Shown in pieces: positions 1-58,297 of a stretch of 58,297 nucleotides of DNA; position 1 is the stretch's first letter; each line of letters starts with the position of its first letter. This stretch comes from an uncultured Bacilli bacterium (GTDB lineage: Bacteria; Bacillota_I; Bacilli_A; RF39; UBA660). The translations under genes were made by a program, and so were the position numbers. The notes beneath the pieces are model-generated. The model ran no database searches and was not told the DNA's origin. It saw only the letters and a program-made list of their open reading frames with translations. The stretch lies in assembly GCA_947626565.1 (NCBI GenBank), contig CANQSQ010000007.1:1-58297 (forward strand). The letters are read 5' to 3'.

Positions 1-7
1 ACATTTA

Positions 8-50
8 AAAATCTCTCAATTCAGCATAAACACTGGAGTTGAGAGATTTT
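8..50. terminator. Bidirectional intrinsic terminator at window edge
   Basis: A 12-bp perfect stem (8-19 with 39-50, arm AAAATCTCTCAA) closes a 19-nt loop and can extend by three more pairs. On the plus strand it is followed by GCTTTTTAAA, and on the minus strand by TTTAAATG. It probably ends a gene lying left of the window. Confidence 0.65.
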
Positions 51-139
51 GCTTTTTAAAAACTGATAAATTCAGGATTATAACTTTTTTTTCTCCTTTT
101 TACAAGATAATTAATAAAAAGTTTTAAATATTTATTCCT

Positions 140-169
140 CAAAAAAAGATATAGACTAATCTATATCTC
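140..169 (-). terminator. Terminator of the ftsY-ylxM operon
   Basis: Stem AGATATAG/CTATATCT (148-155 with 162-169) is followed on the minus strand by seven T residues. It overlaps the ylxM stop codon, so the operon ends here and no ffh gene follows immediately. Confidence 0.8.
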
Positions 170-461
170 ACAATAATCTTTGTAGTTTGTCTTTTAAAGT
201 ATCATCTTTTTCTTTACTAATGATATCTAATAATTTTATTTTCTTCTTATACAATCCTAACACTTTTTCATACTCATTCAACTTATCCACAACAATATGC
301 AATTGTTTACATATCGCATTACGACTTACTTTATATGAATCAGCCATTTCTGAATAACTATAATTATTAAAATAGTAATCTTCAAAATATTTTCTTTGCT
401 TATCTGTTAGTAATTTTCCATATATGTCATATAATTCATTATAATATAATAACTCTTCCAT
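168..461 (-). CDS. ylxM: YlxM/p13-like SRP-associated HTH protein (UPF0122)
   Basis: This 97-residue all-helical protein contains a sigma-70 region 4-like helix-turn-helix at about residues 18-60 (DKQRKYFEDYYF, YSEMADSYKVSRNAICKQ). Length and sequence fit the UPF0122/YlxM family, which in Firmicutes sits beside the signal recognition particle genes and stimulates or couples SRP GTPase activity. It lies 12 nt downstream of ftsY on the same strand, so the two are almost certainly co-transcribed. In most Bacilli the order is ftsY-ylxM-ffh, but here a terminator overlaps the ylxM stop and ffh must lie elsewhere. The start is the only ATG at the expected distance. Family assignment is secure; the molecular role is inferred from relatives. 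Confidence 0.9.
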   Translation of the reverse strand: MEELLYYNELYDIYGKLLTDKQRKYFEDYYFNNYSYSEMADSYKVSRNAICKQLHIVVDKLNEYEKVLGLYKKKIKLLDIISKEKDDTLKDKLQRLL

Positions 462-473
462 TTTAGACTCCTA

Positions 474-1934
474 TTACATCATATCTTTAAATAATCCATA
501 TATATATTTTTCTATATCGAATACTTGTAAATCATCTTTACTTTCTCCCAGACCAATATATTTTACTGGTAATCCAACATCTTCTTTAATTGCTAAAACG
601 ATTCCTCCTTTAGCTGTACCATCTAATTTTGTTAATACTATTCCTGTTATATTAGTTATCTCTTTAAAAGCTTTAGCTTGGCTAATTCCATTTTGTCCTG
701 TAGTCGCATCTATTACTAATAATGTTTCATTTGCTCCACTAGGAATAAAATTACTTATAACTTTATTAATTTTTTCCAATTCTTTCATCAAATTAACTTT
801 ATTTTGTAATCTTCCTGCCGTATCTATTAAGACAACGTCATATTCTTCTTTCTGAGCTTTTTTCAAGCCATCATAAACAACACTTGCCGGATCACTGCCT
901 TCTTCTTTTCCATAAAAGCCAACATCTACCTTTTCACTCCACTCTTTCAATTGCATAAAAGCACCCGCTCTAAAGGTATCAGCTCCTACTAATAATACTT
1001 TTTTACCTTCATTTTTTAATTTATAAGCAATTTTTCCAATAGTTGTTGTTTTACCTACTCCATTAACTCCAACAAATAAAATAATTGTAGGTCCATTCTC
1101 ACTATAATTAATTTTACTAGATAAAACTTCGTCATTAACATATATTATAAACAATTCATCAACAATTATTTCTTTTAATAAACTTACATCTGTTATATTT
1201 TCTTTCTTTACTCTGTCTCTCAATCTATCAATAAAATTCATAACGGTATTTACACCGATATCTGCCATTATCAATATTTCTTCTAATTCATCAAAATATT
1301 CATCTGTAATTTTACTATATTTATTTGTTAAATTTATTAATTTAGAAACAAATCCCTGTCTAGATTTAGTTAATCCCTTCTCATAAATTTTAACTTCTTT
1401 TTTTGTCTTTTCGCTTAAAGTACCACTAAATTCATCTTCGGTTTTGGTTTCTTTTTTCTTTTTACCAATATTAAATATATTTATTTTCTTTTTTTCTTTA
1501 TGTGTTTCTTTACTAATCTCTTCAGTTTCCCCTTCGTCGGTCTCTTCTTCCTCTTCAGTTTCCTCTTCGTCGACTTCTTCATCCTCTTCAGTTTCCTCTT
1601 CATCGACTTCCTCTTCATCTTCTTCAGTTTCTTCTTCGTCGACTTCTTCTTCATCTTCAGTTTCCTCTTCGTCGACTTCTTCTTCATCTTCAGTTTCCTC
1701 TTCATCGACTTCTTCTTCCTCTTCAGTTTCTTCTTCGTCGACTTCTTCTTCCTCTTCAGTTTCTTCTTCGTCGACTTCTTCTTCCTCTTCAATTTCTTCT
1801 TCATCGACTTCTTCTTCATCGACTTCTTCTTCATCGATTTTCTCTTCTGATTCTTTATCTATTTCCTCCAAGGAATTTTTCTCTTCTTTAGAAATTCCTT
1901 GAAACATATTTTTAATTTTATTAAATAATCCCAT
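474..1934 (-). CDS. ftsY: SRP receptor GTPase FtsY with long acidic repeat
   Basis: FtsY is the membrane-associated receptor for the signal recognition particle and delivers ribosome-nascent chains to the Sec translocon. The NG domain occupies about residues 170-486, with P-loop GVNGVGKTTT near residue 290, then DTAGR and TKLDG motifs. The first 14 residues (MGLFNKIKNMFQGI) look like a membrane-binding amphipathic helix. Residues 30-142 are an extraordinary acidic tract of 11-residue units (VDEEETEEEEE and variants), far more regular than the acidic A domain of other FtsY proteins. Total length is 486 versus about 330 in Bacillus, and the difference is almost entirely the repeat. An AGGTGAT ribosome site precedes the ATG. 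It is the first gene of an operon with ylxM. Confidence 0.97.
   Translation of the reverse strand: MGLFNKIKNMFQGISKEEKNSLEEIDKESEEKIDEEEVDEEEVDEEEIEEEEEVDEEETEEEEEVDEEETEEEEEVDEEETEDEEEVDEEETEDEEEVDEEETEEDEEEVDEEETEEDEEVDEEETEEEEETDEGETEEISKETHKEKKKINIFNIGKKKKETKTEDEFSGTLSEKTKKEVKIYEKGLTKSRQGFVSKLINLTNKYSKITDEYFDELEEILIMADIGVNTVMNFIDRLRDRVKKENITDVSLLKEIIVDELFIIYVNDEVLSSKINYSENGPTIILFVGVNGVGKTTTIGKIAYKLKNEGKKVLLVGADTFRAGAFMQLKEWSEKVDVGFYGKEEGSDPASVVYDGLKKAQKEEYDVVLIDTAGRLQNKVNLMKELEKINKVISNFIPSGANETLLVIDATTGQNGISQAKAFKEITNITGIVLTKLDGTAKGGIVLAIKEDVGLPVKYIGLGESKDDLQVFDIEKYIYGLFKDMM
1530..1830 (-). repeat. 33-bp tandem repeat coding the FtsY acidic tract
   Basis: About eight to nine in-frame copies of a 33-bp unit encode the 11-residue acidic motif of FtsY, with small GAA/GAG/GAT variations. 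Copies are near-identical at DNA level (recurrent GTCGAC cores on either strand), which suggests recent slippage expansion. There are no spacers, so this is not a CRISPR array. Confidence 0.85.
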
Positions 1935-2030
1935 AATATCACCTAGAAAAATTATAACATAAAATATACTTAATACCTATATATTTCTTTTTTACCCAAG
2001 CCCAATTTTTATATAAATAACTTTTTCTTA

Positions 2031-2059
2031 TAGACAAATTATTAAAAAAATAGTATAAT
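2031..2059 (+). promoter_or_regulatory. Sigma-A promoter of rnjA
   Basis: TAGACA (2031-2036), a 17-nt spacer and a perfect TATAAT (2054-2059) lie 54 nt before the rnjA start. An AAGGAG ribosome site sits at 2093-2098, 14 nt before the ATG, a rather long spacing. Confidence 0.8.
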
Positions 2060-2112
2060 TTCATAGATAGTTCTTTATAAAACGTTACAAGAAAGGAGTT
2101 ATTATATATTTT

Positions 2113-3801
2113 ATGAATATAAAAGAAACCAATGAAACAAAAATTGTTGTTTTAGGTGGTTTAGGAGAAGTCGGAAAAAATATGTATTGTATAATGCATA
2201 AAGATGCAATTGTTGTTATTGATGCCGGTGTAAGTTTCCCAGAAAGCGAACTTATGGGAGTAGATTACGTTTTACCTGACTTTACCTTTTTAAAGGACAA
2301 TGAAGATAAAATAAAAGCTTTATTAATTACTCATGGTCATGAGGATCATATCGGTGGTATTCCTTTTTTACTTCAAAGTGTTAATATTCCAGCTATATAT
2401 GCCCCTAATCATGCCAAAGAATTAATAGCAGTAAAATTACAAGATCGTAACATTAGATATGACAATTTATTTGTCTATACCGAAAATACTAAACTAAAAT
2501 TCAAAGAAATTGAAGTTGAATTTTTTAGAACAACACATTCTATTCCAGACTCACACGGAATAAGTATTACTACTCCTGATGGTACTATTGTCACTACAGG
2601 AGATTATAAATTTGATTTAACCCCTATCGGTCCTATGGCTGATTTATACAAGATGGCTTGTCTTGGTGAAAAAGGGGTTGACTTACTAATAGGTGATTCT
2701 ACAAATGCTTTAAATGAAGGTTTTTCTAACAGTGAATCCGTTGTTGATGAAACCCTAGGAGAAATGTTTGATAAATGTAAAAATTCAAGAATTATTATCG
2801 CAACTTTTGCTTCTAACATTTATCGTGTTAAACATATCTTTGAAACTTGTTACAAGCATAATAGAAAAATTTGTATATTTGGAAGAAGCATGGAAAATAA
2901 CATCAATATCTCTTTAAATGGAGGTTACATTGATCATAAAGAACTACTCATCACACCAGAAGAAGCTAATAATTTAAAACCTAATGAAGTAACAATACTT
3001 TGTACTGGTAGTCAAGGAGAACCTTTAGCAGCTCTTTCTAGAATTTCTAATGGTACCCATAAACAAATTAAGCTTCGACCTGATGATGTTGTTATTTTCT
3101 CATCAAGTGCCATTCCTGGCAATGCTCTAAGTATATCTAAAACCATTAATAAATTATATTTAAAAGGTGTTAAAGTTTACACGAATAATTATTTAGCTGA
3201 CCTACATACTTCAGGACATGCTAATGAAGAAGAAGTAAAATTAATGATTCGCTTAATTAAACCTAAATACTTAATGCCCTTTCATGGCGACTATCGTATG
3301 TTAAAAAAACAAGCAGATATTGGTATTAATTGTGGTATTCCTAAAGAAAATACTTTTATCTTAAAAAATGGTGATACTCTTCTTCTAAAAAATCACATTA
3401 TTACTAGAGGACCAAGTTATTCCGGTAATGATGTTTATGTCGATGGTAATAGAATTGGAGAAATAGGTAGTGCTGTAATTAAGGATCGTCAAATTATGTC
3501 TAATGATGGTATCTTAGTAGTAATTGTTAACGTTAATATGAAAAAACGAGAACTATTAATAAAACCAAATATTACTACAAGAGGCTTCATTCTAGTCAAT
3601 GAAAATGAAGAATTAATTCATAAGATTGAAAATAAAGCAGAACAAACCATAAAAAATTCTTTAAATGATTCTAAAGCCAATTTTGCCAGTCTTAAAAATG
3701 ATATCACAGATAATTTATATCCCTTCATTTATAATTTAACTGGTCGTAAACCTATCATTTTACCAATTATATTAGATATCAAAAAAGAATCATCTAACTA
3801 A
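2113..3801 (+). CDS. rnjA: Ribonuclease J
   Basis: RNase J is a metallo-beta-lactamase-fold ribonuclease with 5'-3' exonuclease and endonuclease activity, central to mRNA decay and rRNA processing in Firmicutes. The zinc-binding motif HGHEDH is at residues 74-79, and further metal ligands are visible in TGDYKFD and in the HTSGHA and PFHGDYR segments that form the beta-CASP/MBL site. Length 562 is normal (555 in B. subtilis RnjA). The gene is monocistronic, with its own promoter and terminator, and transcribed opposite to ftsY. RNase Y, the other main decay nuclease, is encoded 500 bp downstream on the other strand. Whether this is RnjA or RnjB cannot be settled without seeing a second copy. 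Confidence 0.96.
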   Translation: MNIKETNETKIVVLGGLGEVGKNMYCIMHKDAIVVIDAGVSFPESELMGVDYVLPDFTFLKDNEDKIKALLITHGHEDHIGGIPFLLQSVNIPAIYAPNHAKELIAVKLQDRNIRYDNLFVYTENTKLKFKEIEVEFFRTTHSIPDSHGISITTPDGTIVTTGDYKFDLTPIGPMADLYKMACLGEKGVDLLIGDSTNALNEGFSNSESVVDETLGEMFDKCKNSRIIIATFASNIYRVKHIFETCYKHNRKICIFGRSMENNINISLNGGYIDHKELLITPEEANNLKPNEVTILCTGSQGEPLAALSRISNGTHKQIKLRPDDVVIFSSSAIPGNALSISKTINKLYLKGVKVYTNNYLADLHTSGHANEEEVKLMIRLIKPKYLMPFHGDYRMLKKQADIGINCGIPKENTFILKNGDTLLLKNHIITRGPSYSGNDVYVDGNRIGEIGSAVIKDRQIMSNDGILVVIVNVNMKKRELLIKPNITTRGFILVNENEELIHKIENKAEQTIKNSLNDSKANFASLKNDITDNLYPFIYNLTGRKPIILPIILDIKKESSN

Positions 3802-3821
3802 TTTTTGCAAGATTATGAACG

Positions 3822-3853
3822 AATAAGTAATTTGTTTTACTTATTTGTTTTTT
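3822..3853 (+). terminator. rnjA terminator
   Basis: Stem AATAAGTAA/TTACTTATT (3822-3830 with 3837-3845), loop of 6, followed by TGTTTTTTT. Confidence 0.85.
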
Positions 3854-3882
3854 TATATTTAAAAATTGTTTATAACTTCTTT

Positions 3883-4242
3883 TTAAATTGTTTTATATAT
3901 TCTATTTTGAATACTACTTTGTAGTTCTTTAACACTACCATTGCAAAACAAAACTAATCTAAAATAAAAATACCGCTCTTGTAAATTTGGAATTTTTAAT
4001 AATTCTACATAATGTTCCCAATTTAAATTATTCATTTGTGGTAAATATATAGGAAAAAATTGATAAAACAATTTCATGAATCGAACATTTTCTCTTGAAA
4101 AAGAAGCGCTCATTCCATAATGATAACTACATAAATTAGCATATTTTTCAATAGCATTTTCACAAGTTTCTTGTTTATTAAAAACATATTTTCCAATTTT
4201 CCAAAACAAAACAATTCTCTTTTTAGGATTTATTATTACCAC
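3883..4242 (-). CDS. Orphan DUF1016 N-terminal (YhcG-like) domain protein
   Basis: The 119-residue product matches the N-terminal helical domain of DUF1016/YhcG proteins: a WKIGKYV segment, FSRENVRFMKLFYQFFP, and NLNWEHYVELLKI followed by a short ERYFYFR helix. Full-length YhcG proteins add a C-terminal PD-(D/E)XK nuclease domain, which is absent. The start is odd. A strong AGGAGG ribosome site (4242-4247) overlaps the only canonical in-frame start (GTG at 4240-4242), and an in-frame stop lies just upstream. At normal spacing there are only ATA codons. Either an unusual start is used, or an ATG has been lost and the gene is decaying. It sits downstream of rny without an obvious promoter of its own. 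The domain call is reasonably sure; function and integrity are not. Confidence 0.6.
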   Translation of the reverse strand: MVIINPKKRIVLFWKIGKYVFNKQETCENAIEKYANLCSYHYGMSASFSRENVRFMKLFYQFFPIYLPQMNNLNWEHYVELLKIPNLQERYFYFRLVLFCNGSVKELQSSIQNRIYKTI

Positions 4243-4293
4243 CTCCTATTTTATTATTCGCACCATTTTCTAATTTTTCCCAAAAAAAGAAGC

Positions 4294-5847
4294 TTATTTA
4301 GCTTCCTCTTGGGCTCTTGTTTCACGAACAACCGTAATTTTTATTGTTCCAGGATATTTCATATTAGCTTCAATTTTTTCTTTTACTTCTCTAGCAATCC
4401 TATGAGCATTTAAATCATCTACTTCTTCTGGTTTTACAATTACTCGTAATTCTCTACCAGCTTGAACAGCATAAGTTTTATCAACTCCTGCTATACCATT
4501 TCCAACTTCTTCAAGTTGTGAAAGTCTTTGAATATAATTTTCTAATGAATCATTACGTGCTCCTGGACGTGATGCTGATAAAGCATCAGCTATAGCCACA
4601 ATAATAGCTATAACACTAGTAGCCTGTGTATCACCATGATGTGAAGCAATAGCATTAATTACTACCTCATCTTCTTTATATTTCTTAGCAATATCAATAC
4701 CAATTTCTACATGACTTCCTTCAATTTCATGGTCAATTGCTTTACCAATATCATGAAGTAAACCAGCTCTTTTAGCTAACATAACATTTTCACCTAACTC
4801 ACCAGCAATTAACCCAGCAAGTTCAGCTACTTCCTTAGAATGCTCTAAGGCATTTTGACCATAGCTGGTTCTAAAATGTAATTTACCAATTATTTCAATT
4901 AAATCAGGATCGAACTTAGTCAAACCTAACTGAAAAGTAGCATCTTGTCCATATTGAATAATTTGCTTTTTCATATCTTTGCAAACTTTATCATATAACT
5001 CTTCAATTCGTGTTGGATGAATACGTCCATCCTTAATTAGACTTTCCAATGTTACTCGAGCAATCTCTCTTCTTAACGGATCAAAACTTGATAAAACAAC
5101 AGCCTCTGGAGTATCATCAATAATCAAATCTACTCCTGTAATAGCCTCTATTGTCCTAATATTACGTCCTTCTCGACCAATTATTCTACCTTTCATTTCA
5201 TCATTCGGTAAATCAACTACTGTTACCGTTTGATCATTAGCTATATCTGCAGCATATCTTTGCATCGATGTTACTATTAACTCTCTAGCCTTCTTATCTG
5301 CTGTCAATTTAGCTTCATTCTCTGCCTCATGAATATATTCAGCAATCTCTTTACTCATATTTTCTTTTACTTGACTCATCACAAGTTCACGAGCTTTTTC
5401 TTTGCTAAATCCTGATATTTTTTCTAATAACTCTAATTGTTCCTTTTTTATTTCCTCCACTTTACTTTTTTCATTTTGGATTTCATTTTGACGTTCAGTC
5501 AATTTTTCTTCACGTTCATCTAACGCCGTCTCTCGTTTTTGATACATCTCATCACGTTTATCAATACTAGCTTCACGTTGAAGCAATCTACTTTCAGACT
5601 CTTTTAACTCTTCTTTTTTCTCACGGATTTCTTTGTCTAAATCCATCTTTAATTTATGAGCTTCTTCTTTCTGTTCTATAGCAGCATCTCTTTTAATCTT
5701 TTCTATTTCTTTTTTTGCTTGTTCAATTAAATTAGTAGCTTTTTTTGCAGAGCCAGCTGCTTTCATATAATTTATAACTGAAGCAGCAATAAATCCTATC
5801 AAAACACCTAAAGTGCCAAGTAAAATGGAGAATCCTACATTATCCAT
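4294..5847 (-). CDS. rny: Ribonuclease Y
   Basis: RNase Y is the membrane-anchored endonuclease that initiates mRNA decay in many Firmicutes. The protein has an N-terminal transmembrane helix (about residues 5-27), a long charged coiled coil to about residue 190, a KH RNA-binding domain around [12 protein letters not shown], and an HD metal-dependent phosphohydrolase domain with the signature HD near residue 364 ([10 protein letters not shown]). Length 517 matches the family (520 in B. subtilis). A good promoter lies just upstream. In B. subtilis rny follows recA; here murE lies between rny and recA. Confidence 0.97.
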
Positions 5848-5892
5848 ATTTTTCCTCCATCTAGACGTAGAAAACCTCTACAATCTAATTAT

Positions 5893-5921
5893 ATTGTAGA
5901 GTTATTTTTAAACCTTGTCAA
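5893..5921 (-). promoter_or_regulatory. Sigma-A promoter of rny
   Basis: On the minus strand TTGACA (5916-5921), a 17-nt spacer and TACAAT (5893-5898). The -10 hexamer lies inside a CTCTACAAT/ATTGTAGAG inverted repeat spanning about 5877-5901, which may double as a weak terminator for murE or as an operator. Confidence 0.75.
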
Positions 5922-5942
5922 GGAAAACAATTTTTCCTAAAC

Positions 5943-7340
5943 TCAATTCGAACCATTTAATAATTCTTTTATCACGTCATAATCTGAATATTTAATTTTC
6001 CCTTTACCAATAGCCATATAATTATCTCTTCCCTTACCTATTATTAAGACAACACTACGACTATCTGCTAAAGTAAAAGCTTTTTTGATTGCTTTTTTTC
6101 GATCAACTATCTTATAATAATGGCCTTTTTCTTTACCAATTAATTCATCAATAATATCTAAAACATTTTCTTCTCTAGGGTCATCCATAGTAAATATAAC
6201 AATACTAGCCTTTTCCAGTAACAATTTACCAATATGAGGTCTTTTTTCCTTTTCTCTACCACCTGCCGCTCCTGTAACTACTATAATTTTTTCATAATTT
6301 TTAACACTTTCTAAAATATTTTTTATACCATTATATGTATGCGCATAATCTAAAACCACATCAAAATTTTGTCCAAAATCAAGATATTCTCCTCTACCTC
6401 TTATTGGTTTTAACTTTTTAATTTTCTCAATCAATAAACCACTATTTTCTCCCTTACTTAAACAAATTAAAAAAGCTAAAACGACATTATATATATTATA
6501 TTGACCTTTTAAAGGACTTAAAATCTTATAATTCTTTTCTTTACCTTTTAACTCAAATTCTACATAGTTAGGTAATTTTTTTACGTTATATATTACATAA
6601 TCATTATCATTATTAAATCCAAAACTAATTTTATTTCTATGTTTTATCAATTTACAATTTGGACAATCGCCATTTATAAAAACATAGCCTTTTTCTTTAA
6701 GTAACTTTAATAATGAAAACTTACAATTACGATAATTTTCTAAAGTTTTATGAATATTTAAATGATCTTCTGTAATATTAGTAAATCCTACATACTCAAA
6801 AGAAAAATCCTCTAACCTCTTATGTAACAATGCTTCACTGGAAACTTCCATAACAACGTTACAGCAACCACTCTTTTTTATTTTTCCAAGCATCTTATAT
6901 AATTCATCTTCACAAGGTGTTGTATTGTTAGTATTATAAATTTTATTTTCAACTTCTACTCCATTCGTCCCTATATAAGCAACATTATCAAGTAATTGTT
7001 TAACTATTGATGCTGTTGTGGTCTTACCATCCGTTCCTGTGATACCTATAAAATTAAAATCTTCTAATTTTACGTCATAAAATTTTCGACAATAGTCGGC
7101 ATAAGCTTTATTTATCTTTTCAACAACTATATGAGGAATTTCTTCTTCTATTTCACGGTCAGCTACTATAAAAATTGCTCCATTATCCACAGCCTCATGT
7201 ATATAATTAAAATGATCAACATTATAGCCTTTGGTCGCCACAAATATATACCCATCTTTTACTTTTCGGGAATCATTAGTTATTCCTAAAACTACCTCAT
7301 CAAGCAAACACCCCTCAATGATATCTTTTAACTTTTTCAT
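5943..7340 (-). CDS. murE: UDP-MurNAc-tripeptide synthetase MurE
   Basis: MurE adds the third amino acid to UDP-MurNAc-L-Ala-D-Glu during cytoplasmic peptidoglycan synthesis. The Mur ligase P-loop is ITGTDGKTTT at about residues 99-108, followed by the conserved NITEDHLN segment and a C-terminal domain with the substrate-selecting tetrapeptide DDPR near residue 373. DNPR is the usual meso-diaminopimelate signature; DDPR keeps the key Arg but is less clear-cut. At 465 residues it is slightly shorter than B. subtilis MurE (494). It lies outside a dcw cluster, between recA and rny. A weak TATAAT lies just upstream, after the recA terminator, so separate transcription is likely. The enzyme call is firm; amino-acid specificity is inferred. 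Confidence 0.93.
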   Translation of the reverse strand: MKKLKDIIEGCLLDEVVLGITNDSRKVKDGYIFVATKGYNVDHFNYIHEAVDNGAIFIVADREIEEEIPHIVVEKINKAYADYCRKFYDVKLEDFNFIGITGTDGKTTTASIVKQLLDNVAYIGTNGVEVENKIYNTNNTTPCEDELYKMLGKIKKSGCCNVVMEVSSEALLHKRLEDFSFEYVGFTNITEDHLNIHKTLENYRNCKFSLLKLLKEKGYVFINGDCPNCKLIKHRNKISFGFNNDNDYVIYNVKKLPNYVEFELKGKEKNYKILSPLKGQYNIYNVVLAFLICLSKGENSGLLIEKIKKLKPIRGRGEYLDFGQNFDVVLDYAHTYNGIKNILESVKNYEKIIVVTGAAGGREKEKRPHIGKLLLEKASIVIFTMDDPREENVLDIIDELIGKEKGHYYKIVDRKKAIKKAFTLADSRSVVLIIGKGRDNYMAIGKGKIKYSDYDVIKELLNGSN

Positions 7341-7363
7341 ATATATACCTCAGTATATTATAT

Positions 7364-7394
7364 AAAAAAAGAAAACAAATTGTGTTTTGTTTTC
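7364..7394 (-). terminator. recA terminator
   Basis: Stem GAAAACAAA/TTTGTTTTC (7371-7379 with 7386-7394), followed on the minus strand by seven T residues, directly after the recA stop. Confidence 0.85.
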
Positions 7395-7395
7395 C

Positions 7396-8472
7396 TTATT
7401 TTTCTTCTTTAATTTTTTCGGTCTTATCTTTTTTATCCTCAGCATTATCCTCATTATCCAAGCTTATATCATAATATTCTCGAACCTTTTTCTCTAATTC
7501 TTGGCATAACTCCGGATTTTCTTTTAATAATAATTTAACGTTTTCCTTACCTTGACCTAATTTTTCTCCTTGATAAGCATACCAAGCTCCTGTTTTTTCC
7601 ACAATACCTGCTTCAGCAGCTAAATCAATAACTTCACCTTCACGAGAAACGCCTTCACCATACATAATATCTACTGTAGCTGTCTTAAATGGTGGAGCTA
7701 CCTTATTCTTAACGACTTTAATAGTTGTTTTATTTCCTACAACTCCATCGCCCATTTTTAATTGTTCATTGCGACGAATATCAAGTCTAATTGAAGCATA
7801 AAATTTCAAAGCTCTTCCACCAGGAGTTGTCTCTGGATTACCAAATAGCACTCCTACTTTCTCACGTAATTGATTAATGAAAATACATGTCGTTTTTGTC
7901 TTATTAATTGAACCAGACAATTTTCTTAAAGCTTGTGACATAAGTCTAGCTTGTAATCCAACATGAGAATCTCCCATTTCACCATCAATTTCTGCCTGTG
8001 GTACTAAAGCTGCTACTGAATCGATAACAATAATACTCAAAGCTTCACTTCGAACCAAAGCTTCACAAATTTCTAAAGCCTGCTCACCTGTATCCGGTTG
8101 TGATAATAATAAATCATCAATATTTACACCTAATCTCTCAGCATAAACAGGATCAAGAGCATGTTCTGCATCAATAAAAGCTGCTCTTCCACCAGCCTTC
8201 TGATGTTCTGCTATAGCTTGAAGAGCAAAAGTTGTTTTTCCACTTGACTCAGGTCCATATATCTCAATAATTCTTCCTTTTGGATATCCTCCTACTCCCA
8301 AAGCAATATCCAATGATAAACACCCACTAGAACAAACATCAACTTTAATATGTTTATTATCTCCTAGTTTCATAATTGAACCTTTTCCAAATTGTTTTTC
8401 AATATCCATCAATACTTGCTCTAAAGCTTTATCTTTATCCTTAGATGCACTATCTTTACTAACTGTTTTCAT
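7396..8472 (-). CDS. recA: Recombinase RecA
   Basis: RecA polymerises on single-stranded DNA, drives strand exchange and activates the SOS response. Walker A GPESSGKT is at residues 73-80, with the downstream [19 protein letters not shown] (Walker B) and INQLREK segments all intact. Length 358 is typical, with an acidic/lysine-rich C-terminal tail (residues 335-358). The start follows an AGGAGG ribosome site. The upstream region carries a near-consensus promoter and a Firmicute-type SOS-box-like palindrome, so damage-inducible control is likely. It is monocistronic, with its own terminator. Confidence 0.99.
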
Positions 8473-8506
8473 AATTCCTCCTAGTTATTTAATAACTTAC
8501 AATATC

Positions 8507-8536
8507 ATTGTATACTAAACATTTTTAATATGTCAA
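8507..8536 (-). promoter_or_regulatory. recA promoter
   Basis: On the minus strand, a perfect TTGACA (8531-8536) is followed by TATACA with a 16-nt spacer (8509-8514) or TACAAT with an 18-nt spacer (8507-8512). Confidence 0.75.
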
Positions 8537-8544
8537 GTCTTTTT

Positions 8545-8558
8545 CGAACAATTGTTTT
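8545..8558. promoter_or_regulatory. LexA (SOS) box-like site upstream of recA
   Basis: CGAACAATTGTTTT matches the Gram-positive SOS consensus CGAAC-N4-GTTYG at all but the last position. It lies 8 bp upstream of the recA -35 hexamer, as in other Bacilli. LexA itself is not in the window. Confidence 0.65.
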
Positions 8559-8583
8559 ATTTTTTTAAAACCAATTTTTTCCT

Positions 8584-8619
8584 AAAAAAAGAAAAATCCC
8601 TTATATGAAAAAGGATTTT
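8584..8619 (-). terminator. pgsA terminator
   Basis: Stem AAAATCC/GGATTTT (8593-8599 with 8613-8619), then CTTTTTTT on the minus strand. It ends the rodZ-like/pgsA unit. Confidence 0.75.
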
Positions 8620-8643
8620 CTTTATCTTTAATTACTTCAAATA

Positions 8644-9243
8644 TTATTTTTCACTTTTAGCAAAAATGATATTTTTATTTAAATTAAAATATTGTACAGC
8701 ACTAATTATAGACATAATACAAGCAAAGTATAATAAGAAATCAGATACTCTAATATTTATTAATTCAAATGGCAAATTATAAATAAATGTAAGTACTATA
8801 CCAACCATTAAAGATGCTGTTTTTAATTTTCCTGAACCAATTGCAGCTACTACCTTACCTTTACTTGCAGCTTCCATCTTAATAGCGTTTACCACGATAT
8901 CTCTAACTACAATAATTACAGGAATAATTTCATGAATAAATCCATGAGCTGCTAAAATAATTAATACTGAATTAACTAATACTTTATCTGCAATAGCATC
9001 TAACATTTTTCCTGTATCAGTTACTTGATTATTTTTACGAGCTAAATAACCATCTAAAAAATCAGTTAAACTAGCAATTACAAAAATAACTCCTGCTATA
9101 ACATATTGTAGCGAAACATTTACTCCTCCTACATCAAATTGTGGAAACTGATATCCTAAACTATAAAATGGTATACATAATAGTAAAATAACTACTCCTG
9201 ATAAAATTAATCTTAATACTGTCAACTTTGTAGGTAAATTCAT
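8644..9243 (-). CDS. pgsA: CDP-diacylglycerol-glycerol-3-phosphate 3-phosphatidyltransferase
   Basis: PgsA makes phosphatidylglycerol phosphate, the precursor of phosphatidylglycerol, in the cytoplasmic membrane. The CDP-alcohol phosphotransferase signature DG-x2-AR-x8-G-x3-D-x3-D is complete at about residues 64-87 (DGYLAR ... GKMLDAIAD). The rest is a series of hydrophobic helices, and length 199 is normal. The start has a strong AAGGAG ribosome site and overlaps the stop of the preceding HTH gene by 4 nt (ATGA), which indicates translational coupling. The rodZ/ymfM-pgsA pairing is conserved in Bacilli. Confidence 0.95.
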   Translation of the reverse strand: MNLPTKLTVLRLILSGVVILLLCIPFYSLGYQFPQFDVGGVNVSLQYVIAGVIFVIASLTDFLDGYLARKNNQVTDTGKMLDAIADKVLVNSVLIILAAHGFIHEIIPVIIVVRDIVVNAIKMEAASKGKVVAAIGSGKLKTASLMVGIVLTFIYNLPFELINIRVSDFLLYFACIMSIISAVQYFNLNKNIIFAKSEK

Positions 9244-9719
9244 AACACTTCTCCTTCTTCAATTCCTAATAACTCATCTGTTCTTTGTGGTACTTTATTA
9301 TTGTTATTAACAATTATATAAACAACAATTATTAATAATATTATACCTAAAGCTATATAAACAAATGGCCATATTCTTTTTTTCATCTTATATTCTTTTG
9401 TATAAGGTGATCTTACTTTATTTTTTTTACTTTCTATATCTTTTTGGGCAGCTTTAATATCATCTAAAGAGATTTTTGAAGTATGTTCAAATAAAAAATC
9501 ATTAAACTCTTCTACAATTTTATCTGGAGATAATCCAAGATATTTTGCATATTGTTTAACCGATTCTCTCAATTCATAAACATCTTTAAAGGCTCGTACA
9601 TTACCACTTTCTATATTTTCTATATGAGATGTAGAAAAATCTAAGTCTTCTGCTGCTTCTGTAATACTTACACCATTGCTAACTCTAGTACTTTTTAAAT
9701 ATTCTCCTAACTCTTTCAT
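9240..9719 (-). CDS. RodZ/YmfM-like HTH membrane protein
   Basis: The 159-residue product has an Xre-type helix-turn-helix at residues 1-75 (MKELGEYLKSTRVSNGVSI, then DFSTSHIENIESGNVRAF), a basic linker and a single transmembrane helix at about residues 118-140 with a short outer tail. This is the architecture of RodZ (YmfM in Bacillus), the bitopic protein linking MreB filaments to wall synthesis; the periplasmic domain is very short here. I start at ATG 9719 because GAGGTGAG precedes it by 4 nt. A longer frame from 9758 would run into the 3' end of rnpB. It is translationally coupled to pgsA. Family assignment is good; a role in rod shape is inferred. Confidence 0.8.
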   Translation of the reverse strand: MKELGEYLKSTRVSNGVSITEAAEDLDFSTSHIENIESGNVRAFKDVYELRESVKQYAKYLGLSPDKIVEEFNDFLFEHTSKISLDDIKAAQKDIESKKNKVRSPYTKEYKMKKRIWPFVYIALGIILLIIVVYIIVNNNNKVPQRTDELLGIEEGEVL

Positions 9720-9736
9720 ACTCACCTCATTCAATA

Positions 9737-10097
9737 ACAATAAATATAAATAAGCCATGTTCTGTTCCTATTACTAGGCGACAAACATTTATCTACCAAC
9801 AAATAGTTAGTCTTCAATTCCATTCAATTCTTTCCTTGAAACTCCCCTACCAAATTTGGGTTTCTCGCTCGCGGGGTTTACCACGTTTCACTTTTTCGTT
9901 TCCAAAAACATCGTCACTGTGGCACTTTATAGTCTATTCCTTATCTATAAGACTTAGGACATCAACTGTCGTTAGTTAATAACTACCCTAGGTTATTTAT
10001 TCCCTAGGCACGAACACTACAATCATCGCAGATTGTGCGAGCATGGACTTTCCTCAAGGATTTTTAAAATCCCAGCGTTTGTCTATATATTAATTGT
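9737..10097 (-). ncRNA. rnpB: RNase P RNA (type B)
   Basis: The minus strand carries the hallmark type B elements in order: GAGGAAAGTCCATGCTCGCAC (5' conserved core), TAGTGTTCGTGCCTAG, AAAGTGCCACAGTGACGA, GAAACGTGGTAAACCCC, GAGCGAGAAACCCAAATTT, and near the 3' end GGAACAGAACATGGCTTA. The ends are placed by the P1 helix: ACAATTAATATA (minus, 10086-10097) pairs with TATATTTATTGT (9737-9748) with one mismatch. About 361 nt long, it is the catalytic RNA that trims tRNA 5' leaders. P1 overlaps the gpsB stop codon, so co-transcription with gpsB and processing is likely. Confidence 0.95.
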
Positions 10098-10443
10098 CAT
10101 CATTATCAGTATTCTTTAAACCATAAACCATCTTTTCTAATTGAGATAATCTACGCATAATGTCTATATTTGTAATTTCCCCATTTGATGGATTTTTATT
10201 TACAACTGACATATTAAGTCTAGAATTACGCACCTCTTGTTTTAATTTCATATTTTCAGCTAGCAAGTCAGCCTTTTCTTTTTCCAAATCATTAATAATA
10301 TTAAGAAATTGTTCGTAATCTCCTATAATAACATCTAGAAATTGATCTACTTCTTTTAAACGATAACCACGTGTATCAATCTTAAAATCTTTTTCTAAAA
10401 TATCTTTAGGTCTAAGAGTAATTTTATTCTGATACATCTTCAT
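10090..10443 (-). CDS. gpsB: Cell division/wall regulator GpsB
   Basis: GpsB is a DivIVA-like coiled-coil adaptor that shuttles penicillin-binding proteins between sidewall and septum. The N-terminal DivIVA domain is plain (KITLRPKDILEKDFK, then RGYRLKEVDQFLDVII), followed by a coiled coil (about residues 35-75) and the conserved C-terminal trimer motif IDIMRRLSQLEKMVYG. I use the ATG at 10443 (117 aa), 6 nt after AAGGGA; a TTG two codons upstream is less likely. The neighbours recU, ponA and rnpB are the same as in B. subtilis, and PonA is the known GpsB partner. Confidence 0.93.
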   Translation of the reverse strand: MKMYQNKITLRPKDILEKDFKIDTRGYRLKEVDQFLDVIIGDYEQFLNIINDLEKEKADLLAENMKLKQEVRNSRLNMSVVNKNPSNGEITNIDIMRRLSQLEKMVYGLKNTDNDDN

Positions 10444-10478
10444 CACCAATCCCTTATAGTATTATTATTACATTAATG

Positions 10479-10595
10479 CTACTTTTTGTCAATTAGTAAC
10501 CCTTTTAATACGTAATATAATTTAGTTTCTCTTGAAACCATTTTTGTTTTTGCAATCATCGCATTAAACACTTGACTTATTTCTAATTCTTTCAT
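10479..10595 (-). CDS. Small 38-residue protein of unknown function
   Basis: A 38-codon frame starts at ATG 10595, 5 nt after a good AGAGGTGAT ribosome site, and ends in TAG at 10479, 35 nt before gpsB. The product begins MKELEISQVFNAMIAK and is predicted helical with a basic middle (KTKMVSRETKLYYVLKG). A TATTAT/TATGAT -10-like sequence lies about 20 nt upstream. I do not recognise the family. The ribosome site, spacing and position as first gene of the gpsB-rnpB unit favour a real gene over chance, but a 38-codon frame in AT-rich DNA is weak evidence alone. Confidence 0.5.
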   Translation of the reverse strand: MKELEISQVFNAMIAKTKMVSRETKLYYVLKGLLIDKK

Positions 10596-10702
10596 TATCA
10601 TCACCTCTTCTATCATAATATATTTAAAATGAAAAATCACAAATACGACAAAATTAGATAAAATATCCTTAAAAATTTATGGTAAATTCCAAATAAATAT
10701 AG

Positions 10703-10708
10703 TATAAT
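10703..10708 (+). promoter_or_regulatory. Probable -10 element of recU-ponA
   Basis: Perfect TATAAT 18 nt before the recU start, which has AGGTGATT as its ribosome site. The matching -35 (TGGTAA, 17-nt spacing) is poor. Confidence 0.5.
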
Positions 10709-10725
10709 TGAAGATAGGTGATTAG

Positions 10726-11310
10726 ATGAACTATCCAAATGGCATAAAAAAAGAAAATTCTTCACCACATACCCCTCCTGTTAATTATAAAAACAGAGGT
10801 ATGACTCTAGAAAACGAATTAAATTTATCCAATGAATATTATCGAGATATAGATAAAGCATATATTTATAAAAAACCTACTCCCATCAAGATAACTAAGG
10901 TAGATTATCCTTCTAGAGACAAAGCCATAATAAAAGAAGCTTTTTTTACTGTTCCATCAACTACTGATTATAATGGACTTTATAAAGGAAAATACATTGA
11001 TTTTGAAGCTAAAGAAACAAAAAGTCACACTTCTTTTTCTTTATCAAATATCCATCCTCACCAAGTTACCCATTTAAAAAATATCCACAATCACCAAGGA
11101 ATTGCCTTTTTAATAGTTAGATTTACATCCTTAAATGAAACATATTTACTAACAATAGATAAATTTACATCTTTCATAAACTCTTCTAACTCTAAATCAA
11201 TTCCTATTTCTTATTTTCGAGAAAATGCTTATATTCTAAGCGACAGTTATAGACCAAGAATTGACTATTTAAAAGTAGTTGATATCTTAATTGGAGGTAA
11301 AAATGAATAA
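10726..11310 (+). CDS. recU: Holliday junction resolvase RecU
   Basis: RecU cleaves Holliday junctions during recombination and chromosome segregation in Firmicutes. The protein opens with the typical MNYPNGIKK and NRGMTLENELN segments. Its PD-(D/E)XK core is visible as TDYNGLYKGKYIDFEAKET (about residues 85-103), with the catalytic Asp, Glu and Lys in place. Length 194 is normal. The last 8 nt overlap the start of the penicillin-binding protein gene, and the recU-ponA order is conserved across Bacilli. Confidence 0.95.
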   Translation: MNYPNGIKKENSSPHTPPVNYKNRGMTLENELNLSNEYYRDIDKAYIYKKPTPIKITKVDYPSRDKAIIKEAFFTVPSTTDYNGLYKGKYIDFEAKETKSHTSFSLSNIHPHQVTHLKNIHNHQGIAFLIVRFTSLNETYLLTIDKFTSFINSSNSKSIPISYFRENAYILSDSYRPRIDYLKVVDILIGGKNE

Positions 11311-13936
11311 AAAAAGAAATACAAAAAAAAGTAAAAATACTAAAACCAAAAAAATGGATAAAAATGTCAAACTAGCCATCCTGTTTGCATCTATTGCTCT
11401 TATGCTAGTTAGTTATTTATTATTTGGCTTATTAATAACAATTATTCTTGCTTTAGGAATTGCTATCATAATTGGCCTTGCTCAATTACTTAAAAAAGTC
11501 CGTAAGTCTAAGAAAAAACGCCGTGTCTTAAACATTTTATTAATCATTATTCTAACTTTAGGTATTATTGGCATGGCTTGTTTTGGTACTTTCTTAGTTT
11601 ACATAAAAGCAGAAGCCGAACCTCGTTATGAAGCTAATAAATTAAATACTAATGAAGTAAGCCGTCTATTTGATAAAGATGGTAAAGAATTTGCCAAACT
11701 TGGTGCTGAAAAGCGTGAAAAAGTAAAATACGAAGAACTTCCTCAAGTTTTAATTGATGCTATTGTAGCTACTGAAGACTCTAGATTCTTCCAACATAAT
11801 GGTTTTGATGCTCCTCGTTTTATTAAAGCCTCTATCGGTCAAGTATTAGGAAATTCAGATGCCGGTGGTGCTTCTACTTTATCTATGCAAGTAGTTAAAA
11901 ATGTCTTTACTGATAAGACCATTGATGAAGGAATTGCTGGTATCATCAGAAAATTTGAAGATATTTACTTATCAATCTTTAAACTAGAAAAAGATTATAC
12001 TAAACAAGAAATTATCGAATTTTATGTCAACAACCACTCCTTAGGTGGAAATATTTATGGTGTTGAAGAAGCTGCTCAAGCTTACTTTGGTAAGAGTGTT
12101 GGTGAATTAAACTTAAGTGAAGCTTCAATTATTGCTGGTATGTTTAAAGCACCTAACTACTATCAACCTGTAAAAAATCCTAAAAATGCTACTGAAAGAC
12201 GTAAAACTGTTTTATATCTAATGCGTCGTCATGGATACATAACTAAAGAAGAAGAAGAAATTGCTAATTCAATTCCTGTTGATTCCTTAACTTCTACTTC
12301 TCAAGTCAGTGAAGTAAAAAATCAAGGTTATGTTGATACTGTTGTAGATGAAATTAAAGAAAAATATGGTGTTAATCCATATACTACTCCACTTTTAGTT
12401 TATACTAACTTAGACCAAGCTAAACAAGATGCCGTTGACCGTGTTATGAGTGGTGAAGCTTATAACTGGATTGATGATTTAGTTCAAGCTGGTGTTTCTG
12501 TTTTAGAAGCTGATACTGGAAAAATTTTAGCTATCGGTAATGGTCGTAATCGTTCGGGAGCTCGTCAAACAAACTATGCAACTGGTATTTATCGTCAACC
12601 AGGTTCTACCGCTAAACCACTATTTGACTATGGTCCAGGTATCGAATATAACAACTGGTCAACTTATCAATTATTTGATGATGCCCCATATAGTTACTCT
12701 AATGGTCGTTCTATAAAGAACTGGGATGGTGGCTACTTTGGAACTATTACTTTAAGAAGAGCTTTATCAACTTCTCGTAATATTCCAGCTTTAAAAGCTT
12801 TCCAACAAGTAAAAAATGATAAAATAAGAGAATTTGTTACTAATCTAGGTATAACCCCAGAAGTATGTAACTCTGGTTACTCTTATAACAAAAATAAAGA
12901 TAAATGTGTAAATGATGATAATCCATCTGATGTTACACAACCAAATGCTATCCATGAAGCTCATGCTATTGGTGCTTTCTCTCCTGGTACTAACCCTCTA
13001 GAAATGAGTGCTGCTTATGCTGCTTTTGCTAATGGTGGCTATTACAATGAACCATATAGTGTAAGTAAAATTGAATATCGTTCTACTGGTAAAACAGAAG
13101 AACATAAATCTGATAAAAAACGTGTTATGTCTGATGCTACTGCCTTTATGATTACTAGTGTTTTACAAGATGTTGCATTAAATGGTGGTACTCCAAAAAA
13201 TATTGCTTGTAAAACCGGTACTACTAACTATGATGAAGCTACTATGAATAGTCGAGGACTACCATATGATGCTATCAGAGATTCTTGGGTAGTTGGTTAT
13301 TCAACCAAAACGGTAATGGCACTATGGTATGGATATGATTACATTGATCCAGAACATTGTCTACATAATATTCCAGCCAGTGTTCAAAAAGATAAGATTT
13401 TCACAGCCCTAGTTAATGCCGGAGCTATTGAAAGTGATCGTGGTCAATGGACTCAACCAGAAAGTGTCGTTAAAGTCGGTGTTGCTCCTAATTCAAATCC
13501 AGCTAAACTAGCTGCTCCTGGACAAGGTGCTATTTATGAATATTTCAAAAAAGGTTATGAACCTACAGAAGTAGATACAAGTTGGTATCGTCTACCAGCT
13601 CCAAGTAATTTCAAAGCTACATATGATAAACTTACTAATAAAGTTACTCTAAGTTGGAATCCTGTATCTCCTGGTGAATTAGGTAAAGAAGAATACGGAA
13701 CCTTCGGTTATAATATTTATCAAGGTACAAATTTAATAGCTTGGACCGATAAATTAAGTTACAGTTTTGTTACTACATCACCATATGATACTTATAAAAT
13801 TGTTGCTACATATAAGAGTTATAGTGGTCTTCAAAGTAATGAAGCAACCTTTACTCTAAAAGAAGAAAAAGAAGATGCAGAACCAACTCCTAGTGGCAGT
13901 CCTACTACTAAACCAACTACTTCACCTAATCCATAA
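11303..13936 (+). CDS. ponA: Class A penicillin-binding protein (PBP1a-type)
   Basis: This bifunctional peptidoglycan polymerase is anchored by a helix near residues 75-100; another hydrophobic stretch precedes it, so the N-terminus is unusually hydrophobic. The GT51 glycosyltransferase domain starts near residue 150, with the catalytic Glu of EDSRFFQHNG at 158. The transpeptidase has SxxK (STAK, Ser435), SxN (SRN, 491) and KTGT (637). A fibronectin type III-like domain (about 765-850) and a Thr/Pro/Ser tail follow, as in B. subtilis PonA. Start ATG 11303 follows GGAGG by 5 nt; a TTG at 11291 would include the ribosome site itself. It is coupled to recU by an 8-nt overlap. Confidence 0.95.
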   Translation: MNKKRNTKKSKNTKTKKMDKNVKLAILFASIALMLVSYLLFGLLITIILALGIAIIIGLAQLLKKVRKSKKKRRVLNILLIIILTLGIIGMACFGTFLVYIKAEAEPRYEANKLNTNEVSRLFDKDGKEFAKLGAEKREKVKYEELPQVLIDAIVATEDSRFFQHNGFDAPRFIKASIGQVLGNSDAGGASTLSMQVVKNVFTDKTIDEGIAGIIRKFEDIYLSIFKLEKDYTKQEIIEFYVNNHSLGGNIYGVEEAAQAYFGKSVGELNLSEASIIAGMFKAPNYYQPVKNPKNATERRKTVLYLMRRHGYITKEEEEIANSIPVDSLTSTSQVSEVKNQGYVDTVVDEIKEKYGVNPYTTPLLVYTNLDQAKQDAVDRVMSGEAYNWIDDLVQAGVSVLEADTGKILAIGNGRNRSGARQTNYATGIYRQPGSTAKPLFDYGPGIEYNNWSTYQLFDDAPYSYSNGRSIKNWDGGYFGTITLRRALSTSRNIPALKAFQQVKNDKIREFVTNLGITPEVCNSGYSYNKNKDKCVNDDNPSDVTQPNAIHEAHAIGAFSPGTNPLEMSAAYAAFANGGYYNEPYSVSKIEYRSTGKTEEHKSDKKRVMSDATAFMITSVLQDVALNGGTPKNIACKTGTTNYDEATMNSRGLPYDAIRDSWVVGYSTKTVMALWYGYDYIDPEHCLHNIPASVQKDKIFTALVNAGAIESDRGQWTQPESVVKVGVAPNSNPAKLAAPGQGAIYEYFKKGYEPTEVDTSWYRLPAPSNFKATYDKLTNKVTLSWNPVSPGELGKEEYGTFGYNIYQGTNLIAWTDKLSYSFVTTSPYDTYKIVATYKSYSGLQSNEATFTLKEEKEDAEPTPSGSPTTKPTTSPNP

Positions 13937-13942
13937 TAAAAG

Positions 13943-13969
13943 GAAGAACTCAAATGTTCTTCTTTTTTT
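13943..13969. terminator. Shared ponA/nth terminator
   Basis: Stem GAAGAAC/GTTCTTC (13943-13949 with 13956-13962) is followed by seven T on the plus strand and by CTTTTATT on the minus strand. It overlaps the nth stop codon between convergent genes. Confidence 0.8.
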
Positions 13970-14576
13970 CTTTGCAAATATTTATTAATTGGCAATCATA
14001 ACAACTAGGTTTAATCGCTTTACAATAGTATCTTCCAAACAAAACCATTTGTAAGTGTCTTTTAGCCCACACTTCTTTTTTAAATTTCTTTTGTAATTTC
14101 AATTCTATCTCCAAAACATTATCCTTATTCTTTGCCAAACCTAATCTTTTAGAGACTCTTTCGACATGGGTATCTACCGCAATAGCTGGTATTTGATAAA
14201 ATTCACTTAAAAATACATTAATTGTCTTTCGCCCCACTCCCGGAAAAGTACTTAATTTCTCCCTATCCGTAGGAACTTTTCCTGCACATTCTTCACTTAT
14301 TATTCTAGCTATTTCTTTTATATAAGCTGCTTTTTTTCTAAAAGAACCAACTGGTCTAATAATTTCTTCCAAATCACTAAGAGAAGCCTCCTTTAACTCC
14401 TCTAAAGATTTATATTTATTAAATATTAAAGGTGTAACACTATTAACCCTTTTATCCGTAGACTGAGCACTTAAAACAATAGCTATAAGTAACTCATAAT
14501 CCTTATTATAATTTAACTCACATACTGGATTAGGAAATAAATAATCAAGATAATTTTCTATTTCATTCGTCTTCAT
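13950..14576 (-). CDS. nth: Endonuclease III
   Basis: This base-excision DNA glycosylase/AP lyase acts on oxidised pyrimidines. The helix-hairpin-helix FPGVGRKT carries the catalytic Lys117, Asp135 sits in VDTHVERV, and the [4Fe-4S] cluster ligands are Cys185, 192, 195 and 201 with the canonical C-x6-C-x2-C-x5-C spacing. Length 208 is standard. It overlaps the 3' end of dnaD by 14 nt, so the two are co-transcribed. The dnaD-nth pair beside ponA-recU is the classic Bacillus order, here without ypoC. Confidence 0.97.
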   Translation of the reverse strand: MKTNEIENYLDYLFPNPVCELNYNKDYELLIAIVLSAQSTDKRVNSVTPLIFNKYKSLEELKEASLSDLEEIIRPVGSFRKKAAYIKEIARIISEECAGKVPTDREKLSTFPGVGRKTINVFLSEFYQIPAIAVDTHVERVSKRLGLAKNKDNVLEIELKLQKKFKKEVWAKRHLQMVLFGRYYCKAIKPSCYDCQLINICKEKKKNI

Positions 14577-15231
14577 CGAACCAATTCCAATCTACTATAT
14601 CCATATCAACATCTGTCACTTGGTCATTTTGTTTTACCCTTTTCTTTCTATTTTCTTCTACATCTTGAACAGTTTTTATTCCTAATTTTCCCCATTCATA
14701 TAATATTTTATCTATATAACTCAATTTAGGTACTCCATAATAATTAGCTTCCTTAACTGCCTCTGTAATTAACTCTTCACTCATATTATTATCAATCCAA
14801 GCTCTAATTATTTCATACTCCATAGGACTTAATGTTCTTCCAAATTCCTTTTCAATCAAAGTAAATATATTAGAAGGATCCTTACTACTTTTATTTGCCT
14901 CATCCATAAATATTAATGATAATTTATTATAAAACCCCTCTAACATAACAACTTCTTCCATTAACCCCTTATCATTTTTTATAACTTCAACTTTTACTAA
15001 TCCTTTACTTGTTAAAGTACCTATAAATTCCATAATCTTATTTACTGGATAATTTAAATCTTCACTAAATTTATTAGGATTAAATACACATTTATCATCC
15101 AAATTATATAAATACATTAAGAAAATAAAGGCCTCTAATTCAATATCTAACTTGGTATACTCTTTAAACATATAAAGAGGAATTACCATATTCCTACTAC
15201 TTAATAAGTTAATAATTTGCTTATCTTTCAT
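14563..15231 (-). CDS. dnaD: Replication initiation protein DnaD
   Basis: DnaD is the Firmicute primosome protein that works with DnaA and DnaB in helicase loading at oriC and at restart forks. The N-terminal winged helix (about residues 15-95) is followed by a DnaB2-type helical domain, where the FGRTLSPMEYEIIRAWID segment and the YxxxILYEWGKLGI motif near residue 180 are characteristic. Length 222 is close to B. subtilis (232). A GAGGGTGAT ribosome site precedes the ATG. It is co-transcribed with nth. Confidence 0.93.
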   Translation of the reverse strand: MKDKQIINLLSSRNMVIPLYMFKEYTKLDIELEAFIFLMYLYNLDDKCVFNPNKFSEDLNYPVNKIMEFIGTLTSKGLVKVEVIKNDKGLMEEVVMLEGFYNKLSLIFMDEANKSSKDPSNIFTLIEKEFGRTLSPMEYEIIRAWIDNNMSEELITEAVKEANYYGVPKLSYIDKILYEWGKLGIKTVQDVEENRKKRVKQNDQVTDVDMDIVDWNWFDEDE

Positions 15232-15270
15232 AAAATCACCCTCATATTTCGTTTATATATTATCATACCA

Positions 15271-15295
15271 TAAAAGAAAAAGATAGTAATCTATC
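15271..15295 (-). terminator. Terminator of the Asn-rich membrane protein gene
   Basis: Short stem GATAG/CTATC (15282-15286 with 15291-15295, loop TAAT) followed on the minus strand by TTTTTCTTTTA. It overlaps the stop codon at 15291. Confidence 0.6.
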
Positions 15296-16535
15296 CAAAG
15301 AATTTTCTTAGATCACTACCTCCATCATCATTATTGTTATTGTTATTATTACCATTATTATTTTGATTGCCATTATTATTTATATTATTGAAAAAGTTAT
15401 TATTTTGCCTATTATTATTTTGCTGTGAAGTGTTATTATTATTGTTATTATTAGTAACAGCACTATTTTGATTATTATTACTATTATTATAACTCTCAAT
15501 TAGACTATCAAAAGAATTACTATTATCTTGTCTATTATATACATCTCTATTGTTATTATTAGTAGTACTAGAAGATTCCATAAATCTATCATTTTTTCTA
15601 GCCTTTAATATATTTTCTAAGTAAAACAAATTATAGTTTTTAGTTATAAGCTTTATAATAACAACAATATCTCCTACAATTAATATAATACCTACTAAAT
15701 ATAGCAACCCTGTTGATTTTAAACCTAACCATATAAATAATAATGATAAAAGTAACCCTACTATTCCAATTAATGGTCCAAAAGCTAATTTTAAAGCTAA
15801 ATAAATATTTCCAATTGGTAACCAAGCTAAAGATGATTTTCTACTAAACATTTGCTTATTCAAAGCATCCAAAATCTTACTTTGAATTATATATAGTACT
15901 AAAATAACTACTATTTTAATAATAAAATCACTATTTATTTTAGATGTATCAAACTCTTCAATATACTTAATTACATCATCTATTGTATGTTGTTCTACTT
16001 GATCAGCCGTTTTACCAGCTGTAATCTCCTCTAACGTTTCTCCAACGTAATTATCTTTTCCTCCGACTTTACAATACTTATTATCATTTATTACGGCAAT
16101 ATAAGCTATATCTTTAATTTCTTTTTTATCAATTAAATGTTTTTCAGGATTAATAACCATATAATAAGCAGTAGATTCATTTTTCTTCAACACTTTACCA
16201 GAATATTCTGTATCTAAATCATTTTTAGAGCAATAATTAAGCGTTCCAATATTCTTTTTATCACTATCAAATAATCCAATAGAAACACTTACTGGCATAC
16301 TAGAATCAGACTTATTAACGATTGAACCAAAATTTATATTACTATATCCTTTATCATTTACTATCTTATTGAAAGAAACATTTTGATAAGAAAAATGTTC
16401 TGTATTTATATTAGTTCCAACATTAACTTCTATCAAAGTATTTGGTTCAGCTGCAGTTTCTTTTGCTAAAGCCATATCTATACTACATACCACACCTATA
16501 AGTATTAAAAATATTGCTTTTACTAATCTTTTCAC
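15291..16535 (-). CDS. Secreted/membrane protein with Asn-rich tail, function unknown
   Basis: The 414-residue product starts at GTG (16535) after GAGGAGAGG. It has a signal peptide (residues 1-24, ending ALA), an outer domain of about 175 residues with four Cys-poor beta-rich stretches, then three or so hydrophobic helices between about 200 and 300, and a C-terminal tail of about 110 residues dominated by Asn and Gln with runs of up to seven Asn. The outer domain may bind a ligand or partner; I do not recognise the family. It is 15 nt downstream of cca and probably co-transcribed with it. The Asn tracts are in-frame AAT/AAC codons, consistent with slippage in AT-rich DNA. Confidence 0.8.
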   Translation of the reverse strand: MKRLVKAIFLILIGVVCSIDMALAKETAAEPNTLIEVNVGTNINTEHFSYQNVSFNKIVNDKGYSNINFGSIVNKSDSSMPVSVSIGLFDSDKKNIGTLNYCSKNDLDTEYSGKVLKKNESTAYYMVINPEKHLIDKKEIKDIAYIAVINDNKYCKVGGKDNYVGETLEEITAGKTADQVEQHTIDDVIKYIEEFDTSKINSDFIIKIVVILVLYIIQSKILDALNKQMFSRKSSLAWLPIGNIYLALKLAFGPLIGIVGLLLSLLFIWLGLKSTGLLYLVGIILIVGDIVVIIKLITKNYNLFYLENILKARKNDRFMESSSTTNNNNRDVYNRQDNSNSFDSLIESYNNSNNNQNSAVTNNNNNNNTSQQNNNRQNNNFFNNINNNGNQNNNGNNNNNNNDDGGSDLRKFFG

Positions 16536-16550
16536 ACTAACCTCTCCTCT

Positions 16551-17642
16551 TTAAACATAATTTTCTTTTAAATAATCTATAATTTTTTCCTCTTTATTTT
16601 CTAATTCACCATGAATTATTTTCTCTTCCAAATCATTATAAATATCCTTTAAATAACTTCCTGGTTCCTTATTTAAAACATCCATAATTATATCACTAGA
16701 GATATCAATATCACGTCGACTTTTAATAATTAACTTATTATAATTCTTGGTTATATCCTTAATATCAATTCCTTTTATTTCTCCCGCAACACTATTTACA
16801 TATAATCCATACTTATACAATGTATTTATATCTAAATTATTAAGTTTAATAACTCTATTAATATTTTGAATTAATTCTTTCTCATTGTTATTAAATGGAT
16901 ATTTATCACAAACATTTAGTACACTCCAAATTCCCATTAAACTACTAGTACTTTTAACTTTATTTAAATTTTCTAATTCTAAATCTTTATCTACACCTAA
17001 ATCTAAAATCAATTTAATTCCCTTTGCAGCATAAGGACTACTAAAGATTTTATCTAATTCTTCTTTTTTACGATTATAGGAAAGTTGTCTTAATAAATAC
17101 TTACATTCTTTTATAGCTTCAACTATTTCTTCATCTAAAGTAAAATCAAGTATTGTCGCAAATCTAATAGCTCTAAGAATTCTTAAACTATCTTCTGTAA
17201 ATTTATCTTTGGCCTTTCCTACACTTCTTATTACTTTCTTTTCTAAATCATCACGACCACCTAAGAAATCAACTACTTCTCCTTGATTATTTATACATAA
17301 AGTATTTATTGTAAAATCTCTTCTTTCTAAATCTTCATAAATATCATCTATATATTTAATTTCTGTCGGTCTTCTATTATCATTATAACCTATTTCTTTT
17401 CTAAATGTTGTTATTTCATATCGACAATTTTTTTCCGTTACTATAACAGAACCATAATCTTCATTAGGAAGACAACTATCAGGAAAAATTTCCTTAATTT
17501 CTTTAGGAGTAGCATTAGTAGCTATATCTATATCATGAGATTCCCTACCTAAAAGATAATCTCTTACAAAACCACCAACTATATAAGCTTGATAGCCATG
17601 ATTTGTCAATTTTTGTAAAAGCTCAATATAATTATCAAGCAT
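16551..17642 (-). CDS. cca: CCA-adding tRNA nucleotidyltransferase
   Basis: This enzyme adds or repairs the 3' CCA of tRNAs. The class II nucleotidyltransferase head has GGFVRD (residues 23-28) and the metal-binding DID (37-39), then the nucleotide-selecting RRDFTINTL segment and SLRILRAIRFA of the neck. The C-terminal part is helical and divergent. I start at ATG 17642 (363 aa): an upstream in-frame ATG at 17678 lies inside a TATAAT element and would precede the likely transcript start. It is an essential tRNA maturation gene, grouped with rnpB and thiI only loosely. Confidence 0.93.
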   Translation of the reverse strand: MLDNYIELLQKLTNHGYQAYIVGGFVRDYLLGRESHDIDIATNATPKEIKEIFPDSCLPNEDYGSVIVTEKNCRYEITTFRKEIGYNDNRRPTEIKYIDDIYEDLERRDFTINTLCINNQGEVVDFLGGRDDLEKKVIRSVGKAKDKFTEDSLRILRAIRFATILDFTLDEEIVEAIKECKYLLRQLSYNRKKEELDKIFSSPYAAKGIKLILDLGVDKDLELENLNKVKSTSSLMGIWSVLNVCDKYPFNNNEKELIQNINRVIKLNNLDINTLYKYGLYVNSVAGEIKGIDIKDITKNYNKLIIKSRRDIDISSDIIMDVLNKEPGSYLKDIYNDLEEKIIHGELENKEEKIIDYLKENYV

Positions 17643-17676
17643 AAATTTATCCCTACTTTCTTTTACTCCTATTAAC

Positions 17677-17685
17677 ATTATACCA
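17677..17685 (-). promoter_or_regulatory. Extended -10 promoter of cca
   Basis: TGGTATAAT on the minus strand (TGn plus perfect TATAAT) 35 nt before the chosen cca start. No good -35 is visible, as usual for extended -10 promoters. Confidence 0.6.
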
Positions 17686-17692
17686 CATCAAA

Positions 17693-17718
17693 ATAAAAGA
17701 ACCTAGTATTAGGTTCTT
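17693..17718 (-). terminator. hup terminator
   Basis: Stem AAGAACCT/AGGTTCTT (17697-17704 with 17711-17718), then TTATTTT on the minus strand. Confidence 0.8.
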
Positions 17719-17735
17719 ATCTTTACATATTTTAA

Positions 17736-18011
17736 TTACTTATTTACAGCTTCTTTTAATGCTGAACCAGCTTTGAAAGTAACAGCCTTTCTAGCAGCAA
17801 TCTTAACTGTTTCACCAGTTCTAGGATTACGTCCTTCACGAGCAGCTCTCTTAGATACATCAAATGTACCGAAACCAACTAGTGGAACTTTATCACCTTT
17901 TACTAATGCTCCTTTGATTACTTCAAAAACAGCATCAATAGCTTTTCCAGCATCTACTTTAGTTAAACCAGTTTCTTTTGCAACTGCTTCTACTAATTCT
18001 ACTTTTTTCAT
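17736..18011 (-). CDS. hup: DNA-binding protein HU
   Basis: HU is the main nucleoid protein of Bacilli, a homodimer that bends DNA. The 91-residue sequence is canonical: helical base (residues 1-40), then GFGTFDV, the arm with EGRNPRTGETVKI and the closing FKAGSALKEAVN. The ribosome site is GGGAGG. It is monocistronic, with its own terminator. A 7-bp inverted repeat lies in the leader. Codon choice is more regular than in its neighbours, as expected for a highly expressed gene. Confidence 0.98.
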   Translation of the reverse strand: MKKVELVEAVAKETGLTKVDAGKAIDAVFEVIKGALVKGDKVPLVGFGTFDVSKRAAREGRNPRTGETVKIAARKAVTFKAGSALKEAVNK

Positions 18012-18037
18012 TTATATATACCTCCCTATATTTAATT

Positions 18038-18054
18038 AAGCATAATGTATGCTT
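18038..18054. promoter_or_regulatory. Inverted repeat in the hup leader
   Basis: AAGCATA-ATG-TATGCTT, a perfect 7-bp inverted repeat, lies 27 nt upstream of hup. It could be an operator or an mRNA hairpin; nothing else in the window carries the same site. Confidence 0.4.
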
Positions 18055-18108
18055 ACATATCAAATTTACCATGTTTTATACTAAAAGGCAAGAAATATAA
18101 CAAAAAAA

Positions 18109-18438
18109 TTATAATTTTTCGTATATCATGTTAAGTAAAGAAATAGTATGTCCAATCGCAAAAAAGATAACACTTACTAAAAAACCAATCGCCCATATAA
18201 ATACCATTAATGTCACATTAAATTCACTAGTTAAACAATAATCCCCATAAAAAGATGATGCCGAACCACATACTGGGAATAAATTTCCTAACACTATTCC
18301 TATTATAAAACATATAATAAAAAGAACTATTGCTAAAATTTGATAAGCATTATATTTATACTTAGTTACATCTTTAGCAATCTTACTAACTTTAGGTAAT
18401 TCTTTTTTCTGTTGATTAATCTCCTCAAATAAATCCAT
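18109..18438 (-). CDS. Two-helix membrane protein, function unknown
   Basis: The 109-residue product has a soluble N-terminus with KELPKVSKIAKDV, two strongly hydrophobic helices (about residues 33-53 and 76-98) and, between them, an outer loop with two Cys (CGSASSFYGDYC) that could form a disulfide. It begins 3 nt after the stop of the preceding acidic membrane protein gene and shares its transcript. No recognised family. It is likely a small integral membrane partner of that protein. Confidence 0.7.
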   Translation of the reverse strand: MDLFEEINQQKKELPKVSKIAKDVTKYKYNAYQILAIVLFIICFIIGIVLGNLFPVCGSASSFYGDYCLTSEFNVTLMVFIWAIGFLVSVIFFAIGHTISLLNMIYEKL

Positions 18439-18440
18439 TC

Positions 18441-19571
18441 TTATTCATCACCTTTCTTTTTTCTAGGACGTCCTCTTTTCTTAGTTGACTCTTTTTTTGG
18501 TGTTTCTACCTTTTCTTTAACATCATCAGTCACTAACTCATCTAAAGCAGCTGTCTTATCTTCATCAACCTTCTCCTCTGAAACCATAACTGTCTCATCA
18601 ATTACTATTTCAGTATCTAATACCTCATTAGCTTTATTTTCTAAATCATCCATATGTTCATTATATGCTTCATCAATTAAATTATAAAAACTAAAACCTA
18701 CATCGTCATCTTCAGTCTTGTCCTCTACTTTTTCTGCACCAGAACTTGATGTATCACTTTCATCTTTATCTATTTCTTCGTCCTCTTCTTCATCAGTTTT
18801 TTCTAAATCAGAATCTGACACATCTTCTACTTTTTCAGTATCAGAACTTGCTACATCATTTTCATCTTTCACTTCATCTATCATTTTATTTATTTCATCA
18901 TCTTTATCTTCTTCAACTTTTTCAAGACTAGAATCTGATACCTCACTATCATCTATTTTTACCAATTCCTTTTTATCTTCTAAATAAGTTTCATATAAAT
19001 TAACATATCTAGCAAACATAACTATATAAAAAGCATCTAATATAGCTAAAAAAGTACCATCTAATGTTGTTGTTAAAATTAAATTAACAGCTAATAATAC
19101 CACACTAATAACAACTATTGTAGAAAAATACCAATCATTACTTAATTCATTAAAAGGTGACTTATATAATTTAAAATCATCCCACACCCTTGTATCTTTA
19201 AAAAAGACATGAAAAACATATATAAATAGTAAAAAATTCAAAGCTAAAGCTAAAATACTATTTAATGAAAAAACATGAAATACTGACAGTAATGAAGTAA
19301 TTGCCATAATAAAGTATATAAGTACTACTAAGCAATTTATATAATTAAAATACTTTTTACCCATACTTGTTTTCAACGCCAAAAAATACATTAACATCAG
19401 TAAGTAAATTGTATTATGATTAACAACATTACTTAAAATATCCATCATACTTAAATTATTTTTAATCGCAAACGATTGACTTAAAATTATTATTAACACA
19501 ATTAACCCTATAATAACATTAGTTAATTTTCTTCCATCATCATACCAAAAAACATCTTTATCCTTTTTCAT
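18441..19571 (-). CDS. Polytopic membrane protein with long acidic cytoplasmic tail
   Basis: The 376-residue product has about six hydrophobic helices in residues 10-190, then a very acidic Ser/Asp/Glu-rich tail with a degenerate unit of roughly 25 residues (SDSSLEKVEEDKDDE, SDTEKVEDVSDSDLEK, SDTSSSGAEKVEDK) and a basic end (TKKRGRPRKKKGDE) resembling an AT-hook (RGRPRKK). The start at ATG 19571 follows AGGTGA; an ATG five codons upstream lacks a ribosome site. It is followed at once by the two-helix protein gene. I do not recognise the membrane domain. The RGRP-type end could bind DNA minor groove or acidic lipids, which is speculative. Confidence 0.7.
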   Translation of the reverse strand: MKKDKDVFWYDDGRKLTNVIIGLIVLIIILSQSFAIKNNLSMMDILSNVVNHNTIYLLMLMYFLALKTSMGKKYFNYINCLVVLIYFIMAITSLLSVFHVFSLNSILALALNFLLFIYVFHVFFKDTRVWDDFKLYKSPFNELSNDWYFSTIVVISVVLLAVNLILTTTLDGTFLAILDAFYIVMFARYVNLYETYLEDKKELVKIDDSEVSDSSLEKVEEDKDDEINKMIDEVKDENDVASSDTEKVEDVSDSDLEKTDEEEDEEIDKDESDTSSSGAEKVEDKTEDDDVGFSFYNLIDEAYNEHMDDLENKANEVLDTEIVIDETVMVSEEKVDEDKTAALDELVTDDVKEKVETPKKESTKKRGRPRKKKGDE

Positions 19572-19698
19572 CTTTTCACCTACCATTACAATTATACCAT
19601 AAAGCCTTTAACTTTTCCCCAATTTCACCAAATTTTTATTTTCTTTTTTTTATGCCAATGAAAAAATATGTCTAAATCTTTAAAAATATTAAATAATA

Positions 19699-19707
19699 TG
19701 CTATAAT
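19699..19707 (+). promoter_or_regulatory. Extended -10 promoter of der
   Basis: TGCTATAAT (TGn plus perfect TATAAT) with TTTAAA as a partial -35 at 17 nt (19679-19684), 22 nt before the der start. Confidence 0.65.
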
Positions 19708-19728
19708 TAATCAACTGGAGATGATATT

Positions 19729-21036
19729 ATGGCTATACCTACTGTTGCTTTAGTTGGCAGACCAAATGTCGGTAAAAGTACTCTTTTTAACAAAATTGTT
19801 GGCAAACAAATATCTATTATTGAAGATATTCCAGGAGTAACTAGAGATCGTATCTATCAAGAAACTTCTTACAACAATAAAAAATTTTATTTAATTGATA
19901 CTGGTGGTATTGATATAACTAAAATGGATTTCAATAATGAAATTAAAATTCAAGCTGAAATAGCCATTAAAGAAGCTGACGTTGTTGTCTTTATCGTTGA
20001 TGGTAAAGAAGGCCTAACTGCTAATGATTTAATTGTTAGAGATATTTTACGTAAATCTGACAAAAAGGTTATAGTAGCAATCAATAAATTTGACGTCAAA
20101 GAAGCTAAAAACAATTTATATGATTTTTATGAACTAGGTTTTGAAACTTATATACCTATTAGTAGTATTCATAACCTTGGCTATGTTGAATTAATGGATT
20201 CAATCACTATGAATTTTACTGAACAAGAAGAAACGCCTGATACTAGATTAAAATTTTCTATCATCGGACGACCTAATGTTGGTAAAAGTAGTCTAATGAA
20301 TGCCCTACTAAATGAAGAACGTGTAGTAGTTTCAAACATTGCTGGTACCACTAGAGATTCGATTGACTCAGTCTTAAAATATCATGGTGAAGAATACTTA
20401 TTAATTGATACTGCTGGTATGCGTAAAAAAGGTAAAGTTTTTGAATCTATTGAAAAATACAGTTTAATTAGATCTTTAAAAGCCATTGACCGTAGTGATA
20501 TCTGTTTAGTTGTCATTAACGCTGAAGAAGGTATTACTGAACATGATAAACATATTGCTGGCTATGCTATTGAACGAGGCAAAGGATTAATCTTTGTTGT
20601 TAATAAATGGGATACAATTACTGATACTACTATTGCTGACTTTGAAAAATTAATGCGAGCTGAATTTCAATTCGCCACCTATGCTCCTATTGTTTTCTTA
20701 TCTGCTTTAACTAAAAAACGTCTTCATACTTTAATGCCTGAAGTCTTAAAAGTAGCTGAAAATATTTCTCGCGAAATAAAAACTAGTATTCTAAATGATG
20801 TTATTCTTGATGCCTACCAGTTAAATATTCCACCATCTTATAAAGGTAAACGTTTAAAAATATATTTTACTTCTCAAACAGGCATAAAACCCCCTAAATT
20901 TACTTTTCGTGTCAATAATAAAGGACTTATACATTTTTCATATGAACGATATCTAGAAAACAAAATTCGTGAAAATTTTGATTTTACTGGTACTCCCATA
21001 ATTCTACAATTTAAGAATAGGAATGGTGATGAATAA
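19729..21036 (+). CDS. der: Ribosome assembly GTPase Der (EngA)
   Basis: Der is an essential GTPase with two tandem G domains that acts in 50S subunit maturation. GRPNVGKST occurs at residues 10-18 and GRPNVGKSS at about 180-188, each followed by DTGG/DTAG, NKFD/NKWD motifs; a C-terminal KH-like domain ends at residue 435. Length matches B. subtilis (436). The stop codon overlaps the next start by one base (TAATG). The der to spoIVA proximity also occurs in B. subtilis, where engA-gpsA lies just upstream of spoIVA. Confidence 0.98.
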   Translation: MAIPTVALVGRPNVGKSTLFNKIVGKQISIIEDIPGVTRDRIYQETSYNNKKFYLIDTGGIDITKMDFNNEIKIQAEIAIKEADVVVFIVDGKEGLTANDLIVRDILRKSDKKVIVAINKFDVKEAKNNLYDFYELGFETYIPISSIHNLGYVELMDSITMNFTEQEETPDTRLKFSIIGRPNVGKSSLMNALLNEERVVVSNIAGTTRDSIDSVLKYHGEEYLLIDTAGMRKKGKVFESIEKYSLIRSLKAIDRSDICLVVINAEEGITEHDKHIAGYAIERGKGLIFVVNKWDTITDTTIADFEKLMRAEFQFATYAPIVFLSALTKKRLHTLMPEVLKVAENISREIKTSILNDVILDAYQLNIPPSYKGKRLKIYFTSQTGIKPPKFTFRVNNKGLIHFSYERYLENKIRENFDFTGTPIILQFKNRNGDE

Positions 21037-21338
21037 TGCTTATTGGAAACAATAATAATGGTAATAAGTTTGCTAATAATTCTTTTCTTAATAAGAAAAT
21101 GACTAATAATGATGATTTTAACAAAAATTTAAATTCTCTAAATCAAGCTAATAACAAAACCTTTGATAAAAATATATTCGTCGAAGATATAAAAACGATA
21201 AGTCACTCCAATCCAACTAGTCGTAAAGATATGCGTAATAAAAGTTTAGCAATGCTTCAATCACGATTAGAAAATGGTCTTATTACTTTAGAAGAATTTA
21301 ATCGTAAATGTCATGAACTAGATAAAGATAAAAAATAA
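21036..21338 (+). CDS. Small protein with SHOCT-like C-terminus
   Basis: The 100-residue product has an Asn-rich, probably disordered first half and a helical C-terminus reading LQSRLENGLITLEEFNRKC, which resembles the SHOCT/YdjM-type short helix found at the ends of many bacterial proteins (oligomerisation or binding). It is coupled to der by the TAATG overlap. It may be an accessory to Der or an unrelated passenger. I do not recognise it as a named family. Confidence 0.65.
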   Translation: MLIGNNNNGNKFANNSFLNKKMTNNDDFNKNLNSLNQANNKTFDKNIFVEDIKTISHSNPTSRKDMRNKSLAMLQSRLENGLITLEEFNRKCHELDKDKK

Positions 21339-21352
21339 TTAAACAAAACAAC

Positions 21353-21386
21353 AACCTCCACATATAATTTATTAGGAGGTTTTATT
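21353..21386 (+). promoter_or_regulatory. Hairpin holding the spoVIF ribosome site; possible der terminator
   Basis: AACCTCC (21353-21359) pairs perfectly with GGAGGTT (21375-21381) across a 15-nt loop, followed by TTATTT. The right arm is the spoVIF Shine-Dalgarno sequence. The element can therefore end der readthrough transcripts or hide the ribosome site in them, leaving spoVIF translation to a shorter sporulation transcript. Confidence 0.6.
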
Positions 21387-21387
21387 T

Positions 21388-21627
21388 ATGTTCGGAGATA
21401 ATCTTTTTAATAAAATTGAAAAGAAAACTAATATAGATAAAAAAACTATTATGGGTTTAGCCAAAAAACTTCAAGATACTAATATGAAAGATGAAAATAC
21501 CTTACGTGAAATTATTAAAGATCTTTCCACCATGACAGGAAAAGAAGTATCAAAAGAAAAAGAAGATAAAATAATATCAACTATTATTAATGACCAAGTA
21601 CCCAAAAATATAGACCAAATGTTTTAA
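21388..21627 (+). CDS. spoVIF: Stage VI sporulation protein F
   Basis: The 79-residue product matches the SpoVIF family along its length: MFGDNLFNKIEKKTNIDKK at the start, LAKKLQDTNMKDENTLREII in the middle and the VPKNIDQMF ending. In B. subtilis SpoVIF acts in the mother cell late in sporulation and is needed for coat assembly and spore resistance. It lies directly upstream of spoIVA. Its ribosome site is buried in a hairpin that may separate it from the housekeeping der transcript. I cannot identify the sporulation promoter with confidence. Confidence 0.85.
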   Translation: MFGDNLFNKIEKKTNIDKKTIMGLAKKLQDTNMKDENTLREIIKDLSTMTGKEVSKEKEDKIISTIINDQVPKNIDQMF

Positions 21628-21741
21628 CCTTTTCCTGAACTACTCTTTATAAAATTAACTAGCTTTTAATGATTTTCTTCTTCTAAAGTGTTCTTTTTTT
21701 CTTTTATACACATATGTATTTAGTATATAAGGAGAAGATTT

Positions 21742-23217
21742 ATGGAAAAAATAGAAATTATCAAAAACATTGCTAAACGTAGTGGCGGTGATATTTATTT
21801 AGGTGTTGTTGGAGCTGTTAGATCTGGTAAATCTACTTTTATTAAACGTATGGTTGAAACTTTAATAGTTCCAAATATTGAAGATGAGTATGAGCGTAAA
21901 CGTGCTTTAGATGAAATTCCTCAAAGTGCTGCTGGTAAAACTATCATGACTACAGAACCAAAGTTTGTTCCCAATAATAGTGCAAAAATTAAAATTGATG
22001 ATTTTACTTGTAATATCAAGCTTATTGACTGTGTTGGTTATATGATTAATAATGCCATTGGCGCAACTGATGAAAATGGACCACGTATGGTTAAAACGCC
22101 TTGGTACAATGAAGAAATTCCTTTTGTTGAAGCTGCCGAAATTGGTACTGAAAAAGTTATTAAAGATCATTCTACTATTGGTATTGTTATGACTTCAGAT
22201 GGCTCTATTGGTGAATTTCAAAGAAATGATTATCTAGAGGCTGAAAATAGGGTCATTGAAGAATTAAAAAATATTGGTAAACCATTTATTGTCATTTTAA
22301 ATACCAACCACCCTACACTACCTGAAACCGAAAAATTAGCTGAATCACTTCACAATGAGCATAACGTTCCGGTCCTTCCCATTAGTGTAGAAAGTATGAA
22401 TGAAAAAGACATGTATGAAATTTTACGTGAAGCTTTATATGAATTTCCTGTTTTAGAAGTAAAAATAAATATGCCTGAATGGATTGCTATCTTAAATCCT
22501 GACAATCCTATCAAAAAATCTTACATTGACTCTATTAAAGAAAGTGTTGTCGAAATAGATAAATTACGTGATATCGATAAAATTACGACCCATTTCTTAG
22601 AAAATGAATTAATTGAAAAAAGTTATATTTCTGATGTTGATTCTTCAACTGGAATTGTCACTGTTAATCTAACGGCTCCAGCCAACCTTTATAACAAAGT
22701 TTTAACAGATATTATCAAAGTTGATATTAAAAATAAAGCGGATTTACTTTCTTTATTCCAAGAATTTACCGTCGCTAAACGTGAATATGATCAAATTAAA
22801 TATGCCTTGAAAATGGTCAAACAAACTGGTTATGGTGTTGCTACTCCATCAATTGAAGATATGAAATTAGATAAACCTGAAATTGTTAAACAAGGTCCTC
22901 GTTATGGTGTTAAATTAAAAGCCGTTGCTCCATCTATCCACATGATAAGAGTAGATGTTGAATCAACCTTTGAACCAATCATTGGTAGTGAAGTTCAAAG
23001 TAAAGAATTAATTGATTACTTAATGAAAGATCAAGAAAAAAGTCCTAATGAAATTTGGAAAAGTGAAATTTTTGGTCGTAGCCTTGATTCTATTGTTCAA
23101 GAAGGAATTCAATCTAAAATAAATTTAATGCCTGATAATATTCGTTTCAAATTACAAACAACTCTATCTAAAGTAGTTAACAAAGGTTCCAATAATATGA
23201 TTGCCATTGTAATATAA
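21742..23217 (+). CDS. spoIVA: Spore coat basement ATPase SpoIVA
   Basis: SpoIVA hydrolyses ATP to polymerise around the forespore and forms the platform for coat assembly and cortex formation. The Walker A GAVRSGKS is at residues 24-31 in a TRAFAC-type GTPase-like domain, with the VGYMIN and NTNHP segments typical of the family. The C-terminal region ends in the hydrophobic GSNNMIAIVI that SpoVM contacts in relatives. Length 491 versus 492 in B. subtilis, an essentially perfect match in extent. AAGGAGAAG precedes the ATG. This gene alone shows the organism belongs to an endospore-forming lineage. Confidence 0.98.
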   Translation: MEKIEIIKNIAKRSGGDIYLGVVGAVRSGKSTFIKRMVETLIVPNIEDEYERKRALDEIPQSAAGKTIMTTEPKFVPNNSAKIKIDDFTCNIKLIDCVGYMINNAIGATDENGPRMVKTPWYNEEIPFVEAAEIGTEKVIKDHSTIGIVMTSDGSIGEFQRNDYLEAENRVIEELKNIGKPFIVILNTNHPTLPETEKLAESLHNEHNVPVLPISVESMNEKDMYEILREALYEFPVLEVKINMPEWIAILNPDNPIKKSYIDSIKESVVEIDKLRDIDKITTHFLENELIEKSYISDVDSSTGIVTVNLTAPANLYNKVLTDIIKVDIKNKADLLSLFQEFTVAKREYDQIKYALKMVKQTGYGVATPSIEDMKLDKPEIVKQGPRYGVKLKAVAPSIHMIRVDVESTFEPIIGSEVQSKELIDYLMKDQEKSPNEIWKSEIFGRSLDSIVQEGIQSKINLMPDNIRFKLQTTLSKVVNKGSNNMIAIVI

Positions 23218-23262
23218 AAACAACTAAAAAAGTGCCTTTATAATGCACCTTACATACTAACT

Positions 23263-23286
23263 AAAAACTAACCTAAGTTAGTTTTT
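23263..23286. terminator. Bidirectional terminator between spoIVA and the C39-type gene
   Basis: Stem AAAAACTAAC/GTTAGTTTTT (about 23263-23272 with 23277-23286, loop CTAA). The A and T flanks serve both convergent transcripts. A weaker GTGC/GCAC hairpin lies at 23232-23247. Confidence 0.8.
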
Positions 23287-24284
23287 TAACTTCTAGAAGC
23301 TCTTTTTAAAAATACCGCACATCCAATTACATATTTTTCTATTCTATCTCTTGAAGTCCATCCAGTATTAACTCCTGTTGGATTATACACATATATTTGA
23401 TCTTTACTACTATCATATTTCACAAGAACTATAAAATGCATTCCTGATGAACCATTAAATCCTCCATATTGTATTGATGGCGTACCATATCTTATCAAAG
23501 GAATTACCACATTTCCTTTTTTTAATTCTTCAACTGCTGCTTGATATGACTTTTCCATTGTCTCTGTTTTTATACCATACTTACTAGGATAAATACTATT
23601 CGCTACTTCTGAAAATTCCCAACTAGTACCATTTCCATTAAACATACCAGTCCTACATGCCTCATGGCAAAAATCCATAAAATCGGTATCCTTACCTGTA
23701 ATAACATATCTAGCAGCCATATATGAAGATAATCCACAAGCCGTTGCTGCCACTGACTTTCCACCTTTAGCCCCATTTTCACAAACGGTATATTGAGCAA
23801 AACTACCTGATTGATTATAATAATTCAAATGCTCAAAATCATTAAAATTATTACTTCCAATTGTTCTTTCTTCACCTGGTTCATACTTGGAAGCATCATC
23901 TATAATAACTTGGGGAACTCTACTTGTATCCGAAATAAAAATCGTTCTATTTTTACTTAATTCTTCTTTTAACTCTGCTGCATTTGTCCAACAACTAGCG
24001 GCATTAAATGAATTAGTTAATAATAACATTACTGCATCTACAACTATAGGCACAAAAAACACAACAAGTACAGCTATTAATTTATTATATATTTTTTTCA
24101 CATTTTTCTTATCATCAGGATTATGCATTAAAACAAAAAGTTGCACAACCATCATAACAAGTAATACTATTGGTACCGCTATTTGTATAACGTGAATTAT
24201 TTCCTTAACAATTCCTAATACATTTGCCAAAGCATAATCGTTACAGCAACTCTTTAAATCACTACTACAGTCAAGAATAAACAT
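23286..24284 (-). CDS. Pilin-like two-helix module fused to a C39-type cysteine peptidase domain
   Basis: The 332-residue product has two parts. Residues 1-95 carry two long hydrophobic helices (about 24-53 and 67-90) joined by a basic HNPDDKKNVKKIYNK loop, the layout of TrbC/VirB2-like and Mbov_0395-type pilin-like conjugation proteins. Residues 160-330 form a papain-like C39/BtpA-type domain: Cys183 in AATACGLSS, His283 in MHFIVLV and Asn301 in YVYNPTG, in the order and spacing of a Cys-His-Asn/Asp triad. Eight further Cys may make disulfides, so the domain is probably extracellular. It ends a leftward operon of unknown membrane genes. The two-part reading is seen in sequence; peptidase activity is inferred. 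Confidence 0.65.
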   Translation of the reverse strand: MFILDCSSDLKSCCNDYALANVLGIVKEIIHVIQIAVPIVLLVMMVVQLFVLMHNPDDKKNVKKIYNKLIAVLVVFFVPIVVDAVMLLLTNSFNAASCWTNAAELKEELSKNRTIFISDTSRVPQVIIDDASKYEPGEERTIGSNNFNDFEHLNYYNQSGSFAQYTVCENGAKGGKSVAATACGLSSYMAARYVITGKDTDFMDFCHEACRTGMFNGNGTSWEFSEVANSIYPSKYGIKTETMEKSYQAAVEELKKGNVVIPLIRYGTPSIQYGGFNGSSGMHFIVLVKYDSSKDQIYVYNPTGVNTGWTSRDRIEKYVIGCAVFLKRASRS

Positions 24285-24295
24285 TATATCACCTA

Positions 24296-25054
24296 CTAAC
24301 TTTTATCCACAACTACAAATCTAAAATTATCTGTATCAAAATATTTATCATCATTATTTATAGGAGTTATATCAAAGGGCCTATAAGCAATTAACGAATT
24401 ATCTTCTACTGCAAAATTAATACGGTCAGTCATTTCCTTAATATTTTTAACAGCTAAAAAGTCCACAAACGCTACTCTATCCTGATCAATCTTTTTCTTA
24501 TCAACTAATAAGAAATAATAATTCAAAAATTTATTTTTTAAAAACATATCTACTTGGTCTAATGTAATATCATATTTTTCTAATAACTCATCATCACTAA
24601 TTTCCTTATTTTCTTTTAAATCATAGTTATAAACAAAATACTCATAAGTTTCATTAAGACTATTACCCTCTTCTGTACACACTGTCTGTACAACTATTGA
24701 AACTATATCATCAGATACATAATATTTATACTCATAATTATACCCCAATTTACTCTTTGTTATTTCATAATCACTTTTTATTTTAGCATTTATATCATTA
24801 GCCGCACTACTATTAATATTTAGATAAGGGATTGCTACTTCACTTTTTCGTACTTCATTAAAGTCATATTCACTAATATAAACATAATCTAAGGTACTAT
24901 TTTCTTTTAATAATTCATAGTTATCATTCTTTTTAATACCATACAAAATTATAATTACTATCATAAAGATACAAATAAAAAAGCATACTAAACTAACATA
25001 ATTAGTATTTCTTTTATTTTTATGTTTATTTTTACTATTTTTCACAATAACCAT
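24296..25054 (-). CDS. Membrane-anchored protein with DUF4163/DUF3298-like outer domain
   Basis: The 252-residue product has a basic N-terminus, one transmembrane helix (about residues 19-41) and an extracellular domain. Its VAIPYLNINSSAANDINAKI strand-helix start, the DIVSIVVQT strand and the later YDLKENKEISDDELL helix resemble the DUF4163/DUF3298 fold seen in RsiV, PdaC and many surface proteins. A catalytic deacetylase domain is absent. The annotated ATG is only four bases from AGG; GTG at the fifth codon has more natural spacing. It lies 11 nt upstream of the C39-type gene, so a shared transcript is likely. The fold assignment is by eye only. Confidence 0.55.
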   Translation of the reverse strand: MVIVKNSKNKHKNKRNTNYVSLVCFFICIFMIVIIILYGIKKNDNYELLKENSTLDYVYISEYDFNEVRKSEVAIPYLNINSSAANDINAKIKSDYEITKSKLGYNYEYKYYVSDDIVSIVVQTVCTEEGNSLNETYEYFVYNYDLKENKEISDDELLEKYDITLDQVDMFLKNKFLNYYFLLVDKKKIDQDRVAFVDFLAVKNIKEMTDRINFAVEDNSLIAYRPFDITPINNDDKYFDTDNFRFVVVDKS

Positions 25055-25081
25055 CTACCTAAATATTTTTAATTTTTACTA

Positions 25082-25783
25082 TTATTGTATTTGTAAAACG
25101 TAACTATTATATTGATTTAATAAATCTACGGTTTTAAATTTAATTTGCTCATCTTCAACAGTCCACTCATCAGGATGTTTCTCCAATAAATCATAAACCT
25201 TTAAACTTACATCAAAAATTAAATTAACTTTTCTTTTGGTCTCTTTTAACAACTCTTCTGATGCTAAAATATCATTCTTCATATCATCTTCTAATAATAA
25301 TTCTTTATATAATGAAATATAATAAGCATCAACTAAAGACTCTTTAATATCTTCTTCGATTTTTTCATCATCACATTTAGCAATTAATTCATCTATTTCT
25401 TTATTAAATGTTTCTTTATTTTCATCTATATAAGACCTTGACTTACTAAAATTAGGTCCATCTGCTTTTAAATTACTTACTGATAATAAACTATTAAACT
25501 GCTCATTATTAGTTATTTTTAATACCTTTTGTATTCCTTCAGCATATTCATTTAAATATGCTTTTATTTTTCTTTCAACTACGGCATAATCACCCCAGGT
25601 CTTTATACTCATATCATACTTATCTTTAGTAATATCTAATTTAGCTAAAGAAGCAATTTCTTCTTTTAATTCATCCTCTAAATTCGCAAAATTTTGCACT
25701 AAAACACCTGCTATTATTAATGAAAACGCTACTACAAAAAGAAATCCTATTATAACTTTATTTTTCTTATTTAACTCTTTCAT
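25082..25783 (-). CDS. Membrane-anchored helical protein, function unknown
   Basis: The 233-residue product has a single N-terminal transmembrane helix (about residues 8-30) and an otherwise helical, acidic outer region rich in Lys/Glu with one WGDYAVVERKIKAYLNEYA stretch that looks like a LemA- or PilO-style coiled helix. No Cys pairs or catalytic motif are evident. It sits in the middle of the leftward operon between the 151-residue gene and the DUF4163-like gene. I do not recognise the family. Confidence 0.65.
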   Translation of the reverse strand: MKELNKKNKVIIGFLFVVAFSLIIAGVLVQNFANLEDELKEEIASLAKLDITKDKYDMSIKTWGDYAVVERKIKAYLNEYAEGIQKVLKITNNEQFNSLLSVSNLKADGPNFSKSRSYIDENKETFNKEIDELIAKCDDEKIEEDIKESLVDAYYISLYKELLLEDDMKNDILASEELLKETKRKVNLIFDVSLKVYDLLEKHPDEWTVEDEQIKFKTVDLLNQYNSYVLQIQ

Positions 25784-25816
25784 TGTACACCCACTTTTAT
25801 CTTTATAACTATTCTA

Positions 25817-26272
25817 TCATAAAATTATACTTTTAAACACCATATTATCCATATCTTCTCCAAAAATAAATTTTCCAAATTCTATTTTATCCCACAACTT
25901 ATCGAAATCATCATCTACTAAGCAATAAAATAACCCATCATAATATCTTATTTCTTTAGCCCCATTTATTAAAAAATAATCCTCAGTTTGAAAATAAATT
26001 TCACTATCTAAATTTACAATTACTCTTAAATCCACATTATTAAAATAACTACTATCCTCTAATTTTAAGACATCTAAAAATAATCCAATTTTCCTCTGAA
26101 CATATACTATTACCTTATAAAATCCACTTAAATTTAAATTTCTCTTTTTCTTTAGTAGCATTTCCTTAATAAAATTTATTATTTCCTCTTTATCTTCTAA
26201 ATTAACATTCTTACAAAATTCTTTATTTATAATAAAACGATAGCTATCCTTAGTTAATTTTTCTATTTTCAT
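25817..26272 (-). CDS. Conserved-looking protein of unknown function
   Basis: The 151-residue product starts at ATG 26272 after AGGTGAG; a longer in-frame start at 26323 would overlap engB and lacks a ribosome site. It is a soluble alpha/beta protein with MKIEKLTKDSYRFII at the N-terminus, faintly like the adaptor MecA (MEIERI-type strand), then a strand-rich core. The resemblance to MecA is too weak to name it. It follows engB across a probable terminator that overlaps the engB stop, so its transcription may be partly uncoupled. Confidence 0.65.
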   Translation of the reverse strand: MKIEKLTKDSYRFIINKEFCKNVNLEDKEEIINFIKEMLLKKKRNLNLSGFYKVIVYVQRKIGLFLDVLKLEDSSYFNNVDLRVIVNLDSEIYFQTEDYFLINGAKEIRYYDGLFYCLVDDDFDKLWDKIEFGKFIFGEDMDNMVFKSIIL

Positions 26273-26294
26273 ATACTCACCTATTCTAATATAT

Positions 26295-26329
26295 GAAAAA
26301 AACTTAGATAGTTTACTGACCAACTAAGT
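26295..26329 (-). terminator. Terminator overlapping the engB stop
   Basis: Stem ACTTAG/CTAAGT (26302-26307 with 26324-26329) followed by TTTTTTT on the minus strand. The loop is 16 nt, so efficiency may be partial. Confidence 0.55.
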
Positions 26330-26903
26330 CTTCTATTTTCTTTAATACATCTTTAACTCCAAGTTTAGTAACACTTGAAAATACTACTAAATCATCGCCA
26401 ACTACTAAATCTAATGTAGTTAATATTTCTTTTAAATTTTTTTCTTTTTTACTACCACTTACTTTATCAGCTTTAGTCGCAATAACCGTTACTGGTAAAT
26501 TATAATATTTTAAGAAATTATACATTAAAATATCATCTTCTGTTGGCTTCATACGAAAGTCTATCAACATAAATACTCTTTTTAATTCTTGTCTTTTTTC
26601 TAAATACTCTTCAATCATCATGCCAAATTTAGCTTGTGTTTTTTTATCCACCATAGCATAACCATAACCAGGTACATCTATCAAATAAAATTGTCCATTA
26701 TTAATATTATAAAAATTCAATGTTTGGGTTTTTCCTGGTCTTGCTGAAGTATAAGCTAAATTTTTACGAGAAACTACAGCATTAATAAAGCTACTTTTAC
26801 CTACATTACTTCTTCCTACTAATAAAAACTCCGGTTTACCATCTGCAGGATATTGACTTCTTCTTGTCGCCATAATATCAAGGATAGCTTCTTTTATTAC
26901 CAT
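26313..26903 (-). CDS. engB: Ribosome biogenesis GTPase EngB (YsxC)
   Basis: EngB/YsxC is an essential GTPase in 50S subunit assembly. G1 is GRSNVGKSS, followed by the switch segment PGKTQTLNFY, G3 DVPGYG, G4 TKADK and a SS(V)T-like G5. With start ATG 26903 the protein is 196 aa, as in B. subtilis (195). That start follows GAGG at a good distance, four bases from the stop of nrnA, whereas a TTG/ATG five codons up would overlap nrnA. Confidence 0.95.
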   Translation of the reverse strand: MVIKEAILDIMATRRSQYPADGKPEFLLVGRSNVGKSSFINAVVSRKNLAYTSARPGKTQTLNFYNINNGQFYLIDVPGYGYAMVDKKTQAKFGMMIEEYLEKRQELKRVFMLIDFRMKPTEDDILMYNFLKYYNLPVTVIATKADKVSGSKKEKNLKEILTTLDLVVGDDLVVFSSVTKLGVKDVLKKIEDLVGQ

Positions 26904-26904
26904 A

Positions 26905-27858
26905 TCACACCGCCTCACAACTCTCTTTATATTCTTTTACCAATAAATCTAATTCTTTCATTAACTTCATAGCTTCATCAAAAGTCTTAAGTTTAGCTCC
27001 AGAAGCCATCTTATGACCTCCGCCACCATACTTTTCAGCTAAAAGATTAATTTGGGGACCTCTTGACCTAATAGAAACCCTTATTTGTTTATTTTTTACA
27101 TCTTCAGTAATAGTTGCCCAAACAATAACTTCCTTTATATAATTATAATTATTTACCATATTACCAGCTGCTGCACTATCAACTTCATATTCGTTAATTA
27201 TTTGATCCGTTATTTTTATATAAGCCAAACCATTTTCTGTAACTACCATATTAGAAGAAATATACCCCTCTAATCTAACCTCACTTAAAGGTCTCAAATA
27301 TAATCTTTGATACATACTTCCTAAATCTAAAGCATAATCTCCAACAAATTTAGACACTAAAGCAAAAGTTTCACTAGTACAGCTATTAAATAAAAATCTA
27401 TTAGAATCAGAAACTAATCCCATATAAAGTTTTTCAGCTATTTCTTTATTACATTTTAAATCAGTATTTAAAATTAAACGCATTAAAATCTCACATGCTG
27501 AGCAAGCCTCATCCTCAATTAACTCCATATCACAATACTTTTCCACAAAAGGATGATGATCAATTTTAATCTTGTATGCAAACTGAGAAAAATCAACAGA
27601 GTCCACCCTTTTTACATCAGGAGTATCAACTACTATTAACAAAGCATTTTCTACTACCTCTGTTTTATCCAATTTCCCAATTTGCCCAAACTTAGCACTA
27701 CCACTACCAATTGCTAACACCTTTTTATCAGGAAAGGTTAATTTTATGGAATCCCTTAACGCTAGTTGACCACACAAAGCATCAGGATCTACTCCTACAT
27801 GTCTAGCAATTACTATCGTATTAAATTCTTTTATCTTTTCAACAATATCTGTATACAT
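26905..27858 (-). CDS. nrnA: Oligoribonuclease/pAp phosphatase NrnA (DHH family)
   Basis: NrnA degrades nanoRNAs and dephosphorylates 3'-phosphoadenosine 5'-phosphate. DHH motifs are visible: HVGVDPDA (residues 20-27), VVDTPD, and DHHPFVE near residue 100. The DHHA1 domain ends with the substrate-binding GGGHKMASGA. Length 317 fits B. subtilis NrnA (313). It lies 10 nt after ackA and directly before engB, so it belongs to the leftward ackA-nrnA-engB transcript. Confidence 0.92.
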   Translation of the reverse strand: MYTDIVEKIKEFNTIVIARHVGVDPDALCGQLALRDSIKLTFPDKKVLAIGSGSAKFGQIGKLDKTEVVENALLIVVDTPDVKRVDSVDFSQFAYKIKIDHHPFVEKYCDMELIEDEACSACEILMRLILNTDLKCNKEIAEKLYMGLVSDSNRFLFNSCTSETFALVSKFVGDYALDLGSMYQRLYLRPLSEVRLEGYISSNMVVTENGLAYIKITDQIINEYEVDSAAAGNMVNNYNYIKEVIVWATITEDVKNKQIRVSIRSRGPQINLLAEKYGGGGHKMASGAKLKTFDEAMKLMKELDLLVKEYKESCEAV

Positions 27859-27868
27859 TATTCATTTC

Positions 27869-29050
27869 CTATCTTTTTATCAATTCTAAAGTATCTCTAG
27901 CAATCATTAATTCTTCATCAGTTGGTATAACATAAACATCTATTTTAGAATTATCTGTACTAAGTTTTACAAATTCTCCTCTTTGATTATTAGCATCTAA
28001 ATCTATCTCCACTCCTAGGCAAGCCAACTTTTCACAAACTTCACGTCTAATAGGTATACTATTTTCACCTACTCCAGCTGTAAAACAAATAACATCAACT
28101 CCATTAAGTAAAACATAATATTGCGCAATATAATCAACAATTCTTCTAACATATTTACTTCTAGCTAAAAGAGCCTTTTCGTCTTGCTCCTCACATTTTT
28201 CTAAAATGTCACGCATGTCATTACTATATTCACTTAAGCCTAATAATCCACTAACTTTATTTAAATCATCCACAACTTCACTAGCATTTTTACCTTCCTT
28301 TTCCATTACATAAGGAATTATAGAAGAATCAATATCACCAGATCGTGTACCCATCATTATTCCTGCTAATGGTGTAAAGCCCATACTAGTATCAACACAT
28401 TGCATATCTTTAACAGCCGCAATTGAACCACCATTACCAATATGACAAGAAATCAATTTAAAATCTTTTCTACCCAATAATTTTTCCACAGACTTGGTAA
28501 TGTATCTATGTGATGTACCATGAAAACCATACTTACGTACTCCATATTCTTCATACCATTTATAAGGAACAGGATATAAAAAGTTTTCTTTACTCATAGT
28601 CTGATGAAAAGCCGTATCAAAAACACCAACCATTGCTACATCAGGTAAAGCTTCTCTAAAAGCATTTATTCCTAATACATTAGCTGGATTATGAAGTGGT
28701 GCAAATTCTTTAAAATTCTCTAAATCTTGAACTACTTCATCAGTAATAATTACTGATTGACTATATTTATCTTTACCATGTACTAAGCGATGACCCACTC
28801 CATCAATTTCATCTAAAGATTTGATTATTCTTAAATCAATTAATTTTTCTAATAATACTTTAACCGCATCAGTATGATTTACTAACTCTATTTCTTGTTC
28901 TATCTTTTCCCCATCATATTTTATAGTAAACTTACTGCCGTCTATTCCAATTCTTTCAAAAACTCCAGAAGCAATTACTTCCTCATTATCCATATTAAAT
29001 AAACTAAATTTTAACGAACTACTCCCTGCATTAATTGAAATTATTTTCAT
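27869..29050 (-). CDS. ackA: Acetate kinase (copy 1)
   Basis: Acetate kinase converts acetyl phosphate and ADP to acetate and ATP, the energy-yielding end of mixed-acid fermentation. INAGSSSLKFSLF at the N-terminus and the catalytic/phosphate segments HRLVHG, FDTAFHQTM, GFHGTSHRY, GNGGS and MGTRSGDID are intact. The start is ATG 29050 after GGGAGGAAG (393 aa); an upstream in-frame ATG at 29095 lacks a ribosome site. It lies downstream of a second, clearly paralogous copy. Both look functional. Confidence 0.95.
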   Translation of the reverse strand: MKIISINAGSSSLKFSLFNMDNEEVIASGVFERIGIDGSKFTIKYDGEKIEQEIELVNHTDAVKVLLEKLIDLRIIKSLDEIDGVGHRLVHGKDKYSQSVIITDEVVQDLENFKEFAPLHNPANVLGINAFREALPDVAMVGVFDTAFHQTMSKENFLYPVPYKWYEEYGVRKYGFHGTSHRYITKSVEKLLGRKDFKLISCHIGNGGSIAAVKDMQCVDTSMGFTPLAGIMMGTRSGDIDSSIIPYVMEKEGKNASEVVDDLNKVSGLLGLSEYSNDMRDILEKCEEQDEKALLARSKYVRRIVDYIAQYYVLLNGVDVICFTAGVGENSIPIRREVCEKLACLGVEIDLDANNQRGEFVKLSTDNSKIDVYVIPTDEELMIARDTLELIKR

Positions 29051-29102
29051 AATCTTCCTCCCACAATCTACTAATATTATACAACATACCCCCAAATATT
29101 CA

Positions 29103-29127
29103 AAATAAAAGTTCAGTTTTTCTGAAC
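29103..29127 (-). terminator. Terminator between the two acetate kinase genes
   Basis: Stem GTTCAG/CTGAAC (29111-29116 with 29122-29127) followed by TTTTATTTTG on the minus strand, ending the transcript of the upstream ackA copy. Confidence 0.75.
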
Positions 29128-29137
29128 TCTATTTTTA

Positions 29138-30322
29138 CTAAGCTACTATTTTAAAAGTATCTCTAGCTATCATTAATTCTTCATCTGTTCCTAATACATA
29201 TACAGGAATACTTGAACTTTTCTTCGTAATTATTCCTTCTTTACCTTTTCTAATTAAAGTTTCTTTATTTACTTTTTCATCTAACTTAATACCAAGTGGA
29301 GCCAGTTTCTTTAAAACTTCGGCTCTCACAATATCATCATTTTCACCAACACCAGCTGTAAAGCAAATAGCATCAACTTTACCTTGTAATTTTAAATAAT
29401 ACTTAACTATATATTCACTAATTCTATTAGTATACATATTTACTCCAAGAACAGCCTTTTCTTCTTTCTTTTCAAAAGCCTCATCAATATCACGTAAATC
29501 ACTCATACCAATAATTCCTTGAAGTCCACTTTCCTTATTTAATTTAGTATCAATTGTTTCTAATGATAATCCTTTTTTCATTAAATAATTAATCATTGAA
29601 TAATCAATATCACCAGAACGTGTTCCCATCATTATTCCAGCATTAGGTGTAAAGCCCATAGTTGTATCAATACATTTACCTTTAGCAACAGCACTAATAC
29701 TTGCTCCACTACCAATATGACAGATTATTAAGTTAGCCTTTTTTCCTAACATTTCATTTAATTTTTCAGAAATAAATTTATGACTCATACCATGAAATCC
29801 ATATTTACGTACGCCATATTTACTATACCACTCATAAGGTACAGGATATAAAAAGGCTTCCTCTGCCATAGTTTGATGAAAAGCTGTATCAAAACAAGCT
29901 ACCATCTTAGCCTTTGGCACATTATTCTTAAATGCTTTTATTCCTTTTAATGCTGCTGGATTATGAAGTGGTGCTAAATCTGATAAATTTTCAATTTCTT
30001 TGATAACATCATCCGTAATTTCCACACTTTCAGCATACTTACTTCCACCATGAACTACTCTATGTCCAACAGCTTCTATTTCTTCTAAAGAGTTTACAAT
30101 TTTATTTTCTACTAATTGCTCTAATAAAATCTTTACTGCATCATTATGATCTTTTAATGGTACTTCTCTTTCAATTTTTTTATCATCAAACTTTAAACTA
30201 TAATTTGAACCTTCAATTCCTATACGATCAAAAGCTCCTTTAACAATAACTTTTTCTTCTGGCATTTCATACATTCTAAACTTTAATGTACTACTACCAG
30301 CATTTACGCTTAATAATTTCAT
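29138..30322 (-). CDS. ackA: Acetate kinase (copy 2, paralogue)
   Basis: This is a second full acetate kinase, 394 aa, with VNAGSSTLKFRMY, HRVVHGG, FDTAFHQTM, GFHGMSHKF, GSGAS and MGTRSGDID. Colinearity with the neighbouring copy and many shared residues mark a tandem duplication, but divergence across the whole length shows it is old. A conspicuous difference is GNGGS in copy 1 versus GSGAS here in the ATP-binding loop. The ribosome site is GGAGGG. A terminator separates the copies, so they may be expressed differently. One of them could prefer propionate or butyrate. Confidence 0.93.
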   Translation of the reverse strand: MKLLSVNAGSSTLKFRMYEMPEEKVIVKGAFDRIGIEGSNYSLKFDDKKIEREVPLKDHNDAVKILLEQLVENKIVNSLEEIEAVGHRVVHGGSKYAESVEITDDVIKEIENLSDLAPLHNPAALKGIKAFKNNVPKAKMVACFDTAFHQTMAEEAFLYPVPYEWYSKYGVRKYGFHGMSHKFISEKLNEMLGKKANLIICHIGSGASISAVAKGKCIDTTMGFTPNAGIMMGTRSGDIDYSMINYLMKKGLSLETIDTKLNKESGLQGIIGMSDLRDIDEAFEKKEEKAVLGVNMYTNRISEYIVKYYLKLQGKVDAICFTAGVGENDDIVRAEVLKKLAPLGIKLDEKVNKETLIRKGKEGIITKKSSSIPVYVLGTDEELMIARDTFKIVA

Positions 30323-30401
30323 ATTAATCCCTCCAAGTCACATAATATCAAATATCTTAAATTTTTTCAATTAATTTTATCCATTCTATACTTAAACAAC
30401 T

Positions 30402-30434
30402 AAAAAGTACTTAATAAAATCTCTTATTAAGTAC
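30402..30434 (-). terminator. Terminator of the vWA surface protein gene
   Basis: Stem GTACTTAATA/TATTAAGTAC (30407-30416 with 30425-30434), then TTTTTAG on the minus strand. Confidence 0.85.
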
Positions 30435-30447
30435 CTTTAATTTATAC

Positions 30448-33411
30448 CTAAACACCACTATAAGATATTATAAAAGGTGAATCAGTGCTTCCATCACCAG
30501 AAACAATAATAGCATTAGATTTAATCGCAATTGATGGACGAACACTACTAGAACTATTAACCGAATAATTACTAGTAAGAGCACCTGAACTCATAATTCC
30601 AAGTCCAAAAACAGAAGAACCCCTCCAGAAAGATGAACCACTCATTAACCAATAAAATGTACCACCATATAAATAAGAATTTTTAAAATAGTTTTTAACT
30701 CCATTTCCAGCTAAAGTTGCCTCATCTGCTGTTAACATTCCAACAGGATAATCTAATTTTGCTTTTTGATTTCCTACACTAAATCTATCTGCTTCATTTG
30801 GACATTCTAAACTTGGACGGTCATTTTTTCTTTCATTTCTAAAGTAAGAGCTAAAGCTTAAGCTCGATGTTCCAGAATAAAAATTTTTATCCCAACTACC
30901 CATATAGCCTATACTTCGATCATTACACCATATTGCATCATCTATATATTGCTCAAATTCGGTATCTTTCAAATTTTTTTCATACCAAGAATCTATAACT
31001 TTCAATACTGCTGATTTATTTTCATTAGTTGAAGCACTTGTCATCTCTTCGAGAGCTTTTTCAACATTTGTTCCATCTTGTAGAATAATGTATTCAGTAT
31101 CATTACTCTCCATATAATATACGTAATCAACAGTTGTATTGCAAATGTCTGAATTTGTAAAGCAAGTATAATGATGAGCATCTCCTGCTTTATTTCTTTC
31201 TTTATAATCCTTAAAATAAGCCAATGCCCCTATTTCTACAGAATTAGTTAAAGTATAAATTCCATCACTATATGTAACATCATTACCAAAATTCCAAGTT
31301 ACCTTCTCTGCTTCACTATATAAACTCTCATATGTTTCTCCATTTTCCATCTCTACATAATAAAAGTTTGATGATGTAGGTCCATACGCACTACCTCCAT
31401 CCTCAGATACATTACTTAAAATGAAATAAACTTTTTCACACACACCATCATCGCCTTTTAAACAAGTATAATGATGATTTAATTTTGAATAATTATCACT
31501 CCAATACTTCTGTTCTGGATTTGTTAATGTATATCCTACTCCATCTTGATATGTAACTCCATCTCCATAGTAATAATTTGTATCTCCTATATCACTTTGT
31601 AAATTTCCTGACTTACCAATTAATTCATACCATTTAACTGAAGTTATTTTATTAGTTAAATAGGCTTTTCCATATTTATAGCCAACATAAGCTAATGAAT
31701 TACCCGAATTATTAAATTGACTATAACCAATATTAGTATAATAACTATTTACATTGCACGAACCATTATTATCAGGTGTTCCATTATATAATAATTTTAC
31801 AGCCCTTGTTTCTGTAGTTCTCACTATTTTCCAACACATATTTGCAAATAAGATATTATTATTATCAACAATACCGCGGTAATAATACACTGGATATTCC
31901 TCATCCTTTGTTTCATAATGCTGATAAACTCCAGATGTTCCTTCTAAATTATCACTATTAGCGTAATTAATATTTTGATCATTACCTCTAGCATTATCTC
32001 TAATCATTTCATAAAGATCTTGTACTTTAAACAGCTTTCCATCCATTGATTTTTTTACCCCTAATTCAGCCCAAATTGCTTTTACTTTAACATTTTCCTC
32101 AGGCATTATAAACTTATCTATTCCAATCTTTTCAACACCAGTATTAATTACTCTCCACTCTTTAAATTTATATCCTTCACAAGTTGGTTTCTTCTCACTC
32201 ATATCTACTGTATCAAAAACAGAATATTTTTCTTCCGTTGGAAATCCTGCTGCTTTACATCCGTCTGGTTCATTGGCATCATATTCTACTTTATAATTAT
32301 CCGCAAGTATTGGTGTTAAAGGGCTATTAACATTTTCTGTTTTATTTTCTATTTCCGTCTTTATTTCTTCATGATCATTAGTAGGATAAATTCCACCAGT
32401 TCCTAATAATTCATTTTTAAGCTTTATTTTAATTTTCATCTTTGGTTGATTTAATTTTAATCCCGATCTTAAATCGGCTAAATTCCATGTTATTTTTTGA
32501 TTTTCTTTATCTAATGTCACTGTTCCATAATTTACACTTATATCATCTGTACTTTCTACACTAAAGTATCTCGTATCTATATAATCCATTATTGTAAACG
32601 TTTTATAATTAACTTTTTCAACACTAGCTTCTTCCAAAGCTTTATTTAAAGTTTCTTCTTCCGCTACAAATTGATTATCAGTAACTTCAACAAGAGGATC
32701 TAACTTTACATCTCCCATTTCATAATATATACCATTTATTATCAACCAAGGATACTGACTTTTTAAAAATTTATACTCTGCTACCTCATTATGTGTATTT
32801 ATATTTGGAAGTCCATCTGTTAAAAATAATACTATACAATCTCTATTACTTTGTTTTTCATAATTTTCTAATAAACTAGCTATATCTACTAAAGCATTAT
32901 AGTAATTAGTTTCTCCTTCAGCTTTTAAATCATTTATATTATCTTCTAGCAGCTGCTTATCAGTAGTTAAATCTGACAATATCTGTGAATTATCAGAAAA
33001 CCTTATTAATCCAACTTTATTACCTCCAATACTATTAAATAAATCATTAATTAATGCTATAGAATCTTCTTTAACTTTATCTAATTTACTACCCTCCATA
33101 GAACCAGAGGTATCAAATACTAAATAAATATCTGCTCCTATATTTTTCATCATACTTACAGTATCAACATCAAAAGTAACTTCAGCAGTACCTTTACTTA
33201 CCCATTTAGCAGATTTTTCAATCTTCCAAGACCCAGATTCGCTATTTTTATAATTAGCGTTTTCACTATAAATATCTACGCTTTTTACTGGTTCTAATTC
33301 GGCAAATGAAAAAGGTATCAATATTAATCCTATCAAAATAAAACAACTAACTACTATAACAGTTACTTTTCTCTTATTTTTCTTTAGCATATAAACCATA
33401 TTTTTAAACAT
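30448..33411 (-). CDS. Large surface protein with von Willebrand A domain
   Basis: The 987-residue product starts at ATG 33411 after AGGAG. It has a basic N-terminus and one transmembrane/signal segment (about residues 15-37), then a vWA domain with a complete MIDAS (DTSGSMEGS near residues 100-108, a later conserved Thr, LFLTDGLPN). A Listeria-Bacteroides-type (InlB B-repeat/Flg_new-like) module follows around residue 400. A long C-terminal half has at least two copies of a unit ending HHYTC (with VTYxDGxxYTLTN before it) and a final ligand-type domain ending in SSVRPSIAIKS and SPFIISYSG. No LPXTG or C-terminal anchor is visible, so it is probably held by its N-terminal helix. It is likely an adhesin. 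Confidence 0.8.
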   Translation of the reverse strand: MFKNMVYMLKKNKRKVTVIVVSCFILIGLILIPFSFAELEPVKSVDIYSENANYKNSESGSWKIEKSAKWVSKGTAEVTFDVDTVSMMKNIGADIYLVFDTSGSMEGSKLDKVKEDSIALINDLFNSIGGNKVGLIRFSDNSQILSDLTTDKQLLEDNINDLKAEGETNYYNALVDIASLLENYEKQSNRDCIVLFLTDGLPNINTHNEVAEYKFLKSQYPWLIINGIYYEMGDVKLDPLVEVTDNQFVAEEETLNKALEEASVEKVNYKTFTIMDYIDTRYFSVESTDDISVNYGTVTLDKENQKITWNLADLRSGLKLNQPKMKIKIKLKNELLGTGGIYPTNDHEEIKTEIENKTENVNSPLTPILADNYKVEYDANEPDGCKAAGFPTEEKYSVFDTVDMSEKKPTCEGYKFKEWRVINTGVEKIGIDKFIMPEENVKVKAIWAELGVKKSMDGKLFKVQDLYEMIRDNARGNDQNINYANSDNLEGTSGVYQHYETKDEEYPVYYYRGIVDNNNILFANMCWKIVRTTETRAVKLLYNGTPDNNGSCNVNSYYTNIGYSQFNNSGNSLAYVGYKYGKAYLTNKITSVKWYELIGKSGNLQSDIGDTNYYYGDGVTYQDGVGYTLTNPEQKYWSDNYSKLNHHYTCLKGDDGVCEKVYFILSNVSEDGGSAYGPTSSNFYYVEMENGETYESLYSEAEKVTWNFGNDVTYSDGIYTLTNSVEIGALAYFKDYKERNKAGDAHHYTCFTNSDICNTTVDYVYYMESNDTEYIILQDGTNVEKALEEMTSASTNENKSAVLKVIDSWYEKNLKDTEFEQYIDDAIWCNDRSIGYMGSWDKNFYSGTSSLSFSSYFRNERKNDRPSLECPNEADRFSVGNQKAKLDYPVGMLTADEATLAGNGVKNYFKNSYLYGGTFYWLMSGSSFWRGSSVFGLGIMSSGALTSNYSVNSSSSVRPSIAIKSNAIIVSGDGSTDSPFIISYSGV

Positions 33412-33475
33412 AAAAACAACTCCTAACCAAATCATAAATAGATATTTAAAGGATATTCTTATCTTTAATAAAGTA

Positions 33476-33504
33476 ATTATACTTCATATATAAAAGATTT
33501 TCAA
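33476..33504 (-). promoter_or_regulatory. Promoter of the vWA protein gene
   Basis: On the minus strand TTGAAA (33499-33504), a 17-nt spacer and perfect TATAAT (33476-33481), about 65 nt before the start codon. Confidence 0.75.
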
Positions 33505-33643
33505 TGATTAAGGCCTCTAATAATAATTAAATTTCTACTCAAAAAAATTACTTTCTTATACCATAGAAAAATGTAAAATATCAAAAAACTACCTTCATAT
33601 CTCTAATTATACTTATACTACTATGTCATAATTTGTCACAACC

Positions 33644-33680
33644 AAAAGATAGATATAAAAAGCCTTTATATCTATCTTTT
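33644..33680 (-). terminator. Long-stem terminator of sspA
   Basis: A 16-bp perfect stem (33644-33659 with 33665-33680, arm AAAAGATAGATATAAA) with a 5-nt loop lies 26 nt past the sspA stop. The trailing T-run is short (TTTTGG) on the minus strand, and the plus strand reads TTTTATTT, so it works in both senses. Confidence 0.75.
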
Positions 33681-33705
33681 ATTTATCTATAATTAATTTC
33701 CTTAA

Positions 33706-33966
33706 CTATTTACTACTTTTTTTACTACGAGATCTACGTGAACTATTTGAACTTTCGCTTTGATTATTTCTTGAATTTGATTGAGATTGTCTCATACCAT
33801 TTTCAACTAATCTTTTTGTAATTTCTCCACCAACAGTTCCATTAGCACGACTACTTGCATCAGCACCTAAGTTAACTCCAAATTCATTGGCAATTTCATA
33901 TTTCATTTTTTCAATTGCTTGTTTAGAACCTGGTACTCTAACTTTCATAGAAGCATTTTTAGCCAT
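33706..33966 (-). CDS. Alpha/beta-type small acid-soluble spore protein
   Basis: Alpha/beta SASPs saturate spore DNA and protect it from UV and heat. The conserved core is present: a helix around [20 protein letters not shown] (with the germination protease GPR cleavage context EIANEF), then [19 protein letters not shown]. Unusually, a 25-residue tail follows, rich in Ser, Asn and Arg/Lys (ending [11 protein letters not shown]), which relatives lack or have only in traces. Length is 86 versus about 70. The ribosome site is AGGAGGTGA. Placement next to thiI matches sspA in B. subtilis. The forespore promoter (sigma G) cannot be called reliably. Confidence 0.93.
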
Positions 33967-34033
33967 AATTTCACCTCCTACATTAATAGGTTGTGAAAAT
34001 ATTCTTTTTTAATACCTGCTTTTAATTGGAAAA

Positions 34034-35218
34034 TTATAGTAAATCAACAAACTCACTTTCTTCTTCACTAACTTTAATTGTATTAATATTTTCCACAGCT
34101 TCTAAAATCATGGCTTGATAATCGAATTTTTCCTCCTCAACTAAAGCTACATCTTCGCGAGGATTAATTACTGGATGTTTAGGAACAAATACTGTACAAC
34201 AATCTTCGTATGGTAAAATACTTATATCAAAAGTATCAATCTTTCTAGCTAAATCAATTATTTCTAATTTATCTAAACATGCTACAGGTCTAATAACAGG
34301 TATATTAGTTACACTATTAATAACTGCCATACTTGTCAACGTTTGTGATGCAACTTGTCCAATTGACTCTCCATTGACAATAACTTTACCACCATGTTTT
34401 CTAACAATAATTTCCATGATTCGATACATCATTCTTCGCATAATAGTTATACAGTAATCTTCTCGACAATTTTTGTAAATAGCTTCTTGTATTGGTGTAA
34501 AATTTACAATATGTAAATTGATATAATTTGTAAATTTACTCAACTTTTTTGTCAAAGAAATAACTTTATTTCTAGCATCTAAACTAGTATGTGGAATTGC
34601 TTCAAAATAAACTGCTTCCAAAGTTACTCCTCTTTTCATTGCCAAATATCCAGCAACAGGAGAATCAATTCCCCCACTTAACATAAGCATCCCTTTAGAT
34701 TGAGTTCCAACTGGATAACCACCACTACCTGCAAAAGCATTTAAATATACAAATGTTTTCTTTTCTCTAATTTCCACTTTCACTAACAATTCTGGACAAT
34801 GAACATCTACTTTTACACCTTTAATATTCTTTAAAATTAAGCCTCCTAATAACTGATTCATATCTTGACTATGAATTGAAAAATTCTTATCGCATCTTTT
34901 TGTTTCCACCTTAAAAGACTTAAATTTTTCTTTCGTAACAATTTCTAAAACTTTATTTTTTATATCTTCTTCTTTTGATTCAATTATATAAGCTATATGA
35001 TACATATGAATACCAAAGATATTATCAATTACCTTTTTAATTTCTTCTAACTGCTTATCATTAAATGTAACATACATTCTAGCCCTATCTTTTTTTATCA
35101 CAACGTCATATTTCTTTAACTTATTTACTAAATTATTATAAAGCGTATTAATAAAAAAATTACGATTTCCCTTCTTAGTACTCAATTCACCATACTTTAT
35201 CAAAATAACTCTATCCAT
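34034..35218 (-). CDS. thiI: tRNA 4-thiouridine synthetase ThiI
   Basis: ThiI transfers sulfur to U8 of tRNA and in many bacteria also to ThiS for thiamine thiazole. An N-terminal ferredoxin-like domain and THUMP domain (to about residue 165) precede the adenylation P-loop SGGIDSPVAG. Length 394 matches the short Bacillus form without a rhodanese domain. The NifS-type sulfur donor gene that normally precedes it (nifZ) is not here. It lies between sspA and the ezrA block, as in B. subtilis. The ribosome site is GGAGGAA. Confidence 0.95.
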   Translation of the reverse strand: MDRVILIKYGELSTKKGNRNFFINTLYNNLVNKLKKYDVVIKKDRARMYVTFNDKQLEEIKKVIDNIFGIHMYHIAYIIESKEEDIKNKVLEIVTKEKFKSFKVETKRCDKNFSIHSQDMNQLLGGLILKNIKGVKVDVHCPELLVKVEIREKKTFVYLNAFAGSGGYPVGTQSKGMLMLSGGIDSPVAGYLAMKRGVTLEAVYFEAIPHTSLDARNKVISLTKKLSKFTNYINLHIVNFTPIQEAIYKNCREDYCITIMRRMMYRIMEIIVRKHGGKVIVNGESIGQVASQTLTSMAVINSVTNIPVIRPVACLDKLEIIDLARKIDTFDISILPYEDCCTVFVPKHPVINPREDVALVEEEKFDYQAMILEAVENINTIKVSEEESEFVDLL

Positions 35219-35250
35219 AGTATTCCTCCACTGCGCTTATTTTAACACAA

Positions 35251-35284
35251 AGAAAAATAAAAGTATATGCTTTTCATATACTTT
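35251..35284 (-). terminator. Terminator downstream of the ezrA-linked gene
   Basis: Stem AAAGTATATG/CATATACTTT (35260-35269 with 35275-35284) followed by TTATTTTTC on the minus strand. It overlaps the stop codon at 35283. Confidence 0.8.
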
Positions 35285-35885
35285 AATCAACTAACTTTAT
35301 CTTTCGATACATTCGCTTTTTCTCTACTTTGCATTCTTCAATCTCATCAACATTTTGATAACCAGTTTCATATTTTTTATTTACATAATAAAGAAAAGTA
35401 TCTTTATCATAAATCTCATCAAATATCTTTTTCCCTTTATCCGTACAATTATAACTTTCTATTACCTGATCATCATCACTATTTTTCTTATCACTCCATT
35501 TAGATACTTTATAAACTTCTATCTCATCATGACTAATATCCACATTATCAATTAAATAATCATGACATTTTAAAGTAACATATTTTTTTGCTCCTACAAT
35601 AACTACTTTTGATTCATTTATATCACAGCCACCTCGACCAAAAGGACTTTTAATTTCATCAAACGTACCATTGTCAATAGCTTCATACAAATATACTGTA
35701 TAATCATCATAAACATCTTCTAAAGTAATATTTTTCGCAAAATTTCTAGCACTTTTCCTCATGGTTCCTATCTTTTGAACATTAGCTGCTCTAAGAATCC
35801 CATTTAGTAATATTGCAGATACAACAATTATTAACACAATTGTTGTTAATTTTTTGTACGAATAATGTTTTTCACTATTTTTCAT
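35283..35885 (-). CDS. Membrane-anchored protein, possible pseudopilin-like, function unknown
   Basis: The 200-residue product has a short basic N-terminus, one hydrophobic helix (about residues 12-33) directly continued by a basic amphipathic stretch (MRKSARNFAKNI) and an outer domain with Cys residues (GGCDI, KCHDY, YNCTDK, EECKV) that could form two disulfides. Helix plus amphipathic continuation resembles type IV pilin-like proteins, but the G-F/E5 prepilin site is missing. It overlaps the 3' end of ezrA by 11 nt with no ribosome site of its own, which suggests coupling. I do not recognise the family. Confidence 0.6.
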   Translation of the reverse strand: MKNSEKHYSYKKLTTIVLIIVVSAILLNGILRAANVQKIGTMRKSARNFAKNITLEDVYDDYTVYLYEAIDNGTFDEIKSPFGRGGCDINESKVVIVGAKKYVTLKCHDYLIDNVDISHDEIEVYKVSKWSDKKNSDDDQVIESYNCTDKGKKIFDEIYDKDTFLYYVNKKYETGYQNVDEIEECKVEKKRMYRKIKLVD

Positions 35886-37587
35886 AAAACGCCAATATCT
35901 TCTTTCTTATAGATTCATCCACTAAAGATGTAGCATGAATTGTAATATCAAAAGCAGCCTTATAATCCCCCTTATAAAATTTAGCTTCTGCATCATTCAA
36001 TGAGCTATCTATTTCCTCATGATTTATTCTATACCTATTCGCATAAACAATAGCCATTTCTGCTAATTTAGCCGTCTTAACCATTTCATTAGTTGTATTT
36101 AATAATTTTAGAACTAAATCTCTTGCTGTATCAACCCGCGTATTTAATGTCTTTATTACAATTGGCTTTACTTCTAACTCTTTAATAACATCTTCTATTG
36201 ATTCGTTAGCTTCTGACAATTGAACAAAGTAACTATCTGTAATAACTGGTAATTTATAACTACGTATCTTACTTTTACACTGTTTTAATAAATCCTGAAT
36301 TTCATCTAATTGTTCTCTAGCTCTTACTTCATCATCATACATATTTCCCAACGATTTCAAAGCCTTATCAAATTCTTCTTCCATGTCTTTAAGTCTATTA
36401 GACAAATTTTCCACTTCTTCATTAAGTACTGAAAAAGGTGTTGACTTTGTCTCATCTTTAGCAAGCATTTTTTTATAATCATCATTTATTACCACAAGTA
36501 TTTTATTAACTTCATCGATTATTTTAACATCTTCATCATTTAGATCATACATCTTTTTTATATCATCTAATTGTAAATATATATCACTAACTAATTTATT
36601 AGTCTTTTCAATCTTTTTCGCAAAATCTTCTTTTTCTTCTTCATATACTTTTTTTGATAATCTCTCTTTTTCAAAATCTATAAATAAATTATCATAATAT
36701 TCAAGCATTGTTCTTAAATCAAACATTGATCCCTCTAGATTTAAAACTTTTACTTTATCTAAAATAGAATCAATTGTCTTTTTAGACTCTTCTAAATTAT
36801 ATTCAATATTTAAATAATCTAATGGATAACCCTTTTCAACCATTTCTTTATATGTTCTTTCTACTTCAGCCATTCTATCAGGAATAATTTGATTAGCCAT
36901 CAATAAAACATCTGGCACTTCATTAACAATAATATCCATATGTTCTATCATTGTATCTAATGCTTTAACGATATGAACTACTTCATTATAGTCATTAGCA
37001 TCCATTATTTTTTCAAAATCTAAAAATCTTCTTTCTATATTTTCAAGTTGTAATTCTATTTCATCTTGCATTGATTCATATAATTGTTTATGATCTTGAA
37101 ATTCTCTATTTAAAGCTCTATATTTGGTTTTTAACTTTGTTACAATTGAGCGATATTTTTCTTCACTCAAAGTAACATCTCTTATCTCATCTAATAAATG
37201 TTCTGCAGCCTCTCGAACCTTATAAATTTCTATTTCCACTTTTGCCATTCTATAACCACAAGACTTATAATCTTTTTTATCCACAAAAGCATCTAAATCG
37301 ATAAGCATATCATCTATTAAACTTATTCGATCATCTCTAATTTTGTTAAACTTTTCCTCCCACTTATTATACTTTTCTTCCATCTTTTCATTTTTTATAA
37401 TTGGTTCTATCTTTGAAAGTTCAACAAGTACTGGAGTAGAAGCAACTTTATTTCTTAATACTTCTAAATCTTTTACACTCTTTTTATAGAATTTCTTTTT
37501 TACAAAATTTACTACTCTAAAAGTCATGAAAAAAATAACAAATATTGTCAAAACTATCGTAATAATTATCGTAACATCATTTGGCAT
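35875..37587 (-). CDS. ezrA: Septation ring regulator EzrA
   Basis: EzrA is a membrane-anchored spectrin-like protein that restrains and organises FtsZ rings and binds PBP1 and GpsB. It has one N-terminal transmembrane helix (about residues 5-27), then five or so long coiled-coil repeats to residue 570, ending with the conserved IHATSLVDESIRKKILAFY. Length is close to B. subtilis (562). The start at ATG 37587 follows GAGGTG; a GTG three codons earlier overlaps the ribosome site. The neighbouring genes (thiI-side and rpsD) match the Bacillus order. GpsB and PonA, its known partners, are also in this window. Confidence 0.93.
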   Translation of the reverse strand: MPNDVTIIITIVLTIFVIFFMTFRVVNFVKKKFYKKSVKDLEVLRNKVASTPVLVELSKIEPIIKNEKMEEKYNKWEEKFNKIRDDRISLIDDMLIDLDAFVDKKDYKSCGYRMAKVEIEIYKVREAAEHLLDEIRDVTLSEEKYRSIVTKLKTKYRALNREFQDHKQLYESMQDEIELQLENIERRFLDFEKIMDANDYNEVVHIVKALDTMIEHMDIIVNEVPDVLLMANQIIPDRMAEVERTYKEMVEKGYPLDYLNIEYNLEESKKTIDSILDKVKVLNLEGSMFDLRTMLEYYDNLFIDFEKERLSKKVYEEEKEDFAKKIEKTNKLVSDIYLQLDDIKKMYDLNDEDVKIIDEVNKILVVINDDYKKMLAKDETKSTPFSVLNEEVENLSNRLKDMEEEFDKALKSLGNMYDDEVRAREQLDEIQDLLKQCKSKIRSYKLPVITDSYFVQLSEANESIEDVIKELEVKPIVIKTLNTRVDTARDLVLKLLNTTNEMVKTAKLAEMAIVYANRYRINHEEIDSSLNDAEAKFYKGDYKAAFDITIHATSLVDESIRKKILAFYEK

Positions 37588-37694
37588 CTTTTTCACCTCT
37601 ATTTTTTCCTAATCATATTTTAACACATTATAATGTCAATTTTCTACAATTTTCTTAAATAATCTTTATAATTATCTTAAAATCTAATTTTTTC

Positions 37695-37723
37695 TTGACA
37701 TATCAAGGTTTTTTGCCTATAAT
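37695..37723 (+). promoter_or_regulatory. Consensus promoter of rpsD
   Basis: Perfect TTGACA (37695-37700), 17-nt spacer, perfect TATAAT (37718-37723), 163 nt before the start codon: the strongest promoter in the window. Confidence 0.92.
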
Positions 37724-37729
37724 TAATAA

Positions 37730-37880
37730 TGCAAATTACTTGAAGCAGCAGATTTAGAATATTTTAAAGTGTCTTTTAAATTAATTTGAGTAACTATTGC
37801 TGTTTACGCGAAAGAATAGTAAAGACTCCCTGAAATATGACTAAACCATTTTAAGTAAAATGTAATAAAAGAAAGGAGAA
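37730..37880 (+). ncRNA. Probable S4-binding autoregulatory leader
   Basis: The 150-nt untranslated leader of rpsD is far longer than needed and folds: GAG-N2-ACTATT (37784-37796) pairs with AATAGT-N5-CTC (37815-37828), with a GCGAAAG loop segment between them and the AAAGGAG ribosome site some 45 nt beyond. In Bacilli S4 represses its own mRNA by binding a leader pseudoknot. Position and size fit; I could not confirm the pseudoknot by eye. Confidence 0.5.
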
Positions 37881-37885
37881 ATATT

Positions 37886-38488
37886 ATGTCAAGATACACT
37901 GGACCTAGTTATAAACAAGCTCGTCGTGTTGGTTTTTCAACTAGTGAAACTGGTAAAGAATTAGCTCGTCGTCCCTATGGACCTGGTCAACATGGTAATG
38001 AACGTAAAGGTAAATTATCTGAACACGGAACTCAATTAAAAGAAAAGCAAAAAGTTCGTTTCATGTATGGAGTTAATGAAAGACAATTTAGAAAAACTTT
38101 TGATAAAGCTTCTAAAATGAAAGGTATTCAAGGTACTAACTTTTTAAGATTGCTTGAGTCACGTTTAGATAACTTAGTATATCGTATTGGTTTTGCTACT
38201 ACTCGTCGTGGAGCAAGACAACTTGTTAACCATGGACACGTTACCGTAAATGGTAAAAAAGTTGACATTCCATCATATCGAGTTAAAGTTGGTGATGTTA
38301 TCTCTCTAAAAGAAGATGACAAAAATCTTAAAGTAGTTACTGAATCTTTAGCTAAAGTAACTAAAAGAGTTGAATTCATTAATTATAATGAAGGTAAAAT
38401 GGAAGCTACTTACGTTAGACTACCTGAAAGAAATGAATTAAATGCTGATATTAATGAAGCCTTAATTGTTGAATTTTATAACAAGTAA
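37886..38488 (+). CDS. rpsD: 30S ribosomal protein S4
   Basis: S4 is a primary 16S rRNA-binding protein that nucleates 30S body assembly. The sequence is canonical: [17 protein letters not shown], the YGPGQHG loop, then an S4 RNA-binding domain (about residues 91-150, [15 protein letters not shown] and [15 protein letters not shown]), and the C-terminal [11 protein letters not shown]. Length 200 equals B. subtilis. It lacks the N-terminal Cys knot, so it is the zinc-free form. It is monocistronic, with promoter, leader and terminator. Confidence 0.99.
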
Positions 38489-38544
38489 AAAAACACCTTA
38501 TGGTGCTTTTTTCATAAACAAAGCTCTTTCGAGCTTTTTATTTT
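38488..38544 (+). terminator. Double terminator after rpsD
   Basis: Two consecutive hairpins: CACC-TTAT-GGTG (38494-38505) followed by six T after a C, and AAAGCTC-TTTC-GAGCTTT (38520-38537) followed by TTATTTTT. The second may also serve the convergent zinc-ribbon gene. Confidence 0.8.
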
Positions 38545-38547
38545 TAT

Positions 38548-39639
38548 TTAAAACTGAGTACCAAATTCTGGAGGTGTCATAGTTTCTAGACTTGTAACAT
38601 CAATAGTTGGTGGATCATCATCGCTAGGAGCAAAAGAATCTAAAGCCTTAGTAGCTGCAAAGATTTCATTCACCAATGAAAATTCATTATCACCAGGATA
38701 AGTTCCATCGCGACGTACTAAAAATCCTGCAAAAAGGTCATCATTAAATCCTGCTGTAATATAAACAATTAAATTATTATTCTTTGAATCAGTAAGACGA
38801 GTTGCAATATACTCTCGACTATTAAATTCCATGAATAACTTAGTATTTGTAATCCTAGTTCTATATTCGTCATAAGAATAAGTAGTATCTACCCCTATAG
38901 AGCAACCACTTTCATCATCATGAACTAAAAGGCCATAATAATTATCAATACTATACTGATATTTATCAGGAATACTAAAATTATATCCTAAATATTGTAC
39001 CGTTTTATTTGAACTTTCCTCAGAAACTTTTGAATCTTTATCAGTCGTTTTTTCTTGAGCGCTATCTCCTTTATTTAAAAGCATCACACCCAACACTCCT
39101 GCAACAACAACAATTACCAAAACTGCAGCTAGAATAATTGTCGTTTTACTCTTTTTACCATTTCCTTGAGCATTATTAGGAACTCCTCCATTCATTACTG
39201 GATTAGCTCCCGGTACAGCCCCCATATTTTGATTAGGAACACTTCCTGGCACAGCTCCCATGTTTTGACTAGGATCAACTACCGGCACAGCTCCCATGTT
39301 TTGATTAGGAACACTTCCTGGCATAGTTCCCATATTTTGATTAGGGGCAACTACCGGCACAGTTCCCATATTTTGACTAGGATCAACTACTGGCACAGCT
39401 CCCATGTTTTGATTAGGAACACTTCCTAGCATAGTTCCCATATTTTGACTAGGATCAACTACCGGCACAGTTCCCATATTTTGACTAGGATCAACTACTG
39501 GCATAGCTCCCATGTTTTGATTAGGATTAACTACAGGTGTCGCAATAGGAGTAACTTGCCCATTATCCACCGGTGTTCCACATTTTGGACATACCGCAGT
39601 AGTACCATCTAATTGATTACCACAATTCTTACAAAACAT
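38548..39639 (-). CDS. Zinc-ribbon membrane protein with 12-residue repeats
   Basis: The 363-residue product opens with a zinc ribbon (CKNCG ... CPKCG, residues 3-21). A cytoplasmic linker follows, made of ten 12-residue units of the type VPVVDPSQNMGT (residues 34-150), then one transmembrane helix (about 168-188) and an extracellular domain of about 150 residues. That outer domain is clearly homologous to the one in the second zinc-ribbon gene (43766-44482), sharing YxGYxxxI, NNxxVYxTxGxNxxLxxGFxxxRD and a PP-rich ending. A cytosolic sensor or adaptor with an outer receptor domain is plausible. An extended -10 (TGATATAGT) lies in the 80-nt upstream gap. The family is common in gut Firmicutes but has no assigned function that I know. 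Confidence 0.75.
   Translation of the reverse strand: MFCKNCGNQLDGTTAVCPKCGTPVDNGQVTPIATPVVNPNQNMGAMPVVDPSQNMGTVPVVDPSQNMGTMLGSVPNQNMGAVPVVDPSQNMGTVPVVAPNQNMGTMPGSVPNQNMGAVPVVDPSQNMGAVPGSVPNQNMGAVPGANPVMNGGVPNNAQGNGKKSKTTIILAAVLVIVVVAGVLGVMLLNKGDSAQEKTTDKDSKVSEESSNKTVQYLGYNFSIPDKYQYSIDNYYGLLVHDDESGCSIGVDTTYSYDEYRTRITNTKLFMEFNSREYIATRLTDSKNNNLIVYITAGFNDDLFAGFLVRRDGTYPGDNEFSLVNEIFAATKALDSFAPSDDDPPTIDVTSLETMTPPEFGTQF
39190..39540 (-). repeat. 36-bp tandem repeats coding the linker of the zinc-ribbon protein
   Basis: About ten in-frame 36-bp copies encode VPVVDPSQNMG(T/A) and two variant units (PGSVPNQNMGA). The order of variants suggests duplication in blocks of three. Contiguous copies without spacers rule out CRISPR. 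Confidence 0.9.
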
Positions 39640-39719
39640 ATTACTTTACACCTACTTTCATTATCTAAACTATATCACAATTAAAAATAAAATACTATTA
39701 ATCATCTTTTTTTTTACAA

Positions 39720-41597
39720 TTAACTGTCAACTTTAGTGTCTACAAACATTAACTTAGAAGATTCTAATCCTTTAATAAACTTCCAATTACTAACAGCAGT
39801 TTTATCCTTCAAATTTTTACATAAAGAAAACATATAATCAAACTTTTCACCTCTTAAAGTATTCCAATTTTCTATACCATTAAGACTTTCTATTTTTGTA
39901 TTAGCAAATAAATATCTAAAATCTATCACATCAGAAGTATCCCAATCTTTAAAACATGATAAACTATTTATATTAGTATATTGAAAAGTTCCTTTCATAC
40001 TTTCAACATTAAAAGTAACCCACTTCTCTAACGCTTCACAAGATTCAATTTTTGTTTGATAAAAAGTGCTATTCATTGATTCTACACGTTTTACCTGCCA
40101 TTCAGCTAACCCATCAATATTCTTTAATTTTGTAGCATGATAAAACATTCCATCTATTGATTCAACATTAGAAGTATCCCATTTTTTTAATGCATCAACA
40201 TTCTCAATAGCCGTATCACTAAACATATAAGCTAAACTTTCCGCATTAGCAACATTCCAATCCTTTATACCTGAAATATCTTTTAATTTGAAACAACTAG
40301 AAAACATTCCAAAAAAAGACACCCCATTAGCAACATTCCATTTTTTCAAAGCATCAAGATTCTCTATCTTTGTACCTTTAAATAATTCTAAGAAATATTT
40401 AATGTTACTTACATCCCACCTTGAAAGAGGCTCAAGTGAATCCACCCTTGTATAAGAAAACAACTCTGTAAATGATTTCACATTACTAATATTCCAATAA
40501 CTTAATGCCTCAATATCACTTATCTCTGTATTTCTTAATAAAGCATCCATATATTCAACCTGTGAAACATCCCAATACATTAACACCCTAATATCTGTAA
40601 TCCCCGTTTCATCTAGCATTCTTGACATTGAAACAAGTTTGCCTGTTTTCAAATTAGCTAAAGGAATAATATTATATAAAGATTCACACTTTCTAAATAA
40701 ATCATCAGCATATTTCAAATTATTTGTTTCAATATATTCAAAAAAACTAATATCACTCAAAGAACTATCTTTCATCAAAAAGCCATCCATGTACTCAACT
40801 TGTGAAAAATCAAAATATCTTAAATCACTTACATCATTTAATTCAGACAATCTTTCAAACATATTAGACACTTTTTTACTAAGTCTTATTTTTTTACTAG
40901 CATAAAAATATAAAGTATTATCTTCAAACCACATATAAATAGGAACACTAGAATCTTTCATGGAAACTATATAATTACTGTTTTCATACTTTTTATTCAT
41001 CTCAGGAGCAATTTTTATCTTCTTTATATTTTTATCCACAAATTCTGTGTAATAATTATCAGCATACTTAACATTTTCAACATCAGGATTAGCTAATCGC
41101 AAAATTTTCTCATTTAAATTTTCTCCATCAAGTAAAGCATAATCTTCCTCTACATGATTTCTTAATGAAAAATCACCTTTTATTTTAATTTTTTTATTGA
41201 TTTCTAAATCTATAAAAATAGCTGACAAAGAATAAACTTCTGTACTATTCGCCGGTAACTTCACACTCGCCAAAATATTTTCTTCCCCATGATGAATAAA
41301 TCCCTCATCAACAAGATCATAATTTTCATCAAATAACTGATAAAATAATTTACCATCCCCCTCATAGGTAATATTTTCCCCTACTAAATCAACTTCTACA
41401 TCATTATCCATAGTATTACTAACATTAATTGTAGTATTCATATTATAATTAGTTGCTAAAAAATCTAACTCTGCTTCTTGATTATTTCCACCATAAACTA
41501 ATTTATTTTCTTTAAAAACATTTTTTAAAAGAATCCCACTAAGAATCACTAAAACTATAATCAGTAAACTTATCCACAATACCTTTTTTTTGTTCAT
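39720..41597 (-). CDS. DUF285 (BspA/mycoplasma-type repeat) surface protein
   Basis: The 625-residue product has a short cytoplasmic start, one signal-anchor helix (about residues 6-25), a beta-rich stalk of about 220 residues, then roughly twelve repeats of about 24 residues. The repeat pattern LxxWDxSNVxxMxxMFxxxxIxNxxAL is the DUF285 leucine-rich-like fold of BspA and mycoplasma lipoproteins, used for adhesion and surface variation. No lipobox or LPXTG is present. It lies 8 nt downstream of the clostripain-type gene, so the two are one transcript. Family assignment from the repeat pattern is confident; the ligand is unknown. Confidence 0.85.
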   Translation of the reverse strand: MNKKKVLWISLLIIVLVILSGILLKNVFKENKLVYGGNNQEAELDFLATNYNMNTTINVSNTMDNDVEVDLVGENITYEGDGKLFYQLFDENYDLVDEGFIHHGEENILASVKLPANSTEVYSLSAIFIDLEINKKIKIKGDFSLRNHVEEDYALLDGENLNEKILRLANPDVENVKYADNYYTEFVDKNIKKIKIAPEMNKKYENSNYIVSMKDSSVPIYMWFEDNTLYFYASKKIRLSKKVSNMFERLSELNDVSDLRYFDFSQVEYMDGFLMKDSSLSDISFFEYIETNNLKYADDLFRKCESLYNIIPLANLKTGKLVSMSRMLDETGITDIRVLMYWDVSQVEYMDALLRNTEISDIEALSYWNISNVKSFTELFSYTRVDSLEPLSRWDVSNIKYFLELFKGTKIENLDALKKWNVANGVSFFGMFSSCFKLKDISGIKDWNVANAESLAYMFSDTAIENVDALKKWDTSNVESIDGMFYHATKLKNIDGLAEWQVKRVESMNSTFYQTKIESCEALEKWVTFNVESMKGTFQYTNINSLSCFKDWDTSDVIDFRYLFANTKIESLNGIENWNTLRGEKFDYMFSLCKNLKDKTAVSNWKFIKGLESSKLMFVDTKVDS

Positions 41598-41605
41598 ACA
41601 TTCAC

Positions 41606-43705
41606 CTACTTCTCTAAGCTTATAACCTTAGAAAAAAATGACTTATTTGCTGAATCAAAAACTTCAAAAACAGCATAGTATTTTACATCATCATCAAAAT
41701 CATACTTTAAAAACTGAAATTCATCCATCGTATATTTAACCCCATAAATTGGATTATTTGTATTAGTCCTTATCGTAAAATTACCTTGATCATCAAATAA
41801 ATCCCAATGTGAACCAACAAACTCAATATAATCATAATTATCTAAAGAAATAGCTTCATTAGAAAAATAACTTAATTTATTACCATTATTATTCTTTCCA
41901 CTATTAGCCTCAATAATGGAAATAATTTGCCCATTAGGATGCTCATCATCAATTCTAATTTTAATATTTACAATGGTGCTTTTTGCTAATCCTCTTGTCA
42001 ATAAAGCTGAAGTCACAACATCAACATAATCATCAGTAACCTTATCCTCAACAACTGTTAACCAAAACTCATCATCTTCAAAATTTTTATTACCAACCTT
42101 TAAATGTTTTCCTTCTACTTTAGCTTTTAAAACATTACCATCTAACTCTACATCAGAACCAGTATATAACATTTTATAATATCCATCTTCCGTATCCGCA
42201 AATACATAATAAACAGCTCTAGCAAAATTCTTTGCTTGTTCATCAGTCAAAGTCAATGTAAAATCAGCTTCATCTTTTGACTCTTTTCGTAATGAAATAT
42301 CATTATTACTTAAATTACTAAAAATATTTACATTACTAACACCTTGTTTTAAATTAAGAAAATTTGTTAAATAATTTGTATAATTCTTGGCTACTGAAAT
42401 ATCACTATATGTTTTCCAAAAATTTGTCCCATTAAACGGATGATAAATTGATAATCCGTGCGAATAATCATTATTAGTAATATCGTAAACAACAGCCTTA
42501 TCTATAGCCTTTAATAAACCATTCACCTTATCAGAATAAGGTTTCAACTTACTACTAAAATCATATAAATCAATCATATCATATAACAATTCATCAGAAC
42601 CATATTGCTTACTATTAGCTCTTATCCTCACAATATCAGAATAATTAGAACCTAAATTTTCACTTACATCCGCAAACACTTCATCCATCTTTTCATTTAC
42701 TTTAGCAATTTTACTTAAATCAATCAAAGAATAAGTTAAATCAACACAATAATTTTCATCTTCACTAGAAGGTGCTTGTTGATTACAAATATTTAATATC
42801 ATTGCTTCATAAGTATCAATTACTTTTCTACCATATTCTACTGCTGAATCTGTCGCTAAAAGTGCATTAATAAATTCCAAAGCTGAAATTGTGTATTTAG
42901 AACCAACTGTAACCTCCTCAGAAGCAATTAAGTAATCTGCATAATCACTTAACAAATTAGCTACCTCTATTGTTCCATTTAAACATGTTCTAAAGAAAAT
43001 TGTTTCCAATTTATTTTTGGCTTTAAAAGGACTTTTTTCAAAGGCCATCCTCATCTCTGTTAATTTTAAATTATCCTGACCCATTAATTCATCATATTCA
43101 CTACCATCAACGGCTCCACCATGATTCCAAAATATTAAATCATATAAATCACTATCATAATGCTCATAAGAATAATTTAAAAAATAACTTAAATTATCTA
43201 TAGAACCCATATTGTTTATTGATCTTTTATCAACCTTTACAAAGCCATTATCAGTTAATTCATAAATAGATGTCTCACTAGCAGACACATAGCTATTAGA
43301 CCAGCTTTTAGTTCCACCAGCCATCAATAAAACCCTAATTTTTTCATCTTTCGGCCCTTTATAAGCTATTCCATCTAAATCATTAGTCGCAATACCCTTA
43401 CCCGTTTCCAAATTAGAACCTACCATGTAAATCATAATAGTTCTACTCTTATTCATGAAATAATTATTATATATTCCTCCAACAAATAATAAGGCTATCA
43501 AAATTAAGATAACCAATACTACATTTATATCTATTTTAAAATTTAATCTCTTATTATTTTCAATAACATTATTATTGTTATCATTATTTATATGTGGATT
43601 AGTCATTGGATAATTATTTTGATTATACTGATTTACTTGTTGATTCATATTTACCTGAGGCCGATAATTATTATTACCATTTACTCCATTGCCATTATTA
43701 TACAT
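41606..43705 (-). CDS. Membrane-anchored clostripain-family (C11) cysteine peptidase
   Basis: The 699-residue product has an Asn/Gln-rich cytoplasmic N-terminus (residues 1-50), one transmembrane helix (about 60-79) and an outer C11 caspase-like domain. Its strand MIYMVGSNLE starts the fold; the catalytic dyad is His195 in FWNHGG and Cys241 in FRTCLNG, with DLSKI and HPFNG segments later. The remaining 250 residues are beta-rich. C11 peptidases cleave after Arg or Lys and often mature themselves. It is upstream of and co-transcribed with the DUF285 protein and lies between two zinc-ribbon paralogues, so it may process surface proteins of this module. The ribosome site is GGGAGG. Confidence 0.85.
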   Translation of the reverse strand: MYNNGNGVNGNNNYRPQVNMNQQVNQYNQNNYPMTNPHINNDNNNNVIENNKRLNFKIDINVVLVILILIALLFVGGIYNNYFMNKSRTIMIYMVGSNLETGKGIATNDLDGIAYKGPKDEKIRVLLMAGGTKSWSNSYVSASETSIYELTDNGFVKVDKRSINNMGSIDNLSYFLNYSYEHYDSDLYDLIFWNHGGAVDGSEYDELMGQDNLKLTEMRMAFEKSPFKAKNKLETIFFRTCLNGTIEVANLLSDYADYLIASEEVTVGSKYTISALEFINALLATDSAVEYGRKVIDTYEAMILNICNQQAPSSEDENYCVDLTYSLIDLSKIAKVNEKMDEVFADVSENLGSNYSDIVRIRANSKQYGSDELLYDMIDLYDFSSKLKPYSDKVNGLLKAIDKAVVYDITNNDYSHGLSIYHPFNGTNFWKTYSDISVAKNYTNYLTNFLNLKQGVSNVNIFSNLSNNDISLRKESKDEADFTLTLTDEQAKNFARAVYYVFADTEDGYYKMLYTGSDVELDGNVLKAKVEGKHLKVGNKNFEDDEFWLTVVEDKVTDDYVDVVTSALLTRGLAKSTIVNIKIRIDDEHPNGQIISIIEANSGKNNNGNKLSYFSNEAISLDNYDYIEFVGSHWDLFDDQGNFTIRTNTNNPIYGVKYTMDEFQFLKYDFDDDVKYYAVFEVFDSANKSFFSKVISLEK

Positions 43706-43765
43706 TTACTACCTCCCACTATAATAAAAGTATACCATATAAATAATAAACATTTCACTATTAAT

Positions 43766-44482
43766 TTAAATGTAATCATCAATTTTAGGAGGCACTTTCT
43801 TTTCAAAGTTTAAAACATCAATTTTTATATTTTCTTTTTCACTAGGAACAAAGCCATCTACAATTTTTGACGTAGTAATTACATTATTTAAAAGCATAAA
43901 ATCATCATTGGTTGCTAAAGTTGTATCTCTTTTCATAGCAAAACCACCCCAAAGTTCATTATTTGGACCACTCGTTAAATAAACAAAATAATTATTTTGT
44001 TCACTTTGAACTTTATACGCAATATATGCTTTACCATTAACATCCATAAAGATATCTGTTCTACCAGGATTTTGTTGCATAATTTGATTCTTAGCATCAT
44101 CAAAATTCTTATCATGATCAATTTCTAAAGTAAAAGCAACTTTGTCATTACCAAAGATAACCCCATACTCATCATCAAACATATAATTATATTCATTACC
44201 TATATTTAAATCATAACCGGAATAAGATATTCCTTTTCTAATTTCAATACCGGTATTATCAGGAGTATCTACTCCCTTTAATTCTTCTTCATCATTATTA
44301 ACAATCGTTAATACTAAAAACAATATTAAAAAAGCAACTATTATTACAATTACAACTGCAAAAAATATAATTGTCCCTTTATCAGAATCTTTTTTACTTT
44401 CTTTTTTTTCTACAGGAGTTTTGCATTTATCACAAACCGTTGCCTTATCATCTAATTTATTGCCACATTTTTTACATACCAT
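43766..44482 (-). CDS. Second zinc-ribbon membrane protein (paralogue)
   Basis: The 238-residue product has a zinc ribbon (CKKCG ... CDKCK), a short basic linker, one transmembrane helix (about residues 36-60) and an outer domain homologous to that of the protein at 38548-39639. Aligned features include YSGYDLNI, YFVYLTSG, GGFAMKRD and VDGFVPS, and a closing KVPPK. It lacks the 12-residue repeats of its paralogue. The start at ATG 44482 matches the paralogue, whose zinc ribbon begins at residue 3; longer in-frame starts exist but have no better ribosome site. It lies 60 nt upstream of the C11 peptidase gene on the same strand. Confidence 0.75.
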   Translation of the reverse strand: MVCKKCGNKLDDKATVCDKCKTPVEKKESKKDSDKGTIIFFAVVIVIIVAFLILFLVLTIVNNDEEELKGVDTPDNTGIEIRKGISYSGYDLNIGNEYNYMFDDEYGVIFGNDKVAFTLEIDHDKNFDDAKNQIMQQNPGRTDIFMDVNGKAYIAYKVQSEQNNYFVYLTSGPNNELWGGFAMKRDTTLATNDDFMLLNNVITTSKIVDGFVPSEKENIKIDVLNFEKKVPPKIDDYI

Positions 44483-44573
44483 ATCTAACAACCCACTTTT
44501 CATCTTAACTATAGCATAATCCACCTCAAAATACCAGTAAAGTCATTAATTATTAATCACATTACTGTCAACT

Positions 44574-44600
44574 AAAAATAGAATAATATTTCATTATTCT
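44574..44600 (-). terminator. Terminator of the histidine phosphatase gene
   Basis: Stem AGAATAAT/ATTATTCT (44580-44587 with 44593-44600), then ATTTTT on the minus strand. It overlaps the stop codon. Confidence 0.75.
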
Positions 44601-45130
44601 ACTTCAAATTCCTCATAAGCACAATTTTCTATAAACCCGTCATATAAATCACCTTTTACTTCTTTATTCAAAAGTAACAATCTAAGCATTCTATATATAG
44701 CGGCATGCGTAACCACTAAAATATCTTGACCCGCATGTTTTTCCTTAATATATTCTAAAAAACTTCGACATCTTTCATATATATCTTGTATTGTTTCTAC
44801 TCTTAAATCTCCACAATTAGTATCAAAATTCCAATACTTAACCGGATCATATAGCTCCTTCTCGGCTCCTTCTAATTCTCCTAAATCTCTTTCTAGTAAT
44901 CGTTTATCAGGAATAGTTTCTACTCTATCTCCAACTAATATCATTGCTGTTTCCACAGTTCTTAGTAATGGTGACATATAACAATAATCAAAATGTTTAT
45001 CTTTAATTTTTACTTTTAATTTTTCACATTGTCTTCTACCAGTATCATTTAATTCATTATTTTGTCTTCCTTGCACTCTACCAGTAAAATTACCTTCCGT
45101 CTGTCCATGTCTAACCAAAGCTATTTTCAT
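44594..45130 (-). CDS. Histidine phosphatase (phosphoglycerate mutase-like)
   Basis: The 178-residue protein belongs to the histidine phosphatase superfamily: catalytic RHGQTEGN at residues 7-14 (His8), a second conserved Arg near residue 60 (SPLLRTVETA), ERDLGELEG and the distal VVTHAA with its His. The size fits small broad-specificity phosphatases such as alpha-ribazole phosphatase or PhoE rather than glycolytic mutase. Its start directly follows the stop of the propeller-like gene without a gap. The substrate cannot be told from sequence. Confidence 0.88.
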   Translation of the reverse strand: MKIALVRHGQTEGNFTGRVQGRQNNELNDTGRRQCEKLKVKIKDKHFDYCYMSPLLRTVETAMILVGDRVETIPDKRLLERDLGELEGAEKELYDPVKYWNFDTNCGDLRVETIQDIYERCRSFLEYIKEKHAGQDILVVTHAAIYRMLRLLLLNKEVKGDLYDGFIENCAYEEFEVE

Positions 45131-46312
45131 TTAACCTACCTCCAAAACTTTTAACGCATCACTATAATTAATAAATTTACTTAAATAATCACCATTTTCA
45201 TAAGAAGAATATCCTACTACTAAATAATTGCCATCCTTCAATATTACATTCGTAAAATAATCATCTCTATCTTCACCATAACTTACTACATCTACTTTTT
45301 CTAAATCAGTCTTATACTTACCTATTATACCATCGTACTCATTATTATCATATTTAATACCAATAACTACTAAGTTATCTTTATCGACCATAATTTGATT
45401 AAAACGCGCATTTCTAAGTTCATCATTTTTATACCATTTTCTAAAATTACAATCTAAATCATATTGAACAATCAATGCCTTTTCTTTATCATCAGCACCC
45501 ACAACATAAATATTATCATTTAATCTTGTAATTCCTGTAAAACCAGTAGTATCTACTGTTTCATAAGTAGCTTCTTTTACTAAATTACCTTCCATATCAA
45601 ATTTATCCACAAGACCAATACTATTAGAACTACCAACAGTATAAATAAAATTATCACTAATCAATAAGTCATTAAATTTAGCAGCTGTATTTTCACCTAG
45701 ATTCTTTTTCCACACCAACTTTCCTTCTTTACTATACTTTACTAAGTAAGCTCCCCCATCCTTAGAGTTATTTTCTTTTTTAAAATTACTTTCTCCCACA
45801 ACTATATAGCCATCACTAACAACTTGAATATTATTAAAATATGAATTATCAGCCATTTGAAAATCTTTTTCCCACAAAATTTCCCCATTAACATCATATT
45901 TAACAATTAAAGCTGACCAATCTTTCTTTTTATAAGCATCTTCATCTTTTTCATAACCACCAACAGCTACATAACCATCTTTATCCACAACAACCCCCGA
46001 AAAGCTACTCAAATAACCTTTATTATAAAGTTTTTCAAAAGTCTTTTCTCTTTTCGCATTATATTTTGTTATTTTAGCTTTTTCATAGTAATTTTCATTA
46101 TCATTATTTCCTCCAACAGCCACATAGCCATTATCAACAGCCACAAAGGAATTAACACTATCAAAATAAACATTATCATCTTCTACATGAAACATTTTAT
46201 ATATCATAAAAGATAATTCTAGAAACAATACAATTACACACATAATAGCAATTATCTTTAATATTTTAAATATCTGCTTATTATTACTTTTCTTCTTCTT
46301 TTTTTTACTCAC
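45131..46312 (-). CDS. Membrane-anchored beta-propeller-like repeat protein
   Basis: The 393-residue product has a Lys-rich N-terminus, one transmembrane helix (about residues 18-40) and an outer region of about seven repeats of 45-50 residues. Each carries a strand like GYVAVGG or GYIVVGES and a strand like IVKYDxNGxxxWEK, the pattern of SBBP/PQQ-like beta-propellers. The start is GTG 46312, 5 nt after GGAGGG; an ATG eight codons earlier lies before the ribosome site. Family and fold are by pattern; ligand unknown. It is translationally abutted to the histidine phosphatase gene. Confidence 0.7.
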   Translation of the reverse strand: MSKKKKKKSNNKQIFKILKIIAIMCVIVLFLELSFMIYKMFHVEDDNVYFDSVNSFVAVDNGYVAVGGNNDNENYYEKAKITKYNAKREKTFEKLYNKGYLSSFSGVVVDKDGYVAVGGYEKDEDAYKKKDWSALIVKYDVNGEILWEKDFQMADNSYFNNIQVVSDGYIVVGESNFKKENNSKDGGAYLVKYSKEGKLVWKKNLGENTAAKFNDLLISDNFIYTVGSSNSIGLVDKFDMEGNLVKEATYETVDTTGFTGITRLNDNIYVVGADDKEKALIVQYDLDCNFRKWYKNDELRNARFNQIMVDKDNLVVIGIKYDNNEYDGIIGKYKTDLEKVDVVSYGEDRDDYFTNVILKDGNYLVVGYSSYENGDYLSKFINYSDALKVLEVG

Positions 46313-46387
46313 GCTAACCCTCCATTCTTCTAACAATATTCTATCAAAAAAGATTTTTTATTACTACCATTACTTAAAATAAGGGAT

Positions 46388-46414
46388 AAAAAGAGTAAAC
46401 TTTAATGTCTACTC
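46388..46414 (-). terminator. tyrS terminator
   Basis: Stem GAGTA-x-AC/GT-x-TACTC (46393-46400 with 46407-46414) with one mismatch, followed by TTTTT on the minus strand. It overlaps the tyrS stop. Confidence 0.65.
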
Positions 46415-47641
46415 AAATGTTCCAATATAATATTTTTTCTTGCCACGTCTAATAACTATATATTTTTCATCAATAGCTACTTCTTTATTTACAAGTACTT
46501 CTGTATTAACTACTTTTTCCCCATTTAGATAAATTGACCCATTACCTATAAATTCACGAGCTTCTCTTTTACTAGAACAAATCTTACCTTCTACTAACAA
46601 ATCTACTATATTCATTTCTTTTTCAATTTTAAAAGCATCTATTCCCGCAAAAGCCACTTCTATTTCTTTACTAGTAAAATTCTTAATATCCCCACTAAAT
46701 AGAGATTGACTAATCCTAACAGCTTCCTCATAACTTTCTTCATCATGAATAAAACTTATAACTTCTTTAGCCAGTCTTTTTTGCGCCAATCTTTCCTCAG
46801 GCTTTTTATTATGTTCACTCATAATATCTTCTATTTCTTCTTTACTTAAAAAAGTAAATTTCTTTAAATAGTCTTCAATCATTACATCTTCAAAATTAAG
46901 CATATATTGATATAATTCATAACTAGATGTTTTCTCTTTATCTAACCATAAGGCATTACCATAAGATTTACCAAGTTTATTACCATTAGAATCCGTCGTT
47001 AAAGGCATTGAAAAAGCATAAACTTCTTCATTATTCAATTTTCTAATAAGTTCTATTCCCGTAGTTAAATTTCCCCATTGATCAGAACCTCCAAATTGTA
47101 AATTAACTCCATACTCATCATGTAATACTTTAAAATCATAACCTTGTATTAACATATAAGAAAATTCTGCATATGAAATTCCAATATCTAGTTGTCTCTT
47201 TACTAAGTCTTTACTTAACATATAACTAACATTAACATATTTTCCAACATCACGTAAGAAATCAATTAAATTCATTTCCTTAAACCAATCAAAATTATTA
47301 ACAATCGTAATATCATTACCAAATAATCTTTTCATCTGGTCTTTTATTTTACCAAAGTTTTTTTCAATTACCGCAACATCAGCTTTTTCTCTTTCTCCTG
47401 TTCCTCGAGGATCGCCTACTCTACCTGTTGCACCACCTACTAGAATAATAGGTTTATGACCAGCTCTTTTCAATCTCTCCACCATCAAAAACGTAGGAAA
47501 TTGCCCAATATGTAAACTTTCTGCTGTGGGATCAGCTCCTATATAAAAAGTAAGTTTACCATTATTTAATTTTTCCGCTAATTCATCACTTGAAATATCT
47601 TTTATTAATCCTCGCCATTGTAATTCTTCAAAAAAAGTCAT
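46409..47641 (-). CDS. tyrS: Tyrosyl-tRNA synthetase
   Basis: TyrS charges tRNA-Tyr. The class I HIGH motif appears as HIGQ (residues 44-47), the KMSKS equivalent as KLGKS (about residue 228), and a C-terminal S4-like RNA-binding domain (from about 340) binds the tRNA. Length 410 is typical of the bacterial TyrS type. Its start overlaps the stop of the CYTH gene by 4 nt (ATGA). The operon is led by a T-box riboswitch with a Tyr UAC specifier. tyrS near rpsD and ackA matches Bacillus gene order. Confidence 0.97.
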   Translation of the reverse strand: MTFFEELQWRGLIKDISSDELAEKLNNGKLTFYIGADPTAESLHIGQFPTFLMVERLKRAGHKPIILVGGATGRVGDPRGTGEREKADVAVIEKNFGKIKDQMKRLFGNDITIVNNFDWFKEMNLIDFLRDVGKYVNVSYMLSKDLVKRQLDIGISYAEFSYMLIQGYDFKVLHDEYGVNLQFGGSDQWGNLTTGIELIRKLNNEEVYAFSMPLTTDSNGNKLGKSYGNALWLDKEKTSSYELYQYMLNFEDVMIEDYLKKFTFLSKEEIEDIMSEHNKKPEERLAQKRLAKEVISFIHDEESYEEAVRISQSLFSGDIKNFTSKEIEVAFAGIDAFKIEKEMNIVDLLVEGKICSSKREAREFIGNGSIYLNGEKVVNTEVLVNKEVAIDEKYIVIRRGKKKYYIGTFE

Positions 47642-48183
47642 TTTCTTTCATCCTCCAATTTTAAATATTCTATTTCATCTATATTTATACCATAATCCTT
47701 ATAGACACCATCAACATCTTTAGAAATTGTACCTTCCCTACTAAAACCTAAAGCCTCTAAAGCATTATAAACCGCATCTTCACTAGGGCCTTCAATTTCT
47801 AAATAAGTTGGCAACATTGGCCAATAGTCTATATCAATCTCTACACCATTTAATAAATATTGACATCTTCTATTTTCTTGATAACTTTTAGGTTCGTATC
47901 CCAATTCCTTAAGTAACAAATTACACCTTTCAAAATTATCTACTTCAATTTCTAATTCTTGTGTTCCATCTATCAAAGATGACACAACATTTTTAATAGT
48001 CAATGTCGTCCTGTGACCATTTGTTCTTAATCTTATCCATTTACCTTTTTCCGCAGGTATAACATCATAAACATATCGTCTTTGTAATAAATCCCATTGA
48101 AAAGTAGCATTTAAACTTTCTAATTTTTCACGCACCTTTTCCTCATCTATTTCTAATACTCTAACCTCATATTCAGTATGCAC
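47638..48183 (-). CDS. CYTH domain protein (triphosphatase/adenylate cyclase fold)
   Basis: The 181-residue protein has the tunnel-fold signature: EYEVRV near the start (ExExK-like, here ending V-R-V), WIRLRTNGHRTTLTIK, the TQELEIEVD strand, ENRRCQY, VEIDIDYWP and the closing LEIEGPSEDAV. CYTH proteins hydrolyse inorganic triphosphate or thiamine triphosphate; the Arg/Glu/Asp strands are in place. The start is probably GTG 48183, 8 nt after GGAGG, though a TTG one codon up is possible. It is the first gene of the T-box-controlled operon and is coupled to tyrS, an unusual partner. Confidence 0.85.
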   Translation of the reverse strand: MHTEYEVRVLEIDEEKVREKLESLNATFQWDLLQRRYVYDVIPAEKGKWIRLRTNGHRTTLTIKNVVSSLIDGTQELEIEVDNFERCNLLLKELGYEPKSYQENRRCQYLLNGVEIDIDYWPMLPTYLEIEGPSEDAVYNALEALGFSREGTISKDVDGVYKDYGINIDEIEYLKLEDERK

Positions 48184-48198
48184 CAAAATCACCTCCAA

Positions 48199-48408
48199 AA
48201 AAAAAACGAATATTCAATCCTAAGGACGAAATATTCGCGGTACCACCTTAATTCATAAGACAACTTATGCTCTTTTTAACTATAACGTCGTTAACGGATA
48301 TTTCTCCTAATAGTGTATTTCATTTATAATTACCTCTTAGTTTTCACCAACCACTAAGTCTCTAAAATAATAATTACAACTACTAAGCTATTAATCACCA
48401 AAATTTAT
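48199..48408 (-). promoter_or_regulatory. Tyrosine T-box riboswitch
   Basis: The minus strand holds a complete T-box leader: the T-box sequence AAGGTGGTACCGCG (48236-48249); a terminator CGAATATT/AATATTCG (48207-48214 with 48230-48237) followed by nine T (48198-48206); and a stem I region with AGTAGT and a specifier loop reading GAAA-UAC-ACUAUUA, where UAC (48315-48317) is a Tyr codon followed by A. Uncharged tRNA-Tyr would stabilise the antiterminator and switch on the CYTH-tyrS operon. The specifier agrees with the downstream tyrS. Confidence 0.93.
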
Positions 48409-48414
48409 ACCATT

Positions 48415-48443
48415 ATTGTACCATATAATTTAACTTTCGCCAA
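48415..48443 (-). promoter_or_regulatory. Promoter of the T-box operon
   Basis: On the minus strand TTGGCG (48438-48443), 17-nt spacer, TACAAT (48415-48420). This puts the start of transcription just before the T-box stem I. Confidence 0.75.
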
Positions 48444-48469
48444 CTAAAATTCCTAAAAAAAAGAAAAGA

Positions 48470-48886
48470 TTACTTAGCACCTTTTCCTTCTAATTTCTTT
48501 AATACATCTTTTGTTACTTCAATAGCTTTTTCTCTTACTTCATCAGCAGCATCTCTTAAAACAGGTGTACCTTTTTCAATAGCTAAATCAACTAACTCTT
48601 GTGTTTTCTTCTTAATTTGAGCTGTCTTTTCTTTAGCAATTTCTAAAACTTTCTCTTTATCTAAATCAGACAACTCTTCTTTAATTTCTTCTACTTTCTT
48701 ATCAAATTCTTCTTTTACTTCTTTAATATCGATATTTTTTACTTGTACTATAAATTCATCGATTTTTTCTTTTAATTCCTTTCTCGTTTCACTACCTTTT
48801 TTAGGAGCAAACAAAACTCCCAATCCAGCACCTATTGCTGCTCCAGCAATAAATTTTCCTATTCCTGATTTTTTTTCAGAACTCAT
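48470..48886 (-). CDS. ytxH: YtxH-family protein
   Basis: The 138-residue product starts with the hydrophobic glycine-rich GKFIAGAAIGAGLGVLFAP typical of YtxH (PF12732), followed directly by KKGSETRKELKEKI and a long helical, Lys/Glu-rich tail. The family is linked to general stress regulation in Bacillus and forms a gene pair with ytxG. It overlaps the upstream ytxG-like gene by 11 nt. The mechanism is unknown. It is likely held at the membrane by the N-terminal helix. Confidence 0.88.
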   Translation of the reverse strand: MSSEKKSGIGKFIAGAAIGAGLGVLFAPKKGSETRKELKEKIDEFIVQVKNIDIKEVKEEFDKKVEEIKEELSDLDKEKVLEIAKEKTAQIKKKTQELVDLAIEKGTPVLRDAADEVREKAIEVTKDVLKKLEGKGAK

Positions 48887-49172
48887 AATCTTCTTCCTCC
48901 TCTTTCTTTTTATTTCTTCTAAAAACCTTTGTTATCACTGATGATACTTTAGAAACAACAGCATCACTTAATACAGCTATTGAATCAGTAGCTTTATCTA
49001 TTAAAGAGAAAGCCCCATTCAATGTATTTACTTTACTTTCAATATTATCAACAACTCTTTCAACTTTATCCAATAGTTGTATTAATCTTATTCCTAAAAT
49101 TATTAAAATTATTAGTAAAACAATACCTAAGCCATAAACTAATATTGGTAATAACAAATTCAAAGTCTCCAT
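48876..49172 (-). CDS. ytxG: DUF948 (YtxG-like) membrane protein
   Basis: The 98-residue product has one N-terminal hydrophobic helix (about residues 6-32), then a helix with RLIQLLDKVERVVDNIESKV repeated in heptad fashion, and a basic/acidic end (RRNKKKEEEEDYEF). This is the DUF948 layout of Bacillus YtxG, whose gene precedes ytxH. It overlaps the ytxH start by 11 nt, so both are one operon unit. The biochemical role is unknown. Confidence 0.85.
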   Translation of the reverse strand: METLNLLLPILVYGLGIVLLIILIILGIRLIQLLDKVERVVDNIESKVNTLNGAFSLIDKATDSIAVLSDAVVSKVSSVITKVFRRNKKKEEEEDYEF

Positions 49173-49187
49173 TTCCTATCTCCTTTC

Positions 49188-50402
49188 TTATTCATTCTCT
49201 TGGTACATTGAATCAATTAAATCAAATAAATTATCATCCGTATCTAATAATTTATCAATATTAGAGTCATTTTCATTTTTTGTACTTTCAACCTTTTCTT
49301 CTTTATTTTCATCTTTATTTAAATCATAGTCTAAGTCACTATTATCTTCTTCAATAGGAATATCTTTTTCCTCTATTTCCATAACATTTTGACTATCATC
49401 TTCATAATCGTTTATTATTACCTCACGTCGTCTTCTTTTTGGTTCCTCTGGCTTTACTTCAGCTTCTTCTTTTTTCTTGTGTTGTTCCTTTGTTGCATCA
49501 ACATAATCAACATTATATTCTAATCCTAAATCTTGAAAATATTCCACGGCATCTCCAACTGTTACCTCTTTAACAGCTGGTTTTTCCTTTTCATCGCTTA
49601 AATCTACTAAAATATTAATATCTTCATCTTCTACATTTTGCTTTTCTAATGAAAACTTTGTTTCATCTTCATCAATATTATCTATCATTTCTCGTTCAAT
49701 ATCATCACTTAGTTGTCCATATGCTTTATTTCGAACCTCATCAACACTTACCTTCCTCTTAGCATATGAACTAGAAAGACGAACTTCCTTTTTAGAAACA
49801 ACATCTTCTTTTTTATAATTTTTATCTAAAATTCCATAAATAGGTGAAATAATTGGAGATGGTTTAAAATAAGTTTTCTCTTCTTTTTTCTCATAGCCAC
49901 CATACTCATGAACTTTAACTGTATTTGTTTCTCCACCATATAATTTTTTTTCTTCTACAGGTTGATATGCCTCATATTCTTCCTTCTTACCTGTATAATA
50001 TTCAGGTTCATCATTAACATCATCATTAACAACAAAATCTTCTTTTTTATCTATAACTTTAACTATTTCTGGTTCTTCATAAGCACTAGGAATTTCATCA
50101 TCCATCTTAAAATCATTATCATCCATAATTTTAAAATCGTTGTGTACCTCTTCAGGTTCTACTTCTTCCTTCTTTACTTCTGATTTAGGACGAATCTCAA
50201 AATCTTCATCAACCAACTCTTCTTCATGTATTTCTTCTACTTTCTGATCTTTTCTTCCTGGCAAAATAACTTTTTTAGCTATAGGTTTTTCTTCTTTTTC
50301 TTTTTCTTTAGGTCGCTCTTTCTTTATCTTTTTAGGTTTTTCTTCAACTTCAACATATTCTTCTTCAAAAAGAGCATTCTTTAACTTATTTAATAAACCC
50401 AT
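49188..50402 (-). CDS. Highly charged, mostly disordered cytoplasmic protein
   Basis: The 404-residue product is dominated by Lys/Glu/Asp. It begins MGLLNKLKNALFEEEYVEVE, an amphipathic start much like the FtsY membrane-targeting helix in this window (MGLFNKIKNMF). A more ordered middle reads YFKPSPIISPIYGILDKNY and RNKAYGQLSDDIE and looks conserved, and the C-terminus is acidic. No catalytic motif is present. It lies 15 nt before ytxG on the same strand. It is probably a membrane-associated scaffold of the envelope or division apparatus, which is inference from composition only. Confidence 0.65.
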   Translation of the reverse strand: MGLLNKLKNALFEEEYVEVEEKPKKIKKERPKEKEKEEKPIAKKVILPGRKDQKVEEIHEEELVDEDFEIRPKSEVKKEEVEPEEVHNDFKIMDDNDFKMDDEIPSAYEEPEIVKVIDKKEDFVVNDDVNDEPEYYTGKKEEYEAYQPVEEKKLYGGETNTVKVHEYGGYEKKEEKTYFKPSPIISPIYGILDKNYKKEDVVSKKEVRLSSSYAKRKVSVDEVRNKAYGQLSDDIEREMIDNIDEDETKFSLEKQNVEDEDINILVDLSDEKEKPAVKEVTVGDAVEYFQDLGLEYNVDYVDATKEQHKKKEEAEVKPEEPKRRRREVIINDYEDDSQNVMEIEEKDIPIEEDNSDLDYDLNKDENKEEKVESTKNENDSNIDKLLDTDDNLFDLIDSMYQENE

Positions 50403-50421
50403 AAGTTCACCTCTTTACAAT

Positions 50422-51078
50422 TTAATCATCTAGTTCAATCTTTTCATCTTCAATATCCTTTTTATAATCAGGTTCATATTTCTCTACAACATCTAAGAAA
50501 TTCTCATTAGATGAATTAGTTTCAAAAAGATTATAATTTTCTTCCTTATAGTCTAATACATTTTCACCAATTAAACTTTCAAGGACTGAATCATTATATT
50601 TAACACTTCTAAGAATATAACTCATATTATTAATTGCTACGGCTAAATCACTTTTTTTAACAAAAGCCTCTATTTTAGCATAATTATACATATATTGAAC
50701 AAAATATTTATTTTTTACTTCATTAACTTGAATATATCCACTCTTTTTACGATAATTAAAAGCTTTTGAATAATGAGCATCCTCAACAGTATCATAATCA
50801 ATATCCATCTTATGATAATAACTTATTGCATCAATATACAAATAGTATTTATTTTTCATCTTATCTAAAAATAAGGCATTATATTCTTCTTTATTAACAA
50901 ATTTCATACCCCTAGGTACATAATATTTATATCCATCTAAATAAACATTATAAATATTAGCTTTTTCTGATAAAAGTATTTTTATATTTTTACCTATATC
51001 AGTATCATCTAATTTCTTTGCACTACATCCTGTTACTAACAAGCAAAATATAGAGAGTAAAACAATTAATCTTTTCAT
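50422..51078 (-). CDS. Predicted lipoprotein, function unknown
   Basis: The 218-residue product has a type II signal peptide with lipobox LVTGC (Cys18), so it is probably acylated and held on the outer face of the membrane. The remainder is Tyr/Asp/Lys-rich, with strands such as YNVYLDGYKYYVPRGM and an acidic end. No known domain is evident. The gene lies 19 nt upstream of the charged-protein gene and may share its operon. GGTGAAAT precedes the start. Confidence 0.75.
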   Translation of the reverse strand: MKRLIVLLSIFCLLVTGCSAKKLDDTDIGKNIKILLSEKANIYNVYLDGYKYYVPRGMKFVNKEEYNALFLDKMKNKYYLYIDAISYYHKMDIDYDTVEDAHYSKAFNYRKKSGYIQVNEVKNKYFVQYMYNYAKIEAFVKKSDLAVAINNMSYILRSVKYNDSVLESLIGENVLDYKEENYNLFETNSSNENFLDVVEKYEPDYKKDIEDEKIELDD

Positions 51079-51149
51079 ATTTCACCTACTCTTACTACAT
51101 TATACCAAATTTTTTGTAAATGTAAAAATATTTTTTCTTCTTTACTCTT

Positions 51150-51785
51150 TTAGACATCGTCTTTATAAGCAACTACACTATAAATAGGCATTCCTCTACT
51201 AACAAATCTATCTTCATACTCCGTTGTTATTAAGTCACTTTTTTCTTCACTATGTAAATCAAAAGAAATATTCCTTAACTTATAATTATGTTCACTAAAA
51301 CTCATCAAAGAATAAATATATAAGTCTCTATTATCAGTTCGCATATATATTTCCTTCTCTTTAATAAAAATTTGATCATATTTCTCTAAAAAAACTTTAC
51401 TAGATAATCTTCGCAAACTATGTCGTTTTTTAGGCCAAGGATCAGAAAAATTTAAATATATTCTACTTATTTCTTTTTCAAATACTTTATCTATATCTAA
51501 AGCATCCATCCTAATTATCAATAAATTATCTAATCCTTCAGGAATTTTTTGTAAACCTCGCACCACGACACTATCAAATTTTTCTATTCCAATAAAATTA
51601 ATATTTGGATACTTTAAAGCATTATTAATGATGAATCGTCCTTTTCCCATACCAATTTCAATATATATTGGATTATTATTTTTAAAAAGACTCTTCCATT
51701 TACCTTTATAATTTAATGGTTCTTTTACTAAATAAGTAGACTCATTCATTATTTCTTCTTTATTTTTGACATTTCTAAGTCTCAT
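51150..51785 (-). CDS. trmB: tRNA (guanine-N7)-methyltransferase
   Basis: TrmB forms 7-methylguanosine at position 46 of tRNA using S-adenosylmethionine. The SAM site is IEIGMGKGRFI (about residues 41-51), with NFIGIEKFDSVVVR next, and the catalytic/tRNA segment LNFSDPWPKKRH near 120-131 is decisive for TrmB. Length 211 is normal (213 in B. subtilis). It starts within the divergent spacer shared with the small coiled-coil gene. GGTGTGGTGG lies before the ATG. Confidence 0.96.
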   Translation of the reverse strand: MRLRNVKNKEEIMNESTYLVKEPLNYKGKWKSLFKNNNPIYIEIGMGKGRFIINNALKYPNINFIGIEKFDSVVVRGLQKIPEGLDNLLIIRMDALDIDKVFEKEISRIYLNFSDPWPKKRHSLRRLSSKVFLEKYDQIFIKEKEIYMRTDNRDLYIYSLMSFSEHNYKLRNISFDLHSEEKSDLITTEYEDRFVSRGMPIYSVVAYKDDV

Positions 51786-51807
51786 AAAACCACCACACCT
51801 TTATTTT

Positions 51808-51836
51808 ATCACATTTTTATCTAACTTGCATATAAT
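51808..51836 (+). promoter_or_regulatory. Promoter of the small coiled-coil gene
   Basis: ATCACA (51808-51813, four of six consensus bases), 17-nt spacer and perfect TATAAT (51831-51836), 22 nt before the start codon. Confidence 0.6.
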
Positions 51837-51858
51837 AATACGAAAGCAAGGGATATCT

Positions 51859-52050
51859 ATGAATAACATGTTTCCATTTATACCACAAATGTATCTACCT
51901 AACCAACAAAATCCATCATTCAACCATATTGAAGAAGAATTAAAAAATATGAAACAAGAAATTAATATATTAAAAGAAAAAGTTAAACATCTTGAAACTT
52001 CTAAGAAAAATAATTTTCTTCAAAAAGATGATGGTTTCTATATGATGTAA
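51859..52050 (+). CDS. Small Pro/Asn-rich coiled-coil protein
   Basis: The 63-residue product starts at ATG 51859 after AAGGGA. It has a Pro/Asn/Met-rich head (MFPFIPQMYLPNQQN) and a clear heptad coiled coil (about residues 23-48), ending in DDGFYMM. The head recalls small spore-coat-associated or YppG/CotD-like peptides, but I cannot assign a family. It is monocistronic, with promoter and terminator, between trmB and the fem pair. A longer frame from 51766 would be a spurious upstream extension into trmB's promoter. Confidence 0.65.
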   Translation: MNNMFPFIPQMYLPNQQNPSFNHIEEELKNMKQEINILKEKVKHLETSKKNNFLQKDDGFYMM

Positions 52051-52065
52051 AATTCCTCACTATTT

Positions 52066-52098
52066 AAGAATATACAAAAAGTATGTTCTTTTTTTTTT
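52066..52098 (+). terminator. Terminator of the small coiled-coil gene
   Basis: Stem AAGAATATAC/GTATGTTCTT (52066-52075 with 52081-52090, one G-T pair), followed by eight T. Confidence 0.85.
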
Positions 52099-52102
52099 AT
52101 TG

Positions 52103-52111
52103 TGTTATACT
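52103..52111 (+). promoter_or_regulatory. Extended -10 promoter of the fem operon
   Basis: TGTTATACT (TGn plus TATACT), 28 nt before the first fem gene. No clear -35 is visible, because a T-run of the preceding terminator occupies that place. Confidence 0.5.
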
Positions 52112-52138
52112 AATATTATAAGAAAGGTGAAAAGTATC

Positions 52139-53455
52139 ATGTTAAAGCTTACTAATATAAATAAAGAAGAATTTGATAATTTTGTTGTTAATCATCCTAC
52201 TAAATCTCATTTTCTTCAATCATTATCTTGGGGAGAATTTTCCAAAGTAAAAAAGAAATTAACCCCTTATTATTTAGGACTAGTTAATGAAGACAATAAA
52301 ATAGTCGCTGCTACTCTTCTTTTAGAAAAAAAACTTCCTTTAAATTATTGTTACTTTTATGCTCCTCGTGGCTTTGTTATTGACTATAACAAAAAAGAAC
52401 TACTTCGTACTATGACTTCCAAAGTAATTGATTTTGCTAAAAAAAAGAAAGCAATTTTTGTTAAAATTGATCCCGATATTATTATAAAAAAATATAATTA
52501 CAACAATGAAGAAATACCACTAAATAATAATCATGAAGATATTTTTAATACTTTAAAGGAACTAGGTTTTAAACATCAAGGCTTTACTAAAAATTTTGAA
52601 ACTATGCAACCTCGTTATACCTTTCGCATTGACTTGACTCAAGATTTAGAAACAATTGAAAGTCATTTTTCTAAAACTACAAAACAACGTATTCAAAAAG
52701 CTTTAAAACTAGATACTGATGTCGTTATTGGTACTAAAGAAGATATTCATGAATTTTATCATTTAATGACTTTAACAGAAAATAGAAAAGATTTTATATC
52801 TTATACCGAAGACTATTATGAAACCTTATATGAAATTTTTAATGGTAATAAGAACTCTAAAGCTACTTTATTTTTAGGTAAAATTAATCTTAATAAAACT
52901 ATTAAGGCTTTAGAAAAAAATTTAAAAGTAATTAATAATCAAATATCTATTTTACCTATTGATAATCTTAGTAAAAGTGCTAAAGCTAAATTAACAGAAT
53001 TAACCAAACAAAAAGATAATATTAAAAATGAAATTGAAAAATATAAAAACTATAAAAAGGAATATGGTAATGAATTAACTTTAAGTGCTCATATGATTAT
53101 TGAATATGGTGACAAAGCCTGGGTATTATATGCTGGAAATCACAATATCTTATCAGAAACTTATGTTAACTATAACACCTACTTCGAGCATCTAAAGTAT
53201 TGTAAAGATAAAAATATAAAAATATATGATCAATTCGGTACTATAGGTGACTTATCCAAAGATAATCCTCGTCTAGGTCTTCATGAATTTAAGAAGAAAT
53301 TTGGCGGTGATTATGTTGAATTTATGGGTGAATGGGACTATGTAACTAATAAATTTATGTATTTTATTTTTACTAAACTTGTTCCTTTTTATCGTAATAT
53401 GGTAAGAAAACGCAGTAAGAAGGAGCTTAAAAATGAAGTTAGAAATAATAAATGA
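52139..53455 (+). CDS. FemX/MurM-like aminoacyltransferase (copy 1)
   Basis: Fem-family enzymes use aminoacyl-tRNAs to add amino acids to the stem-peptide side chain of lipid II, building cross-bridges. The protein has the double GNAT-like FemAB fold: HPTKSHFLQSLSWGEF start, YAPRGFVIDY, then KTTKQRIQKALK, an inserted antiparallel coiled coil (about residues 240-305) as in FemA, and a closing KFGGDYVEFMGEWDYVTN. Length 438 fits. The start at ATG 52139 follows AAAGGTGA. It overlaps the second copy by 23 nt. The amino acid added cannot be deduced. Confidence 0.93.
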   Translation: MLKLTNINKEEFDNFVVNHPTKSHFLQSLSWGEFSKVKKKLTPYYLGLVNEDNKIVAATLLLEKKLPLNYCYFYAPRGFVIDYNKKELLRTMTSKVIDFAKKKKAIFVKIDPDIIIKKYNYNNEEIPLNNNHEDIFNTLKELGFKHQGFTKNFETMQPRYTFRIDLTQDLETIESHFSKTTKQRIQKALKLDTDVVIGTKEDIHEFYHLMTLTENRKDFISYTEDYYETLYEIFNGNKNSKATLFLGKINLNKTIKALEKNLKVINNQISILPIDNLSKSAKAKLTELTKQKDNIKNEIEKYKNYKKEYGNELTLSAHMIIEYGDKAWVLYAGNHNILSETYVNYNTYFEHLKYCKDKNIKIYDQFGTIGDLSKDNPRLGLHEFKKKFGGDYVEFMGEWDYVTNKFMYFIFTKLVPFYRNMVRKRSKKELKNEVRNNK

Positions 53456-54734
53456 AAAAGACTTTAAAAAATTTGCTGATAAACATGAACAAATTACTTT
53501 TCATCAAACCAAAGAATGGGCAGCTTTAAAAAAAGTTAATAATTGGAATTCTTATTACTTAGCTCTAAAAGATAATAAAAAAATTATTGCCGCAACAATG
53601 ATTTTATCTAAAGAATTACCTATTATTAAAAAGAAAATGTTTTATGCTCCTCGTGGTTTTTTAATTGATTATCACAATAAAGAATTATTAAGAGAATTTA
53701 CAGAAAAAATAACTAAATTTGCTAAGGAACAAAAAGCTATTTTCTTAAAAATAGATCCCTATGTTCCCTACAAAGAACATGATAATAATGGTAACATAGT
53801 AACTGATGGTTTTGATAATAGTGATTGTATTCAAAATTTAAAAGACTTAGGCTATAAACATTTTGGCTTTAATCTTATGCAAGATACCCTTCAACCACGT
53901 TGGATGCATGTAATAGATACTGAAAATAAATCTATAGAAGATGTTATGAAAGATATGGAGTCTAAAACCAGACAAATTATCCGTAAAAATGAAAAGTCTG
54001 GTATCGTAACTAGAGAAATTACTAGAGAAGAACTACCTATTTTTAAAGATATTATGCAACATACTTCGGATCGTCGGGAATTTGTTGATCGACCCCTATC
54101 TTATTATGAAGCCATGTGGGATAGTCTTCATGACAGTGGTATTTTAAAAATTATCATTGCTGAAATTGACTTTACTATATTTGAAAAAAATACCACAACC
54201 GATTTAACTCAAATTGAACAAAGTTTAAAAGATCGTCGCTACAAAAAAGAAAATAATATTTTAAAAATGAATGAAAAAAAATATGCTCAAGCCAATAAAC
54301 ACGATGAAGAAGAAATACTCCGTTTACAAGAACAATTACAAAAAATTGCTGAGTACAAAAAAGAATATGGTAATAAAACTACGTTAGGAGGAATTCTTTT
54401 CTTAATTTATGGTAATGAGGTATTATCACTTTATGGTGGTTCTTTAGCAAAACTAATGCAATTTCAATCTGCTTATTCTACTCATTTTGCTGGTATAAAA
54501 TATGCTGTTGAACATCATTATAAAAAATACAATTTTTATGGCATAACAGGAGATTTTCGTCCAGAAAATTCTCTATATGGTTTATATCTATTTAAAAAGA
54601 GCTTTGGCGGTACCGTTGTCGAATTAATAGGTGAATTTGATTTAATTGTAAATCCTTTTTGGTATCATGCCTATAATTTTGCCTTTAATTCATACCACAC
54701 TCTAAAAAACTTTAAAAAGAAATTAACAAAGTAA
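53433..54734 (+). CDS. FemX/MurN-like aminoacyltransferase (copy 2)
   Basis: A second full Fem enzyme, 433 aa, is parallel to copy 1 throughout: QITFHQTKEWAALKK, YAPRGFLIDYHNKE, SKTRQIIRKNEKSG, coiled-coil insert (about 255-310) and the closing SFGGTVVELIGEFDLIVNP. AAGGAG lies inside the end of copy 1, and the genes are translationally coupled. Such pairs resemble MurM-MurN or FemA-FemB, which add successive residues of a branched cross-bridge. Membership is certain; the division of labour between the copies is inferred. Confidence 0.93.
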   Translation: MKLEIINEKDFKKFADKHEQITFHQTKEWAALKKVNNWNSYYLALKDNKKIIAATMILSKELPIIKKKMFYAPRGFLIDYHNKELLREFTEKITKFAKEQKAIFLKIDPYVPYKEHDNNGNIVTDGFDNSDCIQNLKDLGYKHFGFNLMQDTLQPRWMHVIDTENKSIEDVMKDMESKTRQIIRKNEKSGIVTREITREELPIFKDIMQHTSDRREFVDRPLSYYEAMWDSLHDSGILKIIIAEIDFTIFEKNTTTDLTQIEQSLKDRRYKKENNILKMNEKKYAQANKHDEEEILRLQEQLQKIAEYKKEYGNKTTLGGILFLIYGNEVLSLYGGSLAKLMQFQSAYSTHFAGIKYAVEHHYKKYNFYGITGDFRPENSLYGLYLFKKSFGGTVVELIGEFDLIVNPFWYHAYNFAFNSYHTLKNFKKKLTK

Positions 54735-54767
54735 AAAATCTTTATATCATCGATATAAAGATTTTTT
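54733..54767. terminator. Bidirectional terminator between fem2 and the prepilin-like gene
   Basis: A 16-bp perfect stem (54733-54748 with 54752-54767, arm AAAAAATCTTTATATC) with a 3-nt loop serves both convergent genes. Confidence 0.9.
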
Positions 54768-54786
54768 ATCATAAAACACTTTTCAA

Positions 54787-57705
54787 TTACCTGCCACAAA
54801 TACTAGTATTGATACCATAACGATAAATGTAAATAGTTACCTTGTGAGTATTAGCCATATTTCCAGCATTGTCCCAAGCACGAGATTGAAGAATTGCTTT
54901 ATCATCACTAGAATATAAAAAATACATATCATTCTTCGAAACACCACTAATGTCTATAACTTCCTCATATTGTGAAATATTCCAATATCCATAAGCATTA
55001 GTTATACACATATTTACAGTACAATCAGCTCCAGAACACCAAGAACTAGCTATGCCACATCGACCACCTGTAAATGTACAAGAATAAGTTGGCGTCGTAT
55101 CAAAATTAATTTTAGGTGGATCTTTATCAACAAGAGGTGCCATAAGACAATCATCAGTATTTCCTACGTTATCATTTACTAAAAGCCAATCAATCAAAGT
55201 TGTCTCTGTATAAGTTTTTGTAAACCTAGACCTTGGACATCCACTATGATCATCTTTACAATAAGCTCCTAATGTTCTATCAGCCGACGTCCAATTACCA
55301 ACAATGTCTCCATTATAACAAGTAGGAGGTGTTTTATCCACGTAAACATTATAAGAACAAGTTTTTTTATTACCAGCATTATCAAATATATCAACTGATC
55401 CCGTCTTTGTTGTAGTACTATATGTCGTATCATAAGATGCTTTGGCACAACCACTTCCGCCTGTATCACTACAAGCTTGGCTTATGGTTCTATTATTAGC
55501 CGTCCAAGCCGTTGTCGCATTTTTGGCATATCCACAAGTTGGGGCTGTTGTATCAACTTTAACTGTTTGATTGCCAGGACAACTAGCTGAGTTTCCTGCA
55601 TTATCATAAACCGTACCTGGTGAAGCAGTAGTACTATTAGTATTAGTTTTAAATTCTTTTGTAATATTTTGCTTACATCCACTAAGATTATCACTACATG
55701 TTCCATATAATGTCACCGACTTATTAGTCCAACCACTTTGTCCACCACTAGAAACACAAGTTGGTGGGGTCTTATCAACTTTAAATGTCTTAGAACACTT
55801 ATTTTCATTACCAGCACTATCTTTTACATAACCATACCAAGTAACTCCTCCTGTATCACCCTGAGTAGCGCTAGCGGTACTATTATACGTAATGCTAGTA
55901 GAGGTTGTTAAACCATAAGTTGCTACACCACTGCTTCCTTTATCAGATCTTGCTAAACTAATACTTACATTCTTAGCTTTATACCAACCAGTACTATTAT
56001 CATAGGTACCACTTAAATTAATACTACAACTTGGTGGTCCCTTATCTATTTTAATTTTCGTTGAAGAATTACTTGAACAGTTTCCAGCTTTATCACAATG
56101 TCTTAAATAAACATTTTCATTTCTCTCGGCACTAAATGGAGTCGTTGTAAATGGTGATTTGGCAGAATTATTATAAGTTGTCCAGGTACTAGTGGAATCA
56201 TATTTATATTGCCAATAATTATAACCAGACATGGTTTCATTTGTTTTAACTGTTAAACTAAAGTCTTTATTTGTCCAATTGCCATTCGTTGGATTAGTAA
56301 TTTCTGGTTTTGTTGGAGCGGTTCTATCAAGTGGAGCTGTGATATCTATTGAAACTGTATTACCAGCTTCATCAGAAATACTATATTTACCCATTCGATA
56401 ACCTTCATCAGCGAAATATGTATCTGTTGAACCACTTGTCTTAGCAAAGTTGGTCGTACTCTTCTCTGTTAAATTATTAGCGGCACTTTGAACTAAATTC
56501 TTCTTATTATATTGCCAAGTCTTAGAAATATTACCAGTAGTATCTGAATAAGTTATTTCATAATAAATACCATATGGATACTTTTCTTTATTTAACCAAC
56601 CATTAACATTATTAGTATATGATGACATAGAAGCACTTGGTTTACTATCACTTACAGTAACACTCGCAACAGCTGCCGTATTTTGCTTATTACCTTTACT
56701 ATCACGTGGATAAGCCTTTATCGTTAACGTTGGTTTTGTTTTATCAATATATACTTGAACGGTACAAGTTGTTTCATTACCTTGCTTATCTCTAATTACT
56801 ATTTGTCCTGATTTCGCATCAGCTGTGAAATTCTTTGTAAATGTCTCTCTAGCACAACCGATTCCATCTCCATCATCACAGCCCACTGTTACTTTTCTAA
56901 CACCATTTTTAGCTGTAATCCATGGAATATGACTAGTTGCATTAGCTTTATACTCCGTTTCTGATGTATATACACATTTTGGCGCCTTAGTATCGGCGTA
57001 ATTATGTGTACCAGTTGCTTTCTCCGTAATACCATACATATTAGTAGCATTTACTACGACTCTTAAATAACCTGGTGTATATTTCTTTAAATCTAAATGA
57101 ACACTTATACTAGTTCTCTGTTTTCCCTCAACGGAGCCACTATTAATTACTTCCCGCCAAGCCGATGAAGTGTTTTCTCGATAAGAAACAATATAATCAT
57201 AACCAATTATTTTATTACTATCAGTAATGGATATATCAACTCCAGCATTATTAAAAGAATTATTATAAGTAATGGTTATCTTAGGCTTTAAATCTTTAAA
57301 CTCCTCTTTAGATGTATAACTAGGACAATCTAGGTAAGTAAGATATGTATAATCACTCTTGGAATATTTGAAGATTTGTACATAAGATTTTTCCATATCA
57401 CATTCATTATCATTATAATCTTTAATCGTCTCTGAAATATATTTAGAGTTCAACAAATCTTTTAATGGAATCTTTACCTTTTGACCAACATTTTTAGGTA
57501 ATTTATTCCTGTTTTTTTGACCATACGACTGCGCCGCTAGAGTTAGATTCTCTTTTTGCTTTTCATAAAACTCATTACGGGCTTTTTCTAATAATTTACT
57601 AACTGAAGCAATAGAAATCATCATCAATATTCCAAGTATCACTACAACAGCTAATAACTCAACCATGGTAAATCCTTTACTTTTTTTCTTTCGTCTCGCC
57701 ATCAT
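54787..57705 (-). CDS. Type IV prepilin-like protein with Ig-like repeats
   Basis: The 972-residue product begins with a type III/IV prepilin signal: a basic leader (RRKKKSKG), then FTMVELLAVVVILGILM with the Gly-Phe cleavage site and conserved Glu at +5, and a pilin-like helix to about residue 60. The mature part is huge for a pilin. After a globular domain to about 240 come roughly eight repeats of 60-80 residues built around DKTPPTC, DxxGNxxxC and paired Cys, as in bacterial Ig-like domains of surface adhesins. It may be a pilus-tip adhesin or a surface protein that uses the pilin export route. Prepilin peptidase and pilus ATPase are not in the window. Confidence 0.85.
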   Translation of the reverse strand: MMARRKKKSKGFTMVELLAVVVILGILMMISIASVSKLLEKARNEFYEKQKENLTLAAQSYGQKNRNKLPKNVGQKVKIPLKDLLNSKYISETIKDYNDNECDMEKSYVQIFKYSKSDYTYLTYLDCPSYTSKEEFKDLKPKITITYNNSFNNAGVDISITDSNKIIGYDYIVSYRENTSSAWREVINSGSVEGKQRTSISVHLDLKKYTPGYLRVVVNATNMYGITEKATGTHNYADTKAPKCVYTSETEYKANATSHIPWITAKNGVRKVTVGCDDGDGIGCARETFTKNFTADAKSGQIVIRDKQGNETTCTVQVYIDKTKPTLTIKAYPRDSKGNKQNTAAVASVTVSDSKPSASMSSYTNNVNGWLNKEKYPYGIYYEITYSDTTGNISKTWQYNKKNLVQSAANNLTEKSTTNFAKTSGSTDTYFADEGYRMGKYSISDEAGNTVSIDITAPLDRTAPTKPEITNPTNGNWTNKDFSLTVKTNETMSGYNYWQYKYDSTSTWTTYNNSAKSPFTTTPFSAERNENVYLRHCDKAGNCSSNSSTKIKIDKGPPSCSINLSGTYDNSTGWYKAKNVSISLARSDKGSSGVATYGLTTSTSITYNSTASATQGDTGGVTWYGYVKDSAGNENKCSKTFKVDKTPPTCVSSGGQSGWTNKSVTLYGTCSDNLSGCKQNITKEFKTNTNSTTASPGTVYDNAGNSASCPGNQTVKVDTTAPTCGYAKNATTAWTANNRTISQACSDTGGSGCAKASYDTTYSTTTKTGSVDIFDNAGNKKTCSYNVYVDKTPPTCYNGDIVGNWTSADRTLGAYCKDDHSGCPRSRFTKTYTETTLIDWLLVNDNVGNTDDCLMAPLVDKDPPKINFDTTPTYSCTFTGGRCGIASSWCSGADCTVNMCITNAYGYWNISQYEEVIDISGVSKNDMYFLYSSDDKAILQSRAWDNAGNMANTHKVTIYIYRYGINTSICGR

Positions 57706-57728
57706 ATCACAATCCCTATCATATATTC

Positions 57729-57757
57729 AGTATACTATAATTAATTATTTTTTACAA
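57729..57757 (-). promoter_or_regulatory. Promoter of the prepilin-like gene
   Basis: On the minus strand TTGTAA (57752-57757), 17-nt spacer, TATACT (57729-57734), 24 nt before the ATG. Confidence 0.65.
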
Positions 57758-57764
57758 TAAAAAT

Positions 57765-57788
57765 CTACCAGCCTAGCTGGTAGTTTTT
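57765..57788. terminator. Bidirectional hairpin terminator at the edge of the non-coding region
   Basis: Stem CTACCAGC/GCTGGTAG (57765-57772 with 57776-57783, loop CTA) followed by TTTTT on the plus strand and ATTTTTATTG on the minus strand. No plus-strand gene leads into it, so it more likely stops leftward transcription from the non-coding region. Confidence 0.7.
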
Positions 57789-58233
57789 CATAAGTGTAGA
57801 TTATTATTGAAAGTGCACAATTGTTGTGCAATTAGTTTTAGAATTTATTTATAAGCAAATCATTTACAATAGGCAGTGATAATTCGTCATACTTGTTGTA
57901 ATATCTTATTTTTAAGATATTACAGTTTTAATTAGAATTATCACTGGGTTCCTATTGTCAATGAGGAATTGTAAATAAATTAATTGACTTTTTTCATTTT
58001 TCTAGTATAGTAATTAAAAATTACTTTAAGATATAGGAATTGTGCACTTACATTTAAAAATATTGTTCCTATATGTTTTTAGCGTGTTTTACTTTGTAAT
58101 TTTATATACTTTTTTTATGATTTTTGTTGATTTTCAATTTAAAATTTGTGCATTTTCTTTTAAAAATAAACTATTTTGACTCAATTGCACTTATTTGTGC
58201 ACTTTACTTAAAATTTAACGAGTTTTTCATAAG
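57782..58233. repeat. Non-coding segment flanked by a 13-bp direct repeat
   Basis: AGTTTTTCATAAG occurs at 57782-57794 and again at 58221-58233. Between them lie TTGTGCA-type motifs in both orientations (57813-57820, 57824-57830, 58040-58047, 58146-58152, 58195-58202), a TGCACAA/TTGTGCA hairpin (57814-57830), an ATATAGGAA/TTCCTATAT inverted repeat (58031-58039 with 58066-58074) and the nested structure at 57862-57976. The 592-base stretch from 57706 to the window end otherwise contains no gene that I can support. Confidence 0.5.
57862..57976. other. Nested inverted repeats, candidate structured RNA
   Basis: Three perfect arms are nested: ACAATAGG/CCTATTGT (57866-57873 with 57951-57958), CAGTGATAATTC/GAATTATCACTG (57874-57885 with 57935-57946) and an inner TGTAATATCTTA/TAAGATATTACA (57897-57908 with 57913-57924). 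An alternative outer stem ATTTACAAT/ATTGTAAAT (57862-57870 with 57968-57976) competes with the first. There is no protein-coding potential. The element could be a switch-like RNA, a single-stranded DNA recognition fold or a mobile-element end. No known family is recognised. Confidence 0.55.
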
Positions 58234-58296
58234 CCCTATAAGGGCCTGTTTCTGGCAAGCACTAGTTTGTGCTTGAATGGCCGCCGACTGCACTCT
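58204..58296 (-). CDS. Possible C-terminal fragment of a gene cut by the window end
   Basis: A minus-strand frame open from the window edge reads 30 codons (RVQSAAIQAQTSACQKQALI then GLMKNSLNFK) before TAA. Base composition rises to near 50% GC only here (58233-58297), unlike the rest of the window, and a CAAGCAC/GTGCTTG hairpin (58256-58262 with 58269-58275) lies inside. It could be the end of a transposase or other transferred gene, or simply non-coding structured DNA. Very uncertain. Confidence 0.2.
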   Translation of the reverse strand, partial: RVQSAAIQAQTSACQKQALIGLMKNSLNFK

Positions 58297-58297
58297 A

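Follow-up and report, generated by a model that had tools for sequence, protein, structure and literature searches.

A relative of the plasmid single-strand origin ssoA inside an IS30-type MITE of an uncultured gut Bacilli bacterium

Single-strand origins have been studied as parts of plasmids and ICEs, and they are said to limit plasmid host range. The ssoA type (palA), known from pT181, pE194, pC194, pSSU1 and pER36 of Streptococcus thermophilus, is about 160 nt long, folds when single-stranded and is primed by RNA polymerase (PMC5703833, PMC4595007). Two motifs are described for such origins: recombination site B (RSB, TTTATGCCGAGAAAA), which is typical of them, and CS-6, TAGCGA (PMC6395029). 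On the plasmids, ssoA lies behind a mob or rep gene. The origins ICEBs1 sso1 and ssoT/ssoU offer a parallel of another kind, that of a folded ssDNA origin on an integrated mobile element, behind a relaxase gene (PMC4595007, PMC5703833). In the DSO-gene-SSO elements of staphylococcal plasmids, a gene bordered by ssoA moves between replicons, but this movement was proposed to proceed by replication and recombination without a transposase (PMC5037232), whereas the origin-like hairpins described here lie inside transposase-mobilised units. Inverted repeats of an insertion sequence (IS) beside a single-strand origin can alter plasmid host range, a different case of the same theme (PMC12016507). Our search of the open literature found no single-strand origin published as part of an IS or MITE.

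We analyzed a stretch of 58,297 nt (the window) from an uncultured gut Bacilli bacterium whose genome (G000) spans 1.32 Mb in 56 contigs. Within a small non-coding mobile element, the window carries a hairpin with a 140-base folded core (57842-57981, + strand). The core comprises, in order, an outer stem, an internal loop (AGCAAAT/GAGGAATT), a middle stem, a GGTT bulge, an upper stem, a further internal loop and an apical stem-loop. The + strand folds as RNA at -52.8 kcal/mol, compared with -20.7 +/- 2.9 for shuffled sequences (z -11.3), and the - strand also lies far beyond its shuffles (z -8.6). The first-pass annotation had thus been right that the structure is strong, and equally that no gene accounts for it, as the ORF list of the window contains none that covers the hairpin. 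The closest gene, on the - strand, is a 972-aa ORF (54787-57705) whose N-terminus resembles that of a prepilin (GFTMVELLAVVVILGILMMISIASV) and whose extracellular part is long and repetitive; its near end is at 57705. Elsewhere in the window, two overlapping and mutually similar ORFs of 451 and 433 aa (52100-54734, +) look like FemAB-type peptidoglycan bridge enzymes, and two Rfam matches exceed the gathering score, RNase P class B (9746-10091, -) and a T-box leader (48219-48407, -).

The same annotation had proposed a switch built on mutually exclusive pairings. Every complementarity it named exists: two 12-bp stems (57874-57885/57935-57946 and 57897-57908/57913-57924), a nested pairing of ACAATAGG (57866-57873) with CCTATTGT (57951-57958), and an alternative pairing of ATTTACAAT (57862-57870) with ATTGTAAAT (57968-57976). 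The exclusivity, however, holds on paper only. The nested pairing has a probability of 0.998, whereas forcing ATTTACAAT onto ATTGTAAAT raises the energy from -52.8 to -37.6 kcal/mol, a penalty of 15 kcal/mol with RNA parameters (P ~1.6e-10) and of about 8 kcal/mol with DNA parameters. Conservation points the same way: across 16 homologues, 95.3% of cells are paired in the nested structure, a level reached by 0 of 500 shuffles, while the alternative helix is paired in 78.5% of cells and equalled by 51 of 500. The free TTCCT/AGGAA hairpin that was to form in the alternative state shows no compensatory, two-sided change among the homologues. A regulatory switch, for which the complementarities of this one copy speak, was therefore rejected on energy and conservation alike, and we give it almost no chance. 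A known regulatory RNA is unsupported, since Rfam 15 returned only weak microRNA matches under the gathering scores, and these are chance matches of an AT-rich hairpin; a retron msr/msd likewise, no reverse transcriptase having been recognized among the ORFs adjoining the window copy or in the neighbor clusters, which were partly profile-scanned. Compared by conserved motifs and by part of the neighbors, attC/integron sites, REP/RAYT, 6S-like RNA, omega-RNA and retrons did not fit.

Homology instead places the hairpin with ssoA. The ssoA of the five plasmids named above is, like the window copy, an imperfect hairpin of about 150 nt with the same order of stems and internal loops and a GGTTC bulge, and covariance models match reciprocally. 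Model R1, in which 13 of 16 rows are of the MITE type, found its best match at the single-strand origin in each of six plasmids (E 2e-7 to 3e-4, filters off), among them pSSU1 (2.4e-7), pER36 (3.3e-6), pT181 (1.7e-5), pE194 (1.5e-4) and pC194 (3.4e-4). With filters off, nothing significant appeared on pUB110 (ssoU), pTA1060 or pTA1040 (ssoT), and an identity with ssoU or ssoT was rejected on this ground. Conversely, model R2 drew on 35 RSB-bearing sequences alone, including pT181 and pER36 and no MITE-type copy, with an alignment guided by R1, and pE194 and pC194 were held out. In the 58-kb window it matched 57838-57986 on the + strand with 103.2 bits (E 1.4e-22), compared with 29.2 bits on the - strand, which orients the hairpin, and 19.9 bits at the next place. 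All E-values are approximate, as the calibration was short. Other MITE-type copies scored 80-107 bits and the held-out pE194 and pC194 67 and 64 bits, so that the window copy ranks above both plasmids. We conclude that the hairpin is homologous to the ssoA of pT181, pC194, pE194, pSSU1 and pER36.

The relatives of the hairpin support this placement through their arms. In most relatives outside the MITEs, the 5' arm contains TTTATGCCGAGAAAA and the 3' arm contains GGAAATTGGAATAA or AGGAATTGGAATAA. The plasmid arms are identical to those of these RSB-bearing relatives: pT181 (at 3771, immediately past mobV) and pE194 have TTTATGCCGAGAAAA and GGAAATTGGAATAA exactly, and pC194 has them with a single difference. 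Searched as a gapped pattern in GTDB genomes, the two arms gave no fewer than 118 matching stretches, most of them from Firmicutes, including Macrococcus, Lysinibacillus and Thomasclavelia, and in Streptococcus agalactiae, S. gordonii and S. oralis the matches lie directly behind MobV relaxase genes. By BLAST, small plasmids of Macrococcus and Streptococcus carry the hairpin, which in pSSU1 starts a few bases past mobV.

The window copy has the long imperfect hairpin of ssoA, with its conserved stems and bulges, but differs from it in motif and setting. Its RSB has at least 6 mismatches, compared with 0-2 in all 35 relatives of alignment A4 (27 exact, the remainder with 1-2), and RSB is lost in all 13 MITE-type copies as well. 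Aligned with the RSB-bearing relatives, the 3' partner of the RSB arm (57963-57980, +) reads GAGGAATTGTAAATAAAT in place of GAGGAATTGGAATAAAT, with 3 mismatches to the canonical arm. The outer stem of the MITE type has been rebuilt through changes on both arms (ATAAGCAAATC against GAGGAATTRTAAAT), with the GAGGAATT part kept. CS-6, TAGCG(A/T), is absent from the distal part of the window copy and of 13 of 13 MITE-type copies; since 34 of the 35 RSB-bearing relatives, pER36 among them, also lack it, this absence weighs little. The loss of RSB weighs more because RSB is tied to recognition, and recognition by the polymerase may be altered or lost in the window copy. With both motifs missing, the window copy is a derivative of ssoA and not a bona fide ssoA. 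It also lies in a transposon on a chromosomal-looking contig and not on a rolling-circle replicon, although other members of the family do occupy rolling-circle or mobilizable replicons.

The transposon could be delimited from the host genome itself. Nine contig ends enter the left side of the element by 73-77 bases, beginning with TGTAGATT, and ten begin in its right side, which ends in TTTAACG, giving a copy number of about 9-10. Seven left and right ends, those of the window copy and of six further copies, are joined as pairs by identical repeats of 13-14 bp. From these pairs and duplications we define the element as 57795-58220 (+), 426 bp without a gene, flanked in the window by a 13-bp target-site duplication (AGTTTTTCATAAG, 57782-57794 and 58221-58233). 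The remaining host copies are collapsed in the assembly, so that their interiors are not seen; at their ends they are near-identical. A subterminal repeat (AAGTGCACAATTGTTGTGCAA, 57811-57831, +) has an inverted counterpart (AAAGTGCACAAATAAGTGCAA, 58185-58205, -), occurs in the genome at element ends of both kinds and is probably a transposase-binding site. The insertion splits another dispersed repeat (TCTACCAGCCTAGCTGGTAG...CCCTATAAGGGC..., 57756-57794 and 58221-58297), interrupted at the target site and continuing to the contig end at 58297; this repeat is present at four contig ends of the genome (C6, C7, C39, C40) and weakly in G007 and G002.

Full copies of the MITE were recovered from G006, G029, G139, G312 and G067, and those of G006, G029, G139 and G067, which are genus or family genomes, have duplications of their own. 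Autonomous relatives occur in G229:C1 and G285:C38. In two family genomes (L090, L091) the same ends stand about 1.6 kb apart, with 13-bp duplications, around an ORF of about 400 aa that scores above the cut-off as an IS30-family transposase (NCBIfam NF033563). A 15-bp inverted repeat (GCAATTTATTTGTCA/TGACAAATAAATTGC) also surrounds the transposase gene at these loci (L090 1290-1330/2575-2597; L091 1405-1435/2690-2712). As its ends match those of IS30-family insertion sequences of about 1.6 kb, the window element is an IS30-type MITE: short, non-coding, with the ends of an autonomous IS and target duplications at several sites. Its long target duplications recall IS1630 of Mycoplasma fermentans, an IS30-family element with duplications of 16-26 bp (PMC3317919), and its ends are common with copies encoding an NF033563 transposase. 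It differs from these in its 426 bp without an ORF, in its 13-14 bp duplications and in that no cognate transposase was found in its genome, where the best IS30 transposase in the ~93% complete assembly has 39% identity. The first-pass annotation had considered that the hairpin might be the end of a known insertion sequence. It is not an IS end, but it does lie in the interior of an IS-derived MITE, which accounts for the arrival of the hairpin and not for its conservation.

The hairpin itself is a separate, conserved module, and DNA searches found it without the MITE ends and in other settings. At least two further MITE types are built around it. The first measures about 240 bp, with TGTTAATCC/ATGTCACC ends and duplications of 15-18 bp (8 copies in G286); the second measures about 381 bp, has TGTGAAATGG ends and duplicates 13 bp (4 copies in G049). 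In alignment A1 (16 hairpin copies, 47 pairs), 24 of the 47 pairs changed on both sides, a result matched by 0 of 500 shuffles; the covariation on which the first-pass annotation had proposed to check its reading is thus strongly present. Alignment A4 raised this to 40 of 47 pairs. R1 detected the hairpin in 46 of 386 family genomes, and R2 gave a match in only 17 of 395 genomes of the class.

These data bear on whether the hairpin is a mere relic, captured by a MITE from a small plasmid as random filler, functionless and conserved only since its copies are young. The conservation of the MITE copies could indeed reflect recent spread in part: the copies of the host genome are near-identical at their ends, RSB is lost and CS-6 absent in all 13 MITE-type copies, and no MITE-type copy is on a known plasmid or phage, neither the search of plasmid and phage collections with the whole MITE nor the IMG/VR pattern search for the MITE-type hairpin having given a match. 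However, from one genus to another, MITE-type hairpins have diverged at many sites yet keep their pairing, with two-sided changes in 11 of 51 pairs among these copies alone; the G006 element is visibly better conserved in its hairpin half than elsewhere; and the module is found again in no fewer than three MITE types and in several IS families. We therefore regard a relic as unlikely.

To place the module among its genes, we surveyed 57 hairpins, non-redundant by core, that have an ORF no more than 60 nt away (a few loci were counted twice, as the same contig in two collections). The neighbors encode IS3 transposases, IstB of IS21, IS110, IS30 and ISNCY proteins, a TnpB-like protein, relaxases, replication proteins, and a family of 167-186 aa next to serine recombinases. 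RSB-bearing versions lie directly behind transposase genes of IS3, IS21, IS110 and ISNCY in related gut Bacilli, often beginning, in sense orientation, within a few bases of the stop codon. At L139, near-identical repeats of about 26 bp (AGAAAAAATGAAG[A/T]CTTCCTTTAATTA) enclose both an ISNCY transposase gene and the hairpin, which places the hairpin inside the IS. At six IS3 loci the hairpin is followed by a conserved right end (GTGTCTAAAAACTTGACATAAATCCA), past which the flanks immediately diverge, marking the IS3 boundary on that side.

Several neighborhoods stand out in their own right. At L143, L175, L233 and L236, members of the 167-186 aa family (MRENISELAKN...), which matches no Pfam or NCBIfam entry, terminate immediately ahead of ssoA-type hairpins, with serine recombinases near several of these loci. 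MvaI/BcnI-like restriction endonuclease genes adjoin ssoA-type hairpins in several gut Bacilli (L160, L163, L239, L191; Pfam match for L163). At L133 (G349:C86), two ssoA-type hairpins with about 1.3 kb between them point in opposite directions; one follows an IS110 remnant, the other an IS3 transposase gene.

The hairpin is carried by IS families for which circular or joined-end intermediates are known. An IS-borne origin might then serve transposition itself, with the hairpin priming the second strand of circles or abutted-end intermediates of IS3, IS21, IS30 and IS110, and such a role would suit where it lies, within the ISNCY element and, in IS3 copies, ahead of the conserved right end. 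Yet we know of no ssDNA circle established for the IS3, IS21, IS30 or IS110 families, and in the same families most copies are without the hairpin, including the IS30 copies of L090 and L091. We judge this role distinctly improbable.

An RNA role can be weighed against the same survey. The hairpin would then function either as a structured element at the 3' end of transposase transcripts or as a small RNA made from the MITE, acting for example in mRNA protection or RNA polymerase titration. For 34 of the 63 adjacencies, the gene runs in the same direction as the hairpin and terminates at its 5' side, as the RSB-bearing copies just past transposase stop codons exemplify, and type-A MITEs keep a promoter-like TTGACT-16-TATAGT after the hairpin (57984-58011, +; aligned in L025, L041, L043 and L044). 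Against this, the putative promoter reads rightward, away from the hairpin; in 15 of the 63 adjacencies a gene on the opposite strand faces the 3' side, so that the hairpin is antisense to it; no Rfam family covers the structure; and the same structure behind relaxase genes and on plasmids has its known function in ssDNA. An RNA role thus seems to us rather improbable. The putative promoter, TTGACT-16-TATA(A/G)T across type-A MITEs, is aimed at a short hairpin that is AT-rich and carries a T run (58028-58082), and a transcript of about 70 nt from this unit (57984-58082) is possible.

Taken together, the region is the interior of an IS30-type MITE and its hairpin a diverged relative of the ssoA of rolling-circle plasmids, which would probably act as an origin once single-stranded. 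Of the roles named by the first-pass annotation, a folded single-strand DNA substrate thus comes nearest: homology brings the hairpin close to plasmid single-strand origins, and its origin activity is what we infer from that kinship. In double-stranded chromosomal DNA the hairpin would be inert. If the + strand of a replicon carrying the MITE became single-stranded, through rolling-circle replication, mobilization or uptake, the hairpin would fold and could let the host RNA polymerase prime second-strand synthesis. With a portable origin of this kind, a transposon would aid the completion of the plasmid or IME that it has entered, and so spread along with it. A broader version is possible, though we hold it to be doubtful: that functional, portable single-strand origins are a standard module of IS and MITEs in gut Bacilli, acquired independently by several IS families and enabling second-strand completion of any ssDNA replicon on which these elements land. 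A covariance model is now at hand for finding such origins without annotation. If transposons carry single-strand origins, the host range for rolling-circle replication and mobilization can change by transposition; this would also provide a simple assay for the contribution of a "non-functional" MITE.
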